Made by a program: the position numbers and the translations under genes
NCBI RefSeq assembly: GCF_963676935.1
Contig: NZ_OY781470.1
Span: forward strand, 558,001 to 622,000
From: Halarcobacter sp.
GTDB lineage: Bacteria; Campylobacterota; Campylobacteria; Campylobacterales; Arcobacteraceae
DNA: 64,000 bases
Direction: 5' to 3'
Part shown: in pieces, positions 1 through 64,000 of the stretch
Numbering within the stretch: the stretch's first letter is position 1
Layout: each line of letters starts with the position of its first letter
The notes under the pieces: model-generated
What the model saw: only the letters and a program-made list of their open reading frames with translations
The model's database searches: none
Told to the model about the DNA's origin: nothing

Positions 1-298
1 CTTTGATAAAGTTACCAAAAACTCTAGTGACATAGGTAGAAGCACCTACATTAAAAACTGTATCTTTGTACTTTACATCATCAATAGTTCTTAAAAAACC
101 AACTTCAAATTGATCAAACATTGAGTCATCAAGGTTAAAACCAAAACTTAAACCAACATTAGCATAGTTTCTTTCTAAATTTAAATTACCTTCAGTAAAA
201 GTTCCACCTAACATAGGAGTAACTTCATATTTATATTCACTATTTGCAGCAAACATCATCGATGCACATAGTGCAGTAGATAATATAATTTTTTTCAT
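1..298 (-). CDS. CadF-like OmpA-family outer membrane protein (3' end outside window)
   Basis: The first 99 codons of a minus-strand gene are visible, starting at the ATG at 298-296 with an AAGGAA ribosome site. It begins with a signal peptide (MKKIILSTALCASMMFAA). The following beta-strand pattern, with KYEVTPMLGG, EGNLNLERNY and FDQFEVGF, matches my recollection of the N-terminal barrel of Campylobacter CadF (FEITPTLNY, EGNLDM, LDQLEFG), an OmpA-type protein that binds fibronectin. The C-terminal peptidoglycan-binding domain would lie left of the window. The family is fairly sure; an adhesin role is only inferred from CadF. Confidence 0.7.
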   Translation of the reverse strand, partial: MKKIILSTALCASMMFAANSEYKYEVTPMLGGTFTEGNLNLERNYANVGLSFGFNLDDSMFDQFEVGFLRTIDDVKYKDTVFNVGASTYVTRVFGNFIK

Positions 299-371
299 TG
301 TATTTCCTTGTTTTTTTGCGTATTTTTAGATATTAACTAAAAATAAATTAAATCTTTATTTAATCTTTATA

Positions 372-1304
372 TTAATCAATAAAGATAGAATTTACAGATT
401 CATTATTAGTTATTCTTCTAATTGTTTCACCAATAATTCTAGTACCACTTAATACCGTAATCTTATCACTTTTTTCTTTTGCAGGGATAGTATCAGTGAT
501 AACTAATTCATCTAATGTACCACTATTGATTCTATCAAAAGCTGGACCAGATAATACACCATGTGTACAGCAAGCCATAACTGATGTTGCACCTCTTTGT
601 TTTAGTACTTCAGCTGCTTTTACTAGTGTTCCAGCAGTATCAACCATATCATCAACTAAAATAACATCTTTACCTTCTACTTCACCTATGATATTCATAA
701 CTTCAGCTACATTTGCTTTTTCTCTTCTTTTATCAACAATTACTAAGTCATATCCTAGTTTATTAGCATAAGATCTAGCTCTTGCAACCCCACCAATATC
801 TGGACTTGCAATAATTGGATTTGGAAGGTTTTTAGCTCTTAAGTAGTCTACAAAAAGAACAGAACCATAAAGGTTATCAACAGGGATATTAAAGAAACCT
901 TGAATTTGTGCTGCGTGCAAATCTATAGTAATAACTCTATCAACTCCAGCAGTTTCTAACATATCAGCAACTAGTTTTGCTGAAATTGGAACTCTTGGAG
1001 CCGCTTTTCTATCTTGTCTTGCATATCCAAAATATGGCATTACAGCAGAGATAGATTTTGCACTTGATCTTTTAAGTGCATCAACCATAATAAGTAGCTC
1101 CATTAAGTGGTCATTTGTTGGAGCACATGTTGGTTGAACAATAAATACATCTTGTCCTCTAACACTTTCATGAATTTGAACAGAGATCTCTCCATCACTA
1201 AATTTTTGGATACTTGCTCCACCAACATTCATATTTAAATACTGACTAACTTTTTTAGCAAATTCAGGGTTTGCAGTACCACTAAAAAGCTTAAATTTTG
1301 CCAT
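372..1304 (-). CDS. prs: ribose-phosphate pyrophosphokinase
   Basis: This cytoplasmic enzyme makes PRPP from ribose 5-phosphate and ATP for purine, pyrimidine, histidine, tryptophan and NAD synthesis. The 310-residue protein has the usual class I length. Visible signatures are the RQDRK flexible-loop segment (about 96-100), His130 in ITIDLH, the basic KRREK stretch (192-196) and the PRPP-binding loop VDDMVDTAGT (217-226). The start has a GGAAAA site just upstream. It is a single gene between cadF-like and mnmA, all on the minus strand, with 84 bases separating it from the mnmA stop. Confidence 0.97.
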   Translation of the reverse strand: MAKFKLFSGTANPEFAKKVSQYLNMNVGGASIQKFSDGEISVQIHESVRGQDVFIVQPTCAPTNDHLMELLIMVDALKRSSAKSISAVMPYFGYARQDRKAAPRVPISAKLVADMLETAGVDRVITIDLHAAQIQGFFNIPVDNLYGSVLFVDYLRAKNLPNPIIASPDIGGVARARSYANKLGYDLVIVDKRREKANVAEVMNIIGEVEGKDVILVDDMVDTAGTLVKAAEVLKQRGATSVMACCTHGVLSGPAFDRINSGTLDELVITDTIPAKEKSDKITVLSGTRIIGETIRRITNNESVNSIFID

Positions 1305-1388
1305 AAATTTTCCTTTTTTGATTTTCCATGTGAGATAGATATTTTTCGGATTATACCCTCTTATTACTTATACACAATTTAGAAAAAT

Positions 1389-2423
1389 TTATTTAGTTGA
1401 TTTTATCCATCCGCTACCAATAACTTTTTCATTTTGATAAAATACTGCAAGTTGTCCTGCTGCAACTCCAAAGGCTGCTTCTTTTAAGGTGATAACACCT
1501 ATATTATCAGCAATTTTTACACTACAAGGTATTGATTTTGATCTATATCTTAATTTTACCGTACATTCAAATTCCAAGTCTTTAATATACATATTCAAAT
1601 TTTCAATTTTGACTTCATTTATCTCTAATGCTTCTTTTTTACCAACTACAATTGTATTGTTTTTGGGATTTAATTTTGTTACAAAGTGTGGCTCATGAGC
1701 GCCATGAACTGTAAAGCCTCTTCTTTTTCCAATTGTATAGTGCATATAACCTTTATGTTCACCTACTATATTTCCCTCTTTATCTAATACTTTACCTGGA
1801 ATATCTATATTTGCATGTTTTTTTACTACATCAGTATAAACTGTTTCAACAAAACAAATCTCTTGTGATTCACTTTTTTCTGTAATTTTTTTATATGCTT
1901 TATCAAGTTTTTCACCAAATTTGATAATATCTTCTTTTTTATAGCTACTAAGGGGAAACATCATATATGGGAGTGCTTCTTTTTCTACTTGAGATAAGAA
2001 ATAACTTTGATCTTTTGTTTTATCATCAGCTTCATAGAAAAATTCCCCATCTGTTTTTGCATAATGTCCTGTTGCTAAATAAGATGCTCCATGCTCTTTT
2101 GCAAAATCTAACATTGCTCCAAATTTAATCTGCCTATTACATTTTACACATGGATTAGGTGTTGTTCCTTCCAAATATGAATCTACAAAATAATCATAAA
2201 CCTCTTGTGTAAACTTATCTGCTAAATCTAATATATGGTATTTTATATTAAGGAATTTCGCTACATCTTCGATATAGCCAATATTTTTTTCGTGATAACC
2301 ATTAGTTCTATTGTGAAGCTTTAAGTAAACTCCTTCAACTTCATAACCATCTTCTTGTAACATGTATGCAGTAACTGAAGAATCAATTCCTCCACTCATA
2401 CCTACCATTACTTTTTTTTTCAT
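1389..2423 (-). CDS. mnmA: tRNA 2-thiouridylase MnmA, Campylobacterota-type copy
   Basis: MnmA transfers persulfide sulfur to uridine 34 of tRNA for Lys, Glu and Gln after adenylating it. The 344-residue protein has the N-type ATP pyrophosphatase loop GMSGGIDSS (8-16), the nucleophile region NPCVKCN with Cys95 and the second cysteine Cys190 in QEICF. It lacks the longer inserts of the neighbouring copy and resembles the short form I recall from Campylobacter. The two copies share the family fold but differ through most of the sequence. Which copy thiolates which tRNA cannot be read from sequence. A decayed folK tail lies just upstream. Confidence 0.93.
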   Translation of the reverse strand: MKKKVMVGMSGGIDSSVTAYMLQEDGYEVEGVYLKLHNRTNGYHEKNIGYIEDVAKFLNIKYHILDLADKFTQEVYDYFVDSYLEGTTPNPCVKCNRQIKFGAMLDFAKEHGASYLATGHYAKTDGEFFYEADDKTKDQSYFLSQVEKEALPYMMFPLSSYKKEDIIKFGEKLDKAYKKITEKSESQEICFVETVYTDVVKKHANIDIPGKVLDKEGNIVGEHKGYMHYTIGKRRGFTVHGAHEPHFVTKLNPKNNTIVVGKKEALEINEVKIENLNMYIKDLEFECTVKLRYRSKSIPCSVKIADNIGVITLKEAAFGVAAGQLAVFYQNEKVIGSGWIKSTK

Positions 2424-2446
2424 TTTATATATCCTTTAAAAGTTTC

Positions 2447-2541
2447 ATAAAGGAATAATCACTGACTCTCTATTTGCCCAATTATAATATTTATTTTGGT
2501 TTAGGCGTATCTTGAAAGGATAGCTTTCTTCCGATTTTAAT
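2447..2541 (-). pseudogene. decayed fragment of the folK 3' end
   Basis: Read on the minus strand, this stretch encodes GRKLSFQDTPKP and then, after a gap and frame change, NWANRESVIIPL. The intact folK at 3825-4301 ends with GRKRSFQDAPRT, about 23 further residues, and DWANRESVIIPL. The fragment is therefore the last part of a folK copy with an internal deletion, and it has stop codons. It sits between the two mnmA genes, so folK, or its tail, was duplicated together with the insertion or duplication of an mnmA. It has no start codon or ribosome site. Confidence 0.9.
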
Positions 2542-2566
2542 CTTTACAAAATTTTGTAAAGATTAA
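2537..2566. repeat. 30-bp perfect palindrome downstream of the second mnmA
   Basis: The arms TTAATCTTTACAAAA and TTTTGTAAAGATTAA are exact reverse complements with no loop bases between them. It lies 21 bases past the stop of the mnmA at 2588-3685 and next to the folK remnant. It may act as a transcription end for that gene, but no T-run follows on the minus strand, so a protein-binding site or a cruciform is also possible. Confidence 0.7.
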
Positions 2567-2587
2567 TAAAAATGGGATTATAGCAAA

Positions 2588-3685
2588 TTAATTGTAATCA
2601 CTAATAAACCCACCACCTAAGCAGTAGTTTTGAGAATATAAAACAAGACTTTGTCCTAAAGTTACAGCTCTTTGAGGTTTATCAAATTCTACTATTACTT
2701 TATCTTCATTTACTTCAGTTACTGTACAAGCTTGTTTTTGTTGCCGATAACGAATTTGTGCCATTAGTTTATCTCCAACTTTAGCAGGCTCTTCAAGTAC
2801 CCAATGCATATGACTAGCTTCAACTTTTTTGCTCATAAGTAAAGGATGGTTTGTATCTTGAACAACTGTTAAAGTATTATCTTCAATATTCTTTTTAGCA
2901 GCATACCATGATTTGTGAGTGTTATTTTCACCTTCAAGCCCTTTGATTCCACCAAGACCAATACCTTTTCTTTGCCCTAATGTGTAGCAAATAAGTCCTT
3001 TGTGTTTTCCTAAAACTTTTCCATTTTCATCTATAATATCACCTGGAATTGCTTTTAGATGTTGAGTAATAAATTCATCAAATTTTTGATTACCTATAAA
3101 GCATATACCTGTACTATCTTTTTTATCACTTACAGGTAAGTTGTGCTTTTTTGCTATCTCTCTTACTTCTTTTTTTGTTAAATCTGCTAGTGGAAACATA
3201 GCATGTGAAAGTTGTTCACTAGATAATGCATGTAAAAAATAAGTTTGGTTTTTACTATCATCTTTTGGAGTATCTAAAACAAAATGGTCGTGATATTTGG
3301 CTATTTTTGCATAATGCCCAGTTGCAATATAATCTGCACCCATTTTTTTTGCTTCATTTAAAAATACATTAAATTTAATCTCACGGTTACATAAAATATC
3401 TGGATTTGGAGTAAGACCTTTTTTTAGACCTTCTAAAAATACATCAAATACTTTTGTTCTGTATTCTTCAACAAAGTCTTTACCTTTTACTTCAATCCCA
3501 ATTAAGGCACCAACTTTTTTAGCATCTTCAAATTCTATACGATTTGGGCATTGACTACCTTTGATTCCATACTCCCAATTTCTCATAAATAGGCCAACTA
3601 CATCATAGCCTTGTTGTTTTAATAGTAATGCAGTAACTGATGAATCAACTCCACCTGACATTCCAACAACTACTTTTTTTTTCAT
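2588..3685 (-). CDS. mnmA: tRNA 2-thiouridylase MnmA, gamma-proteobacterial-type copy
   Basis: This is a second 2-thiouridylase of 365 residues with PP-loop GMSGGVDSS (8-16), nucleophile region NPDILCN with Cys99 and Cys195 in STGICFIG. From memory these motifs, together with LFMRNWE, YTLGQRKG and CLGGGFI, are closer to the Escherichia coli enzyme than to the adjacent copy. It is divergent from its neighbour and separated from it by the folK remnant, which suggests it arrived by transfer or by an old rearrangement rather than by recent tandem duplication. Both copies keep their catalytic cysteines, so both may work. Confidence 0.93.
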   Translation of the reverse strand: MKKKVVVGMSGGVDSSVTALLLKQQGYDVVGLFMRNWEYGIKGSQCPNRIEFEDAKKVGALIGIEVKGKDFVEEYRTKVFDVFLEGLKKGLTPNPDILCNREIKFNVFLNEAKKMGADYIATGHYAKIAKYHDHFVLDTPKDDSKNQTYFLHALSSEQLSHAMFPLADLTKKEVREIAKKHNLPVSDKKDSTGICFIGNQKFDEFITQHLKAIPGDIIDENGKVLGKHKGLICYTLGQRKGIGLGGIKGLEGENNTHKSWYAAKKNIEDNTLTVVQDTNHPLLMSKKVEASHMHWVLEEPAKVGDKLMAQIRYRQQKQACTVTEVNEDKVIVEFDKPQRAVTLGQSLVLYSQNYCLGGGFISDYN

Positions 3686-3824
3686 AATTTACCTTTAAAA
3701 AAGTTCCATTTTAAAGGAACCTATAATATATGTCTACTTTTTTACATTGGAATAAAATTCCAATTAAAATTAGTTTGTCTTTAGACTCTCTTTAATAAAA
3801 CTCTAAAGAGAACAACGTGTTGTT

Positions 3825-4301
3825 CTATAAATGTTTTAAAGGAATAATAACTGATTCTCTATTGGCCCAATCTTTGTGAGGAATAATAAGGTTTTGGGTA
3901 TTGATTTTTTTGTCATCAAAAAATATAATATCAATATCCAAGGTTCTAGGCGCATCTTGAAAGGATCGCTTTCTTCCTAATCTTTTCTCTAATCTTTGCA
4001 TGTTTTTTAAAAAATCATTTGGTGCTAAATTAGTTTTGAGCGCAATTATACCATTTAAAAAATGATTTTGTTCCAAAAATCCAAAAGGGGGATTTAGAAG
4101 TAGGGGAGAAGTTATAAGTAGATCAAATCTTGTGTCATTTCTCAAATATAAGAGTAGTTTATCAAAAATAGTTTTTGTATTTCCTATATTTCCCCCAATA
4201 CCAATTGTTACAGTGTGTTTTTTACTTGAATTATACGATAATTTTTTTGGAAAATTTGAAGTATAAAAAAGTGTTAGATTTTTGTTTAAAATTTTTTTCA
4301 T
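3825..4301 (-). CDS. folK: 2-amino-4-hydroxy-6-hydroxymethyldihydropteridine diphosphokinase
   Basis: HPPK transfers pyrophosphate from ATP to the pterin in folate synthesis. The 158-residue protein shows IGIGGNIGNT (about 33-42), the NPPFGF segment, and the PROSITE-type signature region RTLDIDIIFFDD (about 119-130) with the metal-binding DID. An N-terminal extension of about 30 residues precedes the core. The gene is downstream of the proline peptidase on the same strand, with a hairpin between them, and its tail exists a second time as the remnant at 2447-2541. folK near aroQ is also, from memory, the arrangement in Campylobacter jejuni. Confidence 0.93.
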   Translation of the reverse strand: MKKILNKNLTLFYTSNFPKKLSYNSSKKHTVTIGIGGNIGNTKTIFDKLLLYLRNDTRFDLLITSPLLLNPPFGFLEQNHFLNGIIALKTNLAPNDFLKNMQRLEKRLGRKRSFQDAPRTLDIDIIFFDDKKINTQNLIIPHKDWANRESVIIPLKHL

Positions 4302-4312
4302 AATTTGTCCTG

Positions 4313-4348
4313 AAAATAAATCTTAATTTTTTAGTTAAGATTTATTTT
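4313..4348 (-). terminator. hairpin between the proline peptidase and folK
   Basis: The arms AAAATAAATCTTAA and TTAAGATTTATTTT pair perfectly around an 8-base loop, with only four T residues at the 3' side on the minus strand. It lies 6 bases past the stop of the upstream gene and 12 bases before the folk start region, so it could be a leaky terminator. Confidence 0.55.
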
Positions 4349-4353
4349 TTGAT

Positions 4354-5379
4354 TTATAGTATTTGTGCTTTTCCATTTTTCATTACAACAGTATCTTCAA
4401 TTCTTATACCAAACTCTTCAGGTAAATAAATTCCTGGTTCAATAGTAAATACCATATTATCTTCGATTATAACATCTGAACGGGAATTGATATTTGGAAA
4501 CTCATGAATGTCAAGTCCAACTCCATGACCAGTACTATGTACAAAATATTTACCAAATCCAGCTTTTTCAATTACATCCCTAGTTAATTTATCGATTTGA
4601 GATGCTTTCATTCCTGTTCTTGCTTTTTCTATAGCATTTAACTGTGCTTTATAAACTAAGTCATAAATTTTTTGGTGTTTTTTATTTTTAAACTTTTGAT
4701 CTCTTTTAAATGAAAATGTTTCAAAATCAACATATGAAGTACACGTTCTATCTGAACAATATCTTTTATGTTTAACTCCTGCATCTACTAGTAATAAATC
4801 ATGAAGCTTAAGTTTTGTATTAGTTGGTAGTGCATGAGGTTTTGCTGCATTTTTATTTATTGCCACAATAGGATCAAAACTTAAATCATATTTACCTATA
4901 TGACTCATTTTTTCAATTGCTTTAAAATGTAGAAAATTTTCACTTTCTCTAAAACCATTTTTTCTTATAAATTTAGCTAATTCTTTAAATCCATCTCTTC
5001 CAATTTGTGCAGCTTTTTTTAATAATTGAATCTCTTCATCACTTTTTATTATTCTTTTTAGTTTTGAAAAGTTTTCTTTTGCTTCAAATTTTATTTTTAT
5101 ATTATTAGTTAATTTTTGATAAAAGCTAAGTTTAAAATCGTTTGGATCAAAAACGATTTTTTTTATTTTTGACTTCTTTAATATCTTTTGTACATCTTTT
5201 ATAAAATCTGAACTTTCAATAACTACACAATCTTTTGCATACTCTTTAGCTTCAACTGTATATCTTGCATCTGTAATAAAATATTTTATTGAACCTAATT
5301 TTAGAAAAACTACATTATCACATGAGAATCCACACTCATAATATACAGCATTTTCATTAAGTAGTATATAGTTTTTCAT
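4354..5379 (-). CDS. M24-family Xaa-Pro aminopeptidase/dipeptidase
   Basis: This metallopeptidase is expected to cleave X-Pro peptides in the cytoplasm. I place the start at 5379 (MKNYILLNE), which follows AAGGAAAA at good spacing, rather than at an ATG 45 bases upstream. The product has 341 residues. The five metal ligands of the pita-bread fold are visible: Asp in LLVDAGV, Asp in YCSDRT, His in STGHGVG, Glu in FTIEPG and Glu in GIRIEDT. It is divergent from aroQ, sharing a 67-base intergenic region. Whether it is PepP-like or PepQ-like is not clear. Confidence 0.88.
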
Positions 5380-5446
5380 ATTTTTCCTTTTAATTAAACA
5401 AAATTTGAATATAATCTTACCCAAAATTTATAAAAGGAAATATAAT

Positions 5447-5932
5447 ATGAAAATAGCGGTAATTCAAGGTCCAAATTTAAACATGCTAGGTATTAGAGAG
5501 CAACATATTTATGGTCCAATGAGTTTAGAACAAATTCATGATCAAATGAAAGCAAGTGCTGAGCAAAATGGAGTTGAACTAGAATTTTTCCAATCTAACT
5601 TAGAGGGTGAAATTGTAGATAGAATTCAAGAATGTTTAGGTACAGTTGATGGAATCTTAATTAATCCAGCAGCATTTTCTCACTCTTCAATTGCTATTAA
5701 AGATGCTTTAAGTGCAGTTAATCTTCCAACTGTTGAAGTACATATTTCAAATATTTACAAAAGAGAAGAATATAGACAAAAATCTATCACAGCTGGTGCT
5801 TCAACTGGTGTAATTACTGGATTTGGACCATTTGGTTATCATCTAGGTTTAATCTCATTAACTCAAATTGTTTCTGAACTAAAAGCAGTTCAAGCAAAAC
5901 AAAAAGCTGAAGCAGAAGCTCAAAATAGTTAA
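5447..5932 (+). CDS. aroQ: type II 3-dehydroquinate dehydratase
   Basis: AroQ dehydrates 3-dehydroquinate in the shikimate pathway as a dodecamer. The start at 5447 is chosen because AAGGAAA lies 8 bases upstream and the protein then begins with the family opening [15 protein letters not shown]. The catalytic-loop segment REQHIYG, the substrate-binding [10 protein letters not shown] and VEVHISN with the essential His are present. The 161-residue protein has an Ala/Glu/Lys-rich tail of about 15 residues past the usual end. TATAAT at 5410-5415 can serve as the -10. The next gene starts 2 bases after its stop, so the two are co-transcribed. Confidence 0.95.
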
Positions 5933-5934
5933 TA

Positions 5935-7164
5935 ATGAAAATCTTAAAGGCATCGTGGGTTATAACTTGTGATGATAATAGCACTATCATAAAAGATGGT
6001 GCTATTGTTTTTGATAAGAAAATTATTGATGTTGCAACAATAGATTTTATAAAAGAGAAATATCCAAATACAAAAATAGAAGAGTTAGGCAAAAATTCAG
6101 TTTTGATGCCAGGACTAATCAATTCACATATCCATTTAGAATTCTCATCAAATGCCACAACTTTAAAATATGGTAATTTTATGACATGGTTAAATTCAGT
6201 TATAACTTCTAGGGAAAAACTAATACAAAATGCAACAAAAGATTTATTAAAAGAAAAATTAGAAGAGATAAAAAATAGTGGCACGACAACAATAGGTGCT
6301 ATTTCGTCATACGCTTTTGATTTGGAAAGTTGTTTTGAATCTAATTTAAATATTGTTTTTTTTAATGAAGTAATTGGAAGTAAACCTGATATGATTGATA
6401 CTTTATTGGCTGATTTTAAATCTAGACTTGAACTTTCAAAAAAGAATAAAAGGGAAGGATTTTATCCTGCTGTTGCTATACATTCTCCATATTCAGTGCA
6501 TCCTTTTTTAATAAGAGAGGCATTAAATATAGCAAAAGAGGATAATTTAACAGTTAGTTCACATTTTTTAGAATCACCTGAAGAGTTTCAGTGGCTTCAT
6601 AAAGATGAAGGTGGATTTTTAGACTTCTTTAAAAATTTTTTAGGACAAGAAAAAGCTGTTACTAAACCAATGGAATTTTTAAATCAATTTGAGAATATAG
6701 ATAAGTTATCTTTTACTCATTGTGTTGAATCTAGCAATGAAGATTTAGAAAAGATAAAAAAACTTGGGGCGGTAATTAATCATTGTCCAACTTCAAATAG
6801 AGTTTTAAATAATACAAAATTAGATATTCAAAAATTATTTAATAAAGATATACCTTTTTCAATAGGAACAGATGGTTTGAGTTCAAATAATTCTTTGTCA
6901 ATGTTTGATGAGTTAAGAAATGCCTTAATGATACACACAGAACAAAATATTGTAACTTTTTCTAAATCCTTACTAGAAGCTGCCACTAAAAGAGGGGCTC
7001 AAGCTTTAGGTTTAAATAAAGGGATACTTTTTAAAGAAAAAGATGCAGATATAATTACTTTAACTTTACCTGATGAAATTGAAGATGAAAATGATTTATA
7101 TATGAATATCATCTTACATGCTAAGAGTGTAAAAAATACAATAATAGGGGGTATATATGTTTAA
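5935..7164 (+). CDS. mqnF: aminofutalosine deaminase (menaquinone, futalosine route)
   Basis: This amidohydrolase likely deaminates 6-amino-6-deoxyfutalosine in the futalosine route to menaquinone. The 409-residue protein has the metal site HIH (His65, His67) in INSHIHLEF, then SHFLES, FTHCV and the Asp of IGTDGLSSNN. The family could also include other purine or chlorohydrolase-type deaminases. From memory, Campylobacter jejuni has the same order aroQ, aminofutalosine deaminase, sppA-like, which supports the call. It overlaps sppA by 8 bases, which points to translational coupling. Confidence 0.8.
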   Translation: MKILKASWVITCDDNSTIIKDGAIVFDKKIIDVATIDFIKEKYPNTKIEELGKNSVLMPGLINSHIHLEFSSNATTLKYGNFMTWLNSVITSREKLIQNATKDLLKEKLEEIKNSGTTTIGAISSYAFDLESCFESNLNIVFFNEVIGSKPDMIDTLLADFKSRLELSKKNKREGFYPAVAIHSPYSVHPFLIREALNIAKEDNLTVSSHFLESPEEFQWLHKDEGGFLDFFKNFLGQEKAVTKPMEFLNQFENIDKLSFTHCVESSNEDLEKIKKLGAVINHCPTSNRVLNNTKLDIQKLFNKDIPFSIGTDGLSSNNSLSMFDELRNALMIHTEQNIVTFSKSLLEAATKRGAQALGLNKGILFKEKDADIITLTLPDEIEDENDLYMNIILHAKSVKNTIIGGIYV

Positions 7165-8047
7165 TATTTTAAGAAAAATATTTTATCCAATAATTGCAAT
7201 ACTAGATTTTATTACTAAATATTTTAAAACAATAGTTTTTTTAACAATAATTTATTTTTTTGTTTCTAGTTCTGAAGATTCTGCAATAAGTGGTGAGAGT
7301 TTTGAAATGGCAAACTTACAAAAGATTGAGCTTTATGGGCCAATTATGACAGCAGATAAAGTTTTAGCACAAATAGAAGAAGCAAAGAAAAATAAGAATA
7401 TCAAAGGTGTTTTACTAGATGTTAATTCTCCAGGTGGAGCAGTAGCACCATCTGTTGAAATTGCATATGCAATAAAAGAGTTAAGAGAAGTTAAGCCAGT
7501 TGTTGCATATGCAAGTGGGATAATGGCTAGTGGAAGTTACTATTCTTCAATTTGGGCAGATAAAATTATTGCAAATCCAGGGAGTATGGTTGGTTCAATT
7601 GGTGTTATTTTCCAAGGAACAAATTTAGAAGAATTAATGGATAAAATTGGAGTAAAAACACAAACAATAAAAGCAGGAAGATATAAAGAATCTGGTACTC
7701 CAACTAGAGAATGGACAAATTATGAAAAAGAGGAGCTTGAAAAAGTTATAAAAGATACTTATTCTATGTTTGTTAGTGATGTTGCAAAAGCAAGAAAATT
7801 AAAAGTAGAAAATCATACAAAATTTGCTGATGCACATATTTTCACTTCTTCTCAAGCTAAAGCTGTTGGTTTAGTTGATAAAGTAGCTACAATCTCATAT
7901 GCAAAAAATGAGATAATAAAGTTAGCAAAAGTAAAAGAACCTATTTGGAAAAAAGAGGATAAATTTGATAAATTTTTAGATAGGGTAATAAGTGAAGCCG
8001 TAACTAATTTTTCAGTAATGTTTAACTCTAATTTAAAAGCTTACTAA
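7157..8047 (+). CDS. sppA: signal peptide peptidase SppA, S49 family
   Basis: SppA is an inner-membrane serine protease that degrades cleaved signal peptides. The 296-residue short form has one N-terminal membrane segment (about 24-37) and a single protease domain. The likely dyad is Ser125 in GIMASGSYY and Lys177 in AGRYKE, with oxyanion-region Gly residues in NSPGG and the GSMVGSIGV stretch. It is the last gene of the aroQ operon and is followed at 8051-8094 by a strong stem-loop. Confidence 0.92.
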   Translation: MFNILRKIFYPIIAILDFITKYFKTIVFLTIIYFFVSSSEDSAISGESFEMANLQKIELYGPIMTADKVLAQIEEAKKNKNIKGVLLDVNSPGGAVAPSVEIAYAIKELREVKPVVAYASGIMASGSYYSSIWADKIIANPGSMVGSIGVIFQGTNLEELMDKIGVKTQTIKAGRYKESGTPTREWTNYEKEELEKVIKDTYSMFVSDVAKARKLKVENHTKFADAHIFTSSQAKAVGLVDKVATISYAKNEIIKLAKVKEPIWKKEDKFDKFLDRVISEAVTNFSVMFNSNLKAY

Positions 8048-8050
8048 AAA

Positions 8051-8094
8051 ATTTGGTTCTTTAGCTATTTGCAAAATAGATTAAAGAACCAAAT
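8051..8094 (+). terminator. stem-loop after sppA
   Basis: The arms ATTTGGTTCTTTA (8051-8063) and TAAAGAACCAAAT (8082-8094) pair perfectly and the inner CTATTT/AAATAG can extend the stem. It sits directly after the sppA stop. The downstream sequence is A/T-rich without a clean T-run. Confidence 0.65.
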
Positions 8095-8170
8095 CTAAAA
8101 AATAATTTTTAATACTATTTTAAACTCTTTTTATATATAATTTTTGCAATTTTAAATAATAGGATAAATT

Positions 8171-8845
8171 ATGAAAAAGTTATTAGCTTGTATTGCTTTT
8201 AGTTCAATCATTACTATGTCATTGAGTGCAGATTATATGTTGGTTTTAACTGATAAAGATGGAAATCAAACACAAGAGTGTGTGAAGAGTTATAGTTTTT
8301 CAAATAATTTAGAGAGTTTAGCTAAAAAGAATAGTGTAGGACAAAAGGATGTTTATTTAGAAGAAGAGGTTATGACAAATAAGGTTTGGATGGGAAAACC
8401 AGTTTATAGAAAAATAGTCACTATTCCTGTTGTTAGTGCATCTACCTCATGGCCAACTTATACAAAATATTCTAATCCACCATCTGATGTTGAAACATTA
8501 ATAAGTGCAAAAATGCAAGGTGTCGAAGCATATGGATTGTCTTCAGAAACAGCTACTATTCCATATAGATTGTATTATATTTTAGATGCTACACAAATTG
8601 AATATATAGCTGGAGCAAATAGAATAGTCTTTATTAGTGGCAGAAAAGTTATATTGGAATATACAAAAACAACAGACGCTGCTGATTCTTCATCAAATAC
8701 TTTTAAATCATATTTACATTATGTACCAAGTTCATCAGATACAGAAGAGGTTATTACAAAAGATATGAAAAATTTAGGTGTACAGTTTTTAGAAGGTTAT
8801 ACTTATGATTCTTCAACTTCATCTTGTATAAAAAATCAGATATAA
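8171..8845 (+). CDS. secreted protein of unknown function with a phage-appendage-like domain
   Basis: I do not recognise the whole protein. It has a clear signal peptide (MKKLLACIAFSSIITMSLSA, cleavage near residue 20), so the remaining 200 residues are exported. Residues near 75-85 read KVWMGKPVYRKIV, and residues near 160-170 read VILEYTKTTD. Both phrases recall the (W-x-D)GKPIYRK...LEYTKTTD pattern I associate with appendage or tail-fibre proteins of phages. Two cysteines (about 37 and 219) could pair. It stands alone, with its own ribosome site TAGGATAA and a terminator. Function is not known. Confidence 0.6.
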   Translation: MKKLLACIAFSSIITMSLSADYMLVLTDKDGNQTQECVKSYSFSNNLESLAKKNSVGQKDVYLEEEVMTNKVWMGKPVYRKIVTIPVVSASTSWPTYTKYSNPPSDVETLISAKMQGVEAYGLSSETATIPYRLYYILDATQIEYIAGANRIVFISGRKVILEYTKTTDAADSSSNTFKSYLHYVPSSSDTEEVITKDMKNLGVQFLEGYTYDSSTSSCIKNQI

Positions 8846-8875
8846 AAAAGGCAAGTTTTTTATAACTTGTCTTTT
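8846..8875 (+). terminator. terminator after the secreted protein gene
   Basis: The stem AAAAGGCAAGTT pairs with AACTTGTCTTTT around a short T/A loop and runs into TTTTAATTTT. This has the form of an intrinsic terminator just after the stop at 8845. Confidence 0.75.
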
Positions 8876-9056
8876 AATTTTATGGAAATTTGGATAATTT
8901 TTTAAATTTTATCCTTTTTTCATATATTATGATATACTTCCATTAACAATAGTAAATAATCTAAGTTTTCTTCGTTTTATCTAAATTATAAATAGTTTCT
9001 TAATTAACCTAGCACATTCTCATATTAAATTACTAACAATTATAAAAAGGTAATTA

Positions 9057-10340
9057 ATGTCATTTTCACACCTAGGATTAAATCCTAATATTTTAAAAGC
9101 AATAAAAGAGCAAGGGTATACAAAACCTACTCCTATTCAAAAGCAAGCAATTCCTATCGTATTAGAAAAAAACGATATTTTAGCTGCTGCACAAACAGGT
9201 ACTGGTAAAACAGCTGCATTTACACTTCCATTATTAGAGATAATGAATCGTAAAAAAACAAAAAATGAGAAAAAACACTCTATAAAAGCTCTTATTTTAA
9301 CTCCAACAAGAGAGTTAGCTTCTCAAGTTGCAGAAAATATTGATGCATATTGTAAATATCTTCCTTATAAAACAGCAGTAGTTTTTGGTGGGGTTGGAAT
9401 AAATCCTCAAAAAGCAACTTTAAGAAAAGGTGTTGATATAGTTATAGCAACACCAGGAAGATTATTAGATCATATTTCACAAAAAACAATAGATTTATCA
9501 AAAGTAGATTTTTTAGTTCTTGATGAAGCGGATAGAATGCTTGATATGGGGTTTATTCACGATATTAAAAAGATTGTAACATATATCCCTAAACATAGAC
9601 AAACTCTTTTGTTTTCTGCAACATTTTCAAATGAGATAAAAAAACTATCACAATCATTTTTAGATAATCCAAAACTAATAGAGGTTGCAAGAAGCAATAC
9701 TTTGACAAAACAAGTTTCCCAAGTGGTTCATTATGTTAAGAAAGATAGAAAAAGAGACCTTTTAGTTTCTTTATTATCATCTCAAAGCTGGAATCAAGTT
9801 CTTGTTTTTACAAGAACAAAACATGGTGCAAATAAGTTATGTGAATTTTTAAATAGAAATAATATAAATTCCCTTGCTATACATGGTGGAAAATCACAAG
9901 GTGCAAGAACAACCGCCTTAAAAGATTTTAAACTAAAAAAGACAAGAGTATTAGTTGCAACTGATATTGCAGCTAGGGGGCTTGATATTGAACAACTTCC
10001 CCATGTAATAAATTTTGAGTTACCTAATGTTCCTGAAGATTATGTTCATAGAATTGGAAGAACAGGTAGGGCAGGAAATATTGGAGAAGCTATATCTTTA
10101 GTTTGTGATGAAGAGTTTCAATTTTTAAAAGATATAGAAAAACTTACAAAAACAGATATTCCTATAAAAACTGTTGAAGGGTTTACAGTAGTAAAATTAA
10201 ATAGGGTAAGCAAAAAATCCACTTCATCAAATAGTTCTAGAAGAAATAGAACAAATAGTAGAAATCGTAAAAATAATGATAACTCTAGAAGTACTAGAAG
10301 AGATAGACCAAGTCAAGAAAGAAGAAAACAAAGAGTTTAA
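9057..10340 (+). CDS. rhlE: DEAD-box ATP-dependent RNA helicase, RhlE type
   Basis: This is an RNA helicase for ribosome assembly, RNA turnover or cold growth. All core motifs are present in the 427-residue protein: Q motif [11 protein letters not shown], Walker [10 protein letters not shown], Ia [14 protein letters not shown] (about 155-158), III SAT, and [10 protein letters not shown] in the second RecA domain. The last 60 residues form a low-complexity Ser/Arg/Asn tail, typical of RNA-contacting extensions. A 210-base region without genes precedes it, holding a GGAT...ATCC stem-loop near 8891-8912, so a long, possibly temperature-responsive leader is conceivable. Ribosome site AAAAAGGT. 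Confidence 0.93.
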
Positions 10341-10369
10341 AAAAGATAAGAGTTTAACTCTTATCTTTT
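10341..10369. terminator. bidirectional terminator between the helicase and ackA
   Basis: A 14-bp stem AAAAGATAAGAGTT with AACTCTTATCTTTT leads into T residues on both strands. It lies between convergent genes, immediately after the helicase stop and 4 bases past the ackA stop. Confidence 0.85.
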
Positions 10370-10373
10370 TTTA

Positions 10374-11576
10374 TTAGCATTTACCACCCATAACAACTTT
10401 ATAAGTATCATTAGCAATAACGTATTCTTCATTTGTAGGAATAACAAAGATTCTTGAAGCAGAACCATTAGTAGCAATATCTCTTGCACTACTAGATCTT
10501 TTATTATTTTTAACTGGGTCTAATACTAATCCCATTGCATCTAGACCAGCACAAACTTTTTCTCTAATAAGTGAAGCATTTTCACCAATACCACCAGTGA
10601 AACATAATGCATCTACTCCATCAAGAGCAGCAACATAAGAACCAACATATTTTTTGATGTTGTATGCAACCATATCAACAGCTAATCTACATCTTTCTTC
10701 ACCATTAGTCATACCTTCTAATACTTCTCTTAAGTCAGAAGATTTACCTGAAATTCCTAAGATACCAGATTTTTTATTCATAATATTTAATGCTTCATCA
10801 ATAGTCATACCCTCTTGACTCATCATATATTGTAATGCACCAGCACCAACATCACCAGATCTAGTACCCATCATAAGACCTTGAATAGGTGTTAATCCCA
10901 TAGATGTATCAATACATTTTCCATCTTGTACAGCTGAAACAGAAGAACCATTACCTAAGTGGCAAACAATAATTCTTGTATTGTGTTTTTTATCTAACAT
11001 TTGTCTAGCTTCATTTGAAACGAAGTAGTGAGATGTACCATGGAAACCATATTTTCTAATACCATGTTTAGTGTATTGATCATATGGTAATGCATACATA
11101 TATGCATAATCTGGCATTGTTTGGTGGAATGCAGTATCAAATACAGCTACATTTGGTTTCCCTGGCATTAATTCTTGACAGATCTCCATACCAAGAATAT
11201 TTGCAGGATTGTGTAAAGGTGCAAGTGGAATAAGTCTTTTCATAGTTTCAATTACTTTATTTGTAACCATTACTGAACCAGAGAACTCTTCTCCCCCATG
11301 AACAGCTCTATGCCCAATAGCTTCTATGTCATTAATAGAATCAATAACCTTACCCTCACCAGCAGTAAGAGTAGATAAAACAGCCTCAATAGCTTCTTTG
11401 TGAGTTGGCATATCGATTTCAAGTTTAAGCTCTTTACCATCACCAAACTCGTGCTTTAAAACACCATCAATACCAATTCTTTCACAAATACCAGAAGCAA
11501 AAACTTTCTTGATAATTGGATTCATTAACTGATACTTTAATGATGAACTTCCTGCGTTTAAAATAAATACTAACAT
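10374..11576 (-). CDS. ackA: acetate kinase, copy 1
   Basis: AckA interconverts acetyl phosphate plus ADP and acetate plus ATP. The 400-residue protein has the expected length and motifs: LNAGSSSLKYQ at the N-terminus, GHRAVHGG, VFDTAFHQTMP with the catalytic Asp, FHGTSH, GTRSGDVG with the active Arg, and PTNEEYVIA near the end. It is 32 bases downstream of pta and shares its message. Its first 46 or so codons are nearly the same as those of copy 2 at DNA level, while the rest has diverged, which marks the edge of a homogenised tract. Confidence 0.96.
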   Translation of the reverse strand: MLVFILNAGSSSLKYQLMNPIIKKVFASGICERIGIDGVLKHEFGDGKELKLEIDMPTHKEAIEAVLSTLTAGEGKVIDSINDIEAIGHRAVHGGEEFSGSVMVTNKVIETMKRLIPLAPLHNPANILGMEICQELMPGKPNVAVFDTAFHQTMPDYAYMYALPYDQYTKHGIRKYGFHGTSHYFVSNEARQMLDKKHNTRIIVCHLGNGSSVSAVQDGKCIDTSMGLTPIQGLMMGTRSGDVGAGALQYMMSQEGMTIDEALNIMNKKSGILGISGKSSDLREVLEGMTNGEERCRLAVDMVAYNIKKYVGSYVAALDGVDALCFTGGIGENASLIREKVCAGLDAMGLVLDPVKNNKRSSSARDIATNGSASRIFVIPTNEEYVIANDTYKVVMGGKC

Positions 11577-11608
11577 GTCTTTTCCCTTTTTTTAGTCTAT
11601 ATTGTAAA

Positions 11609-12601
11609 TTAAATTTGTGTTGCTGTAATAGCTACTAAGTTTGCGATGTCTTCAACTGAACAACCTCTTGAAAGGTCATTAACAGGTTTAGCAAGACCTT
11701 GAACAACAGGACCGTGTGCATTAGCACCAGCAAATCTTTGAACAAGTTTATAACCAATGTTTCCAGATTGTAAATCAGGAAATACAAGTACGTTTGCTTT
11801 ACCAGCTACTTTTGAATCAGGTGCTTTTTTAGCCCCAATAGCTTCAACAATAGCAGCATCAGCTTGCATCTCACCATCAAATGCGAAATCAACATTTCTT
11901 TCAGTTAAAATATCAACAGCATATTGAACTTTGTCAACAAGTGGATGATTAGCACTTCCTTTTGTAGAGAAAGATAACATAGCAACTCTAGGATCAATTC
12001 CAACAACAGATTTTGCAGTAGCAGCAGTAGCACAAGCAATGTCAGCAAGTTGTTCAGCATTTGGCTCAGGAATTACCGCACAGTCAGCGAATAATATAAG
12101 CCCATTATCTCCAAATTTTCCATCAGCAGTTTCCATAATAAATGCTGAAGAAACAGTATTTATACCAGGAGCAGTTTTGATAACTTGAATAGCAGCTCTT
12201 AATACGTCAGCAGTAGGTGAGTTTGAACCTGCAACAAGCCCATGTGCATCACCAAGTCTAACCATCATACAACCAAAGAATCTAGGTTCAGTAGTCATAA
12301 TCTCAGTAGCTTCCTCTTTAGAAAGACCTTTTGACTTTCTAAGCTCAACTAACTCGTCAACATACTTTTCAATGCCATCATAAGATTTTGGATCAATAAT
12401 TGTAGCACCATCAATATTAGCACCACAAGCAGCGGCATCAGCTTTAATTGTATCTTCATTCCCAATTAAAACTACATTAGCAGTTTTTTCTTCCAGAACC
12501 ATTTGTGTTGCTTTTAACACTCTTTCATCTTCTGATTCTGGAAGAACTATAGTTCTTAGTTCTTTTTTTGCATTCTCTTTAATACTCTCTATTAAACCCA
12601 T
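11609..12601 (-). CDS. pta: phosphate acetyltransferase, copy 1
   Basis: Pta converts acetyl-CoA and phosphate to acetyl phosphate, the partner step of AckA. The 330-residue protein is the short form with only the PTA/PTB domain, without the regulatory N-terminal domains of the enteric enzyme. Motifs include VLPESEDERVLKA at the N-terminus, GLVAGSNSPTADVLRAA and SFSTKGSANHP. The protein is identical residue for residue to copy 2 (14008-15000), and I found no base difference between the two genes. Upstream lie TATAAT and two operator-like repeats. Confidence 0.96.
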   Translation of the reverse strand: MGLIESIKENAKKELRTIVLPESEDERVLKATQMVLEEKTANVVLIGNEDTIKADAAACGANIDGATIIDPKSYDGIEKYVDELVELRKSKGLSKEEATEIMTTEPRFFGCMMVRLGDAHGLVAGSNSPTADVLRAAIQVIKTAPGINTVSSAFIMETADGKFGDNGLILFADCAVIPEPNAEQLADIACATAATAKSVVGIDPRVAMLSFSTKGSANHPLVDKVQYAVDILTERNVDFAFDGEMQADAAIVEAIGAKKAPDSKVAGKANVLVFPDLQSGNIGYKLVQRFAGANAHGPVVQGLAKPVNDLSRGCSVEDIANLVAITATQI

Positions 12602-12630
12602 TCATGCGTCCTTTCTTGTAAATTCAATAA

Positions 12631-12664
12631 ATTATAATATTGAAGAGTAGCATAAAAATAGCAT
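12631..12664 (-). promoter_or_regulatory. pta copy 1 promoter with ATGCTA direct repeat
   Basis: On the minus strand ATGCTA-TTTTT-ATGCTA (12664 to 12648) is followed after 11 bases by TATAAT (12636 to 12631), and the pta start comes 29 bases later. The repeat has an 11-bp period, so both half-sites face the same side of the helix, and it covers the -35 area, as expected for an activator that contacts RNA polymerase. The same repeat with the same 11-base gap to a -10 occurs before the symporter operon at 29544. Confidence 0.65.
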
Positions 12665-12708
12665 TTAAAAAAAAATTAGGTTTAATAATAATACAAAAAT
12701 AAATTTTG

Positions 12709-12725
12709 TGTATAAAAGTAGTACA
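12709..12725. promoter_or_regulatory. TGTATA-N5-AGTACA operator-like site upstream of pta copy 1
   Basis: The site reads TGTATA AAAGT AGTACA. It is a relaxed form of TGTACA-N5-TGTACA, which occurs twice upstream of the actP operon at 22392. It lies 44 bases upstream of the ATGCTA repeat, exactly as at the second pta. Confidence 0.45.
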
Positions 12726-12781
12726 TCAATCTTACATAAGTATAATTTTCTTACTTTTATACGAAATATTTCTTATTATGT

Positions 12782-13975
12782 TTATGATTGTGAAACTACT
12801 TTGTATGTATCATTAGCAATAACATATTCCTCATTTGTTGGTATTACAAAAATTCTTGCACTTGAACTATTTGTTGCAATATCTCTTGAATCACTTCTCT
12901 TTTTATTGTTTTTTATTGGGTCAAGAACTAATCCCATACCATCAAGTCCTGTACATACAATTTCTCTAATAAGTGCAGAGTTTTCCCCAATTCCACCAGT
13001 GAAACATAAAGCATCAATTCCATCAAGAGCAGCAACATAAGAACCAACATATTTTTTGATGTTGTATGCAACCATGTCTACAGCTAATCTACATCTTTCA
13101 TCTGTATCCATATTTGCCAATACTTCTCTTAAGTCAGAAGATTTACCAGATATTCCTAAGATACCAGATTTTTTATTCATAAGTTCAGTTATTTGATCTA
13201 TATCTAAACCCTCTTGCTTCATCATATAACTAATTGCACCAGCACCAACATCACCAGATCTAGTACCCATCATAAGACCTTGAACAGGTGTTAATCCCAT
13301 AGATGTATCAATAGATTTTCCATTTAATACAGCAGTTACAGAAGAACCATTACCTAAGTGACAAACTACAATTCTTGTATTGTGTTTTTTATCAAGCATT
13401 CCTCTAGCTTCATTTGAAACATAATAATGAGATGTACCATGGAAACCATATTTTCTGATAGCGTGTTTAGTATATTGATCATATGGAAGTGCATACATAT
13501 ATGCATAATCTGGCATTGTTTGGTGAAATACTGTATCAAACACTGTAACATTTGGTTTCCCTGGCATTAACTCTTGGCAGATTTTAATACCAAGAATATT
13601 TGCAGGATTGTGTAAAGGAGCAAGTGGGATAAGTCTTTCAATTTCTGTTAAAACTTCATCAGTTACTAAAACAGAGCTTTTAAATGATTCTCCCCCATGT
13701 GCAACTCTGTGACCAATAGCTTCTATGTCATTAATAGAATCAATAACTTTACCCTCACCAGTAGTAAGAATAGATAAAACAGCCTCAATAGCTTCTTTGT
13801 GAGTTGGCATATCGATTTCAAGTTTAAGCTCTTTATCATCACCAAACTCGTGCTTTAAAACACCATCAATACCAATTCTTTCACAAATACCAGAAGCAAA
13901 AACTTTCTTGATAATTGGATTCATTAACTGATACTTTAATGATGAACTTCCTGCGTTTAAAATAAATACTAACAT
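12782..13975 (-). CDS. ackA: acetate kinase, copy 2
   Basis: This second AckA of 397 residues carries the same motifs as copy 1: LNAGSSSLKYQ, FDTVFHQ with the catalytic Asp, FHGTSHYY, GTRSGDVG and PTNEEYVIA. The GHRVAHGG segment differs from GHRAVHGG of copy 1, and many substitutions follow from there to the C-terminus. It lies 32 bases downstream of pta copy 2, the same gap as in the first operon. All catalytic residues are intact, so it should be active. It appears to be a tandem duplicate of the pta-ackA operon that has been partly homogenised. Confidence 0.95.
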   Translation of the reverse strand: MLVFILNAGSSSLKYQLMNPIIKKVFASGICERIGIDGVLKHEFGDDKELKLEIDMPTHKEAIEAVLSILTTGEGKVIDSINDIEAIGHRVAHGGESFKSSVLVTDEVLTEIERLIPLAPLHNPANILGIKICQELMPGKPNVTVFDTVFHQTMPDYAYMYALPYDQYTKHAIRKYGFHGTSHYYVSNEARGMLDKKHNTRIVVCHLGNGSSVTAVLNGKSIDTSMGLTPVQGLMMGTRSGDVGAGAISYMMKQEGLDIDQITELMNKKSGILGISGKSSDLREVLANMDTDERCRLAVDMVAYNIKKYVGSYVAALDGIDALCFTGGIGENSALIREIVCTGLDGMGLVLDPIKNNKKRSDSRDIATNSSSARIFVIPTNEEYVIANDTYKVVSQS

Positions 13976-14007
13976 GTCTTTTCCCTTTTTTTAGTCTATA
14001 TTGTAAA

Positions 14008-15000
14008 TTAAATTTGTGTTGCTGTAATAGCTACTAAGTTTGCGATGTCTTCAACTGAACAACCTCTTGAAAGGTCATTAACAGGTTTAGCAAGACCTTG
14101 AACAACAGGACCGTGTGCATTAGCACCAGCAAATCTTTGAACAAGTTTATAACCAATGTTTCCAGATTGTAAATCAGGAAATACAAGTACGTTTGCTTTA
14201 CCAGCTACTTTTGAATCAGGTGCTTTTTTAGCCCCAATAGCTTCAACAATAGCAGCATCAGCTTGCATCTCACCATCAAATGCGAAATCAACATTTCTTT
14301 CAGTTAAAATATCAACAGCATATTGAACTTTGTCAACAAGTGGATGATTAGCACTTCCTTTTGTAGAGAAAGATAACATAGCAACTCTAGGATCAATTCC
14401 AACAACAGATTTTGCAGTAGCAGCAGTAGCACAAGCAATGTCAGCAAGTTGTTCAGCATTTGGCTCAGGAATTACCGCACAGTCAGCGAATAATATAAGC
14501 CCATTATCTCCAAATTTTCCATCAGCAGTTTCCATAATAAATGCTGAAGAAACAGTATTTATACCAGGAGCAGTTTTGATAACTTGAATAGCAGCTCTTA
14601 ATACGTCAGCAGTAGGTGAGTTTGAACCTGCAACAAGCCCATGTGCATCACCAAGTCTAACCATCATACAACCAAAGAATCTAGGTTCAGTAGTCATAAT
14701 CTCAGTAGCTTCCTCTTTAGAAAGACCTTTTGACTTTCTAAGCTCAACTAACTCGTCAACATACTTTTCAATGCCATCATAAGATTTTGGATCAATAATT
14801 GTAGCACCATCAATATTAGCACCACAAGCAGCGGCATCAGCTTTAATTGTATCTTCATTCCCAATTAAAACTACATTAGCAGTTTTTTCTTCCAGAACCA
14901 TTTGTGTTGCTTTTAACACTCTTTCATCTTCTGATTCTGGAAGAACTATAGTTCTTAGTTCTTTTTTTGCATTCTCTTTAATACTCTCTATTAAACCCAT
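14008..15000 (-). CDS. pta: phosphate acetyltransferase, copy 2
   Basis: This gene encodes the same 330 residues as copy 1 and appears identical in DNA, offset by exactly 2399 bases. It heads the second pta-ackA operon. Sequence beyond the start codon differs from copy 1 within three bases, except for the regulatory repeats. The two genes therefore have different leaders and perhaps different expression while making the same enzyme. Ribosome site AAGGA lies 9 bases before the ATG. Confidence 0.96.
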   Translation of the reverse strand: MGLIESIKENAKKELRTIVLPESEDERVLKATQMVLEEKTANVVLIGNEDTIKADAAACGANIDGATIIDPKSYDGIEKYVDELVELRKSKGLSKEEATEIMTTEPRFFGCMMVRLGDAHGLVAGSNSPTADVLRAAIQVIKTAPGINTVSSAFIMETADGKFGDNGLILFADCAVIPEPNAEQLADIACATAATAKSVVGIDPRVAMLSFSTKGSANHPLVDKVQYAVDILTERNVDFAFDGEMQADAAIVEAIGAKKAPDSKVAGKANVLVFPDLQSGNIGYKLVQRFAGANAHGPVVQGLAKPVNDLSRGCSVEDIANLVAITATQI

Positions 15001-15026
15001 TTAAATTGTCCTTCATATAATAATTA

Positions 15027-15058
15027 CTTATATATGAATCGTAGCATAAAAATAGCAT
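15027..15058 (-). promoter_or_regulatory. pta copy 2 promoter with ATGCTA direct repeat
   Basis: On the minus strand ATGCTA-TTTTT-ATGCTA (15058 to 15042) lies upstream of TATAAG (15032 to 15027), a possible -10, with a 9-base gap. The repeat is identical to that of pta copy 1 although the leader between it and the gene is otherwise unrelated. Confidence 0.6.
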
Positions 15059-15102
15059 TTTAAAAAGTTTTAAAAGAAAATATTGATTAAAATTTATATA
15101 AG

Positions 15103-15119
15103 TGTAGAAAATTAGTACA
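15103..15119. promoter_or_regulatory. TGTAGA-N5-AGTACA operator-like site upstream of pta copy 2
   Basis: The site reads TGTAGA AAATT AGTACA and sits 44 bases upstream of the ATGCTA repeat, the same distance as at pta copy 1, in otherwise diverged sequence. Confidence 0.45.
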
Positions 15120-15162
15120 CTATTTTGACATAATTAAAATAGTGTTACTATTTTTCACAAGA

Positions 15163-15477
15163 CTAACAACACTCTTGTTCACATTTATTTAATGCATCAA
15201 TTGCTTGCTCATCTTCAGCTTTTTCAAAAAGTTCATCAAGATAAAAACTATTTGAACAAACTAAATATAATAGTTCTTCTTTAGTATCTGACTTTGGGTC
15301 TCTGTCATAATATGCTTGAGGAATCATTGGCACAATTTTTTTCCAATAAATATTCATATTTTTTGGATTTTCTAATACCCTTAACATATTATCAATAACA
15401 ACACAAGCATTTTCAAAGCAATCTATATTTTTGAAACTTTCATAACTTTCATCAACTTTTATTTCTAACTTTGACAT
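15163..15477 (-). CDS. uncharacterised 104-residue soluble protein
   Basis: I do not recognise this small protein. It is mixed charged and acidic, has no signal peptide or membrane segment, and ends in CEQECC, with other cysteines at about 20, 25 and 74. The C-terminal Cys cluster could bind a metal. It has a proper start with GGAGAG upstream and is divergent from the AraC-type regulator gene, sharing a 118-base region with TATAAT near 15550. It lies between that regulator and the second pta operon. Confidence 0.7.
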   Translation of the reverse strand: MSKLEIKVDESYESFKNIDCFENACVVIDNMLRVLENPKNMNIYWKKIVPMIPQAYYDRDPKSDTKEELLYLVCSNSFYLDELFEKAEDEQAIDALNKCEQECC

Positions 15478-15595
15478 AATCTCTCCTTCGATTATTAAAT
15501 ATACATTTAATTGTAGATATTATACACAACTACTGCTGGAACTATATGTTATAATATGAAATATCTATTGACATTTTACGAAAATAGGAGTTTAA

Positions 15596-16588
15596 ATGAC
15601 TAAAGTATCCTCTGTTACATTCCAATATGTATTAAAAGCACTACAATTAAATAGTGGTGTATCTATTGATGAAATGTTAGAGGTGATAGATTTAGATAAA
15701 GATATATTAACAAGTACTGATTCCCAAATTGATAGTATAAAATTATCCACGGCCTTTAAATATTGTATGGAAAAAACAGGGGACTTTTCTTTATCTTTGA
15801 AAATTGGTAAATCAATAACATACCATTCTTTAGGAATATTAGGTTACTTGATGTTAAATACTAATTCACTAAAGGAGATGATTGAAAAATTTAATTATTA
15901 TCAAAAACTAATAAGTGGATTTATAAAATTTCATTTAGAAAAAACAAAAGAGTATTATAAATTATCTATTTATATAAATGAAAATCCATCTATAAGTGTA
16001 CCTAGTTTTCATGCAGAAGTACATTTAAGTGCTATACTTTCTATTCTTTCGCAAATTGTAGATAAAAAAATCATCCCTGATAAAACTTGTTTTTCTGGAC
16101 ATAGGGTATCCCACCTTGATGAGTATAAAAAGTTATTTGGAGAGAGAATATTTTTTGAAACAGATGAAAATTCAATATTTTTTAATTATCAGACTTTAAG
16201 AACAAAGGTTAATAATTCTAATCCTGCTATGTTAGGTTATTTTGAGATGCAAGCCAATAAAATTTTAGATGATATGAAAGAGAGTACATTTTACAGTAAA
16301 GTGAAAAAAGAGATTTTAAAAAATATTGGAGAAAATGATATAACTATAGATTTTGTAGCAAGAAAATTAAATACTAGTGTTAGAATATTACAATATAATT
16401 TAAAAGAAGAGAATAAAAAATTTAGGGATGCATTGTTATCTGTTAGGATGAATTTAGCAAGGCATTATATCTCAAATACAAAAATGGATTATAATAGCAT
16501 AGCATTTTATCTAGGATATAGTGAGCCTAGTTCATTTTTTAGAGCTTATAAAAAATATTTCAATAAAACTCCAACACAAAGTAAGTAA
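15596..16588 (+). CDS. AraC-family transcriptional regulator
   Basis: This 330-residue regulator has an N-terminal domain of about 200 residues resembling the Arabinose_bd type of OruR/ArgR-like AraC proteins (SLKIGKSITYHSLGILGYLML) and a C-terminal pair of helix-turn-helix motifs (about 235-328), with the signature ending SIAFYLGYSEPSSFFRAYKKYF and a Pro after NKT. It is the only plus-strand gene in the island, between the acetate genes, and converges with ackA copy 3. A role in controlling the neighbouring acetate genes is inferred from position only. The ligand is not evident. Confidence 0.9.
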   Translation: MTKVSSVTFQYVLKALQLNSGVSIDEMLEVIDLDKDILTSTDSQIDSIKLSTAFKYCMEKTGDFSLSLKIGKSITYHSLGILGYLMLNTNSLKEMIEKFNYYQKLISGFIKFHLEKTKEYYKLSIYINENPSISVPSFHAEVHLSAILSILSQIVDKKIIPDKTCFSGHRVSHLDEYKKLFGERIFFETDENSIFFNYQTLRTKVNNSNPAMLGYFEMQANKILDDMKESTFYSKVKKEILKNIGENDITIDFVARKLNTSVRILQYNLKEENKKFRDALLSVRMNLARHYISNTKMDYNSIAFYLGYSEPSSFFRAYKKYFNKTPTQSK

Positions 16589-16610
16589 AAGGGAAGATTA
16601 CCCTTTTACT
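16584..16610. terminator. bidirectional terminator between araC-type gene and ackA copy 3
   Basis: The 10-bp arms AGTAAAAGGG and CCCTTTTACT flank a 7-base loop. The hairpin includes the stop codons of both convergent genes. Confidence 0.75.
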
Positions 16611-17788
16611 AAGTTGTATGTATCTTGAGCAATAACATACTCTTCATTTGTAGGAATTACATAAATTTTAACAGGAGAATTATCTTTATTAATCTCTCTA
16701 TTCCCACTCTCTCTTTTTTTATTTTTCTTTTTATCAATTTCGATTCCAAGGAATTCTAAGTTTGCACAAGCTTTTTCTCTAATTAAATCTGCATTTTCTC
16801 CAATTCCTGCAGTAAAACAAATAGCATCTACCCCACCTAAAATACCAATATATGAACAAATATATTTTTTGATTCTATTACACATCATCTCAATACATAT
16901 TTTTGACCTATGGTCTCCATCTTTTGCTGCTTTAATTACTTCTCTTAAGTCAGATGAGATTCCAGAAACTCCTAAAATACCAGATTTTTTATTTAAATAA
17001 TTAATCATTTCATGGGAATTCATTCCTTTTTTATCCATTAAATATGGAATTACCCCAGCATCAATATCTCCACTTCTTGTTCCCATTACAAGACCTTCTA
17101 ATGGAGTTAACCCCATAGTTGTATCAATCGATTTACCATCTTTTACTGCACAAATTGACGATCCGTTACCTAAGTGGCAAACTATAACTTTTGATTCTTT
17201 TTTATCTAACATCTGAATAGCTTGGTCAGATACATAATAGTGGCTAGTTCCATGGAAACCATATTTTCTTAGATGGTGTTCTGTATAATCTTCATGTGGA
17301 ACAGCATATAAATAGTTTTCTTCAGGCATAGTTTGATGAAAAGCTGTGTCAAATACTGCAACATTTGGTTTCCCTGGTAATAGTTCTTGACAAATTTTAA
17401 TACCTAAAATATGAGCTGGATTATGAAGTGGTGCTAGTGGAACTAACTCTTCGATTTTCTTTATTACATTATTATTGATTAATATTGATTTGTTAAAATA
17501 TTCTCCACCATGAACAACTCTATGACCTACTGCAGAAATCTCATCAATGTTTGCAATAACTTGTGTATCATCATGTGTTAAGATATCTAACATAAATTCA
17601 ATAGCTTCTTTATGTGTTGGCATTGGATGATCGATTTGTAATTTTCTATGTTCAGCAATTTCATGCTTCATCACTCCATCTATTCCAATTCTTTCACAAA
17701 GCCCTGAAGCTTTTACTTCTGCAGTTGCTACATTTATAAGTTGATATTTTAAAGATGAACTACCTGCATTTAAAACAAGAATTAACAT
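16598..17788 (-). CDS. ackA: acetate kinase, divergent copy 3
   Basis: The 396-residue protein has the complete AckA motif set: LNAGSSSLKYQL, GHRVVHGG, VFDTAFHQ, FHGTSH, GTRSGDID and PTNEEYVIA. It differs across its length from copies 1 and 2 and has a Lys/Asn-rich patch KKKNKKRESGNRE near 345-357. It has no pta partner and its own start with GGGAGAA upstream. It might work in another direction or on another acid such as propionate, but the sequence does not decide this. Neither operator-like repeat is present at its promoter. Confidence 0.93.
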   Translation of the reverse strand: MLILVLNAGSSSLKYQLINVATAEVKASGLCERIGIDGVMKHEIAEHRKLQIDHPMPTHKEAIEFMLDILTHDDTQVIANIDEISAVGHRVVHGGEYFNKSILINNNVIKKIEELVPLAPLHNPAHILGIKICQELLPGKPNVAVFDTAFHQTMPEENYLYAVPHEDYTEHHLRKYGFHGTSHYYVSDQAIQMLDKKESKVIVCHLGNGSSICAVKDGKSIDTTMGLTPLEGLVMGTRSGDIDAGVIPYLMDKKGMNSHEMINYLNKKSGILGVSGISSDLREVIKAAKDGDHRSKICIEMMCNRIKKYICSYIGILGGVDAICFTAGIGENADLIREKACANLEFLGIEIDKKKNKKRESGNREINKDNSPVKIYVIPTNEEYVIAQDTYNLVKG

Positions 17789-17864
17789 TATTTCTTCTCC
17801 CTTATTTTAATTAAATTGAATTATAACTAAGATGTATGTATATAGTGTGTCATTTAAAAGTAAA

Positions 17865-18485
17865 CTATTTAATAGTAACTTTAGGTTGATTTTTCAGTTT
17901 TATAAACATCATAGCAGTCATGATAGCATCATTATATGCATCATGTTTTCCCATCTTAGGAATTTGTAATTCTTTCATAATTGTATCAAATCTTAGGTCA
18001 ATATTACTTTGAGGGATTTTTTCTATTTTCCAATCGTGATAAATAGCAGAAACTTCATAAGCTTTATTAGGTAGTTTTATACCAATTTTAGGTTTTAAAT
18101 ATTTATTGACCATTGCTATATCAAATTCTAGAAAATAACCAACAAGTTTCCTATTTCCTATAAATTCTAAAAACTCTTCTATAACTGTATCTATATCTTC
18201 AGCTTCTTCTAAATCACACTCCCTAATATGATGAACTTTGATAGCTTCTTCTTGAAGTTTTGTTTTTGGTTTAATAAATTTAACAAATTTTTTACTAGAA
18301 ATAATAGTACTATCTTTTATGATAACTGCACCAATTGAGATAATGTCATCCTTTTCTACACTAAGACCTGTTGTTTCACAGTCAAAACATACATACTCAT
18401 CTTTTAAAGGTTTATCAAATAGATAAAGATATTTTTCATCTTTTAAATTTTTTTTATTAAAATGATTTTTTATTTTATTAAACAT
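17865..18485 (-). CDS. DnaQ-like 3'-5' exonuclease, copy 1
   Basis: This 206-residue protein has the DEDDh exonuclease fold: FDCETTGL (Asp, Glu of motif I), GYFLEFDIAM (Asp of motif II) and GKHDAYNDA (His and Asp of motif III). A basic N-terminal stretch of about 25 residues precedes it. It overlaps the upstream cNMP/CBS/nucleotidyltransferase gene by 8 bases. The same pair recurs at 24870-27316. From memory this pair travels with acetate permeases and Crb-type sensors in other Proteobacteria. The substrate is unknown; it need not be a DNA-repair enzyme. Confidence 0.85.
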   Translation of the reverse strand: MFNKIKNHFNKKNLKDEKYLYLFDKPLKDEYVCFDCETTGLSVEKDDIISIGAVIIKDSTIISSKKFVKFIKPKTKLQEEAIKVHHIRECDLEEAEDIDTVIEEFLEFIGNRKLVGYFLEFDIAMVNKYLKPKIGIKLPNKAYEVSAIYHDWKIEKIPQSNIDLRFDTIMKELQIPKMGKHDAYNDAIMTAMMFIKLKNQPKVTIK

Positions 18486-20319
18486 AATTCAACTTATAAT
18501 GATGTTCTAATTTTTTCTTTAATTTGTTTACAATTTTAAAACTATCTTTTAAAAGATCTTTTTCCATTGTATTTAAATCTTCAGGATTGATGTAGTTATC
18601 AACTTCTTTTCCAGAGTCTAGTTTTTCAAGATTTGATTTTAATTTCATTGTAAGGAGAAAATTAAATGCTTCAGTTATCTCTTGGGCAAATTCAGGTTCT
18701 AATTCACCAACTTTTTGAAGCTCTTGAATTCTTTTTAAAGTATTGGCACGCATTAATTTATGTTCTAAAGATAGTGTTCTTATACTTTGAACTATAATAA
18801 AGATACCACCTTTTTTAATATCTATTTCATTTTTATGGTTTTTATCTTTTGAGTCAAAAACAAAACCATCGAAGAAACCTAATGGTACATTAAAATCCAT
18901 TATAATTTTTGCAAAATGCATATAAAATGTTTTTGAAGTAGAACCAATTTTAAATAAGTATTCTTTTAATTGGGTTAAAAGTTGTCTATCTCCTGATGCA
19001 ACCATTGCATCGTAAAAAATAGCAAGATTCATAAAGTTATCACCACTTGGTTGAGTAATCCATTCATAAATTAAAGATTTAAAATCACTAAATGTTCTAC
19101 ACCAATATGGATTTGAAACCATGATATTACCTTCACATCTAGGGAAACCAAAATCAACTAATGTTTCAGTATAGTTATGCACAAATTTAGAAATCTCCTC
19201 TTTTGAAACCTCACAATCATCTGCAATAACAAGTGCATTGTCTTGGTCTGTTTTTAAAATTTGTTCACCTCTTCCTTCACTACCCATAACTAGAAGTGCA
19301 CATTTACCTATAAGTTCTTGTGGAGCTAGCATATTAAAAAGTTTATTCATAACTTTTCTATTTAATTGATTGATTAGCTTTGATATAAAATCAACTTTTA
19401 CACCTTTTGCATGAAGAGATTTGATAATTTTGGTAAAAGATTGAGTTGCTGTTTTTAATTCTTCTAGGTTTTCTGCTTTATCTATCTCATTTGATACAGA
19501 AAAAGTATGAGTAGCAAAAAAAGATGAAAGAGAGATTTGATCAATTATCCCAACAATTTCATTAGTGTTATTTTTTACAATTAATCTTTTTAATCCATGT
19601 TTTGTCATAAGTAATTGAGCATTAAATAAAAAATCGTTTTCATTTACATATTTTAAGCCAGAGTTTGAAATCTTACCAACTTGTTCATCAAAATCCATTC
19701 TATTTAGTATAACTTTTTCTCTAAAATCTGAGTCTGTAACTATATGTATTTCATCTCTTTCATCCCTTAAAAGTAGAGTTGGAACTTTCTCTTTTTTGAT
19801 AGTTTTAACTGCTTCAAAAATTGAAGTAGTATAAGGAACAATTACAGCTCTATGTAGATTTGCATCTTTTACTTTAGCAACCATTAGATTTGCTAATTCT
19901 TTATTTTTTTCATTATCCATATTCATATTTAATTTTTGAGAAATAGATTGGAAAAAGAAACTTTCAATAGCTGTATTTTCATGTATGGTTTTTATAAAAA
20001 TATCTTTTGGTAAAATATAACAAATAGTTTCTTGTGCTGTTACAAAAGAGTTTTTAGAGCGATTCTCTATAAGTGACATTGGATCAAAAATTTCGTAACT
20101 TGAATAGATTGAAATAACTTCGCCAGCTTGTTTTTCTTGAACTATACCTTTTATTATAAAATAAAGATATTTTGGTTCTTTAGCTTCTTCTTGAATAATT
20201 ACATCTTTTTTTAGATAAACAATATCTAGATTATCAACGAAACTATCAAGTTGAGATTTAGTAAGATTCTCGAAAGGATGAATCTCTTTTATAAAAGCTA
20301 ATTGTTCATGTATACTCAT
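18478..20319 (-). CDS. cNMP-binding/CBS/DUF294 nucleotidyltransferase-like protein, copy 1
   Basis: The 613-residue protein has a cyclic-nucleotide-binding fold (about 1-130), two CBS motifs (about 155-270), a GlnD-like nucleotidyltransferase domain with GSEGRGEQ...TDQDNALVI (about 343-364) and a helical C-terminal DUF294_C region. The G-S-E-G-R and D-x-D pattern is intact, so nucleotidyl transfer is possible. No signal peptide is seen. Position between acetate permease and exonuclease suggests control of carboxylate uptake or use, perhaps sensing adenine nucleotides through CBS. The target is unknown. Confidence 0.85.
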   Translation of the reverse strand: MSIHEQLAFIKEIHPFENLTKSQLDSFVDNLDIVYLKKDVIIQEEAKEPKYLYFIIKGIVQEKQAGEVISIYSSYEIFDPMSLIENRSKNSFVTAQETICYILPKDIFIKTIHENTAIESFFFQSISQKLNMNMDNEKNKELANLMVAKVKDANLHRAVIVPYTTSIFEAVKTIKKEKVPTLLLRDERDEIHIVTDSDFREKVILNRMDFDEQVGKISNSGLKYVNENDFLFNAQLLMTKHGLKRLIVKNNTNEIVGIIDQISLSSFFATHTFSVSNEIDKAENLEELKTATQSFTKIIKSLHAKGVKVDFISKLINQLNRKVMNKLFNMLAPQELIGKCALLVMGSEGRGEQILKTDQDNALVIADDCEVSKEEISKFVHNYTETLVDFGFPRCEGNIMVSNPYWCRTFSDFKSLIYEWITQPSGDNFMNLAIFYDAMVASGDRQLLTQLKEYLFKIGSTSKTFYMHFAKIIMDFNVPLGFFDGFVFDSKDKNHKNEIDIKKGGIFIIVQSIRTLSLEHKLMRANTLKRIQELQKVGELEPEFAQEITEAFNFLLTMKLKSNLEKLDSGKEVDNYINPEDLNTMEKDLLKDSFKIVNKLKKKLEHHYKLNYV

Positions 20320-20428
20320 ATTCTCTCTTTTAAAAAATAGATTTAAGATTATTTTATCAGATAAAAAATAATACTCTTATTTCTTAAAAAAAAGATTGTT
20401 TGTCAAAGGAAAATTCCTTTGACAATTT

Positions 20429-22078
20429 TTAATGATCAACAGCTCCCGCTGCTCCAATTCCTGTATTTGCTCTAACATTTTGTGCTCTAAATAATTCTTT
20501 TTCAGATCTTCCTCTTTCTGAAGAATCTGTTTTTGAGAAGAACCAAATAGAAATAAATGCAACAGTAACAGAGAATAAAGCAGGGTGTTTATATGGGAAT
20601 AAAGCTTCAGCATTTCCTAAAATTTGAACCCAAACAATTGGTCCAACAATAACTAATGTTACGGCTGTAATTAAACCAATAAATCCACCAATAAATGCAC
20701 CTCTTGTAGTTAACCCTCTCCAATAAATAGATAAGAAAAGGATAGGGAAGTTTGCAGATGCTGCAATACCAAATGCAAGCCCAACCATATAAGCAATATT
20801 TTGTTGCTCAAATGCAATTCCTAAGATAACTCCAACAATACCTACAACAATTACAGTGATTTTAGAAATTTTAACAACTTGTTCATCACTTGCACTTGGA
20901 TTAATTACATTTGCGTAAATATCATGTGAAATAGCACTTGCACCAGCAAGTGTAAGACCAGATACAACAGCCAAGATTGTAGCAAATGCAACAGCTGAAA
21001 TAAATCCTAAGAATGCATTACCACCAAGCATGTGTGAAAGGTGAATTGATGCCATATTATTTCCACCAAATAGTTTTCCATCTGTAAAGTATTGTGCTCC
21101 ATCAGCAGAATTTAAAAATGCAATTGCTCCAAAACCTACAATTGTAATAATAACCCAGAAGTATCCTACAAAACCAGTAGCATAAACAACAGATTTTCTA
21201 GCTTCTTTTGCATTTCCAACTGTAAAGAATCTCATAAGTACATGGGGTAAACCTGCAGTTCCTAGCATTAAGGCCATCCCTAAAGATATTGCTGAGATTG
21301 GATCTGAAATAAATCCTCCAGGACTTAATATAGATTCTCCAGATGCGTGGCTTTCAGTTGCTTTAACAGCTAAAGCTTCAAAATTAAATCCAAAATGATA
21401 CATAATCATAATAGCCATGAAAGAAACACCAGATAGTAGTAAACAAGCTTTGATAATTTGAACCCAAGTTGTTGCTAACATTCCACCAAATGTTACATAG
21501 ATAACCATCATAACACCTACAAGGATAACAGCAAACTCATATTCCATACCAAATAAAACTTGAATAAGTTTACCAGCCCCAACCATTTGTGCAATTAGAT
21601 ATAAAATTACAACTGATAATGAACCAAATGCAGCAAGAGTTCTAATCTCTTTTTGACCTAATCTATATGCTGCAATATCTGCAAATGTAAATTTACCAAG
21701 GTTTCTTAATTTTTCTGCCATAAAGAATAGAATAATTGGCCACCCAACTAAAAATGAAACTGCATAGATAACTCCATCATATCCCTTTAGATAAATAAGC
21801 CCAGATACACCTAAAAATGCTGCTGCAGACATATAGTCACCTGCAATTGCAAGTCCATTTTGGAAACCTGTAATTCCTCCACCCGCTGTGTAGAAGTCAC
21901 TTGCAGACTTTGTTCTTTTTGCTGCCCAATATGTAATACCTAATGTACCAACAATAAAAATAAAGAACATTATAATTGCAGGAATATTTAATTCTCTTTT
22001 TGTAGCTTCAAAAGTTGCATCACCAGCAGCAAATAAGCTTAGCGATACTAGTGAGATTAGTGCTAAAATTTTAAACAT
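20429..22078 (-). CDS. actP: ActP-like cation:acetate symporter, copy 1
   Basis: This sodium:solute symporter of 549 residues begins with a signal-peptide-like segment ending LFAAGDA, as in enteric ActP, followed by about 13 membrane helices. Family phrases include [42 protein letters not shown], split here by the first helix, and later [12 protein letters not shown] and [13 protein letters not shown]. It likely takes up acetate or related short acids. It overlaps the DUF485 gene by one base. It is closely similar to copy 2. Two TGTACA-N5-TGTACA sites lie upstream of its operon. Confidence 0.9.
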
Positions 22079-22392
22079 TATAACATTTCCTTTACATCTT
22101 CTTTTATATCGTTTGTTAAATCATCAAATTCACCATTTGCTCTTCTTACATAAATAACTGTAGTAATAAAACTAATTACTAAGATTGCAAGGGCAATTGG
22201 AAATGCTATTGTTGTTAAACCATCACCTATTTTTGTTGCTAATATTTCTTTGTTAAATGCTATAGTTAAAATATATGCATAAAACATTACTAATACAAAA
22301 ATTCCTAACTTAATACTAAAGCTAGACTTTTTTGCAACCAACTCCTTATATTTAGGATTGTTCTCAATCCTATCAACTAGTTCGTCCTTCAT
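22078..22392 (-). CDS. DUF485 small membrane protein, copy 1
   Basis: DUF485 proteins accompany ActP-type permeases. I place the start at 22392 ([10 protein letters not shown]), since AAAGGGG lies 6 bases upstream, rather than at the longer frame start at 22443. The product of 104 residues has two membrane helices (about 27-47 and 58-82) with a charged C-terminus. The length and sequence then match copy 2 (24337-24651) from end to end, including [19 protein letters not shown]. It probably assists or regulates the symporter. Confidence 0.88.
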
Positions 22393-22511
22393 CTTTTCCC
22401 CTTTATAAGAACTAATTATAGTTTTCACTCTTGCTATTATCAACTTTAATTAAGTTTGACAGTAACTATAGTGATATAGCAATTTAATTATACATAGAGG
22501 AGTTGTAGTTG

Positions 22512-22528
22512 TGTACAAGTTATGTACA
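22512..22528. promoter_or_regulatory. TGTACA-N5-TGTACA operator-like site upstream of the copy 1 symporter operon
   Basis: The site reads TGTACA AGTTA TGTACA, 120 bases before the DUF485 start. TGTACA is its own complement, so the site is both a direct and an inverted repeat with an 11-bp period. A second copy of the pattern lies at 22661-22677. Confidence 0.5.
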
Positions 22529-22632
22529 AAAAGTCATAAACTTGTATTATTTAGGTAAAAAAGTAACAAAAATGTAAAGTAGTTGACATATGCTAATTTA
22601 GGGGCTATGTAAGAGTTTTTTTGTCTTATTTT

Positions 22633-22660
22633 CTAAAGAGAGTAAAGCTACTCTCTTTAG
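22633..22660. terminator. strong hairpin after symporter copy 2
   Basis: The 11-bp arms CTAAAGAGAGT and ACTCTCTTTAG are perfect complements around AAAGCT. It lies 28 bases past the stop at 22688. No T-run follows on the minus strand, so it may stabilise a 3' end or pause polymerase. Confidence 0.55.
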
Positions 22661-22677
22661 TGTACAATAATTGTACA
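22661..22677. promoter_or_regulatory. second TGTACA-N5-TGTACA site
   Basis: The site reads TGTACA ATAAT TGTACA and abuts the hairpin at 22633-22660. It lies just after symporter copy 2 and about 270 bases upstream of the DUF485 copy 1 start. Confidence 0.45.
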
Positions 22678-22687
22678 TTTTGTACTG

Positions 22688-24337
22688 TTAGTGGTCAACT
22701 GCTCCATCTGCACCAAAACCAGTTTCAGCTCTAACACTTTGAGCTTCAAAAGCTTTTCTTTCATCTTTTGCTCTTTGTGAATTATCTGTAATAGAGAAGA
22801 ACCAAATAGCAACAAATGCTGTAGTAACAGAGAATAATGCAGGGTATTTATATGGGAAAATAGCCTCTTCATTATGTAAAATACTAACCCAAACTGTTGG
22901 CCCTAATATTACAAGAATAACAGCTGTTAATAAACCAATAAAGCCACCAATAACTGCACCTCTTGTTGTAAGTCTTGACCAATAAATTGATAAAAATAAA
23001 ATTGGGAAGTTAGCAGATGCTGCAATAGCAAATGCAAGACCAACCATAAATGCAATATTTTGTTGCTCAAATGCAATACCTAATAAAACACCAATAATAC
23101 CAATTATAATAACAGCAATTTTAGAGATTCTAATCTCTTGCTCTTCTGTAGCATTTGTATTAATAACTGATGCGTAAATATCATGAGAAATTGCACTTGC
23201 TCCAGCTAGTGTAAGACCAGATACAACTGCTAAAATTGTAGCAAATGCAACTGCTGAAATAAATCCTAAGAATACATTTCCACCTACAATATGTGATAAG
23301 TGAATTGCTGCCATATTATTTCCACCAAATAGTTTTCCATCTACAAAATATTGAGAACCTTCTGGAGAGTTTAAGAAAACTATAGCTCCAAGTCCAATTA
23401 CAGCAATAACTAAATAGAAATAACCAATAAAACCAGTAGCATAAACAACAGATTTTCTAGCTTCTTTTGCATTTCCAACTGTAAAGAATCTCATAAGTAC
23501 ATGTGGTAAACCTGCAGTACCAAGCATAAGTGCAAGACCTAATGAGATTGCAGAGATAGGATCTGATACTAATCCCCCTGGCTCCATAATAGCTTGTCCA
23601 TCTTTATGTGTTTCAACCGCTTTTGTTGCTAATGCTTCAAATGAGAATCCAAAATGACTTAATACCATGAATCCCATGAAAGAAACACCTGATAATAGTA
23701 ATACAGCTTTAATAATTTGAACCCAAGTAGTTGCAAGCATACCACCAAATGTTACATAAATAATCATCATTATACCAACTAATACAACTGCATATTCATA
23801 TTCAAGTCCAAATAATACTTGGATAAGTTTTCCTGAACCAACCATTTGTGCAATTAGATATAAAGTTACAACAGCTAGTGAACCAAATGCCGCAAGAGTT
23901 CTAATCTCTTTTTGACCAAGTCTATAAGCAGCAATATCTGCAAAGGTAAACTTACCTAAATTTCTTAATTTTTCAGCCATTAAGAATAATATTACAGGCC
24001 ATCCAACTAAAAATCCAACAGCATAAACAAGTCCATCATATCCTTTTAAATATACAAGTCCAGAAATACCTAAAAATGAAGCTGCTGACATATAATCCCC
24101 AGCAATAGCCATTCCGTTTTGAAAACCTGAAATACCTCCACCTGCTGTATAAAAATCACTAGCAGATTTTGTTCTTCTTGCTGCCCAATATGTAATACCT
24201 AAAGTACCACCAATAAAAACAAAAAACATAATAATTGCTGGAATATTTAATTCTCTTTTTGTTGCTTCGAATGAAGCATCACCTGCTGCAAACATTGCAA
24301 TTGTAAAAACTGATAAGATAGCAAATATTTTAAACAT
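22688..24337 (-). CDS. actP: ActP-like cation:acetate symporter, copy 2
   Basis: The 549-residue protein has the same length and nearly the same helices as copy 1, including the signal-like start ending [31 protein letters not shown] and [13 protein letters not shown]. Differences concentrate in loops and in helices near the C-terminus. It overlaps its DUF485 partner by one base. The two [DUF485-symporter] units are a tandem duplication. Different promoters suggest use under different acid concentrations. Confidence 0.9.
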
Positions 24338-24651
24338 TATAATTCATCCTTTACATCTTCTCTTACTTTTTCAATTAATTCTTCATATTCTCCATTTGCT
24401 CTTCTAACATAGATTAATGTTGTAAGAAAACTAATTACAATAATTGCAATACCAATTGGGTATCCAATAGTCATTACACCATCTCCAGTTTTTGTTCCTA
24501 AAAGTGATGGGTTAAATGCAATAGTCAATATATAAGCATAAAACATTGCTAAAACAAATATTCCAAGTTTTATTGCAAAACTTGTTCTTTTCTTAACTAA
24601 TTGTTGATAGTTAGGATTTGCTTTGATTTTTTCTACTAATTGTTCATTCAT
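24337..24651 (-). CDS. DUF485 small membrane protein, copy 2
   Basis: This 104-residue protein has two membrane helices (about 27-47 and 58-82) and a charged C-terminal end, and aligns end to end with copy 1. It is translationally coupled to symporter copy 2, whose start codon overlaps its stop. A ribosome site GGAGAGG lies upstream. A 218-base region without genes lies between it and the exonuclease copy 2, and it holds a repeat element at 24831-24847. Confidence 0.9.
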
Positions 24652-24800
24652 AGAATTATCCTCTCCTTCATAATAAATTTATCTTTTGTTATAAATAACA
24701 AAAACATTGCTTTAAGACAAAAAGAATTATACATTTATTTATAATTTCAAAACAAATAATTTGGTTATATTAAGTGAAGGTTAAGTCTTGAAAAAATCTT

Positions 24801-24847
24801 AGTAACAATAAGTTACAATATCAAAAAAAAATGCTATTTTAATGCTA
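24801..24847. promoter_or_regulatory. operator-like repeats upstream of symporter copy 2 operon
   Basis: ATGCTA-TTTTA-ATGCTA at 24831-24847 matches the repeat of the pta promoters with the same 11-bp period, but reads on the plus strand, opposite to the gene it precedes by about 180 bases. Next to it AGTAAC-AATAA-GTTACA (24801-24817) is an inverted repeat with the spacing of the TGTACA sites. Confidence 0.45.
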
Positions 24848-24869
24848 CGAAACCCATAAAATCAATGTT

Positions 24870-25505
24870 TTAGCCAGTATAGAAAGTTGTATTTGCAGCT
24901 GCTTTATCTTTAAGCTTTAAGAAAATCATTGAGGTCATAATTGCATCATTTAGTGCATCATGTTTTCCAAGTTCAGGAATATCTAATTCTTTCATTATTG
25001 TGTCAAATTTTAAATCTACAAATTCATATTCACTATGTCTTTTTTTAGTTTTAAAATACATTGATGAGACTTCAATTTGATGATTAGGAAGTGAGATTCC
25101 AATATAATCCTTTGTGTATTTAGAGATAATAGCAATATCAAATTTTATATAATATCCTATAATAGGTCTACTGCCAATAAAATCTAAAAGTTGAAGTATT
25201 GCAACTTTTGGATCTTTCGCATTTTCTAAATCTATTGGTCTTATTTGATGTATTTTAATTGATTCGCTATTTATATCTTTAGCAGGCTTTACAAATATAT
25301 TAAAGGTATCTCTCATTATAATTTTATTTTTTTTAATAATTACGGCACCAATAGAGAGAATCTCATCTTTTTTGGGATTAAGACCTGTAGTTTCACAATC
25401 TAAACAAACATATTCATCTTTTGGTGGTTCATTAAATAAATATTCATAATTTTTGTCTTTAAGACTATTACGTCTAAATTTATTTATTAATCTCTTAAAC
25501 ATCAT
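24870..25505 (-). CDS. DnaQ-like 3'-5' exonuclease, copy 2
   Basis: This 211-residue paralogue of the protein at 17865-18485 keeps the DEDDh residues: LDCETTGL, GYYIKFDIAI and GKHDALNDA. It has the same basic start (FKRLINKFRRN) and the conserved YLFNEPPKDEYVC linker. The start at 25505 overlaps the stop of the upstream gene in an ATGA arrangement. As in copy 1, it is coupled to a cNMP/CBS/nucleotidyltransferase protein, so the two proteins are likely to act together. The physiological substrate is not known. Confidence 0.85.
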   Translation of the reverse strand: MMFKRLINKFRRNSLKDKNYEYLFNEPPKDEYVCLDCETTGLNPKKDEILSIGAVIIKKNKIIMRDTFNIFVKPAKDINSESIKIHQIRPIDLENAKDPKVAILQLLDFIGSRPIIGYYIKFDIAIISKYTKDYIGISLPNHQIEVSSMYFKTKKRHSEYEFVDLKFDTIMKELDIPELGKHDALNDAIMTSMIFLKLKDKAAANTTFYTG

Positions 25506-27316
25506 AGAATCTTTTCTATTCTGAAAATATAAGTAATAAATTTTTTAAAGTGAATTACTATTTGAAAACTATCTTTTAACAAATCCCTTTCAATCTTTCC
25601 TAAAGTATGAGTATCAATCTCATTGTTTAATTTCTTACCATCTTGTAATTTATGTAAGTGAGCTTTTAGTCTTAAGGTATTTAATACTTCAAATGCTTCT
25701 AATAATTCATTTGCCATTTGTTTCTCTAAAACTTTTTTTTGTTCTAGAATTTTTATTCTTCTTACAGTTGTAGTTTCTCTAATTTTTTCTCTTAATGCTA
25801 AACTTCTTATTCCTTGAACAATTGGGAAAATACCTGTTTTTTTAATATCAATATTATATGTTTTAGTCATAAGGTTAGCAACTGTACTAGGGGTATCAAA
25901 AGTTAAAGTTGCTTTTGCAAAATAAGCCATAAAGACATCTTTATCATGTAGTTTATGAAATAAATCATCTTTTAATTTAATCAATAAATCTTTATCTCCA
26001 GCAACAGCAAAAGAATCAAAAAATATTGCTAAATCCATATAGTTTTGCATAGCTGGAGCTTCTATCCATCTTGCTGTTTCATTTTTATATTGTTGAACTG
26101 TTTTACACCAAAAAGGATTATTAACCATAATATTACCTTCACATGGAGGATAACCAAAATCAATAAGTGTTTCAGTCATTGTTTGCATATATGGTCTATA
26201 TTTTTCAACATCTATACCATCTTTTATTACTAAAGCATTATCTTGGTCAGTCTTCATTATTTGTTCATTACGACCTTCACTCCCCATAACTATAAAACAA
26301 GCATCATTTTGTAGCTCTTTAGGTAAAATTAGTTTATAAAGTTTTCTATAAACTTTTGTATTTAATTGACCAATTAAACTAGAGATATGATTTACTTTTA
26401 CACCTTTTGCATGCAAGGTTTTGATACTACTAATTAATTCAGTGCTTGCATCTTTTAATTGTTCTAAATTTTGAGCATTTTTAATTTTACTATCAACAAC
26501 AAAGGTATGATTAGCAAAGTGAGATAATACATCAATTTGCTCTAACATTCCAACTAAATCACCTTTTGAATTCGTAACAGCTACTCTTTTAATATTTCTT
26601 TTTATTAAAAGAGTTAAAGCATCAAATAAATAATCATCTTTACTTATTGATAAAATAGGAAAAATAGCAATTGATTCAACAAATATATTTAAGTCTCTAC
26701 CTTCTAATAGTACTTTAACCTTTAAAAGTGAATCTGTAATTATTCCATACTCTTCATCTCTTTTTACTATTATTGTCGAGGTATTAAATTGCATTGATTT
26801 ATCAATAGCATCAATTAATTTAGTTCCTGCTTCAACAATACAGGGTGGATGTAAAATTGTATCACTCACTTTTGCAATCATAAATGATGATAATTCAGAT
26901 TTATACTCTTTTTGTTTTAAGGTTTGGAATTTATTAACAAGGTTAGTTAAAAAAAAGTTTTTAAAGCCTTCATTCTCTTCAACTAATTGTAAAAAAATCT
27001 TTTTTTCAATTTCATAACAGATTAAATCTTCATACACTTTAAAACTATTTTTTGATTTTCCATAAATTAGTGAGTTTCCATCAAAAGAGTCTTGATTATG
27101 GTAATCCATTAAAACTTCATCTTCTTTATATTCGTGAACAATACCTTTTATTACTACAAAGAAATGATTAGGTATTTTTTCTGGAGTTATTAAAACTTCA
27201 TCTTTTGCATAATATGCAATATCCATATGTCTAATACAGATATCCATTTGTTCTTCTGTTAACAACTCAAAAGGATGGATATTAGAAAGAAAAGATTTTT
27301 GATCTCGAAGACTCAT
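25502..27316 (-). CDS. cNMP-binding/CBS/DUF294 nucleotidyltransferase-like protein, copy 2
   Basis: The 604-residue protein has the same domain order as copy 1: cyclic-nucleotide-binding fold (about 1-130), CBS pair (about 155-270), nucleotidyltransferase with GSEGRNEQ...TDQDNALVI (about 343-363) and a helical C-terminal part. The two copies differ clearly in sequence, most in the N-terminal sensor part, so they may respond to different signals while keeping the same catalytic pattern. It lies downstream of symporter 3, separated by a terminator and a long hairpin. Confidence 0.85.
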   Translation of the reverse strand: MSLRDQKSFLSNIHPFELLTEEQMDICIRHMDIAYYAKDEVLITPEKIPNHFFVVIKGIVHEYKEDEVLMDYHNQDSFDGNSLIYGKSKNSFKVYEDLICYEIEKKIFLQLVEENEGFKNFFLTNLVNKFQTLKQKEYKSELSSFMIAKVSDTILHPPCIVEAGTKLIDAIDKSMQFNTSTIIVKRDEEYGIITDSLLKVKVLLEGRDLNIFVESIAIFPILSISKDDYLFDALTLLIKRNIKRVAVTNSKGDLVGMLEQIDVLSHFANHTFVVDSKIKNAQNLEQLKDASTELISSIKTLHAKGVKVNHISSLIGQLNTKVYRKLYKLILPKELQNDACFIVMGSEGRNEQIMKTDQDNALVIKDGIDVEKYRPYMQTMTETLIDFGYPPCEGNIMVNNPFWCKTVQQYKNETARWIEAPAMQNYMDLAIFFDSFAVAGDKDLLIKLKDDLFHKLHDKDVFMAYFAKATLTFDTPSTVANLMTKTYNIDIKKTGIFPIVQGIRSLALREKIRETTTVRRIKILEQKKVLEKQMANELLEAFEVLNTLRLKAHLHKLQDGKKLNNEIDTHTLGKIERDLLKDSFQIVIHFKKFITYIFRIEKIL

Positions 27317-27325
27317 TTTTTTGCC

Positions 27326-27375
27326 TTTTGATATTTTTTTATATCATTATATTATAATATAAAAAAATATCAAAA
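27326..27375. repeat. long perfect A/T hairpin
   Basis: Arms at 27326-27344 (TTTTGATATTTTTTTATAT) and 27357-27375 are exact 19-bp complements with a 12-base loop. It lies between the symporter 3 terminator and the DUF294 gene start, so it would form in the leader of that gene or at the end of the symporter message. Confidence 0.7.
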
Positions 27376-27394
27376 ACCAACCCGAAGGTTGGTT
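27375..27394 (-). terminator. UUCG-capped terminator of the symporter 3 operon
   Basis: On the minus strand AACCAACC-TTCG-GGTTGGTT forms a GC-containing stem closed by a C(UUCG)G tetraloop, followed by TTT, GATA and a run of seven T. It comes 7 bases after the stop at 27401. This is the clearest intrinsic terminator in the island. Confidence 0.9.
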
Positions 27395-27400
27395 TAGATT

Positions 27401-29278
27401 TTAGTGATCGTGTGCCTCACCAGCGTTATTAGGTAATCTAATAGATTCAACAAGATTTTGTACATCTTGTGGTGGTTCTGGAGTCATTCTTGAAACAACG
27501 AATGCCACGATTAAGTGTAAAATTGTACCAATTGTACCAATACCAGTTGGAGCAATTCCTAAGAAGTAATCCTCTTTTGCACCACCCATGAATACAAAGT
27601 AAATAATGTATCCGAAAGTAAAGATAAGACCAGTTAAAATACCAGCAATCGCACCTTCTTTATTCATTCTCTTATCAAAGATTCCTAAGATAATAGTTGG
27701 GAAGAATGCTGCCGCAGCAAGACCAAATGCAAATGCAACAACTTGTGCAACGAAACCAGGAGGGTTAATTCCTAAGTAACCAGCAACACAAATAGCAACT
27801 ACAGCTGAAATTCTTGCCCACATTAATTCTGTTTTTTCATTTAATTTAGATTTTCCTGTTTCTGAATCTCTAAATATTACTTGTCCCATAAGGTCATGTG
27901 AAATAGCTGAAGCAATTACAAGTAATAAACCTGCCGCTGTAGATAATGCTGCTGCAAGACCCCCAGCTGCGATGAATGCAATTACCCAATTTGGTAAGTT
28001 AGCAATCTCTGGGTTAGCAAGTACCATAATATCTCTATCAACATATAACTCATTTTCAATTTTGCCACTGTTTGCAGCAGGTTTACCATTTAATGTAGCT
28101 CTTTCCCCATTAGGTCTAACATTAGTTCCATCAAATTGTGGTTTACCTTTTGGTCCTTCAAATGCAGCATCTGGACCATATTGGATTTTTCCATCACCAT
28201 TTCTATCTGTCCAAGCTAATAATCCACCTTGTTCCCAAGTTTTGAACCATCCACCATTGTTTGGACTACCATCAGCATGAGATAATTCACCATTTACAAA
28301 TGCTTTATATTCAACATTTTGAACATTTTTAATTAAGTTAACTCTTGAGAAAGCAGCAACTGAAGATGCAGTTGTATACATAATCGCAATGAATAATAAT
28401 GCCCATCCAGCAGAAATTCTAGCATCTCTAACAGTTGGAACTGTAAAGAATCTAACAATAACGTGTGGAAGACCAGCAGTACCAAGCATTAATGCAGTAG
28501 TTAACATAAACATATTCCATAAACTTCCTGGTTCAGTATATGCTTTAAAACCTAAATCAGTAATTGCACTATCCAAGGCATGCAATAAATATGTGCCTTC
28601 AGGAATTATTTTTACACCATCATCAAAAGCAAATGTTGTTTGACCAAATAATGCTAATTGAGGAAAAAATGTATCAGTTACTTGTAGTGATAAGAAAATA
28701 GCTGGAATTAAGTAAGCCATAATCATTACACAATATTGAGCAACTTGAGTATAAGTAATACCTTTCATCCCACCTAATACTGAGTAGAAGAAAACTATTG
28801 CCATACCAATAAGTACACCTGTATTTACATCAACTTGTAAGAATCTTGAGAATACAATCCCCACCCCTCTCATTTGTCCTGCAACATAAGTGAATGAGAT
28901 AAAAATAACACAAATTACAGCAACTGTTCTTGCTACATTTGAATAGTATCTATCACCGACAAAATCTGGAACAGTAAATTTACCAAATTTTCTTAAGTAT
29001 GGTGCCAATAACATTGCAAGTAGAACATATCCACCAGTCCATCCCATTAAATAAGCACTTGCATCTGAACCTTTAAATGCAATAATACCTGCCATTGAGA
29101 TAAATGATGCAGCTGACATCCAGTCTGCAGCAGTTGCCATACCATTTGCTACTGGGTGAACTCCCCCACCTGCTACATAGAAATCCTTAGTAGATCCAGC
29201 TTTAGCCCAAAGTGCAATTCCGATATATAGAGCGAAAGATACACCAACGAATAAATAAATTAATGATTGTAATTCCAT
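27401..29278 (-). CDS. sodium:solute symporter of the DUF4212-associated type
   Basis: This 625-residue symporter differs from the two ActP copies: it lacks the signal-like start and carries an exported loop of about 100 residues (about 315-420). The loop contains DRNGDGKIQYG, an EF-hand-like calcium loop. Core motifs match the family: TKDFYVAGGGVHPVANGMATAADWMSAASF (in part), GLPHVIVRFFTVP and GLAAALSTAAGLLLVIASAISHDL (in part). It follows a DUF4212 gene by 11 bases. The likely substrate is acetate, lactate, propionate or a similar acid. Confidence 0.88.
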   Translation of the reverse strand: MELQSLIYLFVGVSFALYIGIALWAKAGSTKDFYVAGGGVHPVANGMATAADWMSAASFISMAGIIAFKGSDASAYLMGWTGGYVLLAMLLAPYLRKFGKFTVPDFVGDRYYSNVARTVAVICVIFISFTYVAGQMRGVGIVFSRFLQVDVNTGVLIGMAIVFFYSVLGGMKGITYTQVAQYCVMIMAYLIPAIFLSLQVTDTFFPQLALFGQTTFAFDDGVKIIPEGTYLLHALDSAITDLGFKAYTEPGSLWNMFMLTTALMLGTAGLPHVIVRFFTVPTVRDARISAGWALLFIAIMYTTASSVAAFSRVNLIKNVQNVEYKAFVNGELSHADGSPNNGGWFKTWEQGGLLAWTDRNGDGKIQYGPDAAFEGPKGKPQFDGTNVRPNGERATLNGKPAANSGKIENELYVDRDIMVLANPEIANLPNWVIAFIAAGGLAAALSTAAGLLLVIASAISHDLMGQVIFRDSETGKSKLNEKTELMWARISAVVAICVAGYLGINPPGFVAQVVAFAFGLAAAAFFPTIILGIFDKRMNKEGAIAGILTGLIFTFGYIIYFVFMGGAKEDYFLGIAPTGIGTIGTILHLIVAFVVSRMTPEPPQDVQNLVESIRLPNNAGEAHDH

Positions 29279-29289
29279 ATTCTTACTCC

Positions 29290-29544
29290 TTATTCATGTA
29301 CGCCATATTTTTCGTCTATAGCACTCATCTTCGCTACATAAACAAAAATAAGAACAACGAATACGTAAATTGCACCTTGTTGTGCAAACCAAAATCCTAG
29401 TTTAACCCCACTAATTTCGATTGTATTTAACTCATTTATAAATAAAATACCACATCCGAAAGAGACAATAAACCAAACAACTAATAGTTTAAGAATAGTT
29501 GATATATTCTCTTTCCAATAAGCTTCTGCTTTCTCTGGACTCAT
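29290..29544 (-). CDS. DUF4212 small membrane partner of the symporter
   Basis: The 84-residue protein has two membrane helices (about 17-37 and 47-72) and the family opening A-E-A-Y-W-K-E-N. It is the first gene of the two-gene symporter operon and plays the part that DUF485 plays for ActP. The ATG at 29544 follows GGAGTATG. Its promoter carries a TTGCTA direct repeat at the same distance from -10 as in the pta copy 1 promoter. Confidence 0.88.
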   Translation of the reverse strand: MSPEKAEAYWKENISTILKLLVVWFIVSFGCGILFINELNTIEISGVKLGFWFAQQGAIYVFVVLIFVYVAKMSAIDEKYGVHE

Positions 29545-29599
29545 GTCATACTCCTTTTTTTATTTTTACTAAAATTATATTTAGTAATTCAACATTGAA

Positions 29600-29633
29600 A
29601 GTATAAAAGCTTAATATAGCAAAAGGGTAGCAA
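29600..29633 (-). promoter_or_regulatory. symporter 3 promoter with TTGCTA direct repeat
   Basis: On the minus strand TTGCTA-CCCTT-TTGCTA (29633 to 29617) is followed after 11 bases by TATACT (29605 to 29600). The period of 11 bp, the core TGCTA and the 11-base gap to -10 equal those of pta copy 1. A weaker pair TAGGAT-N5-TAGCAA (plus-strand sense) lies at 29657-29673. The response regulator gene ends just beyond. Confidence 0.6.
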
Positions 29634-29674
29634 TGAAAAAATGTTTTTTTGTAACGTAGGATTAGTGTAGCAAA

Positions 29675-29694
29675 TAAGCTTCAAAGAAGCCTAT
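29675..29694 (-). terminator. short hairpin after the response regulator gene
   Basis: GCTTC-AAA-GAAGC forms a short stem, flanked by AATA on one side and TATT on the other. It lies 14 bases past the response regulator stop and next to the symporter promoter. Confidence 0.45.
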
Positions 29695-29707
29695 TTATCG
29701 AATGAGT

Positions 29708-30370
29708 TTAAACAGAATAAAATCTGTCAATTTTATAACCAAGACCTCTGATATTTTTGATAAAATCCTCTTTTAAACCTTTTTTTAGTCTAGAAATCTC
29801 TGCTCTTATTGTTGGATTGTCAATATTTTCTCCACCCCAGATGTCAACTCTAAATCTTTCAAAGTCTACAATCATATTTATATTAAGAGCCAAAATGTGG
29901 ATTATATCTAATTGTTTTTTTGTTAGAGATTGAGGTTCTCCATTGAAGTATAAAGTTTTTTTCTCTTTTGAGTAGGAATAGTTTTCTGAAAATCTTACAT
30001 GAGAAGTGCTTTTTTGATCTTTTTTTAGTATTTGATTTATTTTTATACCTAACTCTTCTAAGTGAAAAGGTTTTTTAATATATTCTCTACAACCTAAATC
30101 ATATGCTCTAGTTATATCTTCGATATCATTTAAAGCAGTAATAAATATAGTAGGGATATATACTCTTCTGGTGTTTAAATCTTGTAAAATTTCAAAACCA
30201 TCTTTTTTAGGTACGTTAATATCTAAAATTAATAAATCAAATGATCCATCAACATTATTAACAACTTCTTCACCATCGGTGAAACTCTCAACCATGTGCC
30301 CAATCCCTTTTAGGTACTCAGAGATTGCATTGTTTAGCATTAATTCATCTTCAAGAAGCAGTATTTTCAT
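29708..30370 (-). CDS. OmpR/PhoB-family response regulator
   Basis: The 220-residue regulator has a receiver domain (1-115) with phospho-acceptor Asp in LLILDINVPKKDG (about residue 52), acidic residues EDE at 7-9, the Thr/Ala region ITALND and Lys in KKPF. A winged-helix DNA-binding domain follows (about 125-218). Proteins of this type bind direct repeats with 10-11 bp spacing, which fits the ATGCTA-N5-ATGCTA sites in the island. It overlaps the kinase gene by 20 bases. Its stop lies next to the symporter 3 promoter. Confidence 0.92.
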   Translation of the reverse strand: MKILLLEDELMLNNAISEYLKGIGHMVESFTDGEEVVNNVDGSFDLLILDINVPKKDGFEILQDLNTRRVYIPTIFITALNDIEDITRAYDLGCREYIKKPFHLEELGIKINQILKKDQKSTSHVRFSENYSYSKEKKTLYFNGEPQSLTKKQLDIIHILALNINMIVDFERFRVDIWGGENIDNPTIRAEISRLKKGLKEDFIKNIRGLGYKIDRFYSV

Positions 30371-31934
30371 TTATTTTAAACCTATAAGTAAATTTTGTTT
30401 CATTGTCAGTTGATTCTAATTTGATTATAACTAAATTTTTATCACATATTTCTTTTACTATACGAAGGCCTAAGCCAAAGCCTCCTCGTGAATTGTTTTC
30501 CCTATAAAAATCATTAAAAATTTTATTTATATCTTCAATCTTTTCTGAATGAGTTTTTACACTAAATTCTACATATTCATCATTAAAATATGTAAGCCTT
30601 ACATATATGTTTGATTTTGCAAATGAATATTTGATAGCATTTGAGATATTGTTATCAACTATTCTTTGTAATTCTAATCTGTTAAATTTAATATATATAT
30701 CTTCATCTATATTAGTTGTAAACATTAAATCATTTGAGGTTGCAATTCCATCAAAAAAATTTAGTCTCTCTTTTAAAAACTCTGAAAAATCAATATATTC
30801 TTTAGGATAATCTACTCTATCTTTTTTTATTAGATATGAAAGGTCATCATATATATATTGTATAATTTTAGCACCACTTTCTATATTTGAAATATATTTA
30901 TTATCCTGAGAATGCATTTTAAGCAAATCAATATTTGTACGTATAATAGACAAAGGAGTATTTATTTCATGTACAGAGTTTTTTAAAAATTTTTTTTGTG
31001 AATCAATTAGATTTTTCAATTCTTTAGTTTGATGGTTAACTGTATCTTCAAGATGTTTATTAAGTTCTTGAAGCATTATATTTTTATCTTTTATATTATG
31101 CATTGCATCATATGCAAAATTTGCTATAACTTTAAATTCTCCAAATATAAGCCTATCTTGTTTTATTCTATTATCATCTTTTTGAGATTCTTTTAAATAT
31201 TTACCAATCTCTTTAACATCATTTACAATTAAGATAGTTGCATTCTTATATATAAATATTGAATAAAGAACTAACATAATAGTTAAAGACATAATTTGTA
31301 AAACATAGTTAGAGATTTTTTCATCATATTCATTTTTTTTCTCTTTTACTATCTTATCTATTTCATCAAGATATATTCCTCTTCCTACAGTCCAATTCCA
31401 TGGTTTGTATGATAAAGCATAAGAGATTTTTAATGCATCACTTCTAATTTCAGGTTTATACCAAATATATTGTACAAAGCCCCCATTTTTATTTTTTGAT
31501 ATTTCTATTAGTTCTTGAATTACTTTTTTGCCAGAAGGATCTTTGAATTCATATAGGTTTTTACCTATATAATCTTTTGATACTGGATAATATAATGAAG
31601 TACCATTAAAATCATATATAAATACATAGTGATTTAAATTTCCATGTTTTCTCATTATTTCTAGTGATTCTAGTATATCTTTTTTTATGGTTTCTTCAGA
31701 TTTTATATTTTTAAATTTGTCATGATAATATTTAATATAGTTTAGAGTTTTTTTTATATCCGCTTCTATTAAATCTTTTTGTTTATTTGTGTAGTCATTT
31801 TTTATTATTTCAATTTTCTCTTGAAACTCATCAAAAGCATTATCAATAATTATAAAAGTAAAAGAGGAGGTTAGTAAAACAATAAAAAAGATACTATATA
31901 AAATTAGGTGATATAGAGATTTCGCTTTAACCAT
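30351..31934 (-). CDS. Cache-domain sensor histidine kinase
   Basis: This 527-residue membrane kinase has a helix at about 9-30, a periplasmic sensor of about 180 residues and a second helix at about 207-228. The sensor shows the sCache_2 features YVFIYDFNGTSLYYP, GGFVQYIWYKP and W-N-W-TVGRGIY. The catalytic part has the H-box SVHEINTPLSIIR, the N-box DNNISNAIKYSF and the G-box GGFGLGLRI. sCache_2 domains often bind C2-C3 carboxylates, which would suit the acetate genes around it. The ligand is inferred, not shown. Confidence 0.88.
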   Translation of the reverse strand: MVKAKSLYHLILYSIFFIVLLTSSFTFIIIDNAFDEFQEKIEIIKNDYTNKQKDLIEADIKKTLNYIKYYHDKFKNIKSEETIKKDILESLEIMRKHGNLNHYVFIYDFNGTSLYYPVSKDYIGKNLYEFKDPSGKKVIQELIEISKNKNGGFVQYIWYKPEIRSDALKISYALSYKPWNWTVGRGIYLDEIDKIVKEKKNEYDEKISNYVLQIMSLTIMLVLYSIFIYKNATILIVNDVKEIGKYLKESQKDDNRIKQDRLIFGEFKVIANFAYDAMHNIKDKNIMLQELNKHLEDTVNHQTKELKNLIDSQKKFLKNSVHEINTPLSIIRTNIDLLKMHSQDNKYISNIESGAKIIQYIYDDLSYLIKKDRVDYPKEYIDFSEFLKERLNFFDGIATSNDLMFTTNIDEDIYIKFNRLELQRIVDNNISNAIKYSFAKSNIYVRLTYFNDEYVEFSVKTHSEKIEDINKIFNDFYRENNSRGGFGLGLRIVKEICDKNLVIIKLESTDNETKFTYRFKINENTAS

Positions 31935-32019
31935 TAATTATCCTGAATATTAAGTAAAATAGAATAACTGAAAAATCTTGAAATATAGATAAAATAATCT
32001 GGAAAAGTATATAAGCACA

Positions 32020-32096
32020 TGGCGCGGTTGACGAGACTCGAACTCGCGACCTCCTGCGTGACAGGCAGGCATTCTAACCAACTAAACTACAACCGC
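32020..32096 (-). tRNA. tRNA-Asp (GTC), copy 1
   Basis: Acceptor stem GCGGTTG/CAACCGC, anticodon loop CTGTCAC with GTC, T-arm GTTCGAGTC and an encoded CCA end. It is the last gene of the eight-tRNA array and seems identical to the copy at 32305-32381. Confidence 0.97.
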
Positions 32097-32130
32097 ACAA
32101 CAATGCAAAAAAAAAGCGCCTTACGCGCAA

Positions 32131-32206
32131 TGGTGGTCGATATAAGACTCGAACTTATGACATCTACCTTGTAAGGGTAGCGCTCTACCAACTGAGCTAA
32201 TCGACC
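32131..32206 (-). tRNA. tRNA-Val (TAC), copy 1
   Basis: Acceptor stem GGTCGAT/ATCGACC, D-arm GCTCAGTTGGTAGAGC, anticodon loop CTTACAA with TAC and encoded CCA. Same sequence as the copy at 32481-32556. Confidence 0.97.
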
Positions 32207-32208
32207 AG

Positions 32209-32284
32209 TGGTGACCCGTGAAGGATTCGAACCTTCGGCCACCTCCTTAAAAGGGAGATGCTCTACCGGCTGAGCTAACGGGTC
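32209..32284 (-). tRNA. tRNA-Lys (TTT), copy 1
   Basis: Acceptor stem GACCCGT/ACGGGTC, anticodon loop CTTTTAA with TTT, encoded CCA. It lies only 2 bases upstream of tRNA-Val copy 1. It is a predicted MnmA substrate. Confidence 0.97.
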
Positions 32285-32304
32285 ATATGATATTTATTAT
32301 AAAG

Positions 32305-32381
32305 TGGCGCGGTTGACGAGACTCGAACTCGCGACCTCCTGCGTGACAGGCAGGCATTCTAACCAACTAAACTACAACCGC
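32305..32381 (-). tRNA. tRNA-Asp (GTC), copy 2
   Basis: Same acceptor, anticodon loop CTGTCAC and CCA end as copy 1. It sits between tRNA-Glu copy 1 and tRNA-Lys copy 1. Confidence 0.97.
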
Positions 32382-32398
32382 ACTAAATTATAAATAAA

Positions 32399-32473
32399 TG
32401 GTGACCCCTAGGAGACTCGAACTCCTGTGGCATGGATGAAAACCATGAATCCTAACCGCTAGATGAAGGGGCC
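32399..32473 (-). tRNA. tRNA-Glu (TTC), copy 1
   Basis: Acceptor stem GGCCCCT/AGGGGTC with a G-U pair at position 2, anticodon loop TTTTCAT with TTC, encoded CCA. It is a predicted MnmA substrate. Confidence 0.97.
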
Positions 32474-32480
32474 ATTTATA

Positions 32481-32556
32481 TGGTGGTCGATATAAGACTC
32501 GAACTTATGACATCTACCTTGTAAGGGTAGCGCTCTACCAACTGAGCTAATCGACC
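32481..32556 (-). tRNA. tRNA-Val (TAC), copy 2
   Basis: Same sequence as tRNA-Val copy 1, anticodon TAC, CCA encoded. It lies between the two tRNA-Glu genes. Confidence 0.97.
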
Positions 32557-32566
32557 AAAATAAACT

Positions 32567-32641
32567 TGGTGACCCCTAGGAGACTCGAACTCCTGTGGCA
32601 TGGATGAAAACCATGAATCCTAACCGCTAGATGAAGGGGCC
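32567..32641 (-). tRNA. tRNA-Glu (TTC), copy 2
   Basis: Same sequence as tRNA-Glu copy 1 with anticodon TTC and CCA encoded. It follows tRNA-Lys copy 2 after a 49-base spacer. Confidence 0.97.
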
Positions 32642-32690
32642 AACAATAATAAAATTTAAAGAACTTTTATAAACATTTTCGTGTTTAAAA

Positions 32691-32766
32691 TGGTGACCCG
32701 TGAAGGATTCGAACCTTCGGCCACCTCCTTAAAAGGGAGATGCTCTACCGGCTGAGCTAACGGGTC
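32691..32766 (-). tRNA. tRNA-Lys (TTT), copy 2
   Basis: First gene of the array on the minus strand, same sequence as copy 1, anticodon TTT, CCA encoded. It starts 41 bases downstream of the TATAAT of the array promoter. Confidence 0.97.
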
Positions 32767-32806
32767 AAACACATTTTAGAAGTACATCTTCTTAAAATGG
32801 AGTGGA

Positions 32807-32835
32807 ATTATAGTCAATTTATTTTTTTTTGTCAA
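32807..32835 (-). promoter_or_regulatory. consensus sigma-70 promoter of the tRNA array
   Basis: On the minus strand TTGACA (32835 to 32830) and TATAAT (32812 to 32807) are separated by exactly 17 bases, a full consensus. The -35 lies inside the last codons of the upstream cinA-like gene. The first tRNA starts about 40 bases later. Confidence 0.85.
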
Positions 32836-33334
32836 GGGTTTTTTGAAAAAATTTAAAAAGTTTTTTCAAAGAGTATTTTGCAGCTTGATTTTGAACTTCA
32901 ATTCTGCTACCCTCAAAATGGCAAACCTCCACGATTTTATCGTTATTTTTACTTGATATACCTATAACAACTGTACCAACAGGTTTATTTTTTGTTCCTC
33001 CAGTTGGTCCAGCAATCCCACTTACTGCAATTGCAAAATCTGCATCAAATTTTTTTAAAACACCTATAAGCATCTCTTCAACAACTTCTTTACTAACAGC
33101 ACCATATTTTTCTAAGGTTGATTTTTTAACTTCTAATTCTTGTGTTTTTATTTCATTAGAATAGGTTACTACTGCACCATTAAAAATATCTGATGAGCCA
33201 GATAATTGAGTGATTAATGAAGCTATTAATCCACCTGTGCAACTTTCAGCAGTTGTAATTGTTTTTTTCGATTTTCTAAGAATGTTTTGAAATTGAATCA
33301 ATTCTTCCGTTGTAATATATGTTGATTTTTCCAT
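32819..33334 (-). CDS. CinA-family nicotinamide-nucleotide amidohydrolase
   Basis: This 171-residue protein corresponds to the C-terminal domain of CinA (PncC), which deamidates nicotinamide mononucleotide in NAD recycling. Visible family stretches are TTAESCTGGLIASLIT (about 29-44), VVTYSNEIKTQEL, GAVSKEVVEEM and AVSGIAGPTGGT. The N-terminal COG1058 domain of longer CinA proteins is absent, which is common. Its last codons contain the -35 element of the tRNA array promoter. It is downstream of mqo with a hairpin between. Confidence 0.9.
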   Translation of the reverse strand: MEKSTYITTEELIQFQNILRKSKKTITTAESCTGGLIASLITQLSGSSDIFNGAVVTYSNEIKTQELEVKKSTLEKYGAVSKEVVEEMLIGVLKKFDADFAIAVSGIAGPTGGTKNKPVGTVVIGISSKNNDKIVEVCHFEGSRIEVQNQAAKYSLKKLFKFFQKTLDKKK

Positions 33335-33352
33335 TTTGAAGCTTTATTGGTT

Positions 33353-33377
33353 AAAAGAGAGTGGTTAACTCTCTTTT
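33353..33377. terminator. hairpin between mqo and the cinA-like gene
   Basis: AAAAGAGAGT and ACTCTCTTTT pair perfectly around GGTTA, immediately after the mqo stop at 33378. Four T residues end the stem on the minus strand. Confidence 0.7.
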
Positions 33378-34730
33378 TTATTCGTCGTCTGTTAATTCAG
33401 CTTTAAATCTTTTTTCATCAAAAGATAAATTTAGATATTCACAAACAGTTTTTATATCTCTTTCTGCATTACCTAAACATGATGTAGCTCCTGGACTAGG
33501 AGTCATATTAAAGATAATTCCATCACCTGGATTAATTGAAGCTTCTCCAAGCATTAATTTTTGTTGTTCTTTATTAAGAACTTGTGGTCTTACTCCACCA
33601 AATCCTTTTGCATATTCAATATCTTCTGTACTTAATGAAGGTACAATTTTTCTAGCATCTTTTACAAAAAGACCTTTATTTATCCCTGGAACTTCAAATA
33701 GGAAGTTTTTAAATACATAATTTCTAATATCTGAATCTTTTAATAAATCCCAGAATATTTTTAAGATATTACCATCAAAATTCATAGTTTTTAAACATTG
33801 GAAAAATGATTTACCACCTTTATATCTTTCTAATACAAGTAAAGCTAAGGCTGTTGGACCAAATCTTGTCTTCCCATCACATAAAATATCAGGATCACCA
33901 TGTAATGCTGCAAATGGAAGTTTTGGATTTTGTACCATATAAACTTTTCCATTTAAATATTCGCCATTTGTAATATAAAATGAACCTGCCATAGATAAAG
34001 AACCCATATGTTTACCATGACCCATTTTGTGTGCTAAATAAAGTGAATGAGCACCAGCATTAACCACAACAAAGTTTGCTGTAAATACTGAACCACTAGT
34101 TGTAGTAAGTTTATATTTATCTCCAACTTTTTCAATCTCATCAACTTCAGCATTAAAGAAAATATCAGTTGTTTTTTCTTCTTCTTGTGCAGCTTTTGCA
34201 AGCTCTTTAGTCATTGCTCCAAAATCTACAGTTGTGTATTCACTTTGTGTTCCCATTGCTAAAATTGGTTCAGGTCTATCTTGAGTTTGTTCTTTATCTG
34301 CATAAACTAGTTTTGGTTCAAGTTCTCTAAGTTTTTCTTTGTCCCATAGTTCTAAATAAGGGAAAAGTTCTTTAAACTCTTCATATCTGTTTTTGATAAA
34401 ATCTACTTCTTTTTCACCTACACCTAAAGCCATTTTTTGGTGAGCAAACATGATTTTATCTTGTAATCCTCTCATAAGATTGAACTTTTCAATCATTTTT
34501 GCAGTTCTTTTTGTGATTTTTGCTTTTTCTAATGTATAGTTAGTTTCAATATCTCCAACATGGATAGTTTGAGAGTTACTAGTTCCTTTAGAGTTTAAAG
34601 TAGCTAAGTCTTCATATTTTTCTAACATACATACGCTTTTTGCATCAGTATATCTTGCTATCTCATAGAAAAGTGCAGCACCAGAAATACCCCCACCTAC
34701 AATTACTACATCATAATGTTTTGTATTCAT
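33378..34730 (-). CDS. mqo: malate:quinone oxidoreductase
   Basis: Mqo is a membrane-associated FAD enzyme that oxidises malate to oxaloacetate and passes electrons to menaquinone. The 450-residue protein opens with the dinucleotide-binding DVVIVGGGISGAALFYE (6-22) and an acidic residue at LEKYE. Later it has NAGAHSLYLAHKMG, the TRFGPTAL stretch and the C-terminal GDGIIFNMTPSPGATSCLGNAE, given here as parts of the FAD site. It is the divergent neighbour of ileS. Two relaxed TGTACA-N5-TGTACA sites lie in the shared region. Confidence 0.88.
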   Translation of the reverse strand: MNTKHYDVVIVGGGISGAALFYEIARYTDAKSVCMLEKYEDLATLNSKGTSNSQTIHVGDIETNYTLEKAKITKRTAKMIEKFNLMRGLQDKIMFAHQKMALGVGEKEVDFIKNRYEEFKELFPYLELWDKEKLRELEPKLVYADKEQTQDRPEPILAMGTQSEYTTVDFGAMTKELAKAAQEEEKTTDIFFNAEVDEIEKVGDKYKLTTTSGSVFTANFVVVNAGAHSLYLAHKMGHGKHMGSLSMAGSFYITNGEYLNGKVYMVQNPKLPFAALHGDPDILCDGKTRFGPTALALLVLERYKGGKSFFQCLKTMNFDGNILKIFWDLLKDSDIRNYVFKNFLFEVPGINKGLFVKDARKIVPSLSTEDIEYAKGFGGVRPQVLNKEQQKLMLGEASINPGDGIIFNMTPSPGATSCLGNAERDIKTVCEYLNLSFDEKRFKAELTDDE

Positions 34731-35098
34731 TTAGTTTCGTCCTATTGTTGTTCTTTGATTTTAAAAAAGATTTTAGCATATTAACAAATACTTCCTTGTT
34801 GAAAGTTATATTGAAAATAGTAAGATTGCTAAAATTATGTTTAATGGTAACATTTTATTGATTTTAGCTCAATTAAAGCAGTGTTCAATATGTGTACATA
34901 ACTAACTAACTCCAAATAAATAGAGCAAATTTAAGATTAATGTATAGTTTTTGTACTGATATTAATACAATTGTACATTAAATAAAGTTTTAAAGTGAGA
35001 ATGAGTCATAATTTGTGTTATGAAATATTAACTTTTTATTAGATATAATCTGCGATTTATAGAATATAACGCAAGAATTGATAATTAAGGTATTTAAG
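34731..35098. promoter_or_regulatory. mqo-ileS divergent regulatory region
   Basis: This 368-base stretch has no gene that I can support. It holds TGTTCA-ATATG-TGTACA (34882-34898) and TGTATA-GTTTT-TGTACT (34941-34957), both with the 11-bp period of the TGTACA sites at the acetate genes, and a further TGTACA at 34972-34977. TATAAT at 35044-35049 is a likely ileS -10. A TTTAGCATATT segment near 34773 may belong to the mqo promoter. Confidence 0.55.
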
Positions 35099-37825
35099 AT
35101 GGATTACAAAGAGAGTTTACTACTACCAAACACAAAGTTTCCAATGAGGGGAAATCTTCCTCAGAACGAACCAAAAAGATATAAACTTTGGGATGAAACA
35201 AAAGTTTATGAAAGAATGAAAACTAATAGAAAAGACAGAGAGTCTTTTACTTTACATGATGGACCACCATATGCAAATGGGCATATTCATATTGGACACG
35301 CATTAAATAAAATATTGAAAGATATTATTGTTAAATACCATTATTTTAATGGGAAATCAGTGAGATATGTTCCAGGTTGGGATTGTCATGGTCTACCAAT
35401 TGAACAAAAAGTTGAAGAAAAAATCGGAAGTACAAAGAAAAAAGAGCTTCCTAAATCAAAAATTAGAGAGTTATGTAGAGAACATGCTTCAAGATTTATT
35501 GATATTCAAAGAGACGAGTTTAAAAAACTTGGAGTTATAGGTGATTGGGATAAACCATATTTAACTATGGATTTCAAATTTGAAGCTAATATTTATAGAG
35601 AACTTTGCGCAATTGCAACTAAAGGTTTATTAGTACAAAGATCTAAACCAGTATACTGGTCATGGGCAGCACAAACTGCACTTGCTGAAGCTGAAGTTGA
35701 GTATGAAGATAAAACTTCACCATCAATTTTTGTTGCATTTAAACATGAAACTTTAGATGCAAGTGTAATAATCTGGACAACAACTCCTTGGACACTACCT
35801 GCAAATACAGGAATTGCTTTAAATGCTGAAGAGGAATATGTAAAAACTAGTGACAAGTTTATCGTTGCCAAAAAACTTTACAACTCTTTAATTGAACAAG
35901 AGGTAATTAAAGGTGAAGTTGTAGATTCAATTGACCCTAAAACTTTAGAAAATACAAATGCAATCAATCCATTAAATGGCAGAACATCAAAAATTGTTCT
36001 TGGTGATCACGTTGAGATGGAATCAGGTACAGGTGCAGTTCATACAGCTCCAGGACACGGTGAGGATGACTACAAAATAGGACTTCAATATGGTCTTGAT
36101 GTTATTATGCCAGTTGATGCAGAGGGTAAATATGATGAAACAATAGTTAGAGAAAAACTATTTAAAGATACAGATAAATATCTTGGGATGCATGTATTTA
36201 AAGCAAATGCTATGATTTTAGAAGAGTTAGGTGATGCTTTATTAAAACATGTTGATATCAGACACTCTTATCCACACTGTTGGAGAACTCATAAACCTAT
36301 TATTTTTAGAGCTACAAAACAATGGTTTATCTCAATTGATGATGAATATGGAAATAAAAATAATACTTTAAGAGATAATGCTTTAAATGCATTAGAAGAG
36401 ATTGAATTTTTTCCAACATGGGGTAAAAATAGATTAAAAGCTATGTTAGAAGGACGTCCAGATTGGTGTATCTCTAGACAAAGAGACTGGGGTGTTCCAA
36501 TTGCATTCTTTAGAAATAAAAAAACTGATGAAATCATTTTTGATGAAAAAGTTTTAAATTATACAGCTATGATTTTTGAACAAAAAGGTTGTGATGCTTG
36601 GTATGACTTATCAATTGAAGAGTTATTATATCCAGGTAGCGGATTAAATCCTGAAGATTTAGAAAAAACTATGGATATCTTAGATGTATGGTTTGATTCA
36701 GGTTCAACACAAAATGCAGTTTTAAGAAGTAGAAACTATGATGCAGGAACATTTCCTGCTGATATGTATTTAGAAGGAAGTGATCAACATAGAGGTTGGT
36801 TCCAGTCTTCTTTATTAACAACTTTAGCTTCACAAGAGATTGCTCCATACAAAGCCTTAGTTACACATGGATTCACTATGGATGAAAAAGGTGAAAAAAT
36901 GTCTAAGTCTAAAGGAAATGTTGTAGACCCTGATAAGGTTATGAAACAGTATGGTTCTGAGATCCTTAGACTTTGGGTTGCAATGAGTGATTATCAAAAT
37001 GATCAAAAAATATCTGATAATATCTTAAAACAAAATGCAGAGTTATACAGAAAAATAAGAAATACAGCAAGATTTTTACTTGCTAATGTTAGTGACTTAG
37101 AAGAGATTGTTTCAGTTGATAAAATGGGGATTTTAGATAAATGGGTTTTAAACAGAGCTAAGAAAACATTTGATGAGATTGAAGCAGCATTTTCTATTTA
37201 TGAATATTCTAAAGGATTAAATAAATTAAACAACTTCTTAGTAGTTGATCTTTCAGGTATCTATTTAGATGTGTGTAAAGATAGATTATATTGTGATGAT
37301 AAAAACGATATTCATAGAATTGCATCTCAAAGTGCAATGGCTATAATCTTGAGAAAACTTATCTCAACATTGGCTTGTATATTAACTTATACTATGGATG
37401 AATTACTTGAGTTCGCACCTTCATTTATTAAAGGTGAGGCTAAAGATATTTTTGATTTTGAAAAAGTTGTTTTACCTGAAGTTGAAAGTAATCTTAATGA
37501 AGAGATTTTATTATCTGCTAAAGATAAATTTAGTGAAGCTATCGATACACTTAAAAAAGAAAAAATTATTAAATCAACTTTAGAGCTAGAAATCTCTACA
37601 AGTTGTGAAGATATTTTAGCTTTAGAAAGAGTTGAAATGGAAGATTGGTTCTTAGTTAGTTCAATTACAACTGAAGAGCAATCTGATGTTTTAGCAACAT
37701 TTGAAATTGATGATATTAAATTTACAGTTGCTAAAGCAAAAAAAGCGAAGTGTCCAAGATGTTGGAAATTTACTTCAGATAGTGAAGAACATCTGTGTAG
37801 TAGATGTGAAAGTGTTTTAAACTAA
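35099..37825 (+). CDS. ileS: isoleucyl-tRNA synthetase
   Basis: IleS charges tRNA-Ile and edits valine. I place the start at 35099 (MDYKESLLLP), 21 bases inside the longest frame, with AAGG upstream. The 908-residue protein has the class I HIGH motif PPYANGHIHIGHA, the editing-domain WTTTPWTLPAN, the KMSKS motif GEKMSKSKGN and a C-terminal zinc site CPRC...CSRC (last 30 residues), which is the zinc-bearing bacterial type. Trp residue phrases DVWFDSG and SDQHRGWFQSS are also typical. It is followed by a short ORF one base later. Confidence 0.96.
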   Translation: MDYKESLLLPNTKFPMRGNLPQNEPKRYKLWDETKVYERMKTNRKDRESFTLHDGPPYANGHIHIGHALNKILKDIIVKYHYFNGKSVRYVPGWDCHGLPIEQKVEEKIGSTKKKELPKSKIRELCREHASRFIDIQRDEFKKLGVIGDWDKPYLTMDFKFEANIYRELCAIATKGLLVQRSKPVYWSWAAQTALAEAEVEYEDKTSPSIFVAFKHETLDASVIIWTTTPWTLPANTGIALNAEEEYVKTSDKFIVAKKLYNSLIEQEVIKGEVVDSIDPKTLENTNAINPLNGRTSKIVLGDHVEMESGTGAVHTAPGHGEDDYKIGLQYGLDVIMPVDAEGKYDETIVREKLFKDTDKYLGMHVFKANAMILEELGDALLKHVDIRHSYPHCWRTHKPIIFRATKQWFISIDDEYGNKNNTLRDNALNALEEIEFFPTWGKNRLKAMLEGRPDWCISRQRDWGVPIAFFRNKKTDEIIFDEKVLNYTAMIFEQKGCDAWYDLSIEELLYPGSGLNPEDLEKTMDILDVWFDSGSTQNAVLRSRNYDAGTFPADMYLEGSDQHRGWFQSSLLTTLASQEIAPYKALVTHGFTMDEKGEKMSKSKGNVVDPDKVMKQYGSEILRLWVAMSDYQNDQKISDNILKQNAELYRKIRNTARFLLANVSDLEEIVSVDKMGILDKWVLNRAKKTFDEIEAAFSIYEYSKGLNKLNNFLVVDLSGIYLDVCKDRLYCDDKNDIHRIASQSAMAIILRKLISTLACILTYTMDELLEFAPSFIKGEAKDIFDFEKVVLPEVESNLNEEILLSAKDKFSEAIDTLKKEKIIKSTLELEISTSCEDILALERVEMEDWFLVSSITTEEQSDVLATFEIDDIKFTVAKAKKAKCPRCWKFTSDSEEHLCSRCESVLN

Positions 37826-37826
37826 G

Positions 37827-37949
37827 ATGTTTGAATCTGAAGTTACATTAACATTTATATTCTCAACAATAGCTGTTATTCTTGTATTAATAGCTATGGG
37901 AATACTTTATGTAAACAAAAAAAGTAAGAAGGTAAAAAAAGAACAATGA
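37827..37949 (+). CDS. 40-residue single-pass membrane protein
   Basis: This short ORF starts one base after the ileS stop and its stop codon overlaps the nfu start (ATGA), so it fits tightly in an operon. It encodes a short acidic N-terminus, one hydrophobic helix (about residues 7-27, rich in Ile, Leu and Val) and a Lys-rich tail ending KKVKKEQ. The compact packing with no wasted base on either side is what supports it. I know no function; a membrane microprotein is likely. Confidence 0.6.
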   Translation: MFESEVTLTFIFSTIAVILVLIAMGILYVNKKSKKVKKEQ

Positions 37950-38224
37950 TGCCATTTACTGATGAAGATTTAAGGCCACCAGTTGAATCTATAATAAAAA
38001 ATAAAATTGCACCTATGTTGGCAAAAGATGGTGGAGCAATAGAACTACTTGATATAAAAGATGGGCGAGTATTTGTTCAACTTCAAGGTGCTTGTGTTGG
38101 ATGTAGTGCAAGTGGAAGTACACTTAAATTTATTGTTGAGAAAGAATTAAAAGCTGCAATACATCCAGAATTGGAAATTGTAAACGTACCTCAAGGTATG
38201 GAAAATAACTTACAGGAGCTTTAA
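37946..38224 (+). CDS. NifU C-terminal-domain (Nfu) iron-sulfur carrier
   Basis: Nfu proteins carry and deliver iron-sulfur clusters. The 92-residue protein has the conserved CVGCSASGSTLKF with the cluster-binding CxxC and the preceding GGAIELLDI region, the full Nfu domain with nothing added. Two adjacent ATG codons (37946 and 37949) can start it, and the first overlaps the short membrane ORF. It shares one base with the next gene. Confidence 0.9.
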   Translation: MMPFTDEDLRPPVESIIKNKIAPMLAKDGGAIELLDIKDGRVFVQLQGACVGCSASGSTLKFIVEKELKAAIHPELEIVNVPQGMENNLQEL

Positions 38225-38817
38225 TGGTAAATGAGAATAGACTTTTAAATGAAGCAAATAAATATTTTATGGATAAACAATATGAAAAAGCTTTATTTAT
38301 TTATTCACAACTATCATCAACTTTCCCTGAAAATAAAGAGTACCCTATATATGCGTTGTTTTGTGATATAGCAAGTGAAGATGAAGAGAAGGCTCAATCT
38401 TTATTTGATTATTTCGCTGTTGCAAAAAATGAAAATATTGATGATGCAATTGCTTATGTTGAAGATGTAGTAAATGCATATGATGGGGATGTAGATAAAA
38501 TGATGCAGATTCTAGAAGAATTAACATCATCTACAGTTGATTCTTTAGATGCCATTAGATATGAAGATTTCAAAAGATTAATAATCTCAAGAGGTTCATT
38601 TAGAATTGCATTTGAAGATATTATGTTTTCTACAAAAGTAGCAATTGAAACAAAAGAGGATTTTTTTGATTTTGTTGACAAACTTATAGAAAACGATTTT
38701 AATAGTACGGCTTACTCATATTTAGATGGTTTTAATGACTATTTCTCTTATGATTCAAAAATAGAAGAGCTATATAAAAAATTGGAAGATAAAAAAATTG
38801 CAACTAATCATAAATAA
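38224..38817 (+). CDS. acidic repeat-helix protein, TPR-like, of unknown function
   Basis: This 197-residue soluble protein starts with a helix pair resembling a tetratricopeptide repeat (LLNEANKYFMDKQYEKALFIYSQL, shown here as the first 25 or so residues) and continues with acidic helices. No signal peptide or catalytic motif is visible. Its start overlaps the nfu stop by one base and its end overlaps murE by 20 bases, so it belongs to the same operon. A scaffold role is possible but not shown. Confidence 0.7.
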   Translation: MVNENRLLNEANKYFMDKQYEKALFIYSQLSSTFPENKEYPIYALFCDIASEDEEKAQSLFDYFAVAKNENIDDAIAYVEDVVNAYDGDVDKMMQILEELTSSTVDSLDAIRYEDFKRLIISRGSFRIAFEDIMFSTKVAIETKEDFFDFVDKLIENDFNSTAYSYLDGFNDYFSYDSKIEELYKKLEDKKIATNHK

Positions 38818-40081
38818 TAAAGTTTATACTGATAATTCAAAAGAAGCGAATGAAAACTCATATTTTGTTATCTCAAAACAAAATGAAAAATTTGTTGAAG
38901 ATGCTAAAAAAAATGGATGTAAAGAGTTCATTGAAGCTAAAGATTTAAAAAAACATCTTGATATGTCGAAAATAAAAGTTGTTGGTATTACAGGAACAAA
39001 TGGTAAAACTACAACTGCAGCAGCTATATATTCTATGCTTTTAGATTTAGGATATAAAGTTGCTTTACAAGGTACAAGAGGTTTTTTTATAAATGATGAA
39101 AAAATTGAAGATTATACATTAACAACTCCTGTACAACTTGCAAATTTTGCACATATACAAAAAGCACTTGAAAATGGTTGTCAATATTTTATTATGGAAG
39201 TAAGTTCCCATGCAATTGAGCAAAAAAGGATTGAGGGCTTAGATTTTGAACTAAAAGTTCTTACAAATATTACAAGAGATCATTTAGATTATCACAAAAC
39301 TATAGAAGAGTATATAAAAGTTAAAAACTCATTTTTTGATGATGAGAGTAAAAAGCTTGTAAATAAAGATGATAAAAATGCTAAATTTAATACTAAAAAT
39401 GCTTTAACTTATGGTTTAGAAAATCCATCAACTTATAATGTATCTGCATATTCATTTAAAAATGGTACAAATGTTATGTTTACTAAAATAGACAAAGTAT
39501 ATTCATATACATCTAGTTTGATGGGTATATTTAATATTTATAATATAATGGCAGCAGTTGCTAGTGTTGATATGATTACTGATAACTCTTTAGAGCAGAT
39601 TTGTGAAGTTACAGAGAATTTTGCAGGAGTTAGTGGGAGAATGGAGATAATCTCTAGTGATCCTTTAGTAATTGTAGATTTTGCCCATACCCCAGATGGG
39701 ATGAAAGAGGTTTATGAAAGTTTCAATCACTATGATATTATTACAGTATTTGGAGCAGGTGGAGATAGGGATAAAGATAAAAGACCTCTTATGGGGAAAA
39801 TAGCTTCTGATTATGCAAAAACTATAATAGTAACTTCAGATAATCCAAGATTTGAAGACCCTGATATGATTATTGAAGATATTTGTGTGGGGATAAAAAA
39901 CAAAGAAAATCTTTTTGTTGAAATAAATAGAAAAGAAGCAATAAAACTTGCTATTGAAATTGGTAAAAAAAATCCAAGTAGCGTTGTTTTAATTTTAGGA
40001 AAAGGTGATGAACCTTATCAAATTATTTATGATAAAAAAATGCCTTTAGTGGATAAAGATGAGGTGTTGAAGCATATCTAA
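38798..40081 (+). CDS. murE: UDP-N-acetylmuramoyl-tripeptide synthetase MurE
   Basis: MurE adds meso-diaminopimelate to UDP-MurNAc-L-Ala-D-Glu. The start is TTG at 38798, preceded by GGAAG, giving 427 residues with the expected opening; the next ATG would remove the N-terminal region. Motifs are the ATP loop GITGTNGKTTT (about 62-72), EVSSHA, the ligase region FAHTPDGM and DNPRFEDP, whose DNPR is the diaminopimelate selector. The N-terminal domain is shorter than in E. coli. It overlaps the preceding gene by 20 bases and converges with the gene at 40078, overlapping by 4 bases. Confidence 0.93.
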   Translation: MQLIINNKVYTDNSKEANENSYFVISKQNEKFVEDAKKNGCKEFIEAKDLKKHLDMSKIKVVGITGTNGKTTTAAAIYSMLLDLGYKVALQGTRGFFINDEKIEDYTLTTPVQLANFAHIQKALENGCQYFIMEVSSHAIEQKRIEGLDFELKVLTNITRDHLDYHKTIEEYIKVKNSFFDDESKKLVNKDDKNAKFNTKNALTYGLENPSTYNVSAYSFKNGTNVMFTKIDKVYSYTSSLMGIFNIYNIMAAVASVDMITDNSLEQICEVTENFAGVSGRMEIISSDPLVIVDFAHTPDGMKEVYESFNHYDIITVFGAGGDRDKDKRPLMGKIASDYAKTIIVTSDNPRFEDPDMIIEDICVGIKNKENLFVEINRKEAIKLAIEIGKKNPSSVVLILGKGDEPYQIIYDKKMPLVDKDEVLKHI

Positions 40082-40794
40082 TGATATGCTCTAATTATCA
40101 CACCTTTCTCTTTTTCATTGTCAGATTTTACATAATATTGTGATGATGTAACAATTGTAGATTCCCCAAGGGTTTTCTTTATATACCAAACACTTTCAAG
40201 TATTCTTTCAGTAGATAAACCAATATTTAAGTACTCTTTGATTTTTTCTTTCTCTTCTTTAGTTTTATCACTTAGGTTTTTTTCAATATCATTATAAATA
40301 ATCGAATCATTTTCAGAAATTAGAGGTACAACCTCAAACCTATTTGCAGTTTTATTTTTATCTAAAAATTTATCAAGGTTTTCTTTACACTCTTTTATTG
40401 GAAGTGAAATTTTTCCATTTTTAAAGGAATAACATTTAAAAGTATCATAGTTCTTAGAATTATATAATTTATTGAAATAACTTTTCTCTTCATCTGTTTT
40501 ATTTGGTTTAACTAAATCTTTTTTATCTTGATTAAAAAGATATATTGTTACAAAAATCAATATGGCTAAAACAGAAACTAATATTAAAAGAAGTGAGTTA
40601 AAATTTAAATTATTAAAAGAAAATTTATTTTTTTTATTAATAGGCATTTTTGTTTGAGTAGTTTTTCTTTTACTCATTTTATCTCTATTATTTGATGCAG
40701 CTTTTATTTGTTCTTTTAATCTATTTTCAATCTCTTCTTGACTAAATGTTTTATCCATAACACCTTTTAATTCATTTTTTTTTATATCTTCCAA
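40078..40794 (-). CDS. uncharacterised membrane protein at the end of the MoxR/VWA operon
   Basis: I do not recognise this 238-residue protein. It has a Lys/Asn-rich cytoplasmic N-terminal part of about 68 residues, one membrane helix (about 70-90, LLLILVSVLAILIFVTIYLF) and an exported remainder with three cysteines (about 121, 135 and none later certain). It follows the VWA gene by 11 bases, so it is very likely the last gene of that operon. Its stop overlaps that of murE. It may be the operon-specific envelope partner of the VWA protein. Confidence 0.65.
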   Translation of the reverse strand: MEDIKKNELKGVMDKTFSQEEIENRLKEQIKAASNNRDKMSKRKTTQTKMPINKKNKFSFNNLNFNSLLLILVSVLAILIFVTIYLFNQDKKDLVKPNKTDEEKSYFNKLYNSKNYDTFKCYSFKNGKISLPIKECKENLDKFLDKNKTANRFEVVPLISENDSIIYNDIEKNLSDKTKEEKEKIKEYLNIGLSTERILESVWYIKKTLGESTIVTSSQYYVKSDNEKEKGVIIRAYH

Positions 40795-40805
40795 AATTTA
40801 CCTTA

Positions 40806-41720
40806 TTATTCTTTATTTTTTAAATAAATATAGATTATTAATGAAATGATAGCTAAAAAGAGTGGATAGAAAAATAAATACACTTTTAGAGTGATTTTAT
40901 TGTTTTCTATTTTACTTTTTTCTAGTAAATCTATTCTTTTATAAATCTCATTTAAATCATCTTTTGAATATGCGGTATAAGATTTTCCATTTGTTTCATT
41001 TGAAATCTTATTTAACATAATCTTATTTGAGTTTCCGATCCCCACTGTATATACTTTTATAGAATATTTCTTTAAAAGTTTTAATATGATTTCAAGAGGG
41101 ATATTACTAGCATTATCTTCCCCATCACTAAGTAAGATTACTATTTTAGATTTTGCTTTAGAATCTTTTAGAATATTTACAGATGAAGCTAAAGAATCTA
41201 ACATAGCAGTTTTATCTCCAACTATTCCAACTTCTAAATAATCAACAATCTCTTTTTGTGCTTCTTTATCAAAACTAAGTGGAGTTGCCATCATAACTGA
41301 TGTTCCAAAAACTACAATAGCAATATTATCATTTACTCTTTTAGGAATAAAATCTTTTACAATACTTTTTACTACATCAAATCTTTCTTCACTTTCATTG
41401 TTTCTATTTAATCCTTTTTCTTTCATAGAACCACTAGTATCAAGGCTAAGAACAATATCTATTCCATCATTTTTTATTAATTGAGTGTTTAATTGTTTAT
41501 ATGGAGATGACAAAGCAATTACTGAACCAATTATTACTAGATATTTTAGGATTGAAGTTAAAATCATAGATTTATGTTTGCTTTGTGAAAAAATATTTAA
41601 GTGGGGAATAATATATGTTGGAATTTTTGCTTTACAAAATATTGAGCAAAAAATAAAAAGCAATATTAATAAAAGTAGATATGGGTATTCAAATTTTATA
41701 CTTAATAAATAATCAAACAT
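40806..41720 (-). CDS. VWA-domain membrane protein, BatA/B-like
   Basis: The 304-residue protein has N-terminal helices (about 11-30 and 58-75), a von Willebrand A domain (about 85-265) and a C-terminal helix (about 277-299). The MIDAS metal site is visible as DTSGSMKEKG (DxSxS), with a Thr in GDKTAM and Asp in LLSDGEDNAS. It is in the periplasm by topology. It overlaps the upstream gene by 8 bases. In MoxR operons such proteins assemble or signal at the envelope; the target here is unknown. Confidence 0.88.
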   Translation of the reverse strand: MFDYLLSIKFEYPYLLLLILLFIFCSIFCKAKIPTYIIPHLNIFSQSKHKSMILTSILKYLVIIGSVIALSSPYKQLNTQLIKNDGIDIVLSLDTSGSMKEKGLNRNNESEERFDVVKSIVKDFIPKRVNDNIAIVVFGTSVMMATPLSFDKEAQKEIVDYLEVGIVGDKTAMLDSLASSVNILKDSKAKSKIVILLSDGEDNASNIPLEIILKLLKKYSIKVYTVGIGNSNKIMLNKISNETNGKSYTAYSKDDLNEIYKRIDLLEKSKIENNKITLKVYLFFYPLFLAIISLIIYIYLKNKE

Positions 41721-42099
41721 CTACATTGTCCATAAATCTTCCAAAAAGGATTTTAAAATCATCATTAAGAGGCTCTACATCTTTTTTATATTTATACAAT
41801 TCTAACTCTTCAATTAACTCATAAGCAAGTTTCTTTTCTCTATCGCTTTGACTAATAAGTCTTGCATACTTAGTAATAGTATATGCAGCTTTTTTAGAAT
41901 CACTTAGGTCAAGATTTTTAAGTATTGAGTAGTACTCTTTTTTCTTATTCTTTTTTCTTGTTAAAAAATATCTAATAAGTATAAAAAGAAGAATAAAAAT
42001 TATAAGTGAAGCTATAATCCATAAAAACATATAAATATATAAAGAGTAATCAGGAATATCAACTAACTCTTTAATATCATTAATCTTTATATCATTCAT
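41713..42099 (-). CDS. small single-pass protein of the MoxR/VWA operon (DUF4381-like)
   Basis: The 128-residue protein has one membrane helix (about 23-46) near the N-terminus and a charged cytoplasmic C-terminal region with Arg/Lys after the helix. It overlaps the DUF58 gene by one base and the VWA gene by 8 bases. In similar operons a DUF4381-type protein occupies this slot, but the sequence match is weak, so I rely on position and topology. Confidence 0.6.
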   Translation of the reverse strand: MNDIKINDIKELVDIPDYSLYIYMFLWIIASLIIFILLFILIRYFLTRKKNKKKEYYSILKNLDLSDSKKAAYTITKYARLISQSDREKKLAYELIEELELYKYKKDVEPLNDDFKILFGRFMDNVDV

Positions 42100-42932
42100 T
42101 ATTTCATCAACCTTAATAGTTTTGGAAGAGGTTCTTCCTCTGTATATATCTTAGTAAATTTAATCCCACATTTTTGAAAATGCTCATAGAGTTTATGGTC
42201 ATTTGCTTTTACTCTTTTTTGATACTCTCTTATCATTGATTTATCTATATTTCCATCAAATGTTTGATTAGTAGCTGGATCTACAAGGTTTACATTTCCT
42301 AATTCAAAGGGATCCTCTTCAAATCTATCCCTAACCATAATTGCAATAATCTCATGTTTTCTACTAAGAAGTTTAAAATCGAGATTCTCTATATCAAAAA
42401 AATCACCAACAAGAAAAATAATTGATTTTTTTCTAATTTTTTTAAATAATTCATTACTTAAATTTTTTAGATTTACACTTTTACCTATACAATCATAATT
42501 AAATATTTTTTCACTCATCATTGTAACAGCAAAATTTCTTTTAGATTTTTTCGTACAAAGTTCCAAAGATTCATTTGCTATAAAAGATGAGAAAGGATCT
42601 CCTTGTTTTATACAAGAGTAACCAAGTATAGAACAAATTTCAGTTACTAATTCTTGTTTAAATCTTTTTGAACCAAAATATATTGAACCATTTAATATGG
42701 GTACAATATTTATATTTAATTCTTTTTGAGCATGAAACACTTTTACAAAAGGTTTTTTAAATTTAGCAGAGATTAGCCAATCTATTTTTTTAACATCTTC
42801 TCCATATTCATACTCTTTTAGCTCTAAAAAATCATACCCTTCACCTTTTAATAAAGATGAATTATTTCCTATGATTTCTGAAAATATATTTCTTCTGGTT
42901 TTGATTATGATTTTTTTTAAAGTTTTATTCAT
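42099..42932 (-). CDS. DUF58 protein of the MoxR/VWA operon
   Basis: This 277-residue soluble protein has the DUF58 pattern: Y-D-F-LELKEYEYGEDVKKIDWLISAKFKKPFVK, in parts, with the conserved R/W-D-x-x-x-R-like stretch replaced by W-L-I-S-A-K, and the later HEIIAIMVRDRFE that belongs to a degenerate VWA-like fold. DUF58 proteins are thought to act as adaptors between MoxR ATPases and VWA proteins. It lies 3 bases after moxR and overlaps the next gene by one base. Confidence 0.85.
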   Translation of the reverse strand: MNKTLKKIIIKTRRNIFSEIIGNNSSLLKGEGYDFLELKEYEYGEDVKKIDWLISAKFKKPFVKVFHAQKELNINIVPILNGSIYFGSKRFKQELVTEICSILGYSCIKQGDPFSSFIANESLELCTKKSKRNFAVTMMSEKIFNYDCIGKSVNLKNLSNELFKKIRKKSIIFLVGDFFDIENLDFKLLSRKHEIIAIMVRDRFEEDPFELGNVNLVDPATNQTFDGNIDKSMIREYQKRVKANDHKLYEHFQKCGIKFTKIYTEEEPLPKLLRLMK

Positions 42933-42935
42933 AGA

Positions 42936-43886
42936 TTATGGAATATCAATTTTTTCTAATACTTTTTGGATTAAATCATCAACTTTTATATCCATAGCTT
43001 CTGCTTCATAAGTTAGTATAATTCTATGTCTTAATACATTTTTTGCAACTAAAGCTATATCAATAGGACTAACATAATTATTGCCTCTAATAAAAGCCAT
43101 AGCTTTTACAGCTTTAAACATATCAATTGTAGCTCTTGGGCTTGCTCCAAATTGGATATAATCTTTTATCTCATCAAGATTATAATTTTCTGGTTCTCTT
43201 GTTGCACATATAATATCAACAATGTACTTTTCTAACTCATTATCAATATGTACATTTTGAACCTCATGTTTTAAAGTAATAAGAGTATCTTTATTTATGA
43301 TTTTATTTAGTTCTAAAATCTCATTTGAAGTTACTTTTTTAGCTATTTCGTATTCTTCTTCTTTAGTATTATATCCCACAACTATTTTAAACATAAATCT
43401 ATCAAGTTGTGCTTCAGGTAAAGAATAAGCTCCCTCTTGTTCAATTGGATTTTGAGTTGCTAAAACTAAAAATGGTGAATCTACAGTAAAAGTGTCATCG
43501 GCAATTGTAACTTGTCTTTCTTGCATAACTTCAAGTAGCGCAGATTGAACCTTTGCAGGAGCTCTATTTATCTCATCTGCTAATAAAAGATTTGTAAAGA
43601 TTGGACCTCTTTTTATTTTGAAATCACCACTTTTCATATCATAAATCTGTGCACCAATTATATCACTAGGTAATAAATCTGGTGTAAATTGAACTCTTTT
43701 AAATTTTAGGTCAATTACATTTGCTACAGTTTTTACTGTTGTGGTTTTAGCAAGTCCTGGAACCCCCTCTAAGAGTATATGTCCATTTGTTAGTAATCCT
43801 ATTAAAATAGAATTAACCATATCATCTTGACCAATAACAACTTTAGATATTTCATTTTTTATTTCTGTGATTTTTGTATATAACAT
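42936..43886 (-). CDS. MoxR-family AAA+ ATPase
   Basis: The 316-residue ATPase leads the operon. It has Walker A GVPGLAKTT (about 40-48), the Walker B region LLADEINRAPAKVQSALLE (in part), sensor 1 ATQNPIEQEG and sensor 2 GASPRATI. MoxR ATPases act as chaperones for VWA-domain partners, which fits the genes that follow. The 226-base stretch upstream holds a hairpin at 43940-43968 and divides it from the divergent flavoprotein gene. Confidence 0.93.
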   Translation of the reverse strand: MLYTKITEIKNEISKVVIGQDDMVNSILIGLLTNGHILLEGVPGLAKTTTVKTVANVIDLKFKRVQFTPDLLPSDIIGAQIYDMKSGDFKIKRGPIFTNLLLADEINRAPAKVQSALLEVMQERQVTIADDTFTVDSPFLVLATQNPIEQEGAYSLPEAQLDRFMFKIVVGYNTKEEEYEIAKKVTSNEILELNKIINKDTLITLKHEVQNVHIDNELEKYIVDIICATREPENYNLDEIKDYIQFGASPRATIDMFKAVKAMAFIRGNNYVSPIDIALVAKNVLRHRIILTYEAEAMDIKVDDLIQKVLEKIDIP

Positions 43887-43939
43887 TTAGCTCTTCTTCA
43901 ATGTAAGTATAAATTTGCGTTATTCTATCAAAAGTTAGG

Positions 43940-43968
43940 TTTTAAGAGCTTAAAATAAACTCTTAAAA
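43940..43968. repeat. hairpin in the moxR-flavoprotein intergenic region
   Basis: TTTTAAGAG and CTCTTAAAA pair around an 11-base loop. A smaller GAGT/ACTC pair lies near 44003. It could regulate either divergent gene or be a remnant; no T-run is present. Confidence 0.4.
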
Positions 43969-44112
43969 GTTTCTTAAAAATGAGTTTATAAAGTGTAGTT
44001 AAATCTGAGTTCAGACTCAAAAAAATTTGAATAAAAAGTAAACAATAAATTCTTGAATATATTATTTTATGGATTATAATGAATATAGAACTAAATCTAA
44101 AAGGAGATTGAT

Positions 44113-45087
44113 ATGAAAAATGTATATGATATAGCAATTATTGGTGCTGGTCCTGCTGGCATTGCAACATCATGTGAGGCAGTCATCTTCGGTGTTAAAA
44201 ATATTTTAATGTTTGAAAAAGGGGAAAACCATTCACAAACTATAAGAAAATATTTTAACGATAATAAACCAGTGGATAAAGACTGGAAAGGGATAAAAGT
44301 TGACCTTAAAGGTCATATAGATTTTACTGATGGAACAAAAGAGAGTACTTTAGATCTTTTTGAAGAATCTTTAGAAAAAAAACTTATTGATGCAAAGTTC
44401 AATACAGAAATATCAAAAGTAAGTAGACTTAAAAATAGATTTAAAATTATTACAACAACAGGGGAGAGTTATTTTGCAAAAAAGATTGTTGTAGCAATTG
44501 GAAAAATGGGGAAACCAAATAAACCAAGTTATAAAATTCCAAGCTCTTTAAAATCACGAGCAAACCATACAATATCTGATTGTAAAGGTAATGAAGATGT
44601 ATTAGTAGTAGGTGGGGGAGATAGTGCTTGTGAATATGCATATTTTATCCACCAAGATAATAATGTAACTTTTAATTATAGGAGAGAAGAGATAACAAAA
44701 GCAAATCCTAAAAATATAAAAAACTTAATGAATTGTGTAGAAGATGGTGAAATAAAAGCAAAACTTGGAGTTGATATTGAAAAAGTAGAAGATGAAAATG
44801 GAATATTCAAAGTGTTTTATACAGATGGTAGTATAGAAAAATATGATAGAGTGATATACGCTTTAGGTGGTGTAACTCCAAAAGAGTTTTTAAAAAGCTG
44901 TTGTGTCAAATTAGATGAAAAAGAGAAACCTTTTATTGATGATAAAAATCAAAATTGTGATGGTATATATTTAGCAGGGGATATTTGTGGTTCAATTGGT
45001 GGTTCAATAGCTTTGGCTTTAAATCATGGATATAACATAATAACTGATTGTATAGTTGATGAGGTATTAGAAGAGAAAAGTGCATAA
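44113..45087 (+). CDS. NAD(P)H-dependent flavoprotein reductase (YpdA/TrxB-like, no CxxC)
   Basis: The 324-residue protein has an FAD-binding Rossmann motif IGAGPAGIA (about 10-18) and an NAD(P)-binding motif VVGGGDSACEYA (about 165-176), and ends with the FAD motif YLAGDICG. The overall order is that of low-molecular-weight thioredoxin reductases, but no CxxC redox pair is found in the second domain. It may reduce ferredoxin, a low-molecular-weight disulfide or another partner. It is monocistronic, with a clear AAAGGAG ribosome site and a terminator. Confidence 0.85.
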   Translation: MKNVYDIAIIGAGPAGIATSCEAVIFGVKNILMFEKGENHSQTIRKYFNDNKPVDKDWKGIKVDLKGHIDFTDGTKESTLDLFEESLEKKLIDAKFNTEISKVSRLKNRFKIITTTGESYFAKKIVVAIGKMGKPNKPSYKIPSSLKSRANHTISDCKGNEDVLVVGGGDSACEYAYFIHQDNNVTFNYRREEITKANPKNIKNLMNCVEDGEIKAKLGVDIEKVEDENGIFKVFYTDGSIEKYDRVIYALGGVTPKEFLKSCCVKLDEKEKPFIDDKNQNCDGIYLAGDICGSIGGSIALALNHGYNIITDCIVDEVLEEKSA

Positions 45088-45114
45088 AAGATAAAAGGGA
45101 AATTCCTTTTATCT
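45088..45114 (+). terminator. terminator after the flavoprotein gene
   Basis: AAGATAAAAGG pairs with CCTTTTATCTT around GAAATT, directly after the stop. It is followed by ATTTATAAAAAATAATTTTTT. Confidence 0.75.
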
Positions 45115-45117
45115 TAT

Positions 45118-45305
45118 TTATAAAAAATAATTTTTTAAATCTAAAATTCTTTCTTAGATTTTCTTCACCTAGAAAATGCCCATATTCTAAAGTTTTACTC
45201 CTAAACATTTCTGCATATTCTTCTCAAACTTTTAAAACATCAGAAACTTTATTCACAAAACTTTTTTACCCTATATAACTAATAAAGAAGTTTTTATCCT
45301 TAATA
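45118..45305 (-). pseudogene. remnant of a haloacetate-dehalogenase-like gene
   Basis: On the minus strand this encodes SLLVI*GKK in one frame and, after a shift, VLKV*EEYAEMFRSKTLEYGHFLGEE. The intact gene at 48075-48959 has PLLILWGEK, VLKVWEEYASNVSGKTLDCGHFLPEE. Two tryptophan codons have become stops and a frameshift lies between them. Only about the last 60 codons are recognisable. It lies 2.8 kb from the intact gene in the same orientation, with the Sco/chemoreceptor operon between. The rest of the intergenic region to 45527 holds no feature that I can name. Confidence 0.88.
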
Positions 45306-45527
45306 GTAAGTTGGATTACAAACAACCATTATTTTGTTAGTTTATCAAGTTAAATCAGAAAAAGCAACGATAAAAAATTAGAGCTTAATTGACTCTATAA
45401 AGTTTTAAATCAAATAACTTTATAATATAACAAAGATATTACAACTTTATTGTATTAGATTTTTTTAATAATGTTCTAAGAATTTAATTAATAAAGTTGT
45501 ACTTAAGAAGTTTTAAGGAAATAGATA

Positions 45528-46103
45528 ATGTCAAAGAAAAAGAAGTTTTTTGGTTTAATAATTATTATTATTCTTATATTAACTATTTTCTCAACAGCCT
45601 TACCAATACTTTATTCTAATGATAAAGCAGGGAAAGTAAATAAAGAGATTGAAAATATTCATTTTGATTTTTTAAAAGATGAAACTAAAAAATATGTATT
45701 ACTATTTTTCGGTTACGCAGGTTGTGATAATATCTGTCCTCCAGCATTAAATGAGATAAGTCAAATATATGATAAGTTAGATAAAGAACAATTCAGTTTT
45801 TATTTTATTAATTTACAACCTAATATATCTAAAGATGGTGTGGATCCATTTGCTAAGGCTTTTAATAAAGACTTCAAAGGAATCTATTTAGACAATAAAA
45901 AACTAATTGATATAACAACAAAATTTCAAATAAAATATTCACCTATAAATAGTATTGATATTGATCATACAGGTTTTTTATATCTATTAGAAAAAAGTGG
46001 TAATACTATATATAAACAAAAATTCATATACACGGCAAGACCATTTGATATTGAATATATATCAAATGATTTAAATACAATAAATAGGATTAACAATGAT
46101 TAA
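45528..46103 (+). CDS. Sco1/SenC-family thioredoxin-fold protein
   Basis: The 191-residue protein has an N-terminal membrane anchor (about 8-28) and an exported thioredoxin-like domain. The Sco-type metal or redox motif reads FFGYAGCDNICPPAL, with the CxxxC pair. The distal histidine of copper Sco proteins may be IDHTGFLYLL (about 153), in the place where D-H-x-x-x-x-Y/F-L is usual. Sco proteins deliver copper to oxidases or act in thiol control. It overlaps the chemoreceptor gene by 8 bases, so it is probably linked to that receptor rather than to an oxidase. Confidence 0.85.
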   Translation: MSKKKKFFGLIIIIILILTIFSTALPILYSNDKAGKVNKEIENIHFDFLKDETKKYVLLFFGYAGCDNICPPALNEISQIYDKLDKEQFSFYFINLQPNISKDGVDPFAKAFNKDFKGIYLDNKKLIDITTKFQIKYSPINSIDIDHTGFLYLLEKSGNTIYKQKFIYTARPFDIEYISNDLNTINRINND

Positions 46104-47922
46104 AGTACTTTTCCCATTTTTAGATAAAAGCTTATCTAAAGAGATTCAAGAAAGTTTGGTTAAAGAGTATGAAAATGCAGATAAAATGATGCTTATAGTA
46201 TCAATAGTAAGTTTTTTCATTGTCGCACTAATAACTTCATATTCTAATGAAGCATATAAACTTGGTATTATAGGTGGAGGTATAGCTTTAGCATCTACCA
46301 TCATAGCCTATAAAGTGTTTAAAGGAACGGTTCTTTCTCGTATTATTTTTGGTACAGCATTTACTGTTTATCCAGCTATTATGGTTTCTCAACAGCTTGG
46401 TATGATAGAGATGCACTTTTTCTTTTTTGTTTATGTTGCAGCTCTTGTAGTATATAAAGACCTTACAGCAATTTTAGCAATGACTGTAGTAACAGGTGTA
46501 CACCACTTGTTATTCACATATTTACAATTAAATGGTGCTACTGTTATGGGGCATGAAATTATATTGATGAGTACTAACTGTAGTTGGTTGTTTACTTTTA
46601 TTCATATTATTGTATTTGTTTTTGAAGAAATAGTTCTTATTTATATTGTTTATTCAGTAATAAAACAGTTCATTGAAGCTAAAAAACTTCAATTAGAAGC
46701 AACAGCTTCGTTTGAAAAGTTACAAAAAGAAACTTTACTAAATAAAAGTATTATAGATGAAACTATTGAAGTAGCAAATAGTGTTAATGAAGGGAAACTA
46801 ACAAAAAGAGTTCACTCAGATACTACAGATGAGAACATTAAGTCCTTAAAAGAGATTATCAATAATATGATGGATAATTTAGAAAATAAAATTGCAGATG
46901 ATATTAATAAAATCTTGATTGTATTGGAAAATTTCACAAATTATGACTTTACTACAAAAGTTGATTCTAAAGGTGAAACTGCTGAGAATTTAAATAAATT
47001 AGCAGATGGTATTACAAAAATTTTAACAGAAGATAAACAAAATGGGCTTGTTATTCAAAATAGTGCTATGACATTATCTTCAACTGTAAAAACATTAAAT
47101 GAGTCTTCAAATCAAGCTGCAGCTTCCCTTGAAGAAACAGCTGCAGCAGTGGAAGAGATAACATCTATTATCAAATCAAGTAATGCAAATATAAATAAAA
47201 TGTTTACCCTTGCAAATAATTTAAATAGTTCTGCACAAGAGGGTGAGAGTTTAGCAACAAAAACAACTACAGCTATGGAAGATATAAATGCACAAGTTCA
47301 AGCTATTAATGAATCAATTACAGTAATTGATCAAATAGCTTTCCAAACAAATATTCTTTCATTAAATGCTGCTGTTGAAGCTGCTACTGCAGGAGAAGCA
47401 GGTAAAGGGTTTGCAGTGGTTGCACAAGAGGTAAGAAACCTTGCTTCACGTTCTGCTGAAGCAGCTAAAGAGATAAAAGATTTAGTGGAAAATGCCACAA
47501 CAAAAGCAAATGAAGGTAAAACAATTGCATCAGATATGATAGGTGGATATAGTGATTTAACTAGCAAAATTAGTGAAACAATTGAATTAATCACAAATGT
47601 TACAAGTGCAAGTAAAGAGCAAGAAACAGGAATTGTGCAAATTAATGATGCAATCAATTCTTTAGATAAACAAACTCAGCAAAATGCTTCAGTAGCAAAT
47701 GAAACAAATGATATAGCAATTCAAACTCAACAAATTGCAGAGATAATTTTAAAAAGTGCTGATGAAAAAGAGTTTATAGGTAAAGATACTGTTCAAGCAA
47801 CAAAACTTGAAAAAGTAGAGAAAGTAGATTCTGTTGTTAAACCTGAAAAGAAAAAAGAGCAAGTAGAGGTAAAAACAAAAATTGAAGTAGATTCAAATAG
47901 TGATGAGTGGGAAAGCTTTTAA
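46096..47922 (+). CDS. methyl-accepting chemotaxis protein with a multi-pass membrane sensor domain
   Basis: This 608-residue receptor has no large periplasmic domain. Residues about 30-190 form around six membrane helices with polar spots MIEMHFFFF, TGVHHLLFTYLQ and HIIVFVFEE, which could bind a metal, haem or quinone. A HAMP-like linker follows, then the signalling hairpin with IDQIAFQTNILSLNAAVEAA (about 410-429) and GKGFAVVAQEVR. The C-terminus ends EWESF, an xWxxF tether for CheR/CheB, after a Lys/Glu-rich linker. It overlaps the Sco-like gene, hinting at redox or copper taxis. Confidence 0.9.
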   Translation: MIKVLFPFLDKSLSKEIQESLVKEYENADKMMLIVSIVSFFIVALITSYSNEAYKLGIIGGGIALASTIIAYKVFKGTVLSRIIFGTAFTVYPAIMVSQQLGMIEMHFFFFVYVAALVVYKDLTAILAMTVVTGVHHLLFTYLQLNGATVMGHEIILMSTNCSWLFTFIHIIVFVFEEIVLIYIVYSVIKQFIEAKKLQLEATASFEKLQKETLLNKSIIDETIEVANSVNEGKLTKRVHSDTTDENIKSLKEIINNMMDNLENKIADDINKILIVLENFTNYDFTTKVDSKGETAENLNKLADGITKILTEDKQNGLVIQNSAMTLSSTVKTLNESSNQAAASLEETAAAVEEITSIIKSSNANINKMFTLANNLNSSAQEGESLATKTTTAMEDINAQVQAINESITVIDQIAFQTNILSLNAAVEAATAGEAGKGFAVVAQEVRNLASRSAEAAKEIKDLVENATTKANEGKTIASDMIGGYSDLTSKISETIELITNVTSASKEQETGIVQINDAINSLDKQTQQNASVANETNDIAIQTQQIAEIILKSADEKEFIGKDTVQATKLEKVEKVDSVVKPEKKKEQVEVKTKIEVDSNSDEWESF

Positions 47923-47984
47923 ATATAAAAGTTCTCCTAGCTAAAATTTATTATCCAATTAAAAATTCTTTGGTATCTTTTGTA

Positions 47985-48014
47985 AGAAAAGAGCATTTTA
48001 TGATGCTCTTTTCT
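47985..48014 (+). terminator. terminator after the chemoreceptor gene
   Basis: AGAAAAGAGCAT pairs perfectly with ATGCTCTTTTCT around a 6-base loop, 62 bases past the stop and between convergent genes. Confidence 0.75.
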
Positions 48015-48074
48015 CCAAATTTTCAGGAGAGTATTAAAAACTCAAATGATATAAAATTATAAGTTTTGTTAGGC

Positions 48075-48959
48075 TTATTTGAAAAAAATTTTCAATTCTT
48101 TTATAACTTCCTTAGGCTTCTCTTCTGGCAAAAAATGGCCACAATCAAGTGTTTTACCACTTACATTACTAGCATATTCTTCCCAAACTTTTAAAACATT
48201 ATAGGTTTTATTTATAAAACCTTTTTCTCCCCAAAGAATTAAAAGTGGAGTTTCAACTTTTTTATCTGTGTTTTTTTTATCATCTTTCATATCTATTGTG
48301 GCTGCTGCTCTATAGTCTTCGCAAGTAGCATGAATAGAATCTTTGTCAAAACATCTTATATATTCTTTTATGGCTTCTTTATCAAATTTATTTTCAAAGC
48401 TAATAGCTTTATCACTCCATCTTTTTAGTTTCTCTTTTAAATAATAAGTTGGGTTTTGAGCAATCATTGTTTCTGGAAGTTCATCTGGCTGTATTAAAAA
48501 AAACCAATGATAATAACCAGTAGCAAAGTTTTGGTCTGTATTTTGAAACATATGATAAGTTGGTGCAATATCCATTACGCATGCTTTTAATATATTTTCA
48601 GGATAATCTAAACAAAGTCTATGGGTAACTCTTGCTCCTCTGTCGTGTCCCGCAACAAAAAACTCATCGAAACCTAAATATTTCATCAGTTCAATCATAT
48701 CTTTTGCCATAGTTTTTTTTGAATAATTTTGATGGTTTTCTAAACCTTTTGGTTTTGAACTATCTCCATAACCTCTTAAATCAGGACAAATTACATAATA
48801 AAATTTTGAAAGTTCATTTGCAACTTTATGCCACATAGTATGTGTTTGAGGATATCCATGAATTAGTAAAAGAGCTTTTCCTTTTCCTCCATGTTTATAG
48901 TTTATTGTTATATCTTCTAGTCGCAGTTTGTCTTTTTTAAATATATCTGAGAAAAGCAT
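48075..48959 (-). CDS. alpha/beta hydrolase, fluoroacetate/haloacetate dehalogenase type
   Basis: The 294-residue protein belongs to the haloalkane-dehalogenase-like hydrolases. Residues match those I recall for fluoroacetate dehalogenase of Rhodopseudomonas palustris: nucleophile Asp106 in GHDRGAR, carboxylate-binding Arg107 and Arg110, acid Asp130, halide-pocket His151-Trp152 and Tyr216, and base His275 in CGHFLPEE. The oxyanion segment HGYPQT is present. The substrate may be a haloacetate or an unrelated ester or epoxide. Its dead relative lies at 45118-45305. Confidence 0.85.
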   Translation of the reverse strand: MLFSDIFKKDKLRLEDITINYKHGGKGKALLLIHGYPQTHTMWHKVANELSKFYYVICPDLRGYGDSSKPKGLENHQNYSKKTMAKDMIELMKYLGFDEFFVAGHDRGARVTHRLCLDYPENILKACVMDIAPTYHMFQNTDQNFATGYYHWFFLIQPDELPETMIAQNPTYYLKEKLKRWSDKAISFENKFDKEAIKEYIRCFDKDSIHATCEDYRAAATIDMKDDKKNTDKKVETPLLILWGEKGFINKTYNVLKVWEEYASNVSGKTLDCGHFLPEEKPKEVIKELKIFFK

Positions 48960-49087
48960 AAAACTCCTTTTTTGAAAATTTTATCAAAAAATTAACTAAA
49001 AATTATAAAATATTAATGAATATAAATCACTTCAAGAAAGATTAAAGTTAACTTAGATAAAATCACGACTCTATTTTAAATAGAAAA

Positions 49088-49156
49088 CCTCACATGTGTC
49101 AATCCTGGTATGGGTTGTGACAAGTTAATTGTACTTGCCATTAAGGGGCACAGAGG
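49088..49156 (+). promoter_or_regulatory. structured leader of rpsB
   Basis: CCTC at 49088-49091 can pair with GAGG at 49153-49156, enclosing two hairpins: TGTCA with TGACA (inner ATCC/GGGT) and TGCC with GGCA. This three-way form just before rpsB resembles ribosomal-protein leaders where S2 represses its own synthesis. I infer this from base pairing only. Confidence 0.45.
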
Positions 49157-49189
49157 CTAAACCCTAAAAAATTAAAACAAGGAAAAACT

Positions 49190-49990
49190 ATGGTTACTAT
49201 GAAAGACCTATTAGAATGTGGTGTACACTTCGGACACCAAACAAGAAGATGGAATCCAAAAATGAAAAAATTCATTTTCGGTGTAAGAAAAAATATTTAT
49301 ATTATTGACTTACAAAAAACGTTAAGATATTTCAGATATACATATAATGTAGTTAGAGATGCAGCAGCAGAAGGTCAAACAATGATTTTCGTTGGTACAA
49401 AGAAACAAGCTAGTTCAGCTGTTAAAGATGCAGCAATCAAATGTGGAATGCCTTATGTAAACCACAGATGGCTAGGTGGAATGTTAACTAACTACGGAAC
49501 AATTAAAAAATCAATTAGAAAATTAGAAGTAATTAAAAAAATGAGAGAAGAAGGTCAATTAGATCTTTTAACTAAAAAAGAAGCTTTAATGCTTACAAGA
49601 AAAGAAGAAAAATTAGAACTTTATCTTGGTGGTATTAAAGAGATGAATAAACTTCCAGACTTAATGTTCGTTTTAGATGCAGTAAAAGAAAAAATTGCTA
49701 TTCAAGAAGCTAGAAGATTAGGAATCAAAGTTGTAGCTCCTTTAGATACTAACTGTGACCCTGATGTAGTTGATTATCCAATCCCTGGAAATGATGATGC
49801 AATTAGATCTATTCAACTATTTTGTAATGAAATGGCTGAAGCTATGAACGAAGGTAAAGCTGCATTAGCTGATGAAGCTGGTGAAGAGATTCCTGTATCT
49901 GAAGAAGAAGCTCAAGAAGTAGTTGCTGAAGCAGTAGCAGAGGGTGAAGCTGAAGCTGTAGAAACTGAAGAAAAAACAGAGGAAGCATAA
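49190..49990 (+). CDS. rpsB: 30S ribosomal protein S2
   Basis: S2 binds late in 30S assembly. The 266-residue protein opens [24 protein letters not shown] (shown here in part) and contains [11 protein letters not shown] and LPD-MFVLDAV, all S2 signatures. The tail beyond about 225 is an acidic extension rich in Glu and Ala ([18 protein letters not shown]), longer than in E. coli S2. It starts a conserved rpsB-tsf unit, two bases before tsf. Confidence 0.97.
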
Positions 49991-49991
49991 T

Positions 49992-51035
49992 ATGGCAGGA
50001 GCAACTCCAAAATTAATTAAAGAGTTAAGAGAGAAATCTGGTGCAGGAATGCTTGATTGTAAAAAAGCACTTAATGAGTGTGATGGAAACATTGAAGAAG
50101 CACAAACTTGGTTAAGAGAGCAAGGTCTTGCAAAAGCTGCTAAAAAATCAGGTAATGTTGCTGCTGAAGGTATTGTTACTATTTTAGTTAATGATGACAA
50201 TACTAAAGCTACTATGACAGAAATTAACTCACAAACAGACTTTGTTGCTAAAAATGCACAATTCTTAGAGTTAACAAGTCAAATTACAACTCACGCACAA
50301 GTTAATAACTTAAATGATGCAGAAGCATTAGCTTCTTCTTCAATTGAAGGGCAAGAGTTTACAACTTTCTTAAATGAAAAAATTGCAGTAATTGGTGAAA
50401 ACTTAGTTGCTAGAAAAGTTGTTAATGTTGAAGGTCCAGTAGTTAATGGTTATGTACACTTAGGAAAAGTAGGTGTTATTTTAGCTGCTAAATGTGATGA
50501 TGCAGCAAAAGAAAAAACTGTTGATCTATTAAAAAAAGTTGCTATGCATGCAGCTTCAATGAAACCAACTGTTATTTCGTATGAAGATTTATCAGCTGAG
50601 TTTATTGAATCAGAAAACAAAGCAATTATTGCTGATATTGAAAAAGAGAATGAAGAGTTAGTAAGACTTGGTAAACCTCTTAAAAATATTCCTCAGTTTG
50701 TTTCTAAACAACAATTAACTGATGAAGCAATTGCAGCTGCTGAAGCTGAAATGAAAGAAGAGTTATTAGCTCAAGGTAAACCAGAGAAAATTATCGGAAA
50801 CATTGTTAAAGGTAAAATTGCTAGATGGATTGAAGATAACTCTCAATTAGATAAAACACATGCTTTATTATCTCAAACATATGTTATGGATGATTCAATG
50901 ACTGTTGAAGAAGCTATTAAAGCTGTTGATGCATCAATTGAAATCGTAGAGTATGTTAGATTTGAACTTGGTGAAGGAATCGAGAAAAAAGAAGAAGATT
51001 TCGCAGCTGAAGTTGCAGCTCAAATGGGTAAATAA
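49992..51035 (+). CDS. tsf: translation elongation factor Ts
   Basis: EF-Ts recharges EF-Tu with GTP. The 347-residue protein has the N-terminal UBA-like region LIKELREKSGAGMLDCKKAL (about 7-26) and TDFVAKN, the EF-Tu contact. A linker of about 70 extra residues between the core and C-terminal domain makes it longer than E. coli EF-Ts (283), similar to other Campylobacterota. It begins one base after the rpsB stop. Confidence 0.97.
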   Translation: MAGATPKLIKELREKSGAGMLDCKKALNECDGNIEEAQTWLREQGLAKAAKKSGNVAAEGIVTILVNDDNTKATMTEINSQTDFVAKNAQFLELTSQITTHAQVNNLNDAEALASSSIEGQEFTTFLNEKIAVIGENLVARKVVNVEGPVVNGYVHLGKVGVILAAKCDDAAKEKTVDLLKKVAMHAASMKPTVISYEDLSAEFIESENKAIIADIEKENEELVRLGKPLKNIPQFVSKQQLTDEAIAAAEAEMKEELLAQGKPEKIIGNIVKGKIARWIEDNSQLDKTHALLSQTYVMDDSMTVEEAIKAVDASIEIVEYVRFELGEGIEKKEEDFAAEVAAQMGK

Positions 51036-51060
51036 TAATTTAACATATGAAGTCAGAATA

Positions 51061-51750
51061 ATGGGTGAAACAAATACAAATAACGCACCCATTTCTGACG
51101 ACTCTAAAATACTGCTTGAAGCAAAAAATTTAACTCATGAATTTGATTATAAGCTTTTTGAAAATATAAATTTATCTCTACATAAAAAAGAATCTATTGC
51201 AATTATTGGTGTTAGTGGAAGTGGTAAATCAACACTTTTAAATATACTTTCATCTTTATTAAAACCTAAAATAGGGGAAATAGTTTTTAAAAATAAAGAT
51301 ATCTATAAACTCAAAAAGAAAAAACTTTTAAATATAAGAAGAGAAGATTTTGGTATAATATTTCAAGCACATTACCTTTTTAGAGGTTTTTCTGCAAATG
51401 ATAATTTAGAGATTGCTACACTATTAAGTGGAAATAGTATAGACAAAGATTTATTAAAAATGTTAAATATAGATTTTGTAATAAATCAAAGTGTAGGAGA
51501 ATTAAGTGGTGGACAACAACAAAGATTGTCTATAGCAAGAGTCCTTACAAAAAAACCTCAAATTATATTTGCAGATGAACCTACAGGTAATTTAGACAAA
51601 CAGACCGCACAAGTTGTAATGCAAGTGCTTCATAAATATATAAAAGATAATGATGCAGGTATGATACTTGTAACTCATGAAGATGATTTAGCAATGCAGT
51701 GTGACAAAGTCTATAAACTAGAAAACTTACAATTGGAAGAGTTGAAGTAA
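51061..51750 (+). CDS. ABC transporter ATP-binding protein, LolD/FtsE-like
   Basis: The start is placed at ATG 51061 (MGETNTNNAP), since the longer frame would overlap tsf. The 229-residue ATPase has Walker A GVSGSGKST (about 49-57), Q-loop FQAHYLFRGFSA, signature LSGGQQQRLS and Walker B IIFADEPTGN. The form is that of LolD/MacB ATPases. No permease gene is adjacent, so it pairs with one elsewhere. From memory, C. jejuni has an ABC ATPase at the same place after tsf. Confidence 0.88.
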   Translation: MGETNTNNAPISDDSKILLEAKNLTHEFDYKLFENINLSLHKKESIAIIGVSGSGKSTLLNILSSLLKPKIGEIVFKNKDIYKLKKKKLLNIRREDFGIIFQAHYLFRGFSANDNLEIATLLSGNSIDKDLLKMLNIDFVINQSVGELSGGQQQRLSIARVLTKKPQIIFADEPTGNLDKQTAQVVMQVLHKYIKDNDAGMILVTHEDDLAMQCDKVYKLENLQLEELK

Positions 51751-52550
51751 TGGATTTGATTTTAGTAACAAAAACACCAATTATAGAAAAAATATTCACA
51801 CTTGTTTGTGCAAAATTAGGTTTAAATTTAAGTGTTCAAGCAGATATTAGCTTTGATGATAGTGTCGATATCATTATTGTAGATGAAGAGTTTGTAACAG
51901 AAGAATTTAATAGTTTAAAAACATTTACAAAAAAACTTGCTGCCATAGTTAGTGAGGAACTACCTTTCGATAAATCAAGAGATTTTATTATAAATAGACC
52001 ATTTTTACCTACTGAATTAGAAGTACTATTAAAAGAACAAATAGAGTTTATAAATGATGAAAAAGAGTTTAATAAAAAAGAATATCAACCTATAGAAGAT
52101 TTTAATTCAGAATTTAGTGAAGAGGATATTATCTCTAATTATGTAGAATCTCTTGCCGAAGATGTTGCAATGGATATCGAAGAAGAGAGTGATGAAAGTA
52201 TTGTAACTATTGCATCTTTAAACAATGGTGGAGTTTTAGATAATAATGAATTAACTAAAATTAGTGATATTTTACATGATGATGAGATACATGATAAAGT
52301 CTCACATAGCGTTGATGAAAACGATTGGAAAGATATCAATGCTATTATAGATGATGCACTTAGTGAAGTAAAAGAGTATGAGTTTGATTTAGAACCTCAG
52401 GATGAAAATAAACCAAGAAAACTTATTTTAAATAACTATAGTATTAATGAATTAAAACCTTTTTTACAAAAATTTGATCAAAATGTTATAGATAAACTAT
52501 CAAGTGGTGAAGATGTAGATGTTACATTATCTTTAAAGGTTAGTAAATAA
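51750..52550 (+). CDS. highly acidic protein of unknown function
   Basis: The 266-residue soluble protein is rich in Asp and Glu, most strongly from about 90 to 230, with few aromatic residues. An N-terminal stretch of about 90 residues with hydrophobic strands (LILVTKTPI, IIIVDEEF) looks like a receiver-type fold without a clear phospho-acceptor. From memory, Campylobacter jejuni has a 'highly acidic protein' just before gmk, which is the same position. One-base overlaps join it to the ABC ATPase and to gmk. Function is not known. Confidence 0.75.
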   Translation: MDLILVTKTPIIEKIFTLVCAKLGLNLSVQADISFDDSVDIIIVDEEFVTEEFNSLKTFTKKLAAIVSEELPFDKSRDFIINRPFLPTELEVLLKEQIEFINDEKEFNKKEYQPIEDFNSEFSEEDIISNYVESLAEDVAMDIEEESDESIVTIASLNNGGVLDNNELTKISDILHDDEIHDKVSHSVDENDWKDINAIIDDALSEVKEYEFDLEPQDENKPRKLILNNYSINELKPFLQKFDQNVIDKLSSGEDVDVTLSLKVSK

Positions 52551-53167
52551 TGGAAAAAAAAGGTGCGATTCTAATTTTATCAGGACCTAGTGGCTGTGGT
52601 AAATCAACTTTATTAAAAAATGTTTATAAACAAATAGGTGATTATCATTTTTCTATCTCTACAACTACAAGAGAACCAAGAGAAGGGGAAGTAGATGGAG
52701 TTGATTATTATTTTGTATCAAGAGAAGAGTTTGAAGAAGATATAAAAAAAGGACATTTTTTAGAGTGGGCAGAGGTACATGGTAATTATTATGGTACATC
52801 ATTGAAACCAATAATTTCAGCAGTAAACGAAGGTAAACTTGTAATATTTGATATAGATGTTCAAGGTCATACTATAGTTAGAAAAAAATTAGATAATATA
52901 GTTACCTCTGTATTTATAACAACACCATCTTTAATGGATTTAGAAAATAGACTAAAAAGTAGAAATACTGATTCAGATGAAGTGATTGAAAAAAGATTAA
53001 CAAATGCAAAAACTGAAATTAAATATTTTAGAAAATATGATTATTTTATAATTAACGATGATTTAGAAGAAGCTTCAAAAAGTTTAGTTGCTATTGCAAA
53101 TATTGCAAGGGTAAAAGCAAAATTATTTAATGATGAAGAGATTATAGCTAAGTGGTTAGCTAAATAA
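52550..53167 (+). CDS. gmk: guanylate kinase
   Basis: Gmk phosphorylates GMP to GDP. The 205-residue protein has the P-loop LSGPSGCGKSTL (about 9-20), GMP-binding STTTREPREGEVDGVDYYF (37-55) and the FDIDVQG region. The lid and C-terminal Arg residues are typical. It ends an operon rpsB-tsf-ABC-acidic-gmk and converges with the REC-GGDEF-EAL gene, overlapping by 8 bases. Confidence 0.97.
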   Translation: MEKKGAILILSGPSGCGKSTLLKNVYKQIGDYHFSISTTTREPREGEVDGVDYYFVSREEFEEDIKKGHFLEWAEVHGNYYGTSLKPIISAVNEGKLVIFDIDVQGHTIVRKKLDNIVTSVFITTPSLMDLENRLKSRNTDSDEVIEKRLTNAKTEIKYFRKYDYFIINDDLEEASKSLVAIANIARVKAKLFNDEEIIAKWLAK

Positions 53168-54782
53168 TCTCATCATAACTTAAAGGCGCATCAAAATAAT
53201 AACCTTGACAGTAGTCAATCCCAATATCTTTTATCACAGTATAAATCTCTTCTTCTGAAACAAACTCTGCAACAGTTTTAAAACCAAATTTTTTAGCAAA
53301 TTCATCAATAGTTTTTACAATAATTTGTTGATTTTTAGATTCATTTATTCCTCTTATTAATGAGCCATCAATTTTTACATAATTAATATCAAGATTTACA
53401 AGCATATTAAAGTTAGAATACCCAGCACCAAAGTCATCTACTCCAATATTACATTCATAGTTATTCATATTGTTAATAAATTTAAATACTTCAGAAAAGT
53501 CTGAAATTTCTTCAGATTCTAAAATTTCAAATTCTAGTTTATTTGCATATTCTCTATTTTCTTCAATTACTCCATAAACGTATTCCATAGTACTAGAACT
53601 GGCAATATCTTCAAATGATATATTAACAGCTACTCTTTTGTTTTTTGTTTTAATTAAGTTAAAAGCTTCATTAATCATGATTTTGATGATATTTGGATAA
53701 AGTTTTGCTTTTTTTGCAATATCTAAAAAAGTAAATGGGGATACAACAGTACCATCTTCATCTATGTATCTTACAAGTGCTTCATATTTGTAAATCTCTT
53801 TTGTTTGGGTATCTACAATGGGTTGAAAATATGCTTTAAAGTTTCCATTTTTTACACCATTTTTAATTTTTTTAATCCATTTAATATTTTCTTCAAATGA
53901 TTCTTGAATATTAAATGAGTCGTTATAAATTAAAATTGGTTCAAATTTCTTCCTTGCATATGCAATAACTCTTTGGGCATATTTATAAGCATTCCCATCT
54001 CTACTTTTTGCTATACCAATAGTGATATTTAAGTCAATTTCATGTTCATCGATTGAAACTGGGTCTTCTTCAATATAATCTTCAAATTTCTTACATAGGT
54101 CGTAAAACTCTTGTACATCAAAGTCATAGCTTCTAGCAATAACCAAAAATTTGTCAGCTTCAACTCTATAAATCAAGAATTTTTCTTTACTAAAATATTT
54201 TTGTAATGTGTCAGAAAATTTTAATAAAACTCTATCTCCATTATGCTCACCAAAAAGGTCATTGATAGTTGAAAACTTATCTATATTAATCATTGCAATT
54301 AAATCTTCGTTTGAGTCTTCTAAATCTTTTTTAAGTCTATTTCTATTTGGTAAATGGGTTAAGTTGTCAATATATAAATCTTTTAATTCGTGGTATAAAA
54401 GTGATTGACTCATTAGCTGTAAAAGCTTTTTCATATCAATTGGTTTTAATACATATTTATCAACTCCAATATCAATTGCTTCAAGTAAATATTCAGTATT
54501 TGAAAAAGCTGTTGCAACTATAATAGGAATATTAGGGTTGATTTTTTTAATCTCTCGAATCATCTCTAAGCCATTCATAATAGGCATATTTACATCAGTA
54601 ATAATTAAGTCAATCTCAGATTCGTTTTGTTTAAAAAGCTCTAAGCCTTCAGCTCCATTTTGTGCAACAAGTTGCTTCTTTGTAAACCCTTTTAGTATAT
54701 TAAGAGTTATTTCTCTTAAGGCTTCTTCATCTTCTGCGTATAGTATTGTTATGTTTTTTAAAATAGATACATTTGATATCAT
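53160..54782 (-). CDS. response regulator with degenerate GGDEF and EAL domains
   Basis: The 540-residue protein has a receiver domain (1-125) with Asp in LIITDVNMPIMNG, a GGDEF domain (about 135-290) and an EAL domain (about 300-538). The GGDEF signature reads RVEADKF, so diguanylate cyclase activity is unlikely. The EAL domain keeps YEALVR, EILESEE, DDFGAGYSN and KIDGSLIRG, so cyclic-di-GMP hydrolysis is plausible. No membrane helix is seen. The kinase partner is not adjacent. Confidence 0.92.
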   Translation of the reverse strand: MISNVSILKNITILYAEDEEALREITLNILKGFTKKQLVAQNGAEGLELFKQNESEIDLIITDVNMPIMNGLEMIREIKKINPNIPIIVATAFSNTEYLLEAIDIGVDKYVLKPIDMKKLLQLMSQSLLYHELKDLYIDNLTHLPNRNRLKKDLEDSNEDLIAMINIDKFSTINDLFGEHNGDRVLLKFSDTLQKYFSKEKFLIYRVEADKFLVIARSYDFDVQEFYDLCKKFEDYIEEDPVSIDEHEIDLNITIGIAKSRDGNAYKYAQRVIAYARKKFEPILIYNDSFNIQESFEENIKWIKKIKNGVKNGNFKAYFQPIVDTQTKEIYKYEALVRYIDEDGTVVSPFTFLDIAKKAKLYPNIIKIMINEAFNLIKTKNKRVAVNISFEDIASSSTMEYVYGVIEENREYANKLEFEILESEEISDFSEVFKFINNMNNYECNIGVDDFGAGYSNFNMLVNLDINYVKIDGSLIRGINESKNQQIIVKTIDEFAKKFGFKTVAEFVSEEEIYTVIKDIGIDYCQGYYFDAPLSYDEII

Positions 54783-54898
54783 TAAGACTTACTCCAAACT
54801 TATTACGATATAATATTATAATATCTATTATATAAATGTTAACTATTTTTGTTCGCATTTAATTTTTTGTTATTAATTCATAATTTATAGGAAATTTT

Positions 54899-57340
54899 GT
54901 GGCTAATGTTAAGTGCAATCACTGTCATTTAGAGTTTGATGAAAAAGTGATGATTAAAGAAGGAGATCTAAACTTTTGTTGTAAAGGTTGTCAAGGAGTC
55001 TTTCATATTTTAAAAGATGATGGGCTTGATTCTTTTTATGAAAAGCTTGGAAATAAAACTATTGCTCCACCTATTGAAACTAACGATGATATCGAAAGGT
55101 TTGATACAAAAAGCTTTGAAGATACTTTTATTAAAACTACCAACGATGGATACAGACAAATTGATTTAATCATTGAAGGAATTCATTGTGCTGCTTGTGT
55201 ATGGTTAAATGAAAAAGTGCTTTTTGAAACAGATGGAATTATAAGTGCAGATATAAATTTTACAAATAATAAAGCAAAAATTATTTGGGATGAAGAAAAA
55301 ATTAAATTATCTGAAATAATTTTAAAAATTAGAAGTATTGGGTATAACGCATATGCATATGATGCAACTGTAGCAGATGAACAAGCTGTAAAAGCTAAAA
55401 GGGATTATTTTATCCGTATGATGGTTGCAGTTTTTGCAAGTGTTAATATTATGATGCTAGGAGTTGCAAAATATACTGGATTTTTTACAGGAATTGATGA
55501 TGAGATTAAAGAATATATCCATTTAGGAGAATTTATATTCTCTACACCAGTTTTATTTTATTCTGGATGGATATTTTTCCGTGGTGCATATTTTGGTTTA
55601 AAGAATCGTATTTTAAATATGGACTTTTTAGTTAGTTCCGGAGCTACTTTTACTTATATATACTCTTTATTTATTCTATTTGGTGGAAAAGGGGAGAGTT
55701 ACTTTGATTCTGTAACAATGATTATTACCTTTGTATTAGTTGGAAAATATTTAGAAGTCATTGGTAAAAAAAGTGCAGTTGATACTTTAGACAAAATAAA
55801 AAGCTCAATACCTTTAGAGGCAACTGTAGTTGAGGATGGTATAAAAAAAGCTATTGCACTGGATAATATTAAAGTTGGAGATGTTGTTGAGATTAGAAGT
55901 GGTGAAAAAGTTTGTATTGATGGTAAAATCATTAGTGGTGAAGGAACTTTTGATGAATCAAGTCTTACAGGAGAATCCTTACCAATATTTAAAAAGCAAG
56001 GGGATGTTTTATATAGTGGTACAATAAACAATGACTCTTTGATTAGATATGAAGTTACCAAAACATATAAAGATTCAACTTTAAATTCAATTGTTACTTT
56101 ATTAGAAGATTCATTAAGTTCAAAACCTGAGATTGAATATAAAGCAAATGAGATATCAAAAGGATTTACTTTAACAATAATCTCTTTATCTATATTAACT
56201 TTTATAGTATGGTATTTTTTTGGTATAGATTTAGGTTTTGATTACGATAATACAAACCATTTTGAGAAATCTTTTATTGTAGCTATTTCAGTAATAGTTA
56301 TTGCTTGTCCATGTGCTTTAGCTCTTGCTACACCAATTGCCAGTTTGATTGGTATTTCCGAACTTGCAAAAAAAGGTTTACTTTTTAAAGAGGCTAAGTT
56401 TATTGAAACTATGGCTAAAGCAGATACTTTAGTGATGGATAAAACAGGAACAATTACAAAAGGTGAACTAAAAGTTAAAAAGGCAAGAATTTTAGATAAT
56501 AATATTCATAAATTGAATCTTATGTATTCTTTATTAGATTCTTCAACCCATCCAATTTCAAAATCAGTGAAAAAATATTTAGCTAATAAATATTCAAATC
56601 TTGAATTGAAAAATATCTATGATGTAAAAAGTGTTCAAGCAAAAGGTGTAGTTGGAAAATATAAAAATATTGAAGATAAAACTTTTCATCTTTTAGGTGG
56701 GAATATAGAATTACTAAAAGAGAATAGAATAAACTATAATTTTGATAGTTCAAGTTCAGTTTATATTTTTGCTATAAATAGAAAGGTTATTGCAACTTTT
56801 GAATTAGAAGATGAGATTAGAGAAGATGCTAAAGATTTAATTGATAGTATAAAACAAAGTGGTCTTAATATTGTGATGCTTACAGGTGACAACGAAAGTG
56901 TAGCAAAAAAAGTTGCAGCAAAAGTTGGGATTAAAAGTGTTATTTCCGGAATAGACCCAATAGGTAAAGCAAATTATATTAAAAAGTTAAAAAGTGAAGG
57001 AAAAACTGTTGTAATGGCAGGAGATGGTATTAATGATTCAGTTGCACTTGCTAGTTCTGATTTATCAATTGCTATGGGTAATTCTGCTGATATTACTATT
57101 TCTGTTTCAGATATAGTTTTATTAAATAGTTCATTAAGTAGTTTAAAATATGCATTTATAATTTCAAAAAGAACATATAAGTTTATAAAACAAAACTTGC
57201 TATTATCTTTGATTTATAATTCTATTACAATCCCTTTAGCTATGGCTGGATATGTTATACCATTAGTTGCGGCACTTTCAATGAGTTTAAGTTCTCTTCT
57301 TGTTGTTGCAAACTCTATGAGAATTAAACTAAAAAATTAG
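54899..57340 (+). CDS. ccoI: copper-transporting P-type ATPase for cbb3 oxidase
   Basis: CcoI/FixI exports copper for cbb3-type oxidase assembly. The start is GTG at 54899 with TAGGAAA upstream. The 813-residue protein has an N-terminal cysteine-rich part (CNHC...CCKGCQ), a metal-binding domain with GIHCAACVW, eight predicted helices, CPC in IACPCALALATP, DKTGTITKGE as phosphorylation site and GDGINDS. The Cys-rich N-terminus and the adjacent ccoS mark the FixI type rather than a detoxifying CopA. Confidence 0.93.
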   Translation: MANVKCNHCHLEFDEKVMIKEGDLNFCCKGCQGVFHILKDDGLDSFYEKLGNKTIAPPIETNDDIERFDTKSFEDTFIKTTNDGYRQIDLIIEGIHCAACVWLNEKVLFETDGIISADINFTNNKAKIIWDEEKIKLSEIILKIRSIGYNAYAYDATVADEQAVKAKRDYFIRMMVAVFASVNIMMLGVAKYTGFFTGIDDEIKEYIHLGEFIFSTPVLFYSGWIFFRGAYFGLKNRILNMDFLVSSGATFTYIYSLFILFGGKGESYFDSVTMIITFVLVGKYLEVIGKKSAVDTLDKIKSSIPLEATVVEDGIKKAIALDNIKVGDVVEIRSGEKVCIDGKIISGEGTFDESSLTGESLPIFKKQGDVLYSGTINNDSLIRYEVTKTYKDSTLNSIVTLLEDSLSSKPEIEYKANEISKGFTLTIISLSILTFIVWYFFGIDLGFDYDNTNHFEKSFIVAISVIVIACPCALALATPIASLIGISELAKKGLLFKEAKFIETMAKADTLVMDKTGTITKGELKVKKARILDNNIHKLNLMYSLLDSSTHPISKSVKKYLANKYSNLELKNIYDVKSVQAKGVVGKYKNIEDKTFHLLGGNIELLKENRINYNFDSSSSVYIFAINRKVIATFELEDEIREDAKDLIDSIKQSGLNIVMLTGDNESVAKKVAAKVGIKSVISGIDPIGKANYIKKLKSEGKTVVMAGDGINDSVALASSDLSIAMGNSADITISVSDIVLLNSSLSSLKYAFIISKRTYKFIKQNLLLSLIYNSITIPLAMAGYVIPLVAALSMSLSSLLVVANSMRIKLKN

Positions 57341-57348
57341 GAAAAACG

Positions 57349-57588
57349 ATGATAAATGATACTTTATTTATGATGTTAGTTGTTGGGGTAATATTATCTT
57401 TTGCAGTTCTAGGTATGTTTATTTGGGGTGCAAAAGGTGGTCAATTTGATGACAGTGAAAAGATGATGGGTGGTCTTCTTTTTGATAGTACAGAGGATCT
57501 AAATGATGCTATGAAAAAAGAGGACAAGAAGAAAGAAGCAAAAAAAGAGGTAAAAAAAGAGCTAAAAAAAAGTGAACCACAAGAGTAG
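57349..57588 (+). CDS. ccoS: cbb3-type cytochrome oxidase assembly protein CcoS
   Basis: CcoS is a small membrane protein needed for cbb3 oxidase maturation. The 79-residue protein has one helix (about 7-28) followed by WGAKGGQFDDSEKMM, the family signature, and a Lys/Glu-rich tail that is longer than in most CcoS. It starts 8 bases after ccoI. The stop lies in a terminator hairpin. Confidence 0.92.
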   Translation: MINDTLFMMLVVGVILSFAVLGMFIWGAKGGQFDDSEKMMGGLLFDSTEDLNDAMKKEDKKKEAKKEVKKELKKSEPQE

Positions 57589-57598
57589 TTCACTTTTT
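57566..57598 (+). terminator. terminator overlapping the ccoS stop
   Basis: AAAAAAGTGAAC pairs with GTTCACTTTTT around CACAAGAGTA, which includes the stop codon region of ccoS. The T-run on the plus strand fits an intrinsic terminator; the A-run gives T on the other strand for the convergent cytochrome gene. Confidence 0.75.
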
Positions 57599-57615
57599 AG
57601 GATTTAAATTTTTAA

Positions 57616-57897
57616 TTATTTAAATGCAGCAATTTGTTTAGCTAAATCTTCAATATCTGCATCTGAAAGTCTTGCAACTTGACCTTTCATTACACCTTTC
57701 ATAGCTCCACCATAAGAACCATCTTTATAACCTTTAAGTGCAGCAACAGTTTTTTCAACTGGCCAACCTTTAATTACTTGAGATTTTCCTAATGCTGGTT
57801 TTTCAGCAGTTGCCCCATGACAAGTAGCACATGTAGCATAATTTGCAGCCATTAAAGATGCAGCAGCAAGTATTGTTCCTAAAACAATTTTTTTCAT
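57616..57897 (-). CDS. monohaem cytochrome c, c553 type
   Basis: The 93-residue protein has a signal peptide (MKKIVLGTILAAASLMAA) and the haem site CATCHG (about 22-27), with Met in KGVMKGQ as likely sixth ligand. It is a periplasmic electron carrier, probably donating electrons to the cbb3 oxidase whose assembly genes are next to it. It is a short class I cytochrome. The start has GGAGAG upstream, and the gene converges with ccoS. Confidence 0.93.
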   Translation of the reverse strand: MKKIVLGTILAAASLMAANYATCATCHGATAEKPALGKSQVIKGWPVEKTVAALKGYKDGSYGGAMKGVMKGQVARLSDADIEDLAKQIAAFK

Positions 57898-58066
57898 TAC
57901 ATTCTCTCCTTAAATTGAAAAGTTAAATTTTATCAGTTTAATCTTTTATTAAGCTTATGTAGAAGAGATAATATTAATAAAAATAAATTATAATTATTTT
58001 ATCTTTGATTTATTCAGCTTTTAATAAAAATTTTTATATAGTTACTACTCTAATGTAGGATAACAA

Positions 58067-58681
58067 ATGAATACAAATGATACAGTATTAAAAATAGAAG
58101 ATTTAAATTTTGGATATGATAAAAACAAGTTAATTTATAAAAATTTTAATTTAGAATTAAAAAGAGGAAAACTTATTGCCATTGTGGGTAGCAGTGGAAG
58201 TGGAAAGAGTACTCTTTTTGAATTAATAACAAAAAATTTAAAGCCATTAAATGGAACTATTGATGTAAAAAAAATAAGTTCTATCTATCAAGATCCATAT
58301 AGTTCTTTTCATCCATCTTTTACAATTATAGAACAGATAAATGATGTAATAAATTTTAATAAAGAAAATATTGAAAATGAGATAGAAAAAAATATTAAAT
58401 TATTAAATTTACATAAGAATTTTTTATATAAAAGACCACATGAATTAAGTGGAGGACAACTACAAAGATGTTCTATTCTTAGAGCACTTTTGATGAAACC
58501 AGATTTATTACTTGTAGACGAAGCAACATCAGCATTAGATAACATAGTTGCAGTTGATGTTATGAAACTAATTGTAAACCAACTAAATAACTGTGGAATT
58601 TTACTTATTACTCACGATATGAGTTTAGCTAAATGGTGTAGTGATGAGCTTATTGATTTAAATAAAATTATGGAGAAATAG
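58067..58681 (+). CDS. stand-alone ABC ATP-binding protein, peptide/nickel-importer type
   Basis: The 204-residue ATPase has Walker A GSSGSGKST (about 43-51), Q-loop YQDPYSSFHPSFT, signature ELSGGQLQRCS and Walker B LLLVDEATSALD. The Q-loop phrase QDPYSSFHP resembles DppF/OppF/NikE ATPases, which usually are longer, so the C-terminal part is missing. No permease gene is nearby. It leads an operon with hemH and the AmmeMemoRadiSam genes, sharing one base with hemH. Confidence 0.85.
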   Translation: MNTNDTVLKIEDLNFGYDKNKLIYKNFNLELKRGKLIAIVGSSGSGKSTLFELITKNLKPLNGTIDVKKISSIYQDPYSSFHPSFTIIEQINDVINFNKENIENEIEKNIKLLNLHKNFLYKRPHELSGGQLQRCSILRALLMKPDLLLVDEATSALDNIVAVDVMKLIVNQLNNCGILLITHDMSLAKWCSDELIDLNKIMEK

Positions 58682-59620
58682 ATGATTAAAGAGTGTAAAA
58701 AAGCTTTAGTTTTATTAAATATGGGTGGAGCACGAAATAAAGATGAGCTAGAGATGTTTTTAACAAATATGTTTAATGATAAAAATATCTTAACTATAAA
58801 AAGTGACTTTTTTAGATCTTTAATTGCAAAATTTATTGTAAGTAGCAGAAAAGATTCAGCTTGGAAAAATTATGAAGAGATTGGAAATAGATCACCAATT
58901 AATCCCCTGACAGAGAAATTAGTTTCTAAATTAAATGATGAATTTGAAGATATATGTGTAGTTCAAGTTATGAGATATACTCCACCTTTTGCAAGTGAAG
59001 TTGTAAAAGAACTTGAAAAGAAAAAGGTAAAAGAGGTAATACTTTTTCCAATGTATCCTCAGTATTCAACCACAACAACTAAGTCTTCAGTTGAAGATTT
59101 TATTGAGTATTCAAAAAGAAAATTTCATATTGAGGTTATAGAGCCTTTTTATAAAAATAGAATATTTAATGAGGCTATTATCGATACTATTAAAAATAGT
59201 GTAGAAAACTATAAAGAGTATAATTTGATCTTTTCAGCACATGGTTTACCTCAGAAAATTGTAGATAAGGGAGATCCTTATGAAAAACAAATTAATGAAC
59301 ATGTTGATATTTTGTCAAAAATTTTAGAAGAATATAATATTGATTTCAAATCTATATCTTTGGCTTATCAATCTAAAGTAGGTCCTATGAAGTGGTTAGA
59401 ACCCTCTTTAGATAGTGAATTAACTAAATATAGAAATCAAAAAGTATTAATATATCCAATTGCTTTTTTAATAGATAATTCAGAAACAGATTTTGAATTA
59501 AGTATTGAATATAAAGAGGAAGCTGATAAGATAGGAGTATTAGATTATAAAGTTTGTAAATGCTTAAACAGTGATGAAAAGTTTATTAAAGCGATAAAAG
59601 ATATTATAAAAGATAAATAG
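58682..59620 (+). CDS. hemH: ferrochelatase
   Basis: HemH inserts ferrous iron into protoporphyrin IX. The 312-residue protein has NMGGARN near the start, RYTPPFASEV, the YPQYSTTTT segment, the active-site His in FSAHGLPQKIVDKGDPY and the later QSKVGPMKWLEP with a conserved acidic residue at FLIDNSETDFEL. It lacks the cysteine cluster of animal enzymes. It begins with the base after the ABC ATPase stop, so it is coupled with it. Confidence 0.95.
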   Translation: MIKECKKALVLLNMGGARNKDELEMFLTNMFNDKNILTIKSDFFRSLIAKFIVSSRKDSAWKNYEEIGNRSPINPLTEKLVSKLNDEFEDICVVQVMRYTPPFASEVVKELEKKKVKEVILFPMYPQYSTTTTKSSVEDFIEYSKRKFHIEVIEPFYKNRIFNEAIIDTIKNSVENYKEYNLIFSAHGLPQKIVDKGDPYEKQINEHVDILSKILEEYNIDFKSISLAYQSKVGPMKWLEPSLDSELTKYRNQKVLIYPIAFLIDNSETDFELSIEYKEEADKIGVLDYKVCKCLNSDEKFIKAIKDIIKDK

Positions 59621-59628
59621 GATAAATA

Positions 59629-60186
59629 ATGGATGAAAAAAATAAAGTATTATTAGAACTTGCAAGAAAATCAATAGAATCAGTTTTTGATGAAAACATT
59701 AAAATAGATAAAGATACTTTATTAAATAAATTTACCTTTTTAAAAGAGATTGAAGCATCCTTTGTTACTTTAACAAAAGATGGACAATTAAGGGGCTGTA
59801 TAGGTTCATTAGTTGCCCATAGAATCTTATTGGAAGATATTATTCATAATTCAAAAGCTGCAGCTTTTAATGATCCAAGATTTACCCCTTTAGATAAAGA
59901 TGAGTATAAACAGATAAAAGTTGAGATTTCACTTTTAACAAAACCTGAACTTTTAAAATATAGTGATTTTAAAGACTTAGAAGAAAAACTAATTCCCAAC
60001 AAACATGGTGTGATATTAGAACTTGATGGGAAAAGGGCAACTTTTCTACCACAAGTTTGGGAACAATTACCCAACTTTAATGACTTTATGGTTCATTTAT
60101 GTAGAAAAGCTGGATTAAATCCCTCTTCTTTATCTGCTTTACCAAAAATTTTTATTTATGAGGCAATAAAAATAAAAGAGGATTAA
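59629..60186 (+). CDS. AmmeMemoRadiSam system protein A (AMMECR1 family)
   Basis: The 185-residue protein has the conserved family signature LRGCIGSL (about 47-54), and the related phrases NDPRFTPL, VEISLL, HGVILE and TFLPQVWEQ. Its structure in other organisms is a single domain of unknown function. It begins 8 bases after hemH and ends one base before the radical SAM gene. The three-gene combination with radical SAM and Memo proteins is known from many microbes, but its product is not. Confidence 0.93.
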   Translation: MDEKNKVLLELARKSIESVFDENIKIDKDTLLNKFTFLKEIEASFVTLTKDGQLRGCIGSLVAHRILLEDIIHNSKAAAFNDPRFTPLDKDEYKQIKVEISLLTKPELLKYSDFKDLEEKLIPNKHGVILELDGKRATFLPQVWEQLPNFNDFMVHLCRKAGLNPSSLSALPKIFIYEAIKIKED

Positions 60187-60187
60187 A

Positions 60188-61189
60188 ATGCAATATTTCA
60201 AAACCTCAAACACTAACCCCGATAAAAAAACTTGTCTTTTATGTTCATATTATTGTGATTTAAAAGAGGGACAAATTGGAATTTGCGGAGTTAATAAAAA
60301 TACTGGTGAAAAAATTGAATGTTTAGTATATGGGCATATTAGTGCATTTAATATTGACCCAATAGAAAAAAAACCTCTTTATCATTTTTTACCCAATTCA
60401 AAATCACTATCACTTGGAACAGTAGGTTGTAATTTCCATTGTAATTTTTGTCAAAATCATGGGATTTCCCAAGAGAAAAAGATAGATAAATCAAATTATA
60501 TATCTGCAAAAGATGTTGCACAAATAGCGAAACAAAGATTATGTAAATCTATATCTTATACATATAATGAACCAACAATTTTTTACCCCTTTGCAAAAGA
60601 TATTGCAATTGAAGCAAAAAAGTTTGGTATAAAGTCAGTATTTGTAAGTAATGGCTTTGAAAGTAAAGAGATAATAGATGATATGGTTGGGGTTATTGAT
60701 GCTATAAATGTTGATTTAAAATCTTTTAATCATAAATATTATAAATCAAACTTAGGTGGGAATTTAGATCAAGTTTTATCCAATATTATAAGATTGAAAA
60801 AGAATAAAATTTGGCTTGAGATCACAACACTTTTGGTACCTAGTAAAAATGATTCAGAAGAAGAGATTAGAAAGATTGTAAAATTTATAAAAGATAATTT
60901 AGGAGTTAATACTCCTTGGCATATTTCAGCTTTTCATCCGGATTACAAAGAGTTAAATCTTCCAAGAACCTCTTTTGAAAAGCTTAAAATGGCATATGAT
61001 ATTGCAAAAAATGAGGGTTTATTATATGTGTACATTGGTAATATAGGCTTTCCAAATAACACTTATTGCCCAAAATGTAATACTAAGTTAATTAGTAGAG
61101 AGTACTTTAATGTACTTGATAATAAATTAACATCGAGTTTTTGTCCAGAGTGTAATACAAAAATAGATGGAATATTTGAAGGAGAATAG
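60188..61189 (+). CDS. AmmeMemoRadiSam system radical SAM enzyme
   Basis: The 333-residue enzyme has the radical SAM cluster motif CNFHCNFC (CxxxCxxC, about 77-84) and the glycyl-radical-activator-like flow of sequence (SYTYNEPTIF, DLKSFNH, ITTLLVP). An N-terminal cysteine pair region CLLCSYYC...ICG (about 16-33) and a C-terminal zinc-ribbon-like CPKC...CPEC add two more metal sites. It is in the middle of the three-gene system. The reaction is not known. Confidence 0.93.
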   Translation: MQYFKTSNTNPDKKTCLLCSYYCDLKEGQIGICGVNKNTGEKIECLVYGHISAFNIDPIEKKPLYHFLPNSKSLSLGTVGCNFHCNFCQNHGISQEKKIDKSNYISAKDVAQIAKQRLCKSISYTYNEPTIFYPFAKDIAIEAKKFGIKSVFVSNGFESKEIIDDMVGVIDAINVDLKSFNHKYYKSNLGGNLDQVLSNIIRLKKNKIWLEITTLLVPSKNDSEEEIRKIVKFIKDNLGVNTPWHISAFHPDYKELNLPRTSFEKLKMAYDIAKNEGLLYVYIGNIGFPNNTYCPKCNTKLISREYFNVLDNKLTSSFCPECNTKIDGIFEGE

Positions 61190-61990
61190 ATGACTAGTAG
61201 AGAGATGGCCGTAGCAGGTAGCTTTTATCCAGATAGTAATAAAGAGATAAATAGATTTATTGAACATTTTAATAAAAGTTTTAGTATTAAAGAAGATAAG
61301 CTAAAAATAAATCCTAAAGCTATAATCTCTCCTCATGCAGGATATATTTATAGTGGTTTTACTGCCAATTTAGCATACAATCTTTCATCAAGTAATAATA
61401 TTAAAAGAGTGATTATAATTGGACCCTCACACAAAGTTTATCTTGAAGGTGCTTCTATTGCATTATATGATAATTACAAAACACCTTTAGGTGATCTACA
61501 GATAGATTTTGAGTATTCAAATAATTTAAAAAACAAATTTAGTTTTTTAGATTTTAATAAAGAGGTTCATAAAGAACACTCTACAGAAACTCAAGCTCCT
61601 TTTGTAAAAAACTATTTCAAAGAAGCAAAAGTTATAGAGATAGTTTATGGTAAGTTAGATTTTAATCAATTATCACTACTAATAGATGAATTACTTTTTG
61701 ATAAAGATAATTTTATAGTTATTAGTACTGATTTAAGTCATTTTTATACACTTGAAGAGGCAAAAAAGTTAGATAATATATGTCTTAATGCAATTGCAAA
61801 TAAAGATTTAAATATGTTTGATAAAGGTTGTGAAGCATGTGGAAAAGTGGGTGTGAAGGCCATGATAAAATCTGCTATTAAATATAATTTAGATACGAAA
61901 CTTTTATATTATTGCACAAGTTATGATAGAACAAAAGATGATAAAAGCGTAGTTGGTTATGCTTCTGCCTTGATTGGGGAAAAAATTTAA
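61190..61990 (+). CDS. AmmeMemoRadiSam system protein B (Memo family)
   Basis: The 266-residue protein has the Memo/dioxygenase-like fold motifs ISPHAGYIYSGFTA (about 46-59), GPSHKVYL, KEHSTETQAPF and STDLSHF, with three histidines that would form a metal site. The C-terminal part has GCEACGKVGVKAM. It starts with the base after the radical SAM gene stop. Memo proteins bind copper or iron in other organisms; the role in this system is not settled. Confidence 0.92.
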   Translation: MTSREMAVAGSFYPDSNKEINRFIEHFNKSFSIKEDKLKINPKAIISPHAGYIYSGFTANLAYNLSSSNNIKRVIIIGPSHKVYLEGASIALYDNYKTPLGDLQIDFEYSNNLKNKFSFLDFNKEVHKEHSTETQAPFVKNYFKEAKVIEIVYGKLDFNQLSLLIDELLFDKDNFIVISTDLSHFYTLEEAKKLDNICLNAIANKDLNMFDKGCEACGKVGVKAMIKSAIKYNLDTKLLYYCTSYDRTKDDKSVVGYASALIGEKI

Positions 61991-62758
61991 ATGTTATTTT
62001 TTATTAAGAAAGCTGTTTCTTTATTTATTATGCCTTTATCTATCTCTCTTATATTGTTTTTCTTTGGACTATTTTTTCTTTTTATCAGTAAATATAAAAA
62101 AGCAAAACTCTTTATCTCAATAGGATTTGTTTGGCTACTTTTAATCTCATATGCGCCCTTTGCTAATAGTTTAATAAAACCTTTAGAGACTAAATATAAA
62201 TCATATATCAACATAGATTCAAATATAAAATATGTATTGGTATTAGGGAATGCACATAGTACTAATTCTGATATTTCAGAAGTATCACAACTTTCTAATA
62301 CGGCTTTAAAAAGATTATCTGAAGGTATTAGAATATATAAAAAGTTAAACAGTTCTAAACTAATTGTTTCAGGATATGCTGGAGATGACAAGTTGACTCC
62401 CCATGCACTAATTGCAAAAAATGCAGCTATTTCTCTAGGCGTACCAATCAAAGATATATTAACTCAAGAAAAAGCAAAAGATACAATTGAAGAAGCAGAA
62501 TATTTAAAAAAATCTATAGGGGATGAAAAATTTATTTTAGTTACAAGTGCTTCTCATATGCCAAGAGCAATAAAAATCTTTAAATCAGAAGGTTTAAATC
62601 CAATTCCTGCACCAACTGAATTTTCTTATAAAGAAAATATAGATTATTTAACTTTCCCTAAAGTTACATATATGAACAAAACTACCCTTGCTTTTCACGA
62701 ATATATAGGTACTTTTTGGTTTGAGATTGTAAGATTATATAGACTTTATCTAAATTGA
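61991..62758 (+). CDS. YdcF/ElyC-like DUF218 membrane protein
   Basis: The 255-residue protein has two membrane helices (about 12-33 and 41-62) followed by a DUF218 domain with VLVLGNAH (about 78-85), SGYAGDDKLTPHA, EKAKDTIEEAEYLKK and LVTSASHMPRA. ElyC, the E. coli member, affects envelope sugar or peptidoglycan synthesis. It directly follows the Memo gene. Function in this operon is unknown. Confidence 0.85.
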   Translation: MLFFIKKAVSLFIMPLSISLILFFFGLFFLFISKYKKAKLFISIGFVWLLLISYAPFANSLIKPLETKYKSYINIDSNIKYVLVLGNAHSTNSDISEVSQLSNTALKRLSEGIRIYKKLNSSKLIVSGYAGDDKLTPHALIAKNAAISLGVPIKDILTQEKAKDTIEEAEYLKKSIGDEKFILVTSASHMPRAIKIFKSEGLNPIPAPTEFSYKENIDYLTFPKVTYMNKTTLAFHEYIGTFWFEIVRLYRLYLN

Positions 62759-62763
62759 TAAGT

Positions 62764-62778
62764 GATTATAGTATAATC
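62764..62778. promoter_or_regulatory. inverted repeat before the zinc-type ABC operon
   Basis: GATTATA-G-TATAATC is a perfect 7-1-7 inverted repeat that also contains a TATAAT -10 element, 28 bases before the ATPase start. Such a shape resembles metalloregulator (Zur-like) operators, so repression by metal is possible. Confidence 0.5.
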
Positions 62779-62805
62779 GCGAATGAAAAGAGGTTATAAG
62801 TTTAG

Positions 62806-63555
62806 ATGAATAAATTAATAGAAATTAAAAATATCTCATATAGTTATGATACATCAAGTGTTTTAGAAAATATAAATTTAGATATTTTAGAAAATGATTT
62901 TTTAGCTATTATTGGTCCAAATGGTGGAGGTAAATCAACACTGTTAAAACTAATTTTAGGATTATTAAAAACAAAAAGTGGAATTATCACTAAAGGTTTA
63001 AAAAATGATCTAATAGGTTATGTTCCTCAAAATACAAATTTGAATACTGATTTTCCTATAACTGCTTTAGAAGTAGTTTTAATGGGACATAAAATTACAA
63101 AGAAAAAATTATTTGGTTACAGTAAAGAAGATATCTCTTGTGCTATGGATTCTTTAAAAAAAGTTGATATGGAAAATTTTGCAAATAGCAAAATAGGAGA
63201 TTTAAGTGGAGGTCAAAGACAAAGAGTTTTTATTGCACGTGCACTTTGTACAAATCCTAAAATAATGCTTTTAGATGAGCCCACTGCAAGTATTGATGTA
63301 AAAGGACAAAAAGAGATATATGAACTACTTAAACAGTTAAATAAAACTATATCAATAGTTGTAGTAAGTCATGATATTTCAATTTTATTAAATTATGCAA
63401 AAAATGTTGCCCATATTAATAAAAGATTAGTTTATCATCATTTAAAAAATAACACTAGCAACACTGTTGATATAGATAAAGAGCATCTTTGTGAAGTTGA
63501 ACTTCTTTCAGCTCTTGGCAAAACAGAAATATGTTGTAACCATACACACAATTAG
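62806..63555 (+). CDS. znuC: zinc/manganese-type ABC transporter ATP-binding protein
   Basis: The 249-residue ATPase has Walker A GPNGGGKST (about 38-46), Q-loop VPQNTN, signature LSGGQRQRV and Walker B IMLLDEPTAS. The VVLMGH phrase is common in ZnuC/MntB-type ATPases. The C-terminus has a Cys/His tail (CEVELL...CCNHTHN) that might sense or bind zinc. The permease gene begins 7 bases later. The substrate-binding protein is not in the window. Confidence 0.85.
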   Translation: MNKLIEIKNISYSYDTSSVLENINLDILENDFLAIIGPNGGGKSTLLKLILGLLKTKSGIITKGLKNDLIGYVPQNTNLNTDFPITALEVVLMGHKITKKKLFGYSKEDISCAMDSLKKVDMENFANSKIGDLSGGQRQRVFIARALCTNPKIMLLDEPTASIDVKGQKEIYELLKQLNKTISIVVVSHDISILLNYAKNVAHINKRLVYHHLKNNTSNTVDIDKEHLCEVELLSALGKTEICCNHTHN

Positions 63556-63562
63556 GACAAAT

Positions 63563-64000
63563 ATGTTTGAAGCTTTACAATATGATTTTATACAAAATGC
63601 TCTTATCTCAGGGATATTAGTATCTATCGCAGCTGGAATAATTGGTTCTTTAGTTGTGGCAAATAAGATTACTTTTTTGGCAGGGGGTATTGCCCATAGT
63701 TCTTATGGAGGAATAGGTCTTGCTATATTTTTAGGAATACCAATTTTATTTGGAGCTACAGTATTTGCAGTTGCTACTGCTATAATAATTTCTGCACTTA
63801 CATTAAAAAATAGAAATAGAATTGATGCTATTATTGGTATTATGTGGGCTTTTGGAATGGCTATAGGTATTATATTTGTAGATTTAACACCAGGATATAA
63901 TGTTGATTTGATGAGTTATCTCTTTGGTTCAATCATTGCTGTTTCAAATGATGATATAATATATCTTACTATATTAGATATTTTTATAATTGGATTAGTA
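63563..64000 (+). CDS. znuB: zinc/manganese-type ABC permease (3' end outside window)
   Basis: The visible 146 residues start MFEALQYDFIQNALISG, the usual start of ZnuB/MntC-family permeases, followed by GIIGSLVVANKITFLAGGIAHSSYGGIGL (shown in part) and GYNVDLMSYLFGS. About four membrane helices are seen before the window ends. ATG at 63563 is preceded by AGGACAA. Together with the ATPase it forms an importer of zinc or manganese. Confidence 0.88.
   Translation, partial: MFEALQYDFIQNALISGILVSIAAGIIGSLVVANKITFLAGGIAHSSYGGIGLAIFLGIPILFGATVFAVATAIIISALTLKNRNRIDAIIGIMWAFGMAIGIIFVDLTPGYNVDLMSYLFGSIIAVSNDDIIYLTILDIFIIGLV

Follow-up and report, generated by a model that had tools for sequence, protein, structure and literature searches.

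Background

The genes of Opp/Dpp/Nik-type ABC importers usually lie in one operon, an arrangement that is not required for function, and the known systems of this type mostly have two ATPases. For the Dpp system of Helicobacter pylori, the accessible part of the literature names two ATPases. An ATPase can also be shared among importers: MsmX is described, in the accessible part of PMC7658222, as a multitask ATPase of many sugar importers. The Memo-Ammecr1 systems are, according to the accessible parts of PMC7159879 and PMC7694686, the subject of a 2019 paper on a dioxygenase superfamily, and the iron/copper ligands of human MEMO1 are given in the accessible part of PMC11081632 (eLife 2024).

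Gene content of the locus

The locus considered here lies in a stretch of 64,000 nucleotides from Halarcobacter sp., which is referred to below as the window. Six genes succeed one another in the same orientation, separated by 0, 8, 1, 0 and 0 bases. These genes and their flanks are the following:

54899..57340, + strand: heavy-metal P-type ATPase, a conserved upstream neighbour (profile match), which we take to be CcoI-like
57616..57897, - strand: small cytochrome c gene, divergent and upstream, used as a control neighbour
58067..58681, + strand: short ABC ATPase (NBD) of the Opp/Dpp/Nik type, 204 aa (HMM, solved-structure match, motif alignment and co-inheritance)
58682..59620, + strand: hemH, ferrochelatase, 312 aa (TIGR00109)
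59629..60186, + strand: amrA, AMMECR1 family (TIGR04335, over the curated cut-off)
60188..61189, + strand: amrS, radical SAM enzyme of the AmmeMemoRadiSam (AMR) system (TIGR04337, over the curated cut-off)
61190..61990, + strand: amrB, Memo family (TIGR04336, over the curated cut-off)
61991..62758, + strand: ElyC/YdcF-type envelope protein (DUF218, over the cut-off)
62806..63555, + strand: znuC-type Zn/Mn ABC ATPase, starting 47 bases 3' of the sixth gene

The original prediction listed the AMR trio, hemH, an ABC ATPase and a YdcF-type gene in a row, and all six open reading frames, their order and their identities are borne out; of the overlaps or gaps of up to 8 bases that it described, the gaps (0-8 bases) hold, and there are zero overlaps with the start codons used here. 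The product of the sixth gene scores 203 bits against the ElyC model, just under the cut-off of 205. HemH reaches 281 bits against TIGR00109 (cut-off 125), with H187 and E268, presumably the catalytic residues, kept in 34 of 34 aligned sequences; the genome encodes a second hemH at G000:C1:2147174-2148097. The six genes probably constitute an operon, seen in Arcobacteraceae only, and the znuC-type gene probably forms a separate transcription unit. A scan of the locus for promoters and terminators yields no excess of sites over shuffled sequences. The members of the predicted operon are best explained as not being components of one single machine, a conclusion that, taken jointly with the dispersed importer described below, we consider highly likely.

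The short ATPase

The best HMM match of the ATPase is NikE, the equivalog cut-off being reached by none of the 25 matches listed, and among solved structures it matches the second half of DppD best (E = 7e-42). The protein had been described as truncated, a description that does not hold: at 204 aa it is short, but Walker A, Q-loop, signature, Walker B and H-loop are all present. In an alignment of 51 sequences that includes the window protein and represents several families (longest open frames of 188-234 aa, after exclusion of two frames that fell beyond the range of 180-260 aa), 11 of the 12 checked ABC-motif residues are found in 51/51 sequences and the remaining one, T49, in 50/51. Since the motif residues are kept across the alignment, the ATPase is complete. 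An oligo_HPY search of the window ATPase gives no match; the only match in the genome (32 bits versus 27.1) lies elsewhere.

The short length, the lack of an oligo_HPY match and the failure to find an Opp-type permease gene near the window ATPase could be taken to indicate a decaying remnant of a lost peptide/nickel operon. The aligned sequences, however, share similar length and complete motifs in several families, and orthologues are found in 150 of the 397 Campylobacterota genomes, across the phylum, with 50-70% identity to the window protein in nearly all of them, which makes decay an extremely improbable explanation.

In a sample of 81 Arcobacteraceae genomes, profiled for the ATPase and the DppB-type permease discussed below, the ATPase gene immediately precedes hemH in 67 of the 75 genomes that carry it. 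This adjacency could reflect a real coupling, and it favours a haem or metal module, in which the ATPase would power the uptake of haem, of a tetrapyrrole precursor or of a metal chelate, with the operon coupling it to HemH and to an AMR system that handles iron or a metal cofactor; the conserved neighbourhood of metal P-type ATPase and cytochrome c genes is compatible with the same idea. The cytochrome c gene also serves as a control, being divergent and unable to share a transcript with the ATPase gene. Among 33 Arcobacteraceae ATPase loci (13 of 46 loci, without the ATPase in the stretch, were left out), hemH is the next gene in 31, and the upstream side has the divergent cytochrome c gene in 29 and the gene of the metal P-type ATPase in 26. 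Because cytochrome c remains next to the ATPase gene nearly as often as hemH does, conservation of the block can explain the ATPase-hemH adjacency.

Outside Arcobacteraceae, neither hemH nor AMR genes are found near the ATPase gene in any of 20 loci, which come from 20 of 107 genomes; in 14 of these loci the ATPase gene follows proA. A tautomerase-like gene adjoins the ATPase gene both in a locus from another family (L122) and in one from Arcobacteraceae (L141, genome G134), and this shared neighbour hints that the proA setting is older than the hemH setting. The proA, tautomerase-like and dUTPase-like neighbours in other families were considered as permease candidates and are not permeases; the tautomerase and dUTPase matches are below the curated cut-offs. 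In L117, a frame of 473 aa that covers the ATPase resembled a fusion but is by eye proA-like DNA in another frame, and it was discarded as a partner.

Candidate partners of the ATPase

The genome encodes three SBP_bac_5 proteins and yields 27 BPD_transp_1 matches, of which 25 lie within 6.7 kb of an ATPase match and two more than 18 kb away, where the 46 ATPase matches are defined by similarity to the window ATPase (E <= 1e-8) and are not a full ABC ATPase inventory. The relevant genes are the following:

L133:4743-6242: lone SBP_bac_5 binding protein, beside the S9 gene (rpsI)
L134: second SBP_bac_5 protein, in a Yej-type cluster
L135: third SBP_bac_5 protein, among signalling genes
L164:5168-6142: DppB/NikB-type permease, between acpS and panC, 34 kb from the nearest ATPase match
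L168:5623-6462: DppC/NikC-type permease, beside rsmD, 18.6 kb from the nearest ATPase match

The neighbouring genes acpS, panC, rsmD and S9 each score over a cut-off. For the Yej permeases, the nearest ATPase is 6-7 kb off, and a polar-amino-acid-type permease (L167:4764-5417) lies 3.8 kb from the ATPase of another cluster. The genome thus contains DppB- and DppC-type permeases and an SBP_bac_5 protein with no ATPase beside them among those that resemble the window protein. A single lone ATPase of the Opp type was found, where two would be usual, and this counts against the importer proposed below.

The lone binding protein is related to binders of oligopeptides, nickel and haem; its best solved match is the oligopeptide binder AppA (E = 2.5e-79), and its solved relatives include haem-binding protein A and DppA. 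The latter two are in line with import of haem or a metal chelate, whereas the best match speaks against it. An orthologous binding-protein gene lies near the S9 gene in three loci from other genomes (L223, L224 and L234).

Co-inheritance of the dispersed parts

Profiles of the ATPase, DppB and the binding protein were compared over the same set of 397 Campylobacterota genomes. The binding protein is present in exactly the same 150 genomes as the ATPase, with agreement in all 397, although the 150/247 split of presence and absence largely tracks families, so that the genomes are by no means 397 independent samples. DppB is present in 149 genomes and is shared with the ATPase in 148 of the 151 genomes that have either, the mismatches being the ATPase without DppB in G239 and G389 and DppB without the ATPase in G358. 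The gap to paralogues runs from E = 1.7e-91 to 4.0e-65 for the binding protein and from 1.1e-77 to 2.0e-55 for DppB; for the ATPase, E is 9.9e-57 and no further match is listed up to 1e-38. In this comparison, 18 genomes with weaker DppB matches (E 2e-55 to 9e-46) and the genomes with binding-protein matches at E 4e-65 and above were scored as having paralogues. The agreement between the ATPase and AMR is weaker than that among the importer parts, with 120 genomes having both, 30 the ATPase only and 28 AMR only.

Given the shared ancestry of the genomes, the argument leans on switches within genera and on joint absence, not on how large the counts are. In one genus, the ATPase, DppB and the binding protein are all present in G364 and all absent from G139, G250, G251 and G313; in another, all three are present in G116, G163 and G368 and absent from G307. 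Of the 81 sampled Arcobacteraceae genomes, 74 have the ATPase together with DppB, four have neither, and three fragmented ones break the pattern with a single one of the two (G405 and G438 with DppB only, G433 with the ATPase only). The four joint absences (G399, G407, G415 and G421) belong to one genus, and the loci of two of these genomes (L147 and L148) contain the cytochrome c gene, hemH, amrA and amrS-amrB in this order, with no ATPase gene between the first two.

The co-inherited genes are scattered. On shared contigs, the minimum distance between the ATPase and DppB genes is 35 kb (65 genomes) and that between the ATPase and binding-protein genes is 121 kb (61 genomes). The DppB and binding-protein genes lie within 10 kb of each other in one of 67 genomes (G381, starts 5.6 kb apart), the only case of two parts at such a distance, and 21-23 kb apart in G008, G276 and G187, so that the importer genes do not form one operon.

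The co-occurrence of the ATPase, DppB and the binding protein and the joint absence of the first two point to the window ATPase as the likely motor of an Opp/Dpp/Nik-type importer with scattered genes. We are strongly inclined to this explanation, which is derived from sequence comparison; the DppC-like protein is a candidate part of the importer by elimination only. In the proposed mechanism, a small ligand, either peptide-like or a metal chelate, would be bound in the periplasm by the binding protein and handed to a channel made up of a DppB/DppC pair, which a presumed homodimer of the short ATPase would drive; HemH makes haem and would act apart from the importer. A literature search, with most subscription journals outside its reach, retrieved no paper describing such a dispersed importer.

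The same observations bear on the possibility that the short ATPase powers several importers that lack a motor of their own, in the manner of MsmX. Such ATPases are known (PMC7658222, accessible part), and both the lone DppB- and DppC-type permeases and a set of polar-amino-acid-type permease and binding protein (L167:4764-6143) have no adjoining ATPase gene. The occurrence of the ATPase, however, is nearly identical to that of the binding protein and DppB, as befits a dedicated partner, and its family is of the Opp/Dpp type rather than the sugar or polar amino acid type, and multiple service therefore seems unlikely.

The AmmeMemoRadiSam genes

The original prediction stated that the AMR system has no settled product, and indeed the literature search named none. 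In AmrA, R55, G56, C57 and G59 are found in 48/48 sequences and I58 in 47/48. The radical SAM triad of AmrS (C81, C85 and C88) is present in 37/37 sequences, and eight further cysteines are each kept in 36 or 37 of the 37. AmrB carries H49, H81 and C217 in 68/68 sequences; two of the three iron/copper ligands of MEMO1 have H49 and H81 as their aligned counterparts, and Cys217, which corresponds to MEMO1 C244 by order and motif, outside the pairwise alignment, is the probable third metal ligand. These MEMO1-like residues, and the additional cysteines of AmrS, make a metal role for AMR possible; the six-gene operon itself does not demonstrate one.

Memo (AmrB) is encoded in 148 of the 397 genomes, 30 of them from Arcobacteraceae and 118 from outside. 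Among the 30 Arcobacteraceae loci (29 fetched plus the window), hemH precedes amrA in 19; 12 of the 30 show amrA next to amrB, with amrS missing from the part of the contig that was read. In one further genome, G134, hemH and amrA are together, with amrS-amrB elsewhere (L042, L141). Outside Arcobacteraceae, hemH lies within about 7 kb of AMR in none of 51 loci, drawn from 46 of these 118 genomes; here, as in all the counts, loci cut by contig ends are retained. Accordingly, the order is a trait of the family rather than of a single genome, being found in several Arcobacteraceae and in none of the 51 loci outside, so that the neighbour survey proposed in the original prediction was answered both ways: the order is not limited to this genome, yet in the loci read it does not extend beyond the family.

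Among AmrS loci with a named source, of which the 80 best out of 348 were surveyed (cut loci included), hemH lies beside AMR in 16; these 16 carry genus names of Arcobacteraceae or unplaced titles, e.g., Campylobacterales, and one is Sulfurospirillum by title only (L185). The best named AmrS matches come from Halarcobacter, Arcobacter, Malaciobacter and Aliarcobacter and are mostly metagenome-assembled; they assign the genome to the Arcobacteraceae. Four of the 80 loci (L180, L182, L217 and L232) have neither amrA nor amrB in the locus. Six records of AMR on plasmids in other phyla show 38-42% identity; of the two neighbourhoods viewed, one is unannotated and the other has no hemH within 5 kb. 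AMR is best explained, from gene content and neighbourhoods, as a separate and mobile cassette without an assigned product.

In four of the 80 AmrS loci, the binding-protein gene lies 2.6-5.8 kb from amrS. A link between the binding protein and AMR was rejected: the S9 gene, the usual neighbour of the binding-protein gene, intervenes in three of the four, which points to chance closeness.

Synteny is ruled out as general evidence for a haem link, hemH being found near AMR in 0/51 loci and near the ATPase in 0/20 loci outside Arcobacteraceae. Despite the AmrB residues that match MEMO1 iron ligands, this distribution, together with the block conservation and the AppA-like binding protein, leaves the coupled haem or metal module quite unlikely. 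Equally doubtful is a combined form, in which a four-gene dispersed importer, co-inherited across the phylum, had its ATPase recruited into the haem/AMR operon of Arcobacteraceae because the imported compound, be it haem, a precursor of the tetrapyrrole type or a metallophore, would serve iron handling alongside HemH and an AmrB that binds iron. Thus, of the role in metal or cofactor handling that the neighbours had suggested, what stands is that the AmrB ligands allow a metal role; the gene context is limited to one family, and the ATPase tracks the dispersed importer.

Implications

An ABC ATPase encoded on its own is difficult to assign, and the neighbours of the window ATPase would mis-assign it to haem. 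Matching occurrence over 397 genomes points to likely partners and provides a test case for scattered, co-inherited importers; the dispersed importer of an 'orphan' ATPase is the more interesting point here than the metal or haem reading. For the AMR system in Campylobacterota, operon context appears to be a poor guide, and hemH is weakened as a clue to AMR function outside Arcobacteraceae.

Comparison with known systems

All three members of the AmmeMemoRadiSam system (TIGR04335, TIGR04336 and TIGR04337) are over the cut-off and adjacent in the window; the proteins themselves hold nothing new, and their setting with hemH and the ATPase is seen in Arcobacteraceae only. With MEMO1, AmrB shares the residues H49 and H81 that match the metal ligands, metal binding by the bacterial protein being only predicted. 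The resemblance to MsmX lies in an ATPase gene that is apart from its permeases; MsmX serves many sugar importers, whereas the window ATPase has one partner set of matching occurrence. Finally, the predicted importer has in common with DppABCDF and NikABCDE an SBP_bac_5 protein, DppB- and DppC-type permeases and a DppD/NikE-like ATPase, and it differs from these systems in that its putative parts are coded singly and far apart, with one short ATPase that lacks the oligo_HPY tail.

The AmrS protein (encoded at 60188-61189 in the window), the radical SAM enzyme of the AmmeMemoRadiSam system, contains conserved cysteine residues beyond the radical SAM triad (C81, C85 and C88). In the alignment, C16, C19, C23, C33 and C294 are retained in all 37 sequences, and C297, C319 and C322 in 36 of the 37 each. 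These non-triad cysteines are candidates for an extra cluster and zinc sites.

In five Arcobacteraceae genomes (loci L038, L046, L049, L050 and L056), a single frame of about 520-605 aa takes both the AmrS and the AmrB matches; outside this family, long Memo frames of about 480-500 aa carry AmrA and AmrB matches.

Among the best 80 of 348 AmrS matches, four loci (L223, L224, L234 and L235) have the binding protein of the proposed dispersed importer 2.6-5.8 kb from amrS, with S9 and L13 genes in between in three of them. In the window's own genome (L167:4764-6143), a polar-amino-acid-type permease and a binding protein are encoded with no adjoining ATPase gene.

Just upstream of znuC, a TATAAT hexamer spotted by eye (62772-62777) may represent this gene's own promoter; a consensus promoter scan gave no plus-strand site at this position.

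The genome carrying the window (G000) encodes another full-length HemH (C1:2147174-2148097, locus L132), with 49% identity to the window protein. Two hemH matches are present in 25 of the 81 sampled Arcobacteraceae genomes, the second being partial in G426.
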